A stretch of DNA of 39,605 nt, from NCBI GenBank assembly GCA_020722365.1, contig DYKY01000009.1, positions 1-39,605 on the forward strand. The letters are read 5' to 3'. The notes under the pieces are model-generated. The model had not been told where the DNA came from. It did not search any database and saw only the letters and a list, made by a program, of their open reading frames with translations. Positions within the stretch are counted from its first letter, which is position 1. Each line of letters starts with the position of its first letter. This document shows, piece after piece, positions 1-39,605 of the stretch. The DNA comes from Thermoflexus sp. Lineage in GTDB: Bacteria; Chloroflexota; Anaerolineae; B4-G1; SLSP01. The position numbers and the translations under genes were made by a program.

Positions 1-97
1 TTTTATATCTCTCTGCGGCCTCAGCGTGCTCTGCGGTAAGATATGGGTAATCACCAGCACGGCGTGCTGGATAAGACGTTCTTGCAACCAAAGCTGT

Positions 98-125
98 TTG
101 ACAATATTCGCGAGTCTGCTATAAT
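98..125 (+). promoter_or_regulatory. sigma70-type promoter for the csp/RRM pair (TTGACA-16 nt-TATAAT)
   Basis: TTGACA at 98-103, TATAAT at 120-125, spacer 16 nt. Confidence 0.8.
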
Positions 126-164
126 TTGAATCGTAAGTGAGTCAGAATTCGAGTTCGTCCGCTG

Positions 165-200
165 AAAGGCCTGGACGTTTATGAGTCCGGGTCTTTTTTT
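165..200 (+). terminator. intrinsic terminator-like hairpin in the csp 5' leader (possible attenuator)
   Basis: AAAGGCCTGGAC / GTCCGGGTCTTT, 12 pairs including G-U wobbles, 8-nt loop, followed by a run of T to 200; lies between the promoter and the csp start. Confidence 0.7.
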
Positions 201-264
201 GTAGGATGAATCAAGAGTTCTTACTCGTAAAAATCAAGTTTGTAAGTTGAAAGGAAGAGAAACT

Positions 265-480
265 GTGAGCAATCGGGAAATTGGAACTGTGAAGTGGTTC
301 AACGGGGCGAAAGGCTACGGCTTTATCTCGCGAGAAGGCCACGACGATGTCTTCGTGCATTACTCCGCTATTCAGTCGGAGGGCTTCAAGACATTGGACG
401 AGGGGCAGCGCGTTGAGTTCTCTGTTGAGCAAGGTCCTAAGGGCCTCCAAGCCACCAATGTGGTGCTTGCAAAGGGGTAA
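265..480 (+). CDS. cold-shock domain protein (CspA family)
   Basis: Protein [31 protein letters not shown] is a classic CSD with RNP motifs; GTG start at 265 preceded by AGGAAGAG (TTG at 247 is the longer option). Confidence 0.93.
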
Positions 481-485
481 TCATC

Positions 486-848
486 ATGGCAAAGAAAATC
501 TACGTCGGTAATATGAGCTACGACACCACCGAGAATACGCTACGCGAGCTGTTTGCAGCTCACGGGGAAGTCGTTTCGGTCAGTGTGATCACGGATCGCG
601 ACACTGGGCGGCCGCGCGGTTTTGCTTTCGTGGAGATGGCGTCCGATGCGGCGGCCAACGCAGCGATTTCGGCACTCGACGGTCAGACGGTTGACGGTCG
701 TGCACTCAAGGTGAACGAGGCCCGTCCTCCCGCAGCGCGGGGTGGGGGAGATCGTTCCTACGGCGGCGGTCGTGGTGGCGGTCGCGGTACGGATCGCGGT
801 GGTCGTGGCGGCGGGGATCGCCGGCGTGACCGCGGTGACGACTGGTAG
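486..848 (+). CDS. RRM-type RNA-binding protein with a Gly/Arg-rich C-terminal tail
   Basis: MAKKIYVGNMSYDTTENTLRELF...RGFAFVEM (RNP2/RNP1) followed by an RGG-rich tail. Confidence 0.95.
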   Translation: MAKKIYVGNMSYDTTENTLRELFAAHGEVVSVSVITDRDTGRPRGFAFVEMASDAAANAAISALDGQTVDGRALKVNEARPPAARGGGDRSYGGGRGGGRGTDRGGRGGGDRRRDRGDDW

Positions 849-886
849 ATCGACCAGCCCCAAGGGTCGAATCCTACATTCAAATG

Positions 887-921
887 CAACAGGCCAACAT
901 TCGTGCTGGCCTGTTTTTGCG
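887..921 (+). terminator. rho-independent terminator downstream of the RRM gene
   Basis: AACAGGCCAACA-TTCG-TGCTGGCCTGTT followed by TTTT. Confidence 0.85.
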
Positions 922-1301
922 TGAGGCGCCACTCTATACCTGCATTCTGAAATAGAACATACATGCTATTTTCAGCAGGGCGCTCTTTGTCGCTTGTTTC
1001 AGCTCAACTGTAGTATAATCCTGGTGGACTTTTTTTGCACATAGCGTGGGTTTCCATTCACATCTGGCCGACTCAAGACAAACCGGTTGACCGGTCAATT
1101 CGCTTTGAGGGCCTTTAGAGTCTTAGCTTTACATAATATACATAGTCGGAAGTTTGAAGCGAGGCAAAAAACGCCATTTTTAACGTCGGCCAACTCCACC
1201 TTTTAACCGCGCGCCATTTTGCGCGTCGTATAGTTTTGCTTGAATGACGCAGAAGAAACGACTTGAATAATCGTCACGGAACAGGAGCTTTCGGAGAGAA
1301 G

Positions 1302-1697
1302 CTACGGTTGTTTCGTCGTGCTAGATTTCACAGCGTGTTTGATGTTCTTGCCCCAATGGTCTTCTTTCAGCGTAGTTTCGTCCTGCTCTGGAGCATCACG
1401 CGGCGCAGAGAGCACCCGACCGTTGGCGAGATGCTGCGAGGCAACCAGCATTCTGAATTCTTCGCGCTCTTGTTCGAGTTGGCGCTCTTCCTGTTCTAAC
1501 GCATTATGCCATACTTGCAATTCCTTTTGCCATATTTCGAGTTCGATATTCTTCTCTTGCAAACTTTGACGTTCTTCGGCCAAAGCCGCCCGGCGTTTGA
1601 CAGCTGCGCCGCGCTCTATCCACAAGTAAATAAAAAACAACACGGCCAGCAAAAACAGCACCGCTCCGGCAAGGAACATCACTGCGTCCAGTACCAT
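1302..1697 (-). CDS. membrane-anchored coiled-coil hypothetical protein
   Basis: N-terminal hydrophobic helix followed by a long Glu/Gln/Leu-rich coiled coil; ATG start. Confidence 0.7.
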   Translation of the reverse strand: MVLDAVMFLAGAVLFLLAVLFFIYLWIERGAAVKRRAALAEERQSLQEKNIELEIWQKELQVWHNALEQEERQLEQEREEFRMLVASQHLANGRVLSAPRDAPEQDETTLKEDHWGKNIKHAVKSSTTKQP

Positions 1698-1753
1698 AAG
1701 CTCCCTTGAGAAACAGTTTGGTAATCGTTCACTCGATAGCGATTACTTGTTCA

Positions 1754-3376
1754 TTATACTTCTAAGCGGCGGATTGGGTAGAGATCGCCGGCTGTAAAAC
1801 CGCGTTCGCGGTAGTAGGAACGTGTCCCAACAGCAGCGATGACGGCCAACGTCTTAAAGCCGGCCCGGCGGGCGATGTCGGCAGCGGCATCGAGCAACTG
1901 CGTCCCCAGACCGCGATGTTGTGCCGCCCCACCCCGTTGCCCCAGCGCCTGTGCCGGCCCGTAGATGTGCAATTCGCGTACCATCGCAGCTTCGCGGATT
2001 TCAGGAATTGGAAGTACGTCACGCGGCGCGGTGGGCAGAGAGAGCCGCAGAAAACCGGCCAGATTGCCCGCCGGGGTAAGATATTGCAAGAAATGCTCCT
2101 GCGTGGCATCGGTGGGATAGGATACAACATCCAACCTGAGTTCTTTTGTGGCTTGGAGTTGCCCAACGGCGATTTCCTTCCCGCGCACTTCACGGCAACG
2201 AATGCACTGACATGCCAGGCCGTGCGCGCGCATCTGCGCCTGCACGAGTTGGCGCAGGTTACTCTTGGTTGTCCCGGCAACAATGTACTGCGCGGGTATA
2301 TCGCGCATCAAACGGTTGATACGACTGTAGGGCGGCATCAAGGTTTTGCAGCGCATCAACAAGTCGATGAGCGCCTCTTCGGAATAAGGCTGGTATTGTC
2401 CTTGCTCCCAGAGGCGATAGAGATCCGTGCCTTCGAGAAGCGCCGTCGGATAGATTTTAATCTCGTCGGGACGCAGACCGGGATCGTTCCACAACCGCGC
2501 AAAATCCTCCAGGTCTGACTCCGGCGTCGCACCGTATAGATTGGGCATCCAGTGCAACACGATCTTGAGACCGGCAAGGCGCAACAGCCGAACCGCGCGC
2601 CGCACATCGTCCAGCGTGTGACCGCGCCGGTTGAGTGCCAGAATGTGATCGTCGCAGCTTTGCACACCGAGTTGCACCTTCGTCACTGCTTGATGACGCA
2701 GTTGCAATATCTCTTCTGGTGTGATCCAATCCGGGCGTGTTTCCACAACAAGGCCCACGTTGCGGTGAGACGCCGACTCGTTGCGCTGGAGGGCCTCGTT
2801 CAGCGTGGCAGATTCTGTCTCGTTCATGGCGTCAAAGCAGCGCCGGAGGAAGAACTCACGGTAATCGAGCGGATAGAAAGACCACGTGCCGCCCAGGATC
2901 AACAATTCGACTTTGTCGGTAGCGTGGCCGATCGCGTTAAGGGCTTCGATGCGTGTCCGCGTTTGGGCGTAGGGATCGTAATCATTCTGGATGGCACGGA
3001 GCACGCCTGGCTCACCGTCGAGATAGCTTTTCGGCGCATTGTGTTGCTCCGGACAGAAGATGCACGTTCCTGGGCACGGATACGGCTCAGTCAGAACGGC
3101 CACCGGAGCAACGCCGGAGATGGTGCGTACAGGGCGACCTCGCAGGCGTCGCTCTATCCCCGGATCTTCCGCAAGCGCCCCACCCCGCACCAGTTGTTGG
3201 TAAGCGTTCAGCAGTTGCGATTTTGCATACGTGCCGGTCTCGCTTGGGTAGCGCCGGAGAATTGGCGTGATGTCGTTATCGCCAGCCGGAAGATCACGGA
3301 GCGCCTGCAACAGGTGCAGGACATTCTCGCCTTCGCGCGTCAAATCGATTGTTTCAGGAACCCCACCCTTAACCAT
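1754..3376 (-). CDS. elp3: Elp3-family tRNA U34 carboxymethyltransferase (radical SAM + GNAT)
   Basis: YPCPGTCIFCPE radical SAM cysteines, C-terminal GNAT-like segment (HRGLGTQLLDAAADIARRAGFKTLAVIAAVGTRSYYRERGF). ORF opens at 3526; the ATG at 3376 (MVKGGVPETIDL) is a more plausible start. Confidence 0.92.
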   Translation of the reverse strand: MVKGGVPETIDLTREGENVLHLLQALRDLPAGDNDITPILRRYPSETGTYAKSQLLNAYQQLVRGGALAEDPGIERRLRGRPVRTISGVAPVAVLTEPYPCPGTCIFCPEQHNAPKSYLDGEPGVLRAIQNDYDPYAQTRTRIEALNAIGHATDKVELLILGGTWSFYPLDYREFFLRRCFDAMNETESATLNEALQRNESASHRNVGLVVETRPDWITPEEILQLRHQAVTKVQLGVQSCDDHILALNRRGHTLDDVRRAVRLLRLAGLKIVLHWMPNLYGATPESDLEDFARLWNDPGLRPDEIKIYPTALLEGTDLYRLWEQGQYQPYSEEALIDLLMRCKTLMPPYSRINRLMRDIPAQYIVAGTTKSNLRQLVQAQMRAHGLACQCIRCREVRGKEIAVGQLQATKELRLDVVSYPTDATQEHFLQYLTPAGNLAGFLRLSLPTAPRDVLPIPEIREAAMVRELHIYGPAQALGQRGGAAQHRGLGTQLLDAAADIARRAGFKTLAVIAAVGTRSYYRERGFTAGDLYPIRRLEV

Positions 3377-3447
3377 ATGAGTAATTATACCACTATGACC
3401 ATCATTACGAAGGTGTGTAAACTTTGTTTGCCTGAACCCTGTCTGAA

Positions 3448-3475
3448 TTGTCACTTGTTCAGGGGCGACTATAAT
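3448..3475 (+). promoter_or_regulatory. promoter TTGTCA-16-TATAAT for the downstream methyltransferase
   Basis: TTGTCA 3448-3453, TATAAT 3470-3475, only 7 nt before ATG 3483. Confidence 0.7.
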
Positions 3476-3482
3476 GCGCACT

Positions 3483-4202
3483 ATGCGTGAGGAAGTCGTC
3501 AACTTGTTGAATACCCTGAATCGCACCTTCTACGCCGAACTGGCCGAGGCATTCGCCGCGTCAAGGGGCGCGACCGAACCGGGACTGGTGCGTGTGCTGG
3601 CGCAGATGCAGCCTGGCGCGCGGGTGCTCGATCTGGGGTGTGGGCAGGGACGGGTGGCAGCGATGCTTCCGGCACATTGCGAGTATACAGGCCTGGACTT
3701 CTCCGGTGAGATGCTGGCGATCGCCGAACGCGCCGCAAATACGGGACGTCTCGGCAGTCCCCCCCGCTTCATCGTCGCCGACTTACTCGATCCCGCGTGG
3801 CCGGCGTTGGTTGCCGCGCCATACGACTGGGTCATCCTGCGCGCAGTCCTGCACCACATTCCCGGCGCAGAAAATCGTCAGGCCATTGTCAACCGCGCCG
3901 CAGACTGTCTCACACCACAAGGACACATGCTGCTTGCCAATTGGCAGTTCTTGGAAATCGAACGTCTGCGCCGCCGACTATTGCCCTGGGATGTAGTGGG
4001 CTTGTTGCCAGATGATGTTGAACCGGGTGATTATTTGCTTAACTGGCAGCGCGAGGGGTATGGCATTCGCTACGTACATTGGATTGACGAAGACGAGACG
4101 GCAATCCTTGCTGCGGGCGCCGGTCTGACCATCGAAATGTTGTATCGCGCCGATGGACATCATAACAACTTGACGCTCTACGCGGTGTTATGCCGAATCT
4201 GA
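3483..4202 (+). CDS. class I SAM-dependent methyltransferase
   Basis: VLDLGCGQGRVAAMLP motif I; ATGs at 3474 and 3483. Confidence 0.9.
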   Translation: MREEVVNLLNTLNRTFYAELAEAFAASRGATEPGLVRVLAQMQPGARVLDLGCGQGRVAAMLPAHCEYTGLDFSGEMLAIAERAANTGRLGSPPRFIVADLLDPAWPALVAAPYDWVILRAVLHHIPGAENRQAIVNRAADCLTPQGHMLLANWQFLEIERLRRRLLPWDVVGLLPDDVEPGDYLLNWQREGYGIRYVHWIDEDETAILAAGAGLTIEMLYRADGHHNNLTLYAVLCRI

Positions 4203-4232
4203 CTCAACAAGGCGCTAACTATACCTGCAACC

Positions 4233-7200
4233 TTAAGGCATACCCACAACACGGTAAACCGTCGAGTATTCGTCGTCGTACACCGGCACCAGCCAACCGC
4301 GCTTAACCATTACGTCGAATTTGGACAAGCCCTCCGGCATCATATAGGCGCGTTCATAGGGCGCGAGAATGACATACTGGACGTTGTAACGCTCCAGGAT
4401 CGTCATCGCGGATTCTGCATCGATCGTGTTGTAGAAGTAGTTGATGTCCATCTGGCGCGCCTCGACGGTGCCGCCGGGCATCGTCATCCGCTGCTGGACG
4501 GAGTGCCAGCGCCAGGCGGCCACCGCCGGCAACCCGGTGTAGACCGATATCCGGCCTCCCCAGAGATACTCGCGCGCCCCTTGTCCTTCCATAATCGTAG
4601 GTGATCCCTGGACGTTGTCTTGGAGCCAGCGGATCACACGATAGTCAGCCTCAAGCGGTAGCCGGGCATCGCTTTCGTATTGGATAGCGTAATTCATATA
4701 GGCCATCCCATCCAGCGTGCGTGGAGCTTGCGTCGCCCAGCGATCGCGGGTCTTGGCCGGAATTGCCAGTGCTGGATACAGCGCCGCACTCGCCAGTAAG
4801 ATAGCCAGCGCCACCGATATGCCATCACTGACGAAATATGGAATTCCGGCCACAGCGGAAGCCTTGTCGGCGCGGTAACTCCTGAGCGCGTAGTCGATAA
4901 TGCGCTCGGCGGCAACCGCAGCGCTCAACCCGAGCAACATCCACACTTGCAAGTAGAATTTGAAGACCGTGTTCATCCGCCCGATGTCGCCGTCCAGAAC
5001 GTAGGTTTCCACCAGCAAACTGAGGGCAAGCGCAGTCCCCACCCACATCCACAGTTGGCGCTCGCGCGGTGTGCTGTGCGGATCGATGACCATCAACGCG
5101 GCAACCATCCCTAGCGGGATCACGATCCAGGCCACGGGGACGCCCATCAAGAGCAGTGCTCCCCCCAGAACGATCATCCCCAGAATCGCCATACCGAGCG
5201 CCAGCAGTGTACTCTCGTCGCGTTCCTGCCAGAGATGGCGCAGCAATGTGCGGCCACGCACTGCCGCAAGCACTACAAGCGGGAAGAGAAATTGTCCGTA
5301 CATGATCAAATAGATGCCAAAAGGCGTGCGCGACCCCTTCCAGGGGCTAAAGGAGGAATATGCCGCCGCAAAATTTGTGGTGAAGGGCAAGAAGAGAAGT
5401 TCACCCAGGAGGAAGAACAAGAGTGGCGTCAGCAGTTTGTAGTATGGGAAGATTGGTCCTGGCGCACCGCTGCCTGGCGCACCATCAGCTTCCTCATGAT
5501 CGCTTTCGACTGTCGGGTGCTTTCTCTCCGGTTTGTTGAAGAATATAAGCCAAGCGGCTACGCTCATCAAGCCCAAATACGTAGGCCAGTCCCAGGTGTT
5601 GGTTGCGCGCAGCGCCCCGGCAACCAGTCCTGCTAACACCAGGGTTGACAGGGGGTGCGGGATGCAGCGCCGTAAATGATCGCGCCACGTTTTATTCGCT
5701 GACATAGGCGCAGCGTCGGCGCCAATGCCCCATTGCAGTGCAATCGCCAGTGCCACCTGCGTCAACGGGAGCGCCATCATGTGCGCGTGCAGGTCCGCAT
5801 ACAGGAAAGTAAATGCCGGGAACTCGTTGATCGCGCCCACTTCCCCATCTGCAAACGGGATGACGCGCGTTGCGTTCCAGTACCACCACTCCGGACGGAA
5901 TTGTAGGGCTGCGCCTTTTATCAGAACTTTCCATAATCCCACAAGTGCAGAGACCACAGCGGGATAGCCCGGAATAAGACTTTCGAATTCGATATTGCCG
6001 ATCTCCTGGAAGCCCAAAAACAACAGACGCAGTTCGCCCAGATTGCCTAGGATGAGCACCAGCAGCATCCCCAACACACCCGCTCGATGGCCGCGTTTGC
6101 GATCTCCCCCGGCCAGGTTGTTGGCAATCGTGTAGGCCCCCACCCCGGTCATTGCAAAGAGCGTGGGGACGGCCAGGTTGTACCCTACACTCGGCACAAT
6201 GCCCAGCACTTTGATCAGCGAACCGACCATTACGAAGCCGAAGTAGTAGTAGTTCATCGTCCCGCCGGCAAACCACGGGTCGTAGGGCGGGAACCAGGTC
6301 GACTTGATCACCGCGTTCAAATAGGCGAAGTCCATCGGCTTTTCGCCGCCGGAGACGGGATGCCACAGAGCGGGATTGAGAAAGCGCACGTACGTCCATC
6401 CCAGGTAAAGCACAGCGAAGATGATCTCAAGACGCAGCAGATCGCGCCAGTGCTCACGGAAGAACGCGCGGAAGGCATCCTGTCGCTTGTAAACGAATCC
6501 TACCGCAAGCGCCGCGCAGAGCAGGAACACTGCCCACAAAAGCAGGCGGGTGTGGGGTAACAGGTGGATACTCGACAGCAACCAGGCCAAATAGGACCAC
6601 ACCAGCAGTCCCACCACACGCGCCAGTCCATAACCGCGATAGCGCAACGCGGGGAAGGCGTAGTACAACCACGGGAACGCCAGCAGACCGAGCGCCGTTA
6701 AGAAGAGCCACCATACGATCACGGCCAGAATCTGCGAACGGTTTTGCAGTGCGTTACGATTGAAAATGCGCCACCAGCTCCCGCCGCTTTCCTGATCGGC
6801 GCGCATGCGAGGTGTCATCAACAAGCTGAGGTTCTTCGTATCGCGAGCGCGGGTGGCCTGCAGCGGCGTCATCCAGCGGACATCGCTCAACAGGGAGAGC
6901 GGCAACATGGTTTCGGCGCGCGCCCGCGAGTACGCATCCGTTTTCGCAAAGATCAACACTGTCGGATGATCGTAGACGCTGAAGGCTTCCTCGGCAGGCG
7001 GGAACGAAATCTGACAGGGCCGGGCATTGGTGTACTGCGGAGTCGGCACAGTGAAGGGAATCTCTTGATCGGGAAACTGACATGGCCCTAATGCCGGGTA
7101 TGAGACAAATTCCGCCGCCAGTTCAAAGCCCAGGCTGCCATTGAACAGCGCTTCGTAATAGGCGGTTGTGAACGGATAACGCATTGGCAGCCGAGGAATC

Positions 7201-9248
7201 GACGCATACGCCCGGTTACTGGACAGCACGATGTAATCAGCTTCATCCAACCATTGGAATAGCGCCGTGCGTTTCTCCAAGGTGTCGTTGTCGTAGATAT
7301 GCATTAGCCCATCAGGCATGCTGGAAGGAGAAGACAGGCCACGATACCAGTTCCCGTAGGCGTCCTTGCCGTCAATTCGCTGCGGCAGCGTATCATCCCA
7401 ATGTTCGTTGGCGATGACCGATGTTTGCAGCCGGATCATCTCGCCTTCCAGCAAGGTGATGCCGAGGTAAACTTGTTTGCCTGCCTCCAATGCAATCGGT
7501 TCAGGCAGTGCGGCCTCGACAGTGTGTGCTCCAATCGTCAGAATGGTGAAGTTGACCGTCGTCTCGGCCAGCACATTTGTCCCATCAGGGTCGGTCGTCA
7601 GCGCCAGACGCAAGCGTCGTTCGCCGATTTTCTCCGGTGCAGAGACCTTGTTGAGCGTGAGATGCGTCACAACACTGTCGGTCTCTGGAATGAACGGTGT
7701 GAAACTCGACGGGATATAGGCGCTCAGAATTGTGCCGGGCTGGACAGGAATCTGGATCTTGACGCCGCTTTCTGCATGCGCCGTTGCTGCTGTGGGGATG
7801 TTGTTGAACATCCAGCGCGAGGCTTCGACGCGGGTCAACGAGTGGTTGTAGATCTGGAGGAATGTCAGTCCCCACGTCACCGTCCCTACAAAGACTACGC
7901 CTGGTAAAATGAGCAGCAGACCACGCACGATTTTACGCCAGAGAAGTGCAGGTCGTGCCCATCCCCATGCCCATCGCGCTCCGCGCACCACCATCCACGC
8001 GCCGAAGACGGTGAATACGGGATACACGGGCAGTAGATAACGCATCGACTTGACCCATAGTGTGCCCTGATACAGAAAGAAAATTGTCCCCCATACCCAC
8101 AACAACAAATGTTGCCATTCACGCTTACGCACAAGCTGCCAGAACATCACGCCCCACCCTACCCAGGCAGCAATACCGAGCGGTAATCCCATGCCCCAGA
8201 ACACCATATTGAGCCACGGGAAAACAATAGGCGCGCGCTCTGTCCACTGGTGCCCAAAGGGAGCATCGCGCAGGCCACTCGCCATATCCTGTGCAGACTT
8301 CATGGTATTCATCCATGAAGGATTGATACGCACATCTAAGAAGCCAGGGCCGGTAAAGGCATACGGCTGTGCGATGCGGAACGCGAGCGCTGCCAGTATA
8401 CCGGAAAGGACCACCGCGACGATTGGCGCGGGCCGGAGCGCAAATCGGTAGCGCGCGGTTCCCTCTGTGGAGGCATCATCGGACGATTCGCAGTGTAGCA
8501 ATGCCGCCAACCCGACGATGCCGGCCAGCGGCCACACGCTGATCTTCGACGCTACAGCCAAACCGGTCGCAAAGCCTGCCGGTAAAAGCAACCAGGGGCG
8601 CCGATAGCGCACGGCATACACGGCGCAGCACAACGTCCAGGCGACAAAGACCGTGGCGAAACTGTCCACAACGAAGAAGTGCGCGTGCTGGATCGGTAAA
8701 ACGGCGAAAGCATACAACGCGGCGGCAAGCAATGCGGTTTTGTTGCCGTACAACGCTCGCGCGAGCATCGCCAGGGCAACGAGGGTCGCCAAATCAGCCA
8801 GCGCCGACAACGCACGTCCGACAAAGTGGATACCGCCATAACCGGTATAGTGTCCTGCATAACACGAGCCGGAGGTATCGAGTCGTATCCCGCGCAACAC
8901 CACACCAAACAGATTGGGAGGCGTAAGACACGCTTGATCCATCCAGCCTGCCACAGCCCGCGTCACAAAGAGTGGCAATGTGCCGTAGACGTAACCGGCA
9001 TAGCCTCTGTTTTCTGGATTCAAGGGCGATTCAGCGGTATTCCAATACTGGGAAAGATTCTCGGGGAACTGCAAGGCACTGACAACCATCGTGAGATAGC
9101 GTTCGTCGGGATGGAGATGTGTCCCCTCGTCCCAATCAATGTTGTAAGTGCGCACCCACCCTGCAACGAGCAGGATCGCTATCAGCAGTAACATAAACAA
9201 ACCGCGCGGCGATGCGCGGTTTGACTTGGAGGTCAGTTGGGTACTCAT
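4233..9248 (-). CDS. large membrane protein: N-terminal ArnT/GT39-like glycosyltransferase fused to a DUF2298 'YYY' domain
   Basis: 1671 aa; N-terminal WDEGTHLHPDERY and many TM helices; C-terminal half has PPYDPWFAGGTMNYYYFGFVMVGSLIK, characteristic of the chlor/arch YYY (DUF2298) family. Confidence 0.9.
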   Translation of the reverse strand: MSTQLTSKSNRASPRGLFMLLLIAILLVAGWVRTYNIDWDEGTHLHPDERYLTMVVSALQFPENLSQYWNTAESPLNPENRGYAGYVYGTLPLFVTRAVAGWMDQACLTPPNLFGVVLRGIRLDTSGSCYAGHYTGYGGIHFVGRALSALADLATLVALAMLARALYGNKTALLAAALYAFAVLPIQHAHFFVVDSFATVFVAWTLCCAVYAVRYRRPWLLLPAGFATGLAVASKISVWPLAGIVGLAALLHCESSDDASTEGTARYRFALRPAPIVAVVLSGILAALAFRIAQPYAFTGPGFLDVRINPSWMNTMKSAQDMASGLRDAPFGHQWTERAPIVFPWLNMVFWGMGLPLGIAAWVGWGVMFWQLVRKREWQHLLLWVWGTIFFLYQGTLWVKSMRYLLPVYPVFTVFGAWMVVRGARWAWGWARPALLWRKIVRGLLLILPGVVFVGTVTWGLTFLQIYNHSLTRVEASRWMFNNIPTAATAHAESGVKIQIPVQPGTILSAYIPSSFTPFIPETDSVVTHLTLNKVSAPEKIGERRLRLALTTDPDGTNVLAETTVNFTILTIGAHTVEAALPEPIALEAGKQVYLGITLLEGEMIRLQTSVIANEHWDDTLPQRIDGKDAYGNWYRGLSSPSSMPDGLMHIYDNDTLEKRTALFQWLDEADYIVLSSNRAYASIPRLPMRYPFTTAYYEALFNGSLGFELAAEFVSYPALGPCQFPDQEIPFTVPTPQYTNARPCQISFPPAEEAFSVYDHPTVLIFAKTDAYSRARAETMLPLSLLSDVRWMTPLQATRARDTKNLSLLMTPRMRADQESGGSWWRIFNRNALQNRSQILAVIVWWLFLTALGLLAFPWLYYAFPALRYRGYGLARVVGLLVWSYLAWLLSSIHLLPHTRLLLWAVFLLCAALAVGFVYKRQDAFRAFFREHWRDLLRLEIIFAVLYLGWTYVRFLNPALWHPVSGGEKPMDFAYLNAVIKSTWFPPYDPWFAGGTMNYYYFGFVMVGSLIKVLGIVPSVGYNLAVPTLFAMTGVGAYTIANNLAGGDRKRGHRAGVLGMLLVLILGNLGELRLLFLGFQEIGNIEFESLIPGYPAVVSALVGLWKVLIKGAALQFRPEWWYWNATRVIPFADGEVGAINEFPAFTFLYADLHAHMMALPLTQVALAIALQWGIGADAAPMSANKTWRDHLRRCIPHPLSTLVLAGLVAGALRATNTWDWPTYLGLMSVAAWLIFFNKPERKHPTVESDHEEADGAPGSGAPGPIFPYYKLLTPLLFFLLGELLFLPFTTNFAAAYSSFSPWKGSRTPFGIYLIMYGQFLFPLVVLAAVRGRTLLRHLWQERDESTLLALGMAILGMIVLGGALLLMGVPVAWIVIPLGMVAALMVIDPHSTPRERQLWMWVGTALALSLLVETYVLDGDIGRMNTVFKFYLQVWMLLGLSAAVAAERIIDYALRSYRADKASAVAGIPYFVSDGISVALAILLASAALYPALAIPAKTRDRWATQAPRTLDGMAYMNYAIQYESDARLPLEADYRVIRWLQDNVQGSPTIMEGQGAREYLWGGRISVYTGLPAVAAWRWHSVQQRMTMPGGTVEARQMDINYFYNTIDAESAMTILERYNVQYVILAPYERAYMMPEGLSKFDVMVKRGWLVPVYDDEYSTVYRVVGMP

Positions 9249-9435
9249 GAAATCTCACTCAAGAACAGAATTTCGCATAGCCATTATTTCTTTCAAAGAA
9301 ACTAAAGATTGTCAATTTCTCATTTCCGCTTATGACTACGCGAAATGCAAGGATTGCGAATCGAGTCTTCCGGCTCTACAAAGGCAGGCACACCCCGCAC
9401 TCGCGCGGCTGCGCCCCCATATGCACTTGCAAAAG

Positions 9436-10920
9436 CTACTGTGCGGCCACAACATAAGCCGGCATGTGCGTTGTAAGCCGCTCACATGCATCTGCCAGCG
9501 CATTGTTCGCAGCACTCGCAGCAGGAGAGGCATCAGCATCATACCGCGTCCCTGCCAAAATCTCGTCGAGGATTTGCGCCCCGGTTCGACCAGTTCCTGG
9601 GCTGATCGCAATTCGTAAGTCACGGCGGAAGGCGCGGGAAAGATCATCGCCGGTCACATTGGAGACCAACATCATCGCCCGCACGGCGTTGGCAATTGCG
9701 TAGCGCGACTCAATCCGCTCCAAGTCCTCGAAAAAGAAGGCGCAACTAACGAACATACGCTGCCGATACACCTGCGCCTCCAGCAAATCCAACAGACGGC
9801 GCTGCGCTGTCAACGTCAGATGCCCCAAGTGATATTCCGCCAAAAACTGCGGACCGGTGACCTGCCGCAACAACACGCGAATATAATCATCCCGTAGCCC
9901 CCACAGTGCAAGGCCCCACTGATGTATGATCTCGGCGTAAATTTCATCGATATCGCGCGACAGATTGTCTAAGGCACGTCGCAATGCCCCCTTCCACTGC
10001 CCGCAACCCGGTGTGCAATGACAGCCGGTAGCCCAGCGTCCCAGATCATGCGCACAGCTCCACGATGTATTCTCCACAATCTCGACATCAGTCTGCGGCG
10101 GATATTCGCGCAAATACCGCGCCAGCGTCGTGATATCGTAAGCGTCCGACGGGCCGGGTGTCGTCAACGCCTCCAACACTCGCACCCCGTGCTTTTGATG
10201 ATGCCCAAAGGTTTCCCCATCCGTAGCGATCAGCGTCAGCACGCCAGGCGCAGAACGAGACAGGTACTCGTTGATCAGTGAGTGGACGTGCTCCGGCTCC
10301 GGCATACTGAACGAGAAATAGTTCGAGAGATCGCGGTCGCGCACAAATACCGCGATAGAACGACCATGCGGCAATCGAACACGATACGGGCCGGCGCCGC
10401 GCGATAGATCGCCATGAACCTGTTCGCCAGAAAGGATGACAAAGGACAAACCCGCTTCGGCGACTGTTTCCAACGTCTCGTAATCGACCGCCATCTCCGG
10501 AAGCCAAATCCCGTCGGGCTGCACGCCGAAACGATGCGCGTAACTGGCAATCCCCCACCAGATTTGGCAACGCTTATCACGCCCGCGCGCCAACGGCAAG
10601 ATGGTATGGTGAACGGCTTGTGCTACACCATTGGGTATTCCATAACGCTGCCGGTGTTGATAGACCGCCCCCACTATCTGTTGGTAAGTCTCATGGACAT
10701 AGTCATCCATCCACCGCGCCAGGGTACCGCCCAGGTTGAAACTCATTCGCGCGAAATTACCCGCTGCCGCATTGGGCGCGTAACATTCCGCCGTCACTCT
10801 GTCGTTCCAGTTCGAAAACGGCGCAGCGGAAGGCTCAACACGATACTCGCCAGTGAAGGGGTCTTCCCGTGGCGGCTGATAGAAATGTCCATGTACACAT
10901 AAAAAAGGCTTCGATGTCAT
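9436..10920 (-). CDS. glycoside hydrolase family 57 protein (DUF3536-like C-terminus)
   Basis: MTSKPFLCVHGHFYQPPREDPFTGEY start and TSWSCAHDLGRWATGCHCTPGCGQWK segment typical of GH57/DUF3536 proteins. Confidence 0.9.
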   Translation of the reverse strand: MTSKPFLCVHGHFYQPPREDPFTGEYRVEPSAAPFSNWNDRVTAECYAPNAAAGNFARMSFNLGGTLARWMDDYVHETYQQIVGAVYQHRQRYGIPNGVAQAVHHTILPLARGRDKRCQIWWGIASYAHRFGVQPDGIWLPEMAVDYETLETVAEAGLSFVILSGEQVHGDLSRGAGPYRVRLPHGRSIAVFVRDRDLSNYFSFSMPEPEHVHSLINEYLSRSAPGVLTLIATDGETFGHHQKHGVRVLEALTTPGPSDAYDITTLARYLREYPPQTDVEIVENTSWSCAHDLGRWATGCHCTPGCGQWKGALRRALDNLSRDIDEIYAEIIHQWGLALWGLRDDYIRVLLRQVTGPQFLAEYHLGHLTLTAQRRLLDLLEAQVYRQRMFVSCAFFFEDLERIESRYAIANAVRAMMLVSNVTGDDLSRAFRRDLRIAISPGTGRTGAQILDEILAGTRYDADASPAASAANNALADACERLTTHMPAYVVAAQ

Positions 10921-11020
10921 ACAGCGTCCTCACTTGACACGCTAAAATAACGCCCCACATAAAAAGCGCACGGCCAACCGTGGTTAACCCTGCGCTGCGC
11001 CAGACCAGGCTATTAGAGTC

Positions 11021-12469
11021 TCACGTGGCTCGATGCAGAGCCAACGCGCGTTGATAGAGATCGACATAAGCACGAGCAGAAGCATCCCAAGAGAAATCGC
11101 GTTCCATGGCGCGCCGTTGAATCCGCATCCAGCGCGATCTATTCTCGTAAGCGCGCAAAGCGCGCTCTATCGCTTCCAACAAAGCCGAAGCGGTATAGGC
11201 TTCGAAGGCAAATCCCACACCGCGGGCCGTATGGTGGTCTGCATCGACGACAGCATCCGCCAACCCACCCGCCATATGGACAACAGGCACCGCGCCATAG
11301 TGCATCGCCGACATCAGCCCAATACTGCTCGGTTCAGCGCGGCTTGGCGTAAGGAAAATGTCGACACTGGCATAAATACGCCGTGCCAGACGGTCGTCGA
11401 ACTTGATGAACGCACGCACGCTATTTGGGAAGCGGTCCTGCAAGTCCCGGAAACGAGCCTCATAGACCTCCTCGCCAGTTCCCAAAATCACAAACTGCAC
11501 GTCACGCTGCTGCAACAGGGTTTCAAACGCCGAGATGACCAGTTCCAACCCTTTAGTCTCGTCCAGCCGCGTCACCATGCCGAGCAGCGGCGTCCCCGAA
11601 CCGGCGGACAGTCGCGCCTCGCGCTGGAAAGCGATCTTGTTCACTGCCCGCATCTTCAACGTTTCACTATCGAAGGTCTGCGCAAGTGCTTCATCGGTCG
11701 CCGGATTCCACAGGTCCGTGTCAATGCCGCTCAAGATGCCAAAGATGCGATCACGCCGCTCGCGCAGTAATTCCGACAACGTTGCCCCCGCTCCACCATC
11801 AACGATCTCCCGCGCATACGTCGGGCTGAGCGTGCTAATGAGGTCGGCATGGGCCACGCCTTGCGCCATCCAGTTGACCTGCCCCGGCACTTCCCCTGAC
11901 AAATGGGGTAGTTTATCCATCTGAGCGAAGGTCAAGATCAAGCGACCGCAAATACCTTGATAAGCGAGGTTGTGAATCGTGAACAGTGTGGCGAGGTCAC
12001 GGAAAAATGGTTGCGAACGCCCATACACATCGAGCCATGCCAGAACGGGGGCTGTGTGCCAATCATTCGCGTGGATTACCTCAGGTTTCCAGTCCAGCAT
12101 CGTTAACATCGAAATTATGCCACGTGAGAAAAATGTAAAACGCTGCGGATCGTCGTTAAATCCGTAGACACGCTCGCGGTTGGAGAAATAATGATCGTTC
12201 CACAGCAGGTAAACCGGAACGTCATCCGCATTCGTCTCCAAGAGCAAGGCATGCTCCTCCCCTGATCCTATGGGTACGGCCAGTGAACCCGCCCGGCGGA
12301 AATTGTAACCTGTGCCCTGCAGCGCGCCATAGCGGGGAATGACCACGCGAACATCAACGCCCAGGCGACGCAAAGCCTTGGGAAGCGCTCCCGCGACGTC
12401 TGCCAATCCGCCCACCTTCGTAAAAGGCGTGGCTTCAGCAGCCAGGAAAAGCACCTTGACACCGTCCAT
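11021..12469 (-). CDS. glgA: glycogen synthase
   Basis: MDGVKVLFLAAEATPFTKVGGLADVAGALPKALRRLGVDVRVVIPRYG; GT5/GT1 architecture with a TRLDETKGLELV motif. Confidence 0.96.
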   Translation of the reverse strand: MDGVKVLFLAAEATPFTKVGGLADVAGALPKALRRLGVDVRVVIPRYGALQGTGYNFRRAGSLAVPIGSGEEHALLLETNADDVPVYLLWNDHYFSNRERVYGFNDDPQRFTFFSRGIISMLTMLDWKPEVIHANDWHTAPVLAWLDVYGRSQPFFRDLATLFTIHNLAYQGICGRLILTFAQMDKLPHLSGEVPGQVNWMAQGVAHADLISTLSPTYAREIVDGGAGATLSELLRERRDRIFGILSGIDTDLWNPATDEALAQTFDSETLKMRAVNKIAFQREARLSAGSGTPLLGMVTRLDETKGLELVISAFETLLQQRDVQFVILGTGEEVYEARFRDLQDRFPNSVRAFIKFDDRLARRIYASVDIFLTPSRAEPSSIGLMSAMHYGAVPVVHMAGGLADAVVDADHHTARGVGFAFEAYTASALLEAIERALRAYENRSRWMRIQRRAMERDFSWDASARAYVDLYQRALALHRAT

Positions 12470-12569
12470 GTGATCTTACCTCATTGATTCGGCTATCACC
12501 CCACTGCACGAGGGTGTACGTACTCCTATTATAGCCAACTTCATCGAAACGGCAACGGATGCTATAATT

Positions 12570-12622
12570 CCAGTAGACGGTAGACGGTAAACAGTAGACG
12601 GAAAACGCGAGACGGTATACAG
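12570..12622. repeat. heptamer tandem array, unit ~RGTARAC
   Basis: agtagac ggtagac ggtaaac agtagac ggaaaac gcgagac ggtatac; follows TATAAT at 12563-12568. Confidence 0.85.
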
Positions 12623-12651
12623 TGGATAAAAACGGGAGAGGGTCACACTAT

Positions 12652-12690
12652 CAATAACCTATCCGTTTCATTCGTTCAATCCGTTGACCA
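12652..12690. repeat. nonamer tandem array, unit ~TTCAATCCG
   Basis: cctatccg tttcattcg ttcaatccg ttgacc. Confidence 0.75.
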
Positions 12691-12704
12691 AAAGGAGCGT
12701 TTTT

Positions 12705-13907
12705 ATGAAAGCACGAGACTACATCGAATTGGAAAGGCAGTATGGCGCAACAAATTACAAACCCCTGGAAGTCGTTCTCACCCGCGGACAAGGGATCTGG
12801 GTGTGGGACGTGGAAGGCAAACGCTATCTGGATTTTCTCGCCTCCTACTCGGCGGTAAACCAGGGCCACTGTCACCCCAAAATCGCGGCAGTAGTGCACG
12901 AGCAACTCGATCGGCTGACACTCACCTCGCGGGCGTTCCACAATGACCAGTTGGGGCTGCTGTACAAAGACCTGTGCGAATTAACCAACTCGCACATGGT
13001 GTTGCCGATGAACAGCGGCGCGGAAGCCGTGGAGTCGTGCATCAAAGCCGTGCGCAAGTGGGGCTACCAGACCAAAGACATCCCCTATGGCAAAGCCGAA
13101 ATCATCGTCTGCGCCAACAACTTCCACGGGCGCACCATCACCATCGTCGGCTTCAGCACCGAGGAGCAATACCGCGACGGCTACGCGCCCTTTACGCCAG
13201 GGTTCGTCATCATTCCCTTCGGCGACGCGAAGGCGCTGGAAGCCGCGATCACGCCGAACACCGTCGCCTTTCTGGTCGAACCGATCCAGGGCGAGGCCGG
13301 CATCATCATCCCACCGGAAGGCTATCTGCGCGATGTGCGCCGCATCTGCACCGAACACGACATCGCCATGATCACCGATGAAATCCAGACCGGCCTGGGC
13401 CGCACCGGCAAATTGCTGGCCGAAGAGCACGAGGGCGTCGAGGCCGACCTGACGCTCATCGGCAAGGCGCTCTCCGGCGGCTTCTACCCGGTTTCGGCGG
13501 TGCTCTCAAACAAGGAAGTGCTCGGCGTGTTCCAGCCGGGCGATCACGGCAGCACCTTCGGCGGCAACCCTCTGGCCTGCGCAACCGCGCGTATGGCGCT
13601 CAAAGTCCTCATTGAAGAAGGCATGATCGAGAATTCGGCCACAATGGGGGCGTATCTGCTGGAACAATTGCGCCGCATCAACAGTCCATACGTCAAAGAA
13701 GTGCGCGGCAAGGGCCTGTTTATCGGCGTGGAGCTGCACCCGGAGGCCGGCGGCGCGCGGCGTTTCTGCGAGGCGCTAATGCAACGCGGTCTACTGTGCA
13801 AGGAAACCCATCAACACGTTATCCGCTTCGCGCCGCCATTGGTGATCCAAAAGGACGATATCGATTGGGCGCTGGAACACATCGAAGCGGTGCTGACCGG
13901 CATCTGA
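12705..13907 (+). CDS. rocD: ornithine--oxo-acid aminotransferase
   Basis: [63 protein letters not shown] region [14 protein letters not shown]...[15 protein letters not shown]. Confidence 0.95.
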
Positions 13908-13930
13908 AGGATTTGGATCTCATTCTATCA

Positions 13931-13990
13931 GCAGATTGAGCAGATGAAGCAGATTTTCTTCGCTGAGAAATAAAAAATCTGCTCAATCTG
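13931..13990. repeat. nonamer-type repeat (GCAGATKRA) forming a 14-bp inverted repeat
   Basis: cagattgagcagat (13932-13945) / atctgctcaatctg (13977-13990), perfect inverted repeat. Confidence 0.85.
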
Positions 13991-14072
13991 TGGCACGAGA
14001 CTTTCCAGTAGCGTATTCAGTGCGCGGCGGGCTGAACCCAGGGTAGCATAGTCAGTGGGATTGGGAACCATG

Positions 14073-14117
14073 GATTCTCCATTCGCCGATTCACCCATTC
14101 GCTGATTCTCGATTCTA
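14073..14117. repeat. octamer tandem array, unit ~ATTCGCYS
   Basis: gattctcc attcgccg attcaccc attcgctg attctcg attct. Confidence 0.8.
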
Positions 14118-14180
14118 AGGCACGCATTTCAACAACGCATCGCGCAAACGGTTCTGTAAGGGCGGTGATAAAGATGGCAT
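14115..14180 (-). pseudogene. short ORF with strong SD (21 aa, MPSLSPPLQNRLRDALLKCVP), possible gene stub ending at a repeat array
   Basis: GAGGAGATACT-ATG; stop TAG lies within or at the edge of the octamer array. Confidence 0.35.
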
Positions 14181-14207
14181 AGTATCTCCTCGCAATCTCA
14201 AAGATAG

Positions 14208-14402
14208 TTAAAGAGCTGTTTCACCAAACTTCCCCGTCTCACTGATCCTGCGGAAAATTTCCACAAGAATCCCGCTCTCGATATCGGAAACGTCGACGCC
14301 ATAGACCTCGACAATCTTGTGATGATAGGCGTCGTTCGTCTCGTCGCCAGGAAAATCCCAAAGGCTGGAGAGGTCGGTGACCAAACAATCGTAATAATGC
14401 AT
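14208..14402 (-). CDS. small hypothetical acidic protein (64 aa)
   Basis: ATG-initiated ORF MHYYDCLVTDLSSLWDFPGDETNDAYHHKIVEVYGVDVSDIESGILVEIFRRIS with protein-like composition. Confidence 0.55.
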   Translation of the reverse strand: MHYYDCLVTDLSSLWDFPGDETNDAYHHKIVEVYGVDVSDIESGILVEIFRRISETGKFGETAL

Positions 14403-14409
14403 ACCGAGG

Positions 14410-14461
14410 ATTTTCTCACTTTCTTACTTCTAATTTCTACTTTCTGATTTCCAATTTCCAT
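14410..14461. repeat. heptamer tandem array, unit ~TTTCTRM
   Basis: ttctcac tttctta cttctaa tttctac tttctga tttccaa tttccat. Confidence 0.8.
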
Positions 14462-14500
14462 GCTATGATGACGCCACTGACGTCAAATTGAGGTAACCCT

Positions 14501-14740
14501 ATGCAAGTCAATGTCAAACTGTTTGCGACGTTACAACGCTACAAACCGGACGTATTCGCCGGTGAAGTGTTTGCCGTCGAATTGCCCGAAGGGAGCACGC
14601 TCGCCGATCTCGTGGCGTATCTGGAAATCCGCGCGAATGAGGTGAAGACGATGTTCGTCAACGGACGGGCGCGCGCAGAACTGTATCGCTTGCAGGACGG
14701 CGACGAGGTCGGCATCTTCCCGCCGGTCGGCGGCGGATAG
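14501..14740 (+). CDS. MoaD/ThiS-family sulfur carrier protein
   Basis: 79 aa ubiquitin-like fold pattern ending ...GDEVGIFPPVGGG (C-terminal GG). Confidence 0.9.
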   Translation: MQVNVKLFATLQRYKPDVFAGEVFAVELPEGSTLADLVAYLEIRANEVKTMFVNGRARAELYRLQDGDEVGIFPPVGGG

Positions 14741-14759
14741 TGCGTTCCTGCACGAGGCG

Positions 14760-15656
14760 CTACTCCCACTCGGGACGAAAAATTCTGGGATTGTCCATCA
14801 AGTACACAATTCTGACGGCGTCGCCAACGTGCAGGGTCTTGTAAACCCGTGAGAGGACACTATGGCGGATTTGCTGTCCATCCGGCAACGTGTAGGCGAC
14901 GTAATAAGTGGTGCTGTCCGAGCTGGAAGTTTCGTAGAGGTCGAGAATCGTCGTCGTAGCCATGATCCCTTCAGTGTCCAGCCGCACGGCGTTTCGATAA
15001 CCGCGAAAGAATCCCATCGTCAACAGAAGATCAACGATCCCCACAATGCCGCCGATGATGCCTGGCAGATAGCTCACCCGCCCCGGCTCGTATTTTGCCA
15101 TTACGCGAACCACTTTCGGATCGCTGCTCGCGTAAATGACCTCAATTTGGCTCCCTTCTGCAACATGCACGAACACCTCGTAGGGAACGCTTTCTTTGCG
15201 TTGCACCTGTTGTGTCCCAGCCTCCGGCGACGAGGCGCTGAAAGCATAAGTCACGTAGTAAGTCTCGTCGCCGTCGTCATCCTCGGTGATCTTTTTCTCC
15301 ACGACCGTCGCATTGGTGACAACGCCTTCTGCTTCCAGCAGTTGGGACTCACGGATAGCGCGCACCTGGAAGAATCCCCCCACGGCACAACTCAGCAATA
15401 CAGAAAAGCCAAAGATCACGCTCAACGTCCGGGCCGTCGTCGTCTTTGATACCGGCGTGACGGCAGGCAAAGCGCGCGCCGGATGATCTTCTGCCGCCCG
15501 ATGATAAGCAGCTTTGAGTCCTTCCAACCCACCGGCGGCTTCTACAGCGCTTTTCACTCTGGTGAACATCTTGAGCATTGCGATGACGAAGGTGAGCGTG
15601 CTTATGCCCACCGCAACAACAATAATGATGATGATGACGAAGTCAGGCATAGTCAA
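14760..15656 (-). CDS. DUF3592-type membrane protein
   Basis: Two DUF3592-like blocks (TYYVTYAFSA...; TTYYVAYTLPDGQQIRHSVLSRVYKTLHVGDAVRIVYLMDNP) with TM helices; 4-nt overlap with the upstream gene. Confidence 0.75.
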   Translation of the reverse strand: MTMPDFVIIIIIVVAVGISTLTFVIAMLKMFTRVKSAVEAAGGLEGLKAAYHRAAEDHPARALPAVTPVSKTTTARTLSVIFGFSVLLSCAVGGFFQVRAIRESQLLEAEGVVTNATVVEKKITEDDDGDETYYVTYAFSASSPEAGTQQVQRKESVPYEVFVHVAEGSQIEVIYASSDPKVVRVMAKYEPGRVSYLPGIIGGIVGIVDLLLTMGFFRGYRNAVRLDTEGIMATTTILDLYETSSSDSTTYYVAYTLPDGQQIRHSVLSRVYKTLHVGDAVRIVYLMDNPRIFRPEWE

Positions 15657-16576
15657 ACCTCACTGGTCTCCAGAATAGCGCGTGGCTCGAAAGCCCCGCG
15701 CCACGCGAACAACACCAGCATCACCACGGCGAAGCCCGCCGACCCGATCAAGCCTACCGGCAGCGGCCCCAACAGGGGATTGGGATTCCCTTTGACGAAC
15801 ATCGCGCCCAGCGCCGCGATCCCATTGATCGCCGCGTGCCCGATGACAGCGGGCCACACGCTCCCGGCGCGCAGTGTCAGCCAACCGAGCAACGTCCCCA
15901 ACACCAATGTGAACCAGATCATCATCAGCAGCCCGCCCCACGGGGCGCCCGGATAATTCGTGCCGTAGTTGTGTCCCATCGCAATGACCGGCCAGTGCCA
16001 GACGCCCCAGATGACGCCCATCGCCAGCATCATCGTGCGCCCGCCGAGAGGCTGCAGCTTGGGTTGCAGATACGCGCGCCAGCCAAATTCCTCACCGAAG
16101 GTGGCGAACGCATTGAGCAGTGGCGCCAGGATAAACGCCATCAACGTCTGGCTGATGACGATCATCCACGGGTTGACCTCCGGGATCGGCTGCCCGGTCA
16201 CCTCCGCCTGTGTTTCGAGCATTTGCTTTACGGCACCCAAGTCAGCATCGTAATATTGTGGAAACAGCGCAAAGAAGACAATCATGCCCACGATGGTCAA
16301 CACGCCGGGCGCAAGCCACGCCGTGACCCAGTAAGGCCATTCACGACGCAGCCAAGGCCGGAGATAAAGGTCCCCCCAGCCCTCATGGGTGATCACGCGC
16401 GTCAGCACATGCGCGAAAGTCGGCGCCCCCATATACACGACGGTGAGGATCAAATAGGCGAAGGGGCTACCCTCCAATCCGCCGGTGAGGTAAATCACCA
16501 ACCCGCCGGCCCAGGCAATGCCGAAGGCCAGCGCCAGAAAAATAAGGACGCGTTTGCGGTCAAGTATAGTGTTCAT
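15653..16576 (-). CDS. CPBP-family intramembrane metalloprotease (CAAX protease-like)
   Basis: FGEEFGWRAYLQPKL motif, multi-TM, H...GHAAIN. Confidence 0.9.
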   Translation of the reverse strand: MNTILDRKRVLIFLALAFGIAWAGGLVIYLTGGLEGSPFAYLILTVVYMGAPTFAHVLTRVITHEGWGDLYLRPWLRREWPYWVTAWLAPGVLTIVGMIVFFALFPQYYDADLGAVKQMLETQAEVTGQPIPEVNPWMIVISQTLMAFILAPLLNAFATFGEEFGWRAYLQPKLQPLGGRTMMLAMGVIWGVWHWPVIAMGHNYGTNYPGAPWGGLLMMIWFTLVLGTLLGWLTLRAGSVWPAVIGHAAINGIAALGAMFVKGNPNPLLGPLPVGLIGSAGFAVVMLVLFAWRGAFEPRAILETSEV

Positions 16577-16595
16577 CCATGGCTCCTCTGGAACT

Positions 16596-16680
16596 CGTTG
16601 AAAGTTACAGGTTGAAAGTTGAAAGTCACAAGTTGAAAGTTGCAGGTTAAAAGTTAAAGAATCCGTTCAATCCGTTGACG
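16596..16680. repeat. heptamer array (GTTGAAA) followed by a nonamer array (TTCAATCCG)
   Basis: cgttgaa agttaca ggttgaa agttgaa agtcaca agttgaa agttgca ggttaaa agttaaa then gaatccg ttcaatccg ttgac. Confidence 0.85.
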
Positions 16681-17583
16681 CTAGACGTGGTCGGTAAAAC
16701 GGGAGTCGTCGAGTTGCTCGCGCAGTTTCTCCTCAGCGTTGAGTGCTGGACGAGGTACGGCGGCTGTATGATCTACGTATTCTGCGGCTTCGGCTTCCAT
16801 GAGCGCCTCGCGACTGGCCCGGCGCACCAAGCTCCACTTGCCACAATGCGGACAGCGGTCGTATTTGCCCACAAGGCTGATGTTGAACCCCCACCAGTGC
16901 ATCCCATAGGGTCGCCCACACTTGGGACACACCACACCGCCGAGCACGCCGTAACTGCGCGGCTCGCCGGGCGTGTAAGACGTGGGGTCATACGGCGCTG
17001 CCGGCTTTCTGCGTTCCATCAGCATCGGGACAACGCCGGTCACAACAATGGCAATCACCGCCAGCACAAGGATCGGCACAAGGAGTTTCACCGTACCTTC
17101 CCCCGCGGCTTCGGCGGAGACAAACTGAAAGCTCAGCGTGCGCGCCGTCAAGGTCTGCCCACCGGTCGTTGTTCCCATAGCGGTGACTTCGTGCCAGCCG
17201 GGGGCGTATTCGTCGGTCTTGAATGACAGTTCGAACGGAGCCACCGTCGCCTCACCGAGCGGCTCACCGTCGAGCAAAAAGGTAACGGCAGTCAAATCCT
17301 CCGGACCGCGTACCCGGATCTTGAACGTCCCCTGAATCTGGCTCCCCATATTGTAGCCGAACTGCTTGCTCACGGAGATGCTCAATCCCTCTTCCTGCGC
17401 CCACACCGGCATCACCAGCAGCAAACACACGCCCAATACAATCAGCACCTTTCTCGCAAATCGAGCCCAGCGCGCCCATTCGCCAATCCGCCCATTCGCT
17501 GAGTTGTTGATTTGCTGATTTGCTGATTCGCCAATTCGCTCATTCGCCGATGCATTGATTCGCCCATTCGCTGATTCGCTCAT
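16681..17583 (-). CDS. secreted/membrane protein with an Ig-like domain and a C-terminal zinc-ribbon-like cytosolic tail
   Basis: Signal-like RKVLIVLGVCLLLVMPVWAQ, TM segment, VCPKCGRPYGMHWWGFN...DRCPHCGKW; the N-terminal ~36 aa are encoded by the octamer array, so the true start is uncertain. Confidence 0.75.
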   Translation of the reverse strand: MSESANGRINASANERIGESANQQINNSANGRIGEWARWARFARKVLIVLGVCLLLVMPVWAQEEGLSISVSKQFGYNMGSQIQGTFKIRVRGPEDLTAVTFLLDGEPLGEATVAPFELSFKTDEYAPGWHEVTAMGTTTGGQTLTARTLSFQFVSAEAAGEGTVKLLVPILVLAVIAIVVTGVVPMLMERRKPAAPYDPTSYTPGEPRSYGVLGGVVCPKCGRPYGMHWWGFNISLVGKYDRCPHCGKWSLVRRASREALMEAEAAEYVDHTAAVPRPALNAEEKLREQLDDSRFTDHV

Positions 17584-17590
17584 TCTCTCA
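17474..17590. repeat. octamer tandem array, unit ~ATTCGCYS, overlapping the N-terminus of the 16681-17583 ORF
   Basis: Repeated cattcgct/gattcgcc/cattcgcc units; translates to an 8-aa period SANGRINA SANERIGE SANQQINN SANGRIGE. Confidence 0.9.
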
Positions 17591-18373
17591 CTTCCATTTC
17601 GTCAGAATTGTTTCGCGCTGGAACGCACGCACGCCCAGATAGACCAATCCGGCATCAACGGCTGCCATAATGACCGCGGCCAACTGCATCACCTGCGCAT
17701 TGACCATCAGCACGCCGGCAATCTGCGCGAAGAAAAGCCCGAGCAGCGGCAGCACCAGCAACGTCGACACCTGTTCGGCGGTGCGCGGATCGCTAACACG
17801 CGAGGATACCATCAAGGTGACATTGATCCCCGCCAGCGCAAGCAGCGGCCCCACGAGACCAATCGCGATAATCCACATCGGATCTAGGATACGGCGCAGC
17901 AGTTCGGGAGATTGCACCATGATATAGGCGACGACGGCGAAAACACCGAAGCTCAGCCACGTCGCCAGCACGCCGGGGATCAGCGCCGCCAAACTCTTGC
18001 CGATGAGCAATTCCGCCGTCGTGATCGGCGTGGCAAGCAGCGGCTCCAGGCAACGGGTCGTCTTCTCTCCCACGATACTATAAGCCGCGATTGTCACGGG
18101 GATAATGAGCGGCATCATCATGAACAGCAATAAAAACTGGTTGACCATGATGAGGGTGAAGCAGGCCGCGCCGGTTAAGTCGCCGCACATCTCCATGTAT
18201 GAGGCCGGCATATCTGTGGCATCGCCCATATCAGCCTGCGAACTGCCGATCGCGACCATAATTAACGGCAGTGCAGTAAACAGGATCGGCATAAAAATGA
18301 CAGTAAACAGCACCAATCGATTTTTGAACACCTCGGCCCATTCTTTATCAACGATCGTCCATATCTTTGGCAT
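17588..18373 (-). CDS. ABC-2 type transporter permease
   Basis: Multi-TM; EKTTRCLEPLLATPITTAELLIGKSLAALIPG motif typical of ABC-2 permeases. Confidence 0.9.
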   Translation of the reverse strand: MPKIWTIVDKEWAEVFKNRLVLFTVIFMPILFTALPLIMVAIGSSQADMGDATDMPASYMEMCGDLTGAACFTLIMVNQFLLLFMMMPLIIPVTIAAYSIVGEKTTRCLEPLLATPITTAELLIGKSLAALIPGVLATWLSFGVFAVVAYIMVQSPELLRRILDPMWIIAIGLVGPLLALAGINVTLMVSSRVSDPRTAEQVSTLLVLPLLGLFFAQIAGVLMVNAQVMQLAAVIMAAVDAGLVYLGVRAFQRETILTKWK

Positions 18374-18390
18374 TGCACTCCTCCTAAACT

Positions 18391-18440
18391 GTCAACGGAT
18401 TCTTTCTCTCCAATCCGTTTCATCCGTTCAATCCGTTGAC
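18391..18440. repeat. nonamer array with 11-bp inverted repeat between ABC ATPase and permease genes
   Basis: gtcaacggatt (18391-18401) / aatccgttgac (18430-18440), with ttcaatccg-type 9-nt units. Confidence 0.85.
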
Positions 18441-19339
18441 CCAACCAGCGACAGATACACATCCTCCAGTGAGTGACGCAGCTCGCCGACGAACTGGATA
18501 TCGGCCCCGGCTTCCACCAGCAGCCGCACCAGCGTCGGGTTGTGCGTTTCGGGGTCGTCCAACCCGAGCACGAACTTGTTATCCATCCGCTGCGCCTCTT
18601 TGACAAACGGCAGCGCGCGCACGCGCGCCAACAGCGCATCGTCGGCCTCGCGCAGGTGAAAGACCACCTTGCACCCGTAGAGTTTGTTGCGCAGATTCGC
18701 GGGCGTGTCCACGGTGATCAATCGCTGCTTCATCACGCCGATGCGATCGCAGAGCCGGTCGGCCTCGTCGAGGTTGTGCGTGCAGAGGAAGATCGTGCGC
18801 CCCTGCGTCTTGATCTCCTCGATGAAATCGCGCACCAGCCGCGCAGCCTCCGGATCCAGGGCGGAGGTCGGTTCGTCAAGGAAGACGATCGCCGGCTCGT
18901 GAAGCAACGCGCGGCAGATGGCGAGTTTCTGCTTCATCCCTTTGGAAAAATTGCCGACGAGATCGTTGCGGCGCTCCCACAGGCCCAACAAGCGCAGATA
19001 CTTCTCCACCTGTCCCTTCACATCCGCCACCTCATAGAGATGCGCGAAGATCATCAGGTTCTTCTCGGCGCTCAGCCGGTCGTACATACCGGGCGTCTCG
19101 GTCAAAATGCCGGTGCAGCGGCGGATGGCGGTATCGTCCTGCCCCACACGGAAGTTGTTGACCGTCGCCGTGCCCGCCGTGGGGCCGATGAGCGTAGTGA
19201 GCATGCGCACCGTCGTGGTTTTACCCGCGCCGTTGGGTCCCAGAAAGCCGAAGACTTCACCCTCGCGCACATCCAACGTCAACGCCTCAACCGCCGTGCG
19301 GTCGCCGAATTTCTTGGTTAAGTTTTCAGTGTGGATCAT
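18428..19339 (-). CDS. ABC transporter ATP-binding protein
   Basis: GPNGAGKTTTVRML Walker A; FSKGMKQKLAICRALLHEPAIVFLDEPTSALDP. Confidence 0.95.
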   Translation of the reverse strand: MIHTENLTKKFGDRTAVEALTLDVREGEVFGFLGPNGAGKTTTVRMLTTLIGPTAGTATVNNFRVGQDDTAIRRCTGILTETPGMYDRLSAEKNLMIFAHLYEVADVKGQVEKYLRLLGLWERRNDLVGNFSKGMKQKLAICRALLHEPAIVFLDEPTSALDPEAARLVRDFIEEIKTQGRTIFLCTHNLDEADRLCDRIGVMKQRLITVDTPANLRNKLYGCKVVFHLREADDALLARVRALPFVKEAQRMDNKFVLGLDDPETHNPTLVRLLVEAGADIQFVGELRHSLEDVYLSLVGSTD

Positions 19340-19395
19340 AACGCCTCTCAGAAAATCTCTTAACGGATAAAATGAAATGCAGGGATATTTTACTA

Positions 19396-19425
19396 CCAGA
19401 AACGAGTAATGAGAAACGAGTGAGA
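19396..19425. repeat. heptamer-type repeat
   Basis: agaaacg agtaatg agaaacg agtgaga. Confidence 0.55.
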
Positions 19426-19508
19426 CAGGGTTTCACTATTTTCAGGTTCAGTGTATATTCTCAAAAGACTTTCTGGCTAAAGACTAACGACCAACAGGAG
19501 GAACCGCC

Positions 19509-22500
19509 ATGAAACTTCAGCGTATTGTCCTTGCCTTGATCGGCAGTGGAATTCTGATGGCGATCACCACACTCGGCGCGCAGCTTCCCGCGCGCGCGAC
19601 TATCTCTGTGGTATCCGGCGCTCTTCCCGGAGATGTCGTCATCAACGAGGTCGCGTGGATGGGGACAGCGGCTTATGCTGGCGATGAATGGATCGAGTTG
19701 TACAACAACACTGCCATTTCGATTTCACTGGTTGGATGGCAGGTAACCACGGTTGACGGCATGAACCTGATCCTGGACGGCGACATCCCACCACACGGCT
19801 ACTACCTCATCGAGCGCACCGATGATACTACCATCAGCGACATCCCGGCAGATTGGGTCGGGACCTTTGGCGGGAGCGGGCTAAACAATGACGGCGAAGC
19901 CATCACGTTGCACGATGCAGCGAACAATGTCATCGACACAGCGAACGTATCCGGCAGCGCCTGGCCTGCCGGCTCCAATACTACGAAGTCCACTATGGAA
20001 CGCATCGACAGCACTGCACCCGACACGCCCGGCAACTGGGCAACACACACCGGCAATCCGCGCAACGGCCTGGACGCCAACGGCAGCCCCATCAACGGCA
20101 CGCCAAAGCGCCGCAACTCGGCTTCCGCCCCGGCGACTGAGCTTGTCGTCGGCAAAAGCGGTCCGGCAAACGCCCAACAGGGGGCGCTGATCGCCTACAC
20201 GCTGCGCTGTGATAACTTCGGCAACATCGCCGCGTTGAGCGCCACACTCACCGATACGCTACCGCCCGGCGCGGTCTACGTCACCAGCACGGTCCCCTAC
20301 CCCGCCAGCGTGGACGCGCGCACGCTGCGCTGGGACCTGGGTGATTTGCCCATCAGCGGCAGCGCGCCCACCGTTATCACAGTGTCCGTCTACGCGCCCA
20401 CCAATACTGTGGGGATGATCACCAATACGCTCGTCGCCGCCGGCGCCGTTTCTGAGGCCACGCCCGCGACGAACATCGCGCAATGGGAGACGCTCATCAG
20501 CGCACCGGCGCCGGCTCTCGCGCTATCGAAGACGGGTCCGGCTCTGGCGCTCCCTGACGCACCACTGACATACGTGCTCGTCATCAGCAACAGCGGCGCC
20601 CTCACCGCGCAGGATGTCCGTCTCACCGACACACTGCCCGCCGGGCTGGCCTTCGTCGCGCAGACCGCGCCTTATCCCTTCAGCCAGCCAGATGCCGCTA
20701 CGCTCGTCTGGGACATCGGCGACCTCGCGCCAGGAGCCAATGGGGACATCACGCTCACGCTAGCACTTGACGAGCCTCTCGCCCCCACGCTGACGAACGT
20801 CGCCACGGCAACCGCGCGCACGGGCGAATCAGCGAGCGCCGCGTGGAACACCCAGGTCCAGCCGCGCGTACAGCTCTATGCCGCGCAACCCGGCAACTAC
20901 GGCGGCATCAGCGGCGAAGCTGTCGCCATCATCAACCTCGGAACGTTCAGCGTCGACCTCGACGAGTGGTGCCTCGACGACGCTGTCAGTTCGTCAAACC
21001 GCGTATGCTTCCCTGTTGGCGCCCAGGTTTTGGCAGGACAAACCCTCTGGCTGGCACAGAACGCCGACGGCTTCTACCGAGTGTGGGGGTTCGATGCTGA
21101 TTGGGCCGGCGCAAGCCTCACGCACTCGGTTCCACTCCTCACCGGCAGTTGGCCCGGCTTTACCGACGACGGCGAGGCCGTCTATCTACTTGATGCGGAC
21201 GGTGTTCCGGTAGATGTACTCGCTTATGGCTCGGGCATCCCCGAAACCGGCTGGCAAGGCCCCGCCGTTCCCCATCCCTACGCCGACTACGAAAACAAGG
21301 GGCAGGTACTCTACCGCAAACTCGACGCCAGCACGGGCCGGCCCGTACCGGACACGGACCGCGCGAGCGACTGGGCGCAGGACCCCGACGATCCGTTCAA
21401 CGGGCGCAAACTGCGCTATCCGGGGTGGGACCTGGAAGCGCTCTTCTTCCCGGTCGAGGTAGATCAAACGAGCACGATCACGCTCGCCGTCGCGCCGGAC
21501 GGGATGCTGGATTTCGTCCTGGACGCCGTGACCACGGCGCAAAAGAGCCTGATCATCCAGAGCTATACGCTCAACAGCATTCCGCTCTACGAAGCCATTG
21601 GCGCGCGCATCCAGGCCGGCGTCGCCGTCACCATCCTGCTTAATAGCAGCCCCGCCGGAGGAATGACGTATGAAGAGCAATGGATCGCTCAACGGCTGCA
21701 CAACCCACCCACCAGCACCGTCTACTTTATGGGCGGCAGCACGGCCCGTTACCGCTACCAACACGCCAAGTTTATCGTCATCGACAACCAGCGCGCCATC
21801 ATCAGCACCGACAACTTCGGGGAGAACTCTATGCCGTCAGACCCGCTGTCGAACGGCACAATGGGCCATCGCGGGTTCGTGTTGCTCACAGATAGCGCCG
21901 CCGTGATCGCCCGGCTGAACACCCTATTCCGCTACGACTGCGATCCCGTTCATCACACCGATGTCCTCCCTTATTCGGATGCCTACGCGCCGCCGGAGTT
22001 CTTCGTCCCCCTGCCGCCGCCAGATTGGACGACGTACACTGTCGCGTTCAGTCCAACGCTGGTGACGACTGCCTCGCACCTCACGCTGCTGCACGCGCCG
22101 GAGCACACGCTGCGCCAACAGGACGCCCTCATCGGACTCCTGAACAGCGTGCAAAGCGGCGCCATCGACGTAATGCAGATGGACGAACCGATCACCTGGA
22201 CAAACACCACCGAGATGGTATGGCTGGACGACCCTGGGCGCAACCCACGCCTTGCAGCGCTCGTCGCGGCGGCGGAACGCGGCGTCAATGTGCGCCTGCT
22301 GCTCGATGCCTACTACGACGATCCGCTGAGCGACAACGGCAACACCGCCACGTGCCTCTACCTGAAAAGCTTGCACATCCCCACCCTACAGTGCCGCCTT
22401 GGCAACATCACCGGGTTGGGCATCCACGCCAAAGTTTTCCTCATGGATACAGGTGACGCGCAGTGGGTCCATCTCGGCAGCATCAACGGCTCGGAAACCT

Positions 22501-23228
22501 CGAACAAGATAAATCGGGAGGTGGCGCTGCAATTCAAGTCACCAGAAGGATACGCCTATCTGCGCGAGGTTTTCGACCACGACTGGGCACTCAGCCACGG
22601 GCCGATGGTGCACCGCATCTACCTACCGCTCCTGATGCGCGACTACGTCCCGCCGGTCACCTATCCACTCATTACCGAAATCCTCGTCAATCCTGATGGC
22701 GAGGACACCGGCAAAGAATGGTTCGAGATTTACCACCCCGGCTATGAAACCGTCGATCTGAGCGGCTGGAGCATCGGCGACGCGCTGAACATTGGCGATT
22801 ACGGCGACGGGCGATACACGTTCCCGGCAGGGGCGCAGCTTTTGTCAAAGCAAGTCATCGTCGTGGCAGCGTGCGCGACGGAGTTCGCCGCAAGTTACGG
22901 CTTCAACCCCACCTACGAGTGGACAAGCTGCGATCCAATGGTGCCCGACATGCTTCCCGCCGGGGCTTGGGAGGGCTTCGGCATAGCGTTAGGCAATGTC
23001 ACCGATGAGGTGCTGCTCCTGGATGCGGTAGCCGCCATCGATGACAGCGTTGCATGGGCTGGCGCACCGCGCGCGGGTGTCATCCCCTTCCCGATGGATC
23101 CGGGCAGCACTTTCCCGTGGAATGCCTCGCTGAAACGCTACCCACCCGAGTACGACCGCGACGACTGCTCGCGCGATTTCTACATCAGTTACCAGCCGTC
23201 GCCGGGGCAGGTGAGTGGAACAAAATGA
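19509..23228 (+). CDS. secreted multidomain protein: lamin-tail domains, DUF11-like repeats and phospholipase D-like domain
   Basis: Signal peptide; LTD-like GDVVINEVAWMGTAAYAGDEWIELYN and YPLITEILVNPDGEDTGKEWFEIY; DUF11-like blocks; HAKFIVIDNQRAIISTDN and HAKVFLMDTGDAQWVHLGSINGSE HKD motifs. Confidence 0.9.
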   Translation: MKLQRIVLALIGSGILMAITTLGAQLPARATISVVSGALPGDVVINEVAWMGTAAYAGDEWIELYNNTAISISLVGWQVTTVDGMNLILDGDIPPHGYYLIERTDDTTISDIPADWVGTFGGSGLNNDGEAITLHDAANNVIDTANVSGSAWPAGSNTTKSTMERIDSTAPDTPGNWATHTGNPRNGLDANGSPINGTPKRRNSASAPATELVVGKSGPANAQQGALIAYTLRCDNFGNIAALSATLTDTLPPGAVYVTSTVPYPASVDARTLRWDLGDLPISGSAPTVITVSVYAPTNTVGMITNTLVAAGAVSEATPATNIAQWETLISAPAPALALSKTGPALALPDAPLTYVLVISNSGALTAQDVRLTDTLPAGLAFVAQTAPYPFSQPDAATLVWDIGDLAPGANGDITLTLALDEPLAPTLTNVATATARTGESASAAWNTQVQPRVQLYAAQPGNYGGISGEAVAIINLGTFSVDLDEWCLDDAVSSSNRVCFPVGAQVLAGQTLWLAQNADGFYRVWGFDADWAGASLTHSVPLLTGSWPGFTDDGEAVYLLDADGVPVDVLAYGSGIPETGWQGPAVPHPYADYENKGQVLYRKLDASTGRPVPDTDRASDWAQDPDDPFNGRKLRYPGWDLEALFFPVEVDQTSTITLAVAPDGMLDFVLDAVTTAQKSLIIQSYTLNSIPLYEAIGARIQAGVAVTILLNSSPAGGMTYEEQWIAQRLHNPPTSTVYFMGGSTARYRYQHAKFIVIDNQRAIISTDNFGENSMPSDPLSNGTMGHRGFVLLTDSAAVIARLNTLFRYDCDPVHHTDVLPYSDAYAPPEFFVPLPPPDWTTYTVAFSPTLVTTASHLTLLHAPEHTLRQQDALIGLLNSVQSGAIDVMQMDEPITWTNTTEMVWLDDPGRNPRLAALVAAAERGVNVRLLLDAYYDDPLSDNGNTATCLYLKSLHIPTLQCRLGNITGLGIHAKVFLMDTGDAQWVHLGSINGSETSNKINREVALQFKSPEGYAYLREVFDHDWALSHGPMVHRIYLPLLMRDYVPPVTYPLITEILVNPDGEDTGKEWFEIYHPGYETVDLSGWSIGDALNIGDYGDGRYTFPAGAQLLSKQVIVVAACATEFAASYGFNPTYEWTSCDPMVPDMLPAGAWEGFGIALGNVTDEVLLLDAVAAIDDSVAWAGAPRAGVIPFPMDPGSTFPWNASLKRYPPEYDRDDCSRDFYISYQPSPGQVSGTK

Positions 23229-23327
23229 TTCGTGGTCGGCGGTAATCCTTGCAAAGCACGGTTTTGGCGTTAGAATGGCCTCGCTACAGCCGTAACGTGC
23301 AACCTGAAATCATCTTTAGGAGTGACA

Positions 23328-24740
23328 ATGTTCAGTTTCTTGAAACGCAAGCGTGACGACTCGCAGCGCGAGCAATCCAAGATCCTGTGGCTCGACCTGG
23401 GCGATCTGGGCGATCTGGTGAACCCCAACGGGCCGCACGAGCAATGGCAAGATCACGGGCTGGGCTTACTGCGCACGATTATGCACCAAAACGGCATCAT
23501 GACCGACATTCTTTCGACGCGGCTGATTACGGCGTGGTCGCAACTGGAAAAACAATTGCCGGGCTACGAGATGATGATTATGAACGTGCGCAGCTATACG
23601 TTCCCGGTAGCCCGCAAGGCCGCACAGCTCTTCAAGCAAATCAACCCCAACGGCGTGGTGTTGACCGGCGGTATGCACGCGACGGTCGCCACCGATGAGA
23701 TGCTCGAAGTGCCGGAGTTTGACCGAATCTGCAAGGGAGCAGGCGAGAAGATTATCGTCGATCTGGTCAAAGACCCGCAAGCATTTCCCCGCGTCGTCGA
23801 AGGCGTAGGGGCGCGCTCGATGGCCGAGTGGCCGATGATCGACCGCACGCTCTGGCCGCAGCCACATCGCCGCCTGCGCCGCACCTTCAACTGGCCGCTC
23901 GAACCCGCGTGCGGCTGGGGGCCGCCGCCGGTCGCGACAATGCTCACCAGCCGGGTGTGCCCCTGGCAATGCGTCTTCTGCAACGAAAGCTCCTACATCC
24001 CCCACATGGGACGCAAGCCAGTCGAGATGACCATCGACGAGCTGAACTACCTCGACGACCATTACACCGTCGGCTCGGTCGTGATCCACGACTCGATGTT
24101 CTTCCAAAACCCGGCCTGGCTGAAAGAATGGCTCGAGGAATACCCGCGCAAGGCGAACAAGCTGTGGTCCTACTGGGCCGCCGGTCGCGCAGACACAGTG
24201 CGCCAGTGGCCCGACCTCTTCGAGGCGCTGGTGCGCGAGACGAACTGGGACCTTATCTCCATCGGGTTCGAGTCGGGCAGCGACCGCATCCTGCGCCTGC
24301 TCAACAAAGAGTGTACCGAAGAGGATAACTACTTCGCCATCGATCTGGTCAACAAGTTGGGCGAGGAATTCGAGCGCAAGGGACGCAAACCGCCGCGACT
24401 GTGGGCCAACATCATCCTCGGCATCCCCGGCGAGACGCCCGAAGATGCATTCAAGACGATGCGCATGGTCAAGTCGATGCGCTACGTTCTGCCCTCATTC
24501 TCGTACTACGCGCCGTATCCGGGATCGGCCCTGGGCTATCAGCTCATCGCCGAGGGCAAGAGCCTGATGTCGAAGGAGAACTATCACCGTTTCCCCGGCG
24601 ACGAGAAAGTCAAGGGCGTCGATTATGCCTTCTACCGCGATCTTTTAGCCGGAAAGTACAACGACGAAGTCAACCGGGGACTCTCCCCGTTGGATCGGCA
24701 GAAACCGGGCGTTTACACGGAGGCATTGACGAAAGCATGA
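23328..24740 (+). CDS. B12-binding-type radical SAM protein
   Basis: SRVCPWQCVFCNES (CxxxCxxC) after a Rossmann-like N-terminal region (VVLTGGMHATVATDEML). Confidence 0.9.
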   Translation: MFSFLKRKRDDSQREQSKILWLDLGDLGDLVNPNGPHEQWQDHGLGLLRTIMHQNGIMTDILSTRLITAWSQLEKQLPGYEMMIMNVRSYTFPVARKAAQLFKQINPNGVVLTGGMHATVATDEMLEVPEFDRICKGAGEKIIVDLVKDPQAFPRVVEGVGARSMAEWPMIDRTLWPQPHRRLRRTFNWPLEPACGWGPPPVATMLTSRVCPWQCVFCNESSYIPHMGRKPVEMTIDELNYLDDHYTVGSVVIHDSMFFQNPAWLKEWLEEYPRKANKLWSYWAAGRADTVRQWPDLFEALVRETNWDLISIGFESGSDRILRLLNKECTEEDNYFAIDLVNKLGEEFERKGRKPPRLWANIILGIPGETPEDAFKTMRMVKSMRYVLPSFSYYAPYPGSALGYQLIAEGKSLMSKENYHRFPGDEKVKGVDYAFYRDLLAGKYNDEVNRGLSPLDRQKPGVYTEALTKA

Positions 24741-24943
24741 GCAGCTTTACCCATCCTCATACAATGTACCTGTTCGAGATGAAAAACGGCAAGCAGAAGC
24801 TTTCCTGGGGCCAATCGCCCGAGGACGCACTTGATATCCTGCGCATCCGCCTCACCGAAGAGGAGATGGCGGAGATCATCCCCGATCGTTACATCAAATT
24901 TGCGGGGCGCGAGTTGCAGGCGCACATTCACAACCTGGGGTAA
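24737..24943 (+). CDS. small conserved-looking hypothetical protein (68 aa)
   Basis: ATGA overlap with the radical SAM stop; MSSFTHPHTMYLFEMKNGKQKLSWGQSPEDALDILRIRLTEEEMAEIIPDRYIKFAGRELQAHIHNLG. Confidence 0.8.
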   Translation: MSSFTHPHTMYLFEMKNGKQKLSWGQSPEDALDILRIRLTEEEMAEIIPDRYIKFAGRELQAHIHNLG

Positions 24944-24947
24944 GTCT

Positions 24948-25844
24948 GTGGCAACACAGTGGCATGAGCTAGGCAACGGGAATTTTGCCCTGACGGGCGG
25001 TTCGAATATCGGCGTCATCGTCCGGGAAGGGCGCGCAGTGATCGTCGACGCGGGATTGGACAAAGACGCGGCGAAGAAGGCATTGCGCGCGGCGGAAGGG
25101 ACAGGCGCGAAAGTTGCGGCTCTCGTCATCACCCACGGACACGCAGATCACTTCGGCGGGGCCGGGTGGTTGGCGCAGCAGGCCGGCATCCCGGTCTACG
25201 CGCCGCCGTTGGAGGCCGTCTTTGCGGTGCAGCCGCTCTTGGAGCCATTGTTCCTCTATAGCGGCGCGGCTCCCATCACCGAGTTGCAGGGGAAGTTCAC
25301 GCTGGCGCGCCAGGGGGTGAAGTCGATTACACCGCTGGAAACAGGCCCGCAGGAGATCGCAGGGATACCACTGGACATCATCCCCCTGCCGGGACACGCG
25401 CCGCAACAGATCGGCGTTGGCGCGGGCGACACCTGCTATTGCGGGGACGGCGTCTTTCCTGACGAGACCCTGGAACGCCATCCAATCCTCTTCTGCGCGG
25501 ACATGGATGCATGGCTGGCGACGTTGGAACGCTTTTCCACCCTGCACTATACCTGGTACGTCCCCGGGCATGGCGAGCCGTTACAGGACATTGCGTCGTT
25601 GGCCGAGCGCAACGCCGCTCGCTTGCGAGAGATTCGCACGTGGGTGTGGGAGAGCCTGACAACGCCGCAGGAAGCGCACGACGTGCTACACGATGTCGCC
25701 GCGCGCTACGGCGTCACCTTTGCTGCACCACAATTTTTCCTTCTGGCGCTGACGACGATTCACGCTGCATTGACGTCGCTTCAGATAGCAGGAGAAGCAG
25801 CAGTAGAAATAGCAGAGAACCGGATGATGTGGCGGCGGGTGTAA
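24948..25844 (+). CDS. MBL-fold metallo-hydrolase
   Basis: ALVITHGHADHFGGAGWL (HxHxDH), downstream LPGHAPQQIGV and VPGHGEPL; GTG start at 24948. Confidence 0.92.
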   Translation: MATQWHELGNGNFALTGGSNIGVIVREGRAVIVDAGLDKDAAKKALRAAEGTGAKVAALVITHGHADHFGGAGWLAQQAGIPVYAPPLEAVFAVQPLLEPLFLYSGAAPITELQGKFTLARQGVKSITPLETGPQEIAGIPLDIIPLPGHAPQQIGVGAGDTCYCGDGVFPDETLERHPILFCADMDAWLATLERFSTLHYTWYVPGHGEPLQDIASLAERNAARLREIRTWVWESLTTPQEAHDVLHDVAARYGVTFAAPQFFLLALTTIHAALTSLQIAGEAAVEIAENRMMWRRV

Positions 25845-25888
25845 ATACCAAGAACACTAACTCAAGAGAGTCCCGTATGAGGTGAAGT

Positions 25889-26617
25889 ATGTTCAAGAAC
25901 CCAAAGCGATGGCATCGCACGTTGGGGCTATATGTTTTCTTCGCCGGCGTTCTTTTGGGGACGTTCTTCGCTGCATTTGTGACCTGGGCGGATTTCGAAG
26001 CGAGTTTGTTCGACGCCCCTACCGATACGAGCGCACTCAAACTCGAAAGTCTGAAATGTCCCGTCCTCCTAAACCGGGAAGAAACCGGCACGGTCACGGC
26101 AACCTTTGCCAATCCTGCAGAATGGGCGATTCGACGTACGATCGACGCGCATATCAGCCACGGATTCGTCATTTTGATGCGGGAAGAACGCAACCGCATC
26201 GATCTCCAACCCGGCGAGGAACGCACACTCCAGTGGACAATCGCGCCCGAAGACGCAGCATGGGGACGGTTCATCCTTGTCCGCCTCCACGTTCAACGCA
26301 ACGGAGCACTTCCGCCGCGCAGCGGAAGTTGCGGCGTACTGGTGGTCAAGCTGCCCTTTGGCAGCGGAACTCAGATTACTATCGCCACCGTCGTGCTCAG
26401 CGTGCTGTGGATAGTGGCAGGCGCGGTCCTCTGGCTACGCGGCACGGAAGCCCAACGCAAGGATCTGCGCCCGGTCGACTATCTGGCCCTCAGCCTTGGG
26501 CCGCTGACGCTTTTAGCGTTGATTACGAGCATGCTGGGAAACTGGTTTATCAGTCTGATCCTGCTTATTCTAGCCATTCTGGCTATCGTCACCATCGTCA
26601 CCTGGGTATTGAGCTGA
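25889..26617 (+). CDS. hypothetical membrane protein
   Basis: N-terminal TM helix, extracytoplasmic beta-rich region, C-terminal TM helices; ATG start. Confidence 0.7.
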   Translation: MFKNPKRWHRTLGLYVFFAGVLLGTFFAAFVTWADFEASLFDAPTDTSALKLESLKCPVLLNREETGTVTATFANPAEWAIRRTIDAHISHGFVILMREERNRIDLQPGEERTLQWTIAPEDAAWGRFILVRLHVQRNGALPPRSGSCGVLVVKLPFGSGTQITIATVVLSVLWIVAGAVLWLRGTEAQRKDLRPVDYLALSLGPLTLLALITSMLGNWFISLILLILAILAIVTIVTWVLS

Positions 26618-26640
26618 TGAACCCCCTGTAACGCGCGAGC

Positions 26641-26672
26641 AAAGCGGCGTGTTCGATCGGACACGCCGCTTT
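26641..26672. terminator. bidirectional hairpin terminator between convergent genes
   Basis: AAAGCGGCGTGT-TCGATCGG-ACACGCCGCTTT perfect 12-bp stem. Confidence 0.8.
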
Positions 26673-26738
26673 GACTATGAATGGGTGGCGGATTGGCTTG
26701 AATTCGTTTATTCGCTCCCTGATTCGTGTCGGCAAACC

Positions 26739-27392
26739 CTACACCGACAGACGTCTTTCGACGGGCATAATCGTCGCCTCGTCGGTCTCGACGATCTCCG
26801 CCGTCACCCGCCCGGCGGAAAGCTCCTGTAGCGCCGCCTGGAACGCCGGGAAATGCTCCACGGCGAAGCGCGCAGTCAATGTCACGTCGCCGGCAAAGTC
26901 CTCGTCCAGGATTTCGCCGCGATGTTGAGCCACGAGCAAGCGCGCCGGCTCGAACAGGTTGTACGGGACGGCGAGCATGACGGTATGCGTGGGAACGCGC
27001 TCCGCGAGGGGCAAGACGCGCAGGACCTCGCGGACCGCTTCACTGTACGCCCGCACCAGGCCGCCCGTACCGAGCTTCGTCCCACCGAAGTAGCGCGTCA
27101 CGACCACCGCCGCGTCACCCAGGCCGCTGCCTTGCAACACCGCCAGCGCCGGACGGCCCGCCGTCCCGGAAGGTTCGCCGTCGTCGCTGCAATGCGCGAT
27201 CACCGAACTGCCGTGCCCCACCACAAACGCCGGAACGTTGTGCGTCGCATCGACGAACTCGGCCCGGATGCGTACCACAAACGCCTTCGCCTCGTCCACG
27301 CTGAAGGCCGGCGCTGCCGTCGCAATAAAGCGCGAGTTGACGACGATAATTTCAATGCGTGTCTCACGTGCCGGAATAAGGTATCGGTTCAT
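26739..27392 (-). CDS. YigZ/IMPACT-family protein
   Basis: AHCSDDGEPSGTAGRPALAVLQGSGLGDAAVVVTRYFGGTKLGTGGLVRAYSEAV; start at MNRYLIPA. Confidence 0.93.
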   Translation of the reverse strand: MNRYLIPARETRIEIIVVNSRFIATAAPAFSVDEAKAFVVRIRAEFVDATHNVPAFVVGHGSSVIAHCSDDGEPSGTAGRPALAVLQGSGLGDAAVVVTRYFGGTKLGTGGLVRAYSEAVREVLRVLPLAERVPTHTVMLAVPYNLFEPARLLVAQHRGEILDEDFAGDVTLTARFAVEHFPAFQAALQELSAGRVTAEIVETDEATIMPVERRLSV

Positions 27393-27458
27393 CATTGACT
27401 TATCGTGATAGAAAACTATACTTAAAGCATCAATCCAAACCAGCAACACTGTTAAACG

Positions 27459-27803
27459 ATGAAAAAGCGCACAAAACTATCAGCACAAGCTCTTCCTATA
27501 GCCCTCTTGCCGCAACTGCGGCATTATCTGTACCAACTCTACGGCAAGCGGTTGGTGGATGTCGTGCTGTTCGGCTCGTATGCTCGCGGCGACGCGATAC
27601 CCGGATCGGATATAGACGTTCTGGTTGTATTACAAGGCCCGGTCCGGCCCGGAGAGGAAATCGCCCGTGTGGGAGATTTCACTGCCGACCTATCACTGGA
27701 ACACAACGCCGTCATCTCTTGCACCTTCGTCTCAGCAGAACGATTTCGCACTGAGAAAAGTCCTCTATTCTTGAATATCCACCGCGAAGGCATCCGAATA
27801 TGA
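27459..27803 (+). CDS. MNT-type nucleotidyltransferase domain protein
   Basis: VLFGSYARGDAIPGSDIDVLVVL = GSx10DxD motif. Confidence 0.9.
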   Translation: MKKRTKLSAQALPIALLPQLRHYLYQLYGKRLVDVVLFGSYARGDAIPGSDIDVLVVLQGPVRPGEEIARVGDFTADLSLEHNAVISCTFVSAERFRTEKSPLFLNIHREGIRI

Positions 27804-27814
27804 CGCCCGAACGC

Positions 27815-30334
27815 CTAATACCAAAGCCGAATAACCTCCACACTTGCTTGCCGCCACCGTTCCGGCTCCGGGAAGGAACGCAGGTAATCCAGAAGTTCGA
27901 ATTTCGGGCCGACGACTAGCCGCGCTGTGAAGGTTGTTTCATCCTGGTTGAATTCGCCCTCGAAAAGCAGCTTCTTCTTCAACGCCTTTTCGGTCACGTC
28001 GAAGACGTAGCCCTCCCCCACCCTGCGAACGTTGACCGGCGCGTAGGCCGCGTGCAGGAAGCGGCGCAGGTGCGACCCGGCATCCGGGAAATGTGCCGTT
28101 GGCAAGGTGAGGGCCAGTTCCATTCGAGTGAAGGTTCCTGGCTCAAAGGTATCGATCCATCCCAAGAAGGGTAGACGGTAGACAGCAAACGGTAGACGGG
28201 GGGAAGAAGCTTCGTTCTTTAGCGTTTCGGCCAATTTCGTTACGTCCCATGCCTTGAGAGCGAAGACCGTCTCGCCGTGAAGGTTAGCAAAGCGGCGGCG
28301 GTTGTCTTTTGTGGTGAAAAGGCTTTCTTCTACCGAAAGCAGGTTGTCGAGCAGGTCGGGATACTGCGCCAGCAAAGCGCGCATCACCCAGGCGTTGAGC
28401 CAGGCGGGATCGCGGCCCGCGACTTCCGGCGGCAGCCGGAAACGCGCGTAGACCGGCTTGAGCCGCCATTTGGTACGCATCACGTCCTCCAATTCGCGCC
28501 GGTACGCTCCGCCGGGGTGCCGCATCGCGTGTCCGATAATCGCGGCCCGCTGCTCGGCGTCGGTACACGCGCCGCACGCGAGACATCGGCTTCCCAGGCA
28601 GTAGCCCGCATCCTCGCCCGCAAGCGCCTGTTGGTATTGGTTGTAAAGAAAACGCGGCGTCACGTCCGAGCGAACAAAGTCCATTGCGAAAGCGTAGTCC
28701 GGCCCCTTTTCGCCCAGGAAAGCCCCATTCCATTGTCCGCGCTCTTCCATCCACGCCCGCAGCGCGTCCCAATAACCGGGCGTAAGCACGATGTCGTAAA
28801 AATGCCCTTCCCGCGCCAGGTCCAGAACCGGCGCGTGCAGCCAGTGCCCACCCAAGGCGAGCACCTGCGAGGCCGCGTACTCGTCCCACGGCGCCGCCAG
28901 GCGGAACTCGAAACCGTTGGTCTCACACGCCGACTTCGCCGGGCCGATCACCTGCCGCCATTCTGCCTCGTCGAGGAACAGCCGGTCGTGACGCAGCGGC
29001 GTGAACGGCATCCGCACCAACAGCCCAAAGCTGAAAATGATCCGCACGCCGCGATTGGCGCGTTGGTGCATGGCCTTCAGACGGCTCACGAAAGCGCGGA
29101 ATTCGTCCAGATCGGCCTCTGTTTCGTGGCCGGTGAGGATGTAGAACAGCTTGATCTCGCGGATCTTCCGGCGCAGCAGACGCGCCAGCACGCTCTCGAT
29201 TTCGGCGTCCGCAAGGCTCTTGTGAAGGAAAGCGCGCATCCGCCGGCTGACGCCCTCGACGCCGAGCGTGAAACTGCGCTTGTCGGCGGTCACCTCCGCC
29301 TCCAGCAAGCCCGGCAACGTCGCCAACACGTCCACGCGCTGGCTCTTGAAGCTCACACGGTCAAACAGTCGGTTAAGCGCCAGGAGCAGCGCCAGAATGT
29401 CCTGGTGGGTGTTGAAGTTGAAACTGTAGAGATCGACTTCGTCCGGCCCCTGCTGCTGCTTGATCTGACGCGCCGCCGCGAGGATCGCCTCTTGCGGCAA
29501 TTCACGGTAGGGTTTACGCTCATACCCCTCGAAACAGAACGTACAGAACGCCGGACAGCCGTAGTTCACCTGTAACTTCGCCGTCGCCGCTTCAGAGCTA
29601 TCCAGCAGAGGATACACGGTCAGCAAATCGCCCCCCGACGGATCGGCGCACACCGCCTTTTTTACCTGTTGATCGGACGGTCCGTTGGCGACCCACAGGC
29701 CGGTCACCGTCCCGGCTGCGCGCAGCAGACGCTCACGCTTGGGAAGCAGCGCGTTCTCGCCGAGCATGCAGGCCAGTGTCTCCACCTCGCGCTCCCCTTC
29801 GCCGAAGAAGAGCGCGTCCGCCACGCAATCGCCTGTCTCCGTGACAATCGCCTGCGCCGCCATCGCGTTGGAGCCACCGAGGATGAGCGGAGGATAGCGC
29901 GAATCCCGCTCGCTGGCGAGTAACGGCACACCGGAATGATGCAGCAGATACGGCAAGTTGATCAATTCCAACGTATAGGCGTTGGAGATCAACACCGCAT
30001 CGAAATCCTCAATGCCGCGCCAGGACTGTGTCCCCACGAGCAGCGGCACGCCTGCCGCCAACAACTGCTCGCGGTCGTACTGCGGCGGAAAGAAAGCCAT
30101 GTCGATATAGGCTTCCGGCAACGCACGACGCACTGCCTGGAAGAGGAACAGGTGCGGCGTCGAGCGGTCCACGTCGCGGAAAGGCGACAGCCGCACGATC
30201 AGCGCGCGGAAACTCGCCGCCTCGAACGCCGGATTGCCGAACGTGGGATTCGGATCAGGGCGATACAACGCTGCCTGCTGTAGCAAGGGCCAGTTTTGCG
30301 TAAAAAATTCATGGCAATGTGTCATCACCGTCAT
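27815..30334 (-). CDS. radical SAM protein with N-terminal B12-binding-like domain
   Basis: YGCPAFCTFCFEGYERKPYRE; ILGGSNAMA...ADALFFGEGE; start placed at MTVMTHCHEFF because the more N-terminal residues are repeat-derived. Confidence 0.88.
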   Translation of the reverse strand: MTVMTHCHEFFTQNWPLLQQAALYRPDPNPTFGNPAFEAASFRALIVRLSPFRDVDRSTPHLFLFQAVRRALPEAYIDMAFFPPQYDREQLLAAGVPLLVGTQSWRGIEDFDAVLISNAYTLELINLPYLLHHSGVPLLASERDSRYPPLILGGSNAMAAQAIVTETGDCVADALFFGEGEREVETLACMLGENALLPKRERLLRAAGTVTGLWVANGPSDQQVKKAVCADPSGGDLLTVYPLLDSSEAATAKLQVNYGCPAFCTFCFEGYERKPYRELPQEAILAAARQIKQQQGPDEVDLYSFNFNTHQDILALLLALNRLFDRVSFKSQRVDVLATLPGLLEAEVTADKRSFTLGVEGVSRRMRAFLHKSLADAEIESVLARLLRRKIREIKLFYILTGHETEADLDEFRAFVSRLKAMHQRANRGVRIIFSFGLLVRMPFTPLRHDRLFLDEAEWRQVIGPAKSACETNGFEFRLAAPWDEYAASQVLALGGHWLHAPVLDLAREGHFYDIVLTPGYWDALRAWMEERGQWNGAFLGEKGPDYAFAMDFVRSDVTPRFLYNQYQQALAGEDAGYCLGSRCLACGACTDAEQRAAIIGHAMRHPGGAYRRELEDVMRTKWRLKPVYARFRLPPEVAGRDPAWLNAWVMRALLAQYPDLLDNLLSVEESLFTTKDNRRRFANLHGETVFALKAWDVTKLAETLKNEASSPRLPFAVYRLPFLGWIDTFEPGTFTRMELALTLPTAHFPDAGSHLRRFLHAAYAPVNVRRVGEGYVFDVTEKALKKKLLFEGEFNQDETTFTARLVVGPKFELLDYLRSFPEPERWRQASVEVIRLWY
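28170..28198. repeat. heptamer array (GGTAGAC) inside the radical SAM coding sequence
   Basis: ggtagac ggtagac agcaaac ggtagac; same unit as the 12570-12622 intergenic array; in frame as PRLPFAVYRLPF. Confidence 0.9.
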
Positions 30335-30340
30335 TGTACC

Positions 30341-30389
30341 TGAAGGAGAGGCAGGAGGCAAGAGGCAAGAGGCAGGAAGCAAGAGACAA
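30341..30389. repeat. heptamer tandem array, unit ~AGGCARG
   Basis: aggcagg aggcaag aggcaag aggcagg aagcaag agacaaa. Confidence 0.85.
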
Positions 30390-30405
30390 ACAATAGCCGA
30401 TACAC

Positions 30406-30470
30406 CTCATTCGCTGATTCACCCATTCGCTGATTCGCCCATTCGCTCATTCGCCCATTCGCTGATTCTG
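30406..30470. repeat. octamer tandem array, unit ~ATTCGCYS
   Basis: cattcgct gattcacc cattcgct gattcgcc cattcgct cattcgcc cattcgct gattct. Confidence 0.9.
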
Positions 30471-30480
30471 AAATTCGTGG

Positions 30481-30486
30481 TATAAT
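30481..30486 (+). promoter_or_regulatory. -10 element (TATAAT) of the ABC-F leader transcript
   Basis: TATAAT directly after the octamer array; the -35 is weak. Confidence 0.5.
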
Positions 30487-30513
30487 CTCGTCCGTAAAGG
30501 CAGGTAAAAAACG

Positions 30514-30591
30514 ATGATTCGCTTTTCGATTGGACAATCAGCTTTGATGCTACGAGGCGTCGTCTGTTTTAGCGCAGCGCACCGGCTTTAG
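30514..30591 (+). CDS. leader peptide of the ABC-F gene (25 aa, MIRFSIGQSALMLRGVVCFSAAHRL)
   Basis: SD AAAGGCAGG about 9 nt upstream of ATG; stop codon in the loop of the 30573-30602 hairpin. Confidence 0.65.
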   Translation: MIRFSIGQSALMLRGVVCFSAAHRL

Positions 30592-30675
30592 GTGCGCCTG
30601 CGAACAACACTTGCATTTCATTTGTTAATCAGTTCAGAGCCGTGGGCGCGCTCGCGTCTGCGGCTTTTTGTTTTC
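30573..30675 (+). promoter_or_regulatory. transcription attenuator with mutually exclusive 1:2, 2:3 and 3:4 stems
   Basis: 1:2 hairpin 30573-30583/30591-30602; 2:3 pairing 30592-30602 with 30641-30651 (11 contiguous pairs incl. 3 wobbles); 3:4 terminator 30638-30649/30654-30665 followed by TTTTGTTTT. Confidence 0.75.
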
Positions 30676-30739
30676 TCCTAATCTCTTTCCTGCACACGCA
30701 CGCGAGACTTCCACGGCTTGCTAATCCAGGAGGGAGAAA

Positions 30740-32413
30740 ATGAGTCAGATCATCGTCAACGTCGATAAAGTCACCTATCACCACGGACCGTTGCTGGTTT
30801 TGGACACCATCACGTGGGAGATTCAGGCCGGGCAGAAGATCGGCCTGGTCGGCCCGAACGGCGTAGGGAAGTCCACGCTGCTGCGGCTGATTGCGGGGGA
30901 ATTGCAGCCCGACAGCGGTTACCTTGTCCGGCACAAGACGCGCATCGGCTACCTTGCGCAGGAACCACGCTTCGTCCCCATCGAAGATGGTGGCCCGGCG
31001 ACGGTGTGGGAGGCAGCCCTGAGCGCCAACGCCGACATCCACCGCCTCGAGGCCGAAATGCGCCGCCTGGAGACGCGCATGGGCGACCCCGCCGTCTACG
31101 CGGACGAGCGCGAGTTTGCGCGCGTGCTGGTGGCCCATACCCGCGCGCAAGAAGCCTTCGAGCAATTGGACGGCTATCGCTACGAGAGCAACGTCAAACA
31201 GGCGCTGCAAACCGTCGGCTTTGCCGAGGCCGATTTCGACAAAGCCGTGGCGGTGATCTCCGGCGGGCAGAAGAAAATGCTCGGGCTGGCGCAACTACTC
31301 GCCATCCAGTGCGATTTATTGCTGCTCGACGAACCCGACAATCATCTCGACCTGGCGGGCAAGGTCTACTTGGAACGCTTCATCAACCATTTTCCGGGGA
31401 CGGTCATCATCGTCTCGCACGACCGCTATCTGCTGGACGAAGTCGCGGATTCCATCGCCGAAATCGAGGACCGCAAACTCACGCTCTACCAGGGCAACTA
31501 CTCGGCCTATTCGACCGAAAAACAGTTGCGCCTGCTGCGCCAGCAGCAGCTCTACGCCGCGCAGCAAAAAGAGATCACCCGCATCGAGGCGGCGATTGCG
31601 CGCTTCGAGTACTGGGCCAGCATCGTCATCGACGAGCGCCACATCCGCCAGGCCCGCTCGCGCCAGAAAATGCTCGACCGCATGGACAAGATCGAAAAGC
31701 CCATCTTCGAGCGCGAGAAAATGGGGCTGGAACTGAACGGCTGGCGCGGCTCGAACAAAGTGCTGGACATCACCAACCTCGACAAGATTTTCGCGCCGCG
31801 CGGCACGGAGACGGAAGACAAGATCGTGCTGCTCGGTCTGAATCTGCTGATCTGGCGCGGAGAACGCGTGGGGCTGATCGGCGCGAACGGGAGCGGCAAG
31901 AGCGTGCTCTTCCGCTGCATCCTGGGACAGGACGAGCCGACGAATGGTGTCATCAAGATCGGCCCCAGCGTGCGGATCGGCTACTATGCGCAACAGCACG
32001 AGACACTCGATCCACAACGCACGCTCATCGAGGAAATCTGGGACGCGAAGTCGATGTCGGAGCACGCGGCGGTGAACTTCCTGCGGCGTTTTCTCTTCCC
32101 GTACCAGCGGACGCGGGACACGGTGTCCACGCTCTCCGGCGGGGAGCGCAGCCGCCTGCAACTCGCCAAGCTGATGTTGTCCGACGCCAACTTTCTGCTG
32201 CTCGACGAGCCGACGAACAACCTCGATCTGCCGTCGTGCGAGGTGCTGGAACAGGCGCTTGAGGAATTCGAGGGAACCGTGCTCGTTATCTCGCACGATC
32301 GCTACTTCCTCAACCGCATCGCCGACCGCATCGTCGAGCTTGAGGACGGCAGTCTGACGGAATACGCAGGCGACTACACGTACTACGCGCAGAAAAAGGG
32401 AATGGCGACGTAA
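30740..32413 (+). CDS. ABC-F family ATP-binding protein
   Basis: Two ABC cassettes (GPNGVGKSTLLRL; GANGSGKSVLFRC), ABC-F linker, ISGGQ and LSGGE signatures, no TM; SD GGAGGGA. Confidence 0.95.
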   Translation: MSQIIVNVDKVTYHHGPLLVLDTITWEIQAGQKIGLVGPNGVGKSTLLRLIAGELQPDSGYLVRHKTRIGYLAQEPRFVPIEDGGPATVWEAALSANADIHRLEAEMRRLETRMGDPAVYADEREFARVLVAHTRAQEAFEQLDGYRYESNVKQALQTVGFAEADFDKAVAVISGGQKKMLGLAQLLAIQCDLLLLDEPDNHLDLAGKVYLERFINHFPGTVIIVSHDRYLLDEVADSIAEIEDRKLTLYQGNYSAYSTEKQLRLLRQQQLYAAQQKEITRIEAAIARFEYWASIVIDERHIRQARSRQKMLDRMDKIEKPIFEREKMGLELNGWRGSNKVLDITNLDKIFAPRGTETEDKIVLLGLNLLIWRGERVGLIGANGSGKSVLFRCILGQDEPTNGVIKIGPSVRIGYYAQQHETLDPQRTLIEEIWDAKSMSEHAAVNFLRRFLFPYQRTRDTVSTLSGGERSRLQLAKLMLSDANFLLLDEPTNNLDLPSCEVLEQALEEFEGTVLVISHDRYFLNRIADRIVELEDGSLTEYAGDYTYYAQKKGMAT

Positions 32414-32455
32414 CCAGGTTGCACAGTTGGAAAGTCTGAGTACACTATGAGATAA

Positions 32456-34213
32456 ATGAAAACACGCACACAACACCGTCAAAAAACGGGCGCTCGCTGG
32501 TGGCAGCAGTTCCGCCAAGACTTGCGGGTGCTCGCGCGCCTGTTCCCGTGGAAGGTGAGCGCCGTGCTGATCGTAGGCATTGTGCTCACCGCCGTACTCT
32601 TCGAGGAGACCTACAACCACAATCTCATACCCGGCGGCATCCCAATCACCTACGTCAAGTCGGTATATGCCGTGCTGAATATGATCGCATTCCAGGTCAC
32701 GTTCGCCGATATGCCGGAAAGCCCCGTACTCGACCTCTACTTCGTCATCGTGCCGCTCATCGGCATCCCGTTGCTGCTAGCGTTTGGGGTCAACATCCTC
32801 AATATCCTACGCATCTTCTTCGTGCGCGGCGAGCGCGGGCAGGCATGGCAAGAAGCGCTGGCAGCGACGGTCGAGCGCCCCATCGTCGTCTGCGGCCTGG
32901 GGCGCGTAGGCTATCGCGTCGCCAACCAGCTCCTTGACCTGGGGCAGCCGGTCGTTGGCATCGACATGACGACGTCGCCGTTGGTGACGGCCCTCATCGA
33001 ACGCGATATGCCTTTCATCGCCGGAGATATTCACAACAAAGATGTCTTGCAACGCGCCGGGGTCGCCCGCGCGCAGGCGGTGCTGGCCTGCACCAATCAA
33101 GACCTTGTGAACATTGAGGCCGTCTTCCACGTCCGCGAATTGAATCCGCAGGCGCGTATCGTGCTGCGACTCTTTGAAGATAGCATCGCCGACGAGATTC
33201 AGAAGGCCTTTGACGTGAAGGCTATCATCAGCCGCTCGGCGGTAGCAGCGGCGGCCTTCGCGCACGCAGCGATCGGTATGGAAGTGCTGGAAACTTTCGA
33301 TCTCAAAGGCCGCACCTACTTTCTGGCCCGACTCACGCTGGATGCAACGTCACGACTGGTTGGAACACGGCTCGGTACAACGTCCGATGTTTATGACGTG
33401 ACGATCGCCTGCCTGGAACACAACGGGCAGATATACGTCGAGCCGGGAGATGAGACAACGCTACAAGCTGGCGACACGCTGTTTATCTTCGCCGAAATGG
33501 AGCGTGCAGGTGAACTGGCGCGCCGGCACCGGGCCGAATCTACCACCGGGCCGATTCTTGTATGCGGCCTTCAGCACACCGGCTACCGCGTGGTCAACGC
33601 CCTGCTGGCGCTGCAGCAGCGCGTTATCGCGCTCAACTTCGCGCCGGAAGCACTGGCGGAACACCTGCACGCGCACGGCGTTCCCGTCGTCTACGGTGAT
33701 TTCCGGCAGCATGCGGTGTTGGAACAGGCCGGCGTACAGACGGCAGCGGCGCTGATTGCCTGTAGCGAAAACGACATGGTCAACTTCGAGACGCTGCTGC
33801 GCGCCCGCGAGCTTGTTCCCGGGCTGCGGGTAGTCATGCGCATCTTCGAGGAGTCGTTGGGCGAACAACTCCAACGCGCTTTTGCCATCGACGCGGTCTA
33901 CAGCACCTCGGCCATCGCCGCGCCGCTCTTCGTCGCAGAGGCGCTCAATATGCACATCGTCCAGCCCGTGACCGTCAGCGGCGCGCAGTTTGGTACCCCG
34001 CAAAGTATCGCGCACCTCACCGTTGGGGCCAACTCCCGCCTGGACGGCGCCGCCATCGCCGATCTCACACATGAGGAAAATCTGACCATCCTGTTGCACA
34101 TCCGGGGGGATGAAATTCACATTCCACCCGATCCCACATACATTCTTGAACCTGACGACGGAATCGTCGCGCTGGCATCCCAGGAAAAACTGCTGGACTT
34201 GGAGACTGGGTGA
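32456..34213 (+). CDS. two-RCK (TrkA-N) channel-like membrane protein
   Basis: Two TM helices with pore-like loop, then VCGLGRVGYRVANQLLDLGQPVVGID and a second VCGLQHTGYRVVNALL RCK unit. Confidence 0.9.
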   Translation: MKTRTQHRQKTGARWWQQFRQDLRVLARLFPWKVSAVLIVGIVLTAVLFEETYNHNLIPGGIPITYVKSVYAVLNMIAFQVTFADMPESPVLDLYFVIVPLIGIPLLLAFGVNILNILRIFFVRGERGQAWQEALAATVERPIVVCGLGRVGYRVANQLLDLGQPVVGIDMTTSPLVTALIERDMPFIAGDIHNKDVLQRAGVARAQAVLACTNQDLVNIEAVFHVRELNPQARIVLRLFEDSIADEIQKAFDVKAIISRSAVAAAAFAHAAIGMEVLETFDLKGRTYFLARLTLDATSRLVGTRLGTTSDVYDVTIACLEHNGQIYVEPGDETTLQAGDTLFIFAEMERAGELARRHRAESTTGPILVCGLQHTGYRVVNALLALQQRVIALNFAPEALAEHLHAHGVPVVYGDFRQHAVLEQAGVQTAAALIACSENDMVNFETLLRARELVPGLRVVMRIFEESLGEQLQRAFAIDAVYSTSAIAAPLFVAEALNMHIVQPVTVSGAQFGTPQSIAHLTVGANSRLDGAAIADLTHEENLTILLHIRGDEIHIPPDPTYILEPDDGIVALASQEKLLDLETG

Positions 34214-34302
34214 TTGGTAACTGAGATTGGATGATTGGTAACTGAGAATTGGGCAACTTTCAACTCTAAACTCTGGACTAACGACTACCAGACTGACGAC
34301 TG
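34195..34302. repeat. long heptamer tandem array overlapping the 3' end of the RCK gene
   Basis: acttgga gactggg tgattgg taactga gattgga tgattgg taactga gaattgg gcaactt tcaactc taaactc tggacta acgacta ccagact gacgact. Confidence 0.85.
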
Positions 34303-34311
34303 AGGATAAAC

Positions 34312-35493
34312 ATGAAACGAGGCATACACACGACCGCTATCCACACCGGAATGGAACTGGCGCCGCGCGATGTGACGCCAACAATCCACATGGCGAACAC
34401 GTACCTTTTCGAGAGCGCCGAGGAAGCCGCGCGCGCCTTCGAGACAGAAGAGCAGCCCATCTACACGCGCTGGGGCAATCCGACGATCGAAGTGCTGGAA
34501 CGCAAAGTCGCGGCGCTGGAAGGCACGGAGAAGGCCGTGGCGACAGCTTCCGGCATGGCCGCGGTCAGCAGCGCGTTGCTCGCCGCGTTGCAAGGCGACG
34601 GCCCAAACCACATTGTCGCCACGACGGGACTATATAGCGGCACGTACCACTTCGTCACCAAAGACCTGCCGCGCTTCGGCGTGGAAACGACGCTCGCCGA
34701 GGCGACCGACCCGGCGGCTTTCGAGGCCGCCATCCGCCCGGAAACCCGCGCCATCTACCTGGAGACGCCGGGGAACCCCACCCTGGCGCTCAACGACATC
34801 GCCGCCATCGCGGAGATCGCGCAGGCACGCGACATTCTCACGATCATCGACAACACCTTCGCCACACCGGTGAACCAGCGGCCCATCGACCTGGGCGTCG
34901 ACGTCGTCGTCCATTCGGCGACCAAGTTCCTCGGCGGGCACGGCGATGCCATGGGCGGTGTGGTGGCAGGACCGGCGGACTTCGTCAAGCGCGTGCTGCA
35001 GGGACCAGTGCGCAACTTCGGCGGCTGCATCAGCCCGTTCAATGCGTGGCTCATCGCGCGGGGGATCACCACCCTGCCGCTGCGCATGGAACGCCATAAC
35101 GCCAACAGCCTGCGCGTCGCCGAGTGGCTGCACGAGCATCCGGCAGTGGCCTGGGTGCGCTATCCCTGGCATCCGGCGCACCCGCAATACGACCTGGCGC
35201 AGCGGCAAATGCCGGGCGGCGGCGGGGGCGTCGTCGTCTTCGAGCTGAAGGGCGGCGTGGAGGCGGGGGCGCGGTTGCTCAACCGGATCAAGCTCTGCGC
35301 GCTCACCGTCAGCCTGGGGGATGTGCGCACGCTCATCACCCACCCCGCCAGCACCACGCACCGCAGCGTCCCGCGCGAAACACGGCTTGCGTCTGGCATC
35401 AGCGATGGCCTGGTGCGGCTGGCGGTGGGGTTGGAGGATGTGGAGGATATTGTGGCGGATTTGGAGCAGGCGATTAGCTTGCAAATCCGGTAA
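34312..35493 (+). CDS. trans-sulfuration family PLP enzyme (cystathionine gamma-synthase / methionine gamma-lyase type)
   Basis: VVHSATKFLGGHGDAMGGVVAG PLP-lysine motif; TRWGNPTIEVLERKVAALEGTEKAVATASGMAA. Confidence 0.93.
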   Translation: MKRGIHTTAIHTGMELAPRDVTPTIHMANTYLFESAEEAARAFETEEQPIYTRWGNPTIEVLERKVAALEGTEKAVATASGMAAVSSALLAALQGDGPNHIVATTGLYSGTYHFVTKDLPRFGVETTLAEATDPAAFEAAIRPETRAIYLETPGNPTLALNDIAAIAEIAQARDILTIIDNTFATPVNQRPIDLGVDVVVHSATKFLGGHGDAMGGVVAGPADFVKRVLQGPVRNFGGCISPFNAWLIARGITTLPLRMERHNANSLRVAEWLHEHPAVAWVRYPWHPAHPQYDLAQRQMPGGGGGVVVFELKGGVEAGARLLNRIKLCALTVSLGDVRTLITHPASTTHRSVPRETRLASGISDGLVRLAVGLEDVEDIVADLEQAISLQIR

Positions 35494-35529
35494 GGAAAGG
35501 TAAACTCTTGCGCAAGCGAGGGGGTGACT

Positions 35530-36246
35530 ATGACCAAAAATGATATCATCGGATTGATCGCTTCGTATCTGTACGCTTTCGGCCTGCTGTTCATCGTCGA
35601 GGCCATCGGCAAGCGGCTCAAGTGGCCGCAGGCGTTCACGCGCAAGATCATCCACATCGGCGCGGGGATGTGGATTTGGGGGATTCTGGCGCTGTTCGAC
35701 ACGTGGACCATCGGCATTATTCCCTTTGCGACGTTCATCGTGCTCAACTTTGTCTTCTATCGCTTCCAAATCTTTAAGGCGATGGACGCGGTCGATTCCT
35801 CACCCGGCACGGTCTACTTCGCAATTTCGATCACCATCCTGTTCGCGTTGTTGTGGCGGACCGGCGGCGCGCCGGATCGCGTCCCCATTGCGGCGGCGGC
35901 AGTGATGGCGATGACGTGGGGCGACGGCCTGGCCAGCATCATCGGGAAAAAGTACGGCAAAAACCCCTACACCACGTTCGGGCACAATCGCAGCCGGGAA
36001 GGCTCCATCGCGATGGCAATAGGAGCTTTCGTCACCATTTTTCTCACGCTGCTGTGGCTGCCGGGGTCTGCGCTCAGCCCAAATTCGATGGACTTGCGCT
36101 TGGGGAGCGTCTTGCTGCTAACTGTGGTCGGGACGGCCGTCGCCACAACCGCCGAAGCCTTTTCGCCTGCCGGAACCGACAACCTCAGCGTCCCCCTGCT
36201 CACCGGGCTGGCGCTCTTCATCCTCACCGCACTGTTGGGCGGCTGA
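35530..36246 (+). CDS. phytol kinase/dolichol kinase-like (SEC59/VTE5/DGK1 family) membrane protein
   Basis: RKIIHIGAGMWI...MTWGDGLASIIGKKYGKNPYTTFGHNRSREGSIAM. Confidence 0.85.
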   Translation: MTKNDIIGLIASYLYAFGLLFIVEAIGKRLKWPQAFTRKIIHIGAGMWIWGILALFDTWTIGIIPFATFIVLNFVFYRFQIFKAMDAVDSSPGTVYFAISITILFALLWRTGGAPDRVPIAAAAVMAMTWGDGLASIIGKKYGKNPYTTFGHNRSREGSIAMAIGAFVTIFLTLLWLPGSALSPNSMDLRLGSVLLLTVVGTAVATTAEAFSPAGTDNLSVPLLTGLALFILTALLGG

Positions 36247-36857
36247 TGTTCCCCACCGTCGAAACGCGCTGGTTTTATCCCGGCGCCATCCCATCCGATG
36301 TGCTGGCCTGGTATCACTACGGCGAATGCGCACCGGAAGCGCAGCCCACGCGCATCGACTATTATCTACGGTTGGCAAACACCGATGATCTCGGCATCAA
36401 GCTGCGTGAGGGCCGGGTCGAGATCAAGCAGCGTGCAGCACAATACGGCGTGGAACACCTGCACGAGCGCGTCCACGGTCTGGTCGAAGGTTGGCGCAAA
36501 TGGAGTTTCGGCGTCAACGACATCGGCAGTGGAATCGGCAATATCGGCTGGATTGCCATCCGCAAAGCGCGTCGACTGCGGCGGTATCTTGTCACTGACG
36601 ACGGGGAAATCGTCGCCCTTACCGGTACGGAGATGATCACACAAGGCTGCAACATCGAATTGGCGGAGGTCACCTTGCATGGTGAGCCGTGGTGGAGTCT
36701 GGCCTTCGAGACGTTCGGCCCGGAAGCGACGTTGCACACGACGTTCACGCGCGTCGCCCAGCACACGCTGCGCGGCGACACCATCCCTTACCTGGATGCA
36801 GAGCACTCTTATGGCTACGCGCACTGGCTAAAAACTACATGTGAATGTGCGAACTGA
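36246..36857 (+). CDS. conserved-looking hypothetical protein (soluble)
   Basis: TGATG overlap with the preceding gene; in frame with the 35853-36857 ORF; MFPTVETRWFYPGAIPSDVLAWYHYGE... Confidence 0.8.
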   Translation: MFPTVETRWFYPGAIPSDVLAWYHYGECAPEAQPTRIDYYLRLANTDDLGIKLREGRVEIKQRAAQYGVEHLHERVHGLVEGWRKWSFGVNDIGSGIGNIGWIAIRKARRLRRYLVTDDGEIVALTGTEMITQGCNIELAEVTLHGEPWWSLAFETFGPEATLHTTFTRVAQHTLRGDTIPYLDAEHSYGYAHWLKTTCECAN

Positions 36858-36884
36858 CTACAAGACTAACGACTACAAGACTAT
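36851..36884. repeat. heptamer-like repeat
   Basis: ctgactac aagacta acgacta caagact. Confidence 0.55.
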
Positions 36885-36897
36885 TTCCGGAGCGATT

Positions 36898-37776
36898 ATG
36901 CGCATACCTATTTTACAACTTGGCCTGGGTTTTATCATCAGCGCCGCTATCGGCTGGGCAGCCTACAACCGGAAGGCGCTCTCCATCAGCGGTGTCGCCG
37001 GCGCGATCCTCACGGGCACGGCGATCTTCGGCTTAGGCGGATGGCCGTGGGGACTGCTACTCATCACGTTTTTCGTCTTATCCAGCCTGCTCTCGAAGTA
37101 CAAAGAGGCAACGAAAGAAAGGTTGGCTGAAAAGTTTGCCAAAGGCTCGCGGCGCGACCTGGCGCAGGCGCTGGCAAACGGCGGCGCGGGCGCGTTGATC
37201 GCCATCGCTTACTGGCTCACGGGGCAGCCGCTCCTGTGGTTCGCTTTCGTCGGTGCGCTGGCAACCGTCAACGCGGACACCTGGGCCACCGAACTAGGCG
37301 TGCTCAGCAAGCGCCCACCGCGCCTCATCACCACCGGCAAGCCTGTGGAGGCGGGAACGTCCGGCGGCGTCTCGCTGCAAGGGACGCTGGCGACGCTGGC
37401 CGGTGGGGCTGTTATCGGGCTGGCAGGCGCGCTCTTCCTCTACGCGGAAAGTTTGATCCGCCACACGCCGCACGTGCTTTTACACCCGCTATCATGCCTC
37501 GTCTATCCGGGAAACTGCACCCTATTGCCCCTCATCGCCGCGCTCGCCGGATTGGCCGGTTCGCTATGCGACAGCCTGCTCGGCGCGACGGTGCAAGCCA
37601 TTTACTACTCAACGAAACGCGAGAAGGAAACGGAGAAAGTGATCGATCCAGACGGCACACCCAACACGCTGCTGCGCGGATGGCGCTGGCTCAACAACGA
37701 TTGGGTCAACTTCATCAGCTCCGTCGTCGGCGCAGCCCTCGCCGCCGCGCTCGTCCGCTTCACGACCGTCTTCTGA
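36898..37776 (+). CDS. DUF92 / VTE6-like membrane protein (phytyl-phosphate kinase family)
   Basis: VNADTWATELGVLSKRPPRLITTGKPVEAGTSGGVSLQGTLA typical of DUF92. Confidence 0.9.
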   Translation: MRIPILQLGLGFIISAAIGWAAYNRKALSISGVAGAILTGTAIFGLGGWPWGLLLITFFVLSSLLSKYKEATKERLAEKFAKGSRRDLAQALANGGAGALIAIAYWLTGQPLLWFAFVGALATVNADTWATELGVLSKRPPRLITTGKPVEAGTSGGVSLQGTLATLAGGAVIGLAGALFLYAESLIRHTPHVLLHPLSCLVYPGNCTLLPLIAALAGLAGSLCDSLLGATVQAIYYSTKREKETEKVIDPDGTPNTLLRGWRWLNNDWVNFISSVVGAALAAALVRFTTVF

Positions 37777-37812
37777 TCACGCATTTCGCATTACTGATTT
37801 CTCGTTACTGAT
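37777..37812. repeat. heptamer-like repeat
   Basis: atcacgc atttcgc attactg atttctc gttactg atc. Confidence 0.6.
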
Positions 37813-37816
37813 CCCT

Positions 37817-38623
37817 ATGCTTTTTTACCTGTCGAAACTCCTACCCCTGTTCGTTTACCCGCTCGGGATGGCGTGTGTGCTGTTGGCCGTGACGCTTGTC
37901 ATACGGCGACACCCGCAATGGCAGACGCGCCTGATCGCGGTCACGCTGGCGCTGCTGTGGTTGGGCGGCAATCGCATCGTGGCGATGACGCTGGCACGCT
38001 CGCTGGAATGGCGTTACGCCCCGTCGCCGGGCACGGCATCCACTATCCCGCGCGCAGACGCCATCGTCGTCTTGGGCGGGGCCACGCGCACGCCGGGCTA
38101 CCCGCGCCCCACCGCCGAGGTCAACGAGGCTGGCGACCGACTGCTGTACGCCGCGTGGCTGTACAATCAGGGCGCAGCGCCCATCATCGTACTCAGCGGC
38201 GGCGCAGCGCCGTGGATCGGGCCAGCCGGCCCCCCCGAAGCCGAGGTGATGGCCGGTTTGCTTCAGCGGATGGGCGTCCCCGAGACCGCGTTATTGCTCG
38301 AACCCGGCTCGTGGAACACCTACGAGAACGCCGAGGCAAGCCTGGACATCTTGAAAGCTCACGACATCAAATCGATTATCCTGGTGACGTCGGCCATTCA
38401 TATGCCGCGCGCCCATGCCACGTTCGCCTACCCGGAGATCGACGTCACGCCTGCCCCCACCGACTTCTGGGTGTCGCAGGCCGAATGGGATTACTACACA
38501 CAGCCCAAGCTGAGCATCCAACTGATGAATTTGCTGCCGAGCAGTCAGGACCTCACCTTGACAACCCAGGCGATTAAGGAATACATCGGCATGGTCGTCT
38601 ACGCCGCGCGCGGGTGGTTATAA
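37817..38623 (+). CDS. YdcF/SanA-like (DUF218) membrane protein
   Basis: ADAIVVLGGATRTPGYPRPTAEVNEAGDRLLYAAWLYNQGAAPIIVLSGG; LLEPGSWNTYENA. Confidence 0.92.
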   Translation: MLFYLSKLLPLFVYPLGMACVLLAVTLVIRRHPQWQTRLIAVTLALLWLGGNRIVAMTLARSLEWRYAPSPGTASTIPRADAIVVLGGATRTPGYPRPTAEVNEAGDRLLYAAWLYNQGAAPIIVLSGGAAPWIGPAGPPEAEVMAGLLQRMGVPETALLLEPGSWNTYENAEASLDILKAHDIKSIILVTSAIHMPRAHATFAYPEIDVTPAPTDFWVSQAEWDYYTQPKLSIQLMNLLPSSQDLTLTTQAIKEYIGMVVYAARGWL

Positions 38624-38625
38624 AA

Positions 38626-38717
38626 CAGCTATCAGCCATCAGCTTTCAGCGATCAGCCAGAAGACCAAATAAGGCTGAAAGCTGATCGCTGAATGCTGAA
38701 TGCTGAATGCTGACCGC
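38626..38717. repeat. two complementary heptamer arrays (WTCAGCN ... GCTGAAT) able to fold into an imperfect hairpin upstream of proS
   Basis: atcagcc atcagct ttcagcg atcagcc ... ggctgaa agctgat cgctgaa tgctgaa tgctgaa tgctgac. Confidence 0.85.
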
Positions 38718-38735
38718 TTATCGTGGAGGTTTCGT

Positions 38736-39605
38736 ATGCGAATGACACAACTTTTTGGACAGACCTTGCGCGACGCACCGTCGGAGGCGCAAGTTGCCAG
38801 CCACCAGCTATTGCTACGCGCGGGTTTTATCCGCCAACTGGCAGCGGGCATCTTCACGTATCTGCCACTGGCACGACGGTCAATGACGAAGATCGAGAAC
38901 ATCATCCGCGAGGAAATGAACGCCATCGGCGGGCAGGAGATCACGATGCCGGTGGTGAACCCGGCGGACATCTGGAAGGAAACCGGGCGCTGGTACCAGA
39001 TCGGCGCGGAAATGGGACGTTTCAAGGACAAGTCGGACCGCGACATGGTGCTGGCGATGACGCACGAAGAGGTCGTCGCCGACCTGGTGCGCCAGGAAAT
39101 CCGCGCCTACAGCCAACTGCCGCGCCTCATCTATCACATCCAGACCAAGTGGCGCGACGATCCCCGCCCGCGCGCCGGACTGATCCGCGTGCGCGAATTC
39201 ACGATGAAAGACAGCTACAGTCTCGACGTTGACGCTGCCGGGCTAGACAAGCAGTATCGCGCGCACTACCAGGCGTATTTCAACATCTACCACCGCTGTG
39301 GACTGGACGCCATCGCCGTAGGAGCGGACACAGGGATGATGGGCGGCACGCTGGCGCACGAGTATATGGTGCTCACGCCCATCGGCGAGGATACGCTGAT
39401 GCTGTGCGACAGCGCCGCGACACGCGGATGTGGCTACGCCGCCAACCGCCAGGTCGCGCGCTTCCAAAAACCGCCCGCCGCGGAGGAGGCCCCCTGCCCC
39501 ATCGAGAAGATCGCCACGCCCAATGTGACCACCATCGCCGACCTCACCGCCTTCCTGGACATCCCCGCCGCCAAAACGGCCAAAGCTGTCTTTCTGATGG
39601 CGGAG
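38736..39605 (+). CDS. proS: proline--tRNA ligase, truncated by the window end
   Basis: MRMTQLFGQTLRDAPSEAQVASHQLLLRAGFIRQLAAGIFTYLPLARR...VLAMTHEEVVADLVRQEIRAYSQLPRLIYHIQTKWRDDPRPRAGLIRVREFTMKDSYSLD; SD GGAGGT; no stop before 39605. Confidence 0.95.
   Translation, partial: MRMTQLFGQTLRDAPSEAQVASHQLLLRAGFIRQLAAGIFTYLPLARRSMTKIENIIREEMNAIGGQEITMPVVNPADIWKETGRWYQIGAEMGRFKDKSDRDMVLAMTHEEVVADLVRQEIRAYSQLPRLIYHIQTKWRDDPRPRAGLIRVREFTMKDSYSLDVDAAGLDKQYRAHYQAYFNIYHRCGLDAIAVGADTGMMGGTLAHEYMVLTPIGEDTLMLCDSAATRGCGYAANRQVARFQKPPAAEEAPCPIEKIATPNVTTIADLTAFLDIPAAKTAKAVFLMAE

Follow-up and report, generated by a model that had tools for sequence, protein, structure and literature searches.

Two heptad arrays and a radical SAM host gene

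The window, that is, the whole stretch of 39,605 nucleotides that was analysed, carries a heptamer array inside a gene for a radical SAM (rSAM) protein of the B12-binding type, whose match to NCBIfam TIGR03960 was distant and far below the cut-off. The plus strand of the array reads GGTAGAC GGTAGAC AGCAAAC GGTAGAC GG. As the host gene lies on the minus strand, the coding sense of the array is GTCTACC, and the coding strand reads CC GTCTACC GTTTGCT GTCTACC GTCTACC, with GTTTGCT as the decayed unit. On this strand the array is preceded by CTTCTTCCCC, and the peptide encoded at the array is ...SSPRLPFAVYRLPFLGW. Tandem Repeats Finder reported a period of 7, 4.3 copies and a score of 39. When up to two mismatches were allowed, the two-unit word GGTAGACGGTAGAC was found four times in the window, compared to 0.10 expected from shuffles, and the remaining three matches were those of the glgA-rocD array. 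The coordinates of the features are collected in Table 1.

The original prediction had placed a heptamer array inside a radical SAM gene with the reading frame open across it, and both points were confirmed, the former by the sequence and by Tandem Repeats Finder. The seven-residue period of the peptide, to which it had also drawn attention, is present and is nothing special, being three times seven bases, as in any in-frame heptamer array.

Table 1. Features of the window that bear on the heptad arrays
Feature	Position	Strand	Description
Host gene, B12-binding-type radical SAM protein	27815..30334	-	840 codons; Pfam Radical_SAM_N2 and Radical_SAM
GTCTACY heptad array	28170..28199	-	Four units, unit 2 decayed; codes residues 711-720 (PRLPFAVYRL region)
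Pyrimidine tract CTTCTTCCCCCC	28198..28209	-	Abuts the 5' side of the array (coding strand); the final CC is counted with the array
Second GTCTACY array	12571..12623	-	Decayed, ~7 units, intergenic between glgA and rocD; also in G001

The array site in orthologs and in the protein model

Most of 40 relatives had an ortholog of the rSAM gene, and the orthologs were compared by alignment and at the DNA level; each species was represented by a single draft assembly, and the nearest relatives were about 84% identical in the rSAM protein. The segment between ...LKAWD and ...FLGW varied freely. Among orthologs at 55-84% identity, the array was absent, longer, or replaced by another repeat in the same loop: outgroup orthologs such as that of G018 had a short ordinary loop, the G002 protein (79% identity) had eight GTCTACY heptads, the G001 protein (84%) an octamer array rich in purines, and the G012 protein a CACGGAGA-type repeat. 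An insertion absent from relatives or variable in length among them had been predicted, and this was borne out by the alignment and the DNA: the array is an extra segment whose length varies, and conservation of PRLPFAVYRLPF with no length variation was not found in the orthologs.

An AlphaFold model of the protein (839 residues, built from 37 aligned orthologs) had a mean pLDDT of 92.5. Residues 710-717, located between a helix (698-708) and a strand (723-727), were the sole segment of at least three residues under 50. The array is therefore predicted to fill the one disordered loop of the protein, which lies at its surface. The gene would survive the array because this loop is disordered and the array lies in the stop-free orientation.

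In the G011 ortholog (L007, G011:C131), the loop was occupied by a purine-rich tract that contains a TGA in frame, and the downstream part of the gene lay in another frame. This gene appears to be broken, or the assembly to be in error.

Dispersal, phase and polarity of the GTCTACY arrays

Tandem arrays were counted in sampled stretches of this genome (G000, 222 kb) and of G002 (800 kb). G000 had 38 arrays of period 7 and 10 of period 8, with none at periods 4, 5, 6 or 9 and 0 in shuffles, and G002 had 71 and 46 arrays of periods 7 and 8, respectively. Many different words were used, and they were reused across unrelated loci. With all words pooled, the arrays were depleted in genes, which held 52 of 165 though they cover about 87% of the sequence. 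The arrays fall into an established class of simple repeats, the heptamers (PMC4679880, PMC4692102, PMC6749651), members of which have been described in cyanobacteria and as GGGAATC in Xanthomonas (PMC4692102), TAACTGA in Beggiatoaceae (PMC4679880) and GATAGRA in Chloroflexus (PMC6749651).

Exact 18-mers of the GTCTACY array were found 9, 8, 19 and 14 times in G000, G001, G002 and G003, respectively, with none for the reversed-pattern control, and none were found in G005 or G018. A 20-mer pattern searched in 400 Chloroflexota genomes was found in two, namely this genome (47 exact matches; reversed control, 0) and the distant genome G255 (6 matches). In G255 (L189, L191, L193, L195), the same GTCTACY arrays stood mostly in inverted pairs; they may be due to transfer or convergence.

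Of 21 arrays in stretches selected without regard to the repeat, 17 shared the start phase; this phase lock had been spotted in some of the data later used to test it, and the counts include orthologous copies, which are not independent. Thirteen of the 21 ended exactly at a unit border, and four complete units were the commonest length (12/21). The start phase also agreed in 40 of 42 arrays fetched by pattern and in 8 of the 9 arrays of G255. Since this phase includes the CY supplied by the C-rich border, the true start of the array is the G of GTCTACY. Phase lock of other words was partial for GAATSRGC (29/49) and weak for AATCCCY and ACTCCCT. In-frame length as the sole reason for four units was ruled out, as intergenic arrays peak at four too.

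The two sides of the arrays differed. The pyrimidine run had a median length of 6 on the 5' side versus 2 on the 3' side, and both GAATSRGC octamers and inverted RGTAGAC partners were found 11 times upstream and 0 times downstream. GTCTACY arrays thus stand last, at the 3' end, in polar composites whose other heptamer or octamer arrays lie only 5'.

Genes were called by a simple codon-usage script, except in the cases compared with orthologs. By these calls, 51 GTCTACY arrays were divided into 26 inside genes in the GTCTACC sense, 2 inside genes in antisense and 23 intergenic ones. Read in the GTCTACC sense, an array has no stop in any frame (VYRLPST), and the 26:2 bias is explained by selection, because the GGTAGAC strand carries TAG in every frame. 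Among the host genes, named by sequence likeness, are those that presumably encode CarB, a PurD-PurM fusion (two arrays), TrpF, LarC and a UvrA-like protein. Compared with outgroup orthologs, the array was an insertion or a replacement in rSAM, PurD-PurM, CarB and TrpF. In CarB, a composite with whole-unit length differences was common to three species and absent in two outgroup genomes, which makes it an old, vertically inherited insertion. Arrays were also shared between two species each in TrpF and between glgA and rocD. One and the same PurD loop was filled differently in each genome: by octamers plus GTCTACY in G000, only by octamers in G002, and by another repeat in G001. The UvrA-like gene (L036) was dropped as an empty-site test, for which only paralogs of ~45% identity were found.

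Two further observations concern genes with arrays. PurD and PurM formed one open frame (L057:385-2802, G000:C177; L051, G002:C11), the fusion was also open in G001, G018, G015 and G006, and its junction and one PurD loop were taken up by arrays of octamers, pyrimidines and heptamers; the repeats may serve as fusion linkers. At L067:14996-15026, the TAG stop codon of a predicted gene seems to come from an antisense array located where the gene ends.

Copying, slippage and palindromes as possible sources of the arrays

The rSAM array is probably one copy of a dispersed module, normally composed of a pyrimidine tract and then four GTCTACY heptads, that was block-copied to many places in this genus of Anaerolineae (Chloroflexota). 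Block copying is favoured because word, phase, length, border and polarity are fixed, whereas words and phases would be random if slippage acted alone. New copies would arise from templated copying of an existing module rather than from expansion of a local word, most likely by template switching in repair or replication, or else by transposition, and the unit number would then drift by gain or loss of whole units. Within genes, only in-frame copies in the GTCTACC sense would survive. The linker PSTVYRLPST would have no function of its own in the rSAM protein, and copies would be kept where they are harmless, in permissive loops. The original prediction had called the arrays mobile. The dispersal of one word through the genus at a fixed phase favours copying and speaks for this; against it, no insertion event, target duplication or exact junction was seen among the genomes compared, the search for a copying enzyme found none, and some copies (CarB, TrpF, glgA-rocD) are old and inherited.

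A more specific reading, possible but tentative, is a polar self-dispersing module, fixed at its 3' end as (GTCTACY)4 and variable in its 5' part, laid down in units of 7 nt by some copying activity. The 5' part would be a pyrimidine tract, GAAT-octamers, other heptamers or an inverted arm, and the activity might be, for example, a reverse-transcription-like or template-switching process.

Local slipped-strand mispairing, in which every array would have expanded on the spot from a heptamer present by chance, with 7 nt favoured by the replication machinery, is in our view an unlikely origin. The preference for 7 nt is an idea that two articles attribute to Mrazek 2007 (PMC4679880, PMC4692102). 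The dominance of period 7 with many words (38 arrays versus 0 in shuffles in G000, 71 in G002) fits slippage, as do the whole-unit differences between orthologous CarB arrays, but local seeds would not be expected to yield one word in one phase at dozens of unrelated loci, bordered by C-rich sequence and in a fixed polarity. Slippage is very good as a second step and poor as the origin of the GTCTACY family. Generation de novo, the other possibility raised at the outset, is not supported in this form, as local slippage fails to explain the recurring word, its phase and the C-rich 5' border.

Descent from a palindromic mobile element of the MITE, REP or RPE kind seems improbable as well. Its full unit would be a hairpin, (RGTAGAC)4 - G-rich - loop - C-rich - (GTCTACY)4, and solitary arrays would be half copies left after loss of the stop-bearing arm. 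An inverted partner within 90 bp was found for 18 arrays (both arms of a pair being counted), always 5' and never 3'. Some intergenic copies are inverted pairs that give strong hairpins, and for two pairs the folding energies were -56.4 and -45.4 kcal/mol (z -10.2 and -7.5). In solitary arrays, the C-rich 5' border corresponds to the end of the stem in the pairs. With all words pooled, 14 of the 71 heptamer arrays between genes had an inverted partner, versus 0 in the control; inverted partners of octamer arrays were not above control (2/42 versus 3). A palindromic form of GTCTACY therefore exists, yet most copies are single arms, even among intergenic arrays (17/23); the window's rSAM copy does not fold (z 0.72), and no terminal duplications were seen.

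REP and REPIN elements are short and dispersed and occur with RAYT (Y1) transposases. GTCTACY copies resemble them in being short and dispersed and in forming some hairpins; unlike them, they are tandem heptads, often intragenic, and without a link to the RAYT-like genes of these genomes. RAYT-type Y1 transposases were rejected as movers, as 0 of 15 Y1_Tnp loci had GTCTACY within about 1.5 kb of flank and different palindromes of their own were present there, which also weighs against the palindromic origin. Classical REP-like palindromes with a different sequence (e.g., GCCGACTGAAGTCGGC) bordered the RAYT-like Y1 genes of L237, L239 and L241. For reverse transcriptases, there were a few RVT_1 matches in G000, G001 and G002, and GTCTACY arrays lay near one of nine loci (L254). 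A G-quadruplex was ruled out, since the unit has GG only, with no GGG tracts, and AGTAGAC units break even GG.

A selected function, with PSTVYRLPST as a protein linker or the DNA as a binding site, is very improbable: site and unit number have long been kept in TrpF and in a glycosyltransferase (L056/L072), but unrelated sequences occupy the same loops in sister species, many arrays are intergenic, the rSAM loop is predicted to be disordered, and units decay (GTTTGCT).

The GTCTACY family can be set beside several known systems. Like known heptanucleotide repeats, it has seven-base units, many loci per genome and a genus-typical word; it differs in the word, in the fixed start and end phase, and in having the pyrimidine tract and other arrays only 5'. 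In Xanthomonas, heptamer arrays are mostly of four units, 70 of 186 are in inverted pairs, and 89-93% are intergenic (PMC4692102). GTCTACY arrays likewise most often have four units and are sometimes paired, whereas about half of those sampled lay inside genes in the stop-free sense. Rickettsia palindromic elements are described in PMC10969869, citing Ogata 2000, as palindromic, about 150 bp long and in frame in metabolic genes. GTCTACY arrays are also short dispersed repeats in frame within functionally unrelated metabolic genes, but the in-gene element is about 30 bp and not palindromic. Borg tandem repeats are in frame and give disordered protein segments, with units that are longer, A-rich and locus-specific, flanked by partial repeats (PMC9879509). 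The GTCTACY arrays share with them the in-frame tandem repeats and the disordered segments, predicted here, and differ in that a single word recurs across loci in complete units. As heptamer repeats (PMC4692102) and in-frame dispersed repeats (PMC10969869) are already known, their combination here, fixed-phase heptad modules as in-frame linkers, is a variant of these.

The dominance of heptamers among bacterial tandem repeats and the spread of one word are a long-standing question. With one word, a fixed phase and polarity, and four units at dozens of loci, and with essential enzymes in which orthologous sites are filled in some genomes and unfilled in others, this genus is a test set for slippage versus copying. 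It also shows a route from a non-coding repeat to a protein linker, for which an open reading frame and a stop-free strand are the sole filters. If the polar-module reading is true, a copying activity builds new disordered linkers into core enzymes.

Other repeats were observed alongside the GTCTACY arrays. G002 (e.g., C1:172092-172143) has a separate and very frequent octamer family with a palindromic core, AACGTT, plus two variable bases, in 3-6 units. In the window, an octamer array of the GAATSRGC class at 17473-17590 forms the N-terminal codons (SESANGRINASANERIGESANQQ...) of the ORF at 16681-17583 if the upstream start is used. Two more dispersed repeats of ~50-70 bp, located at about 13923-13990 and 18394-18440 of the window, had dozens of matches in congeners.
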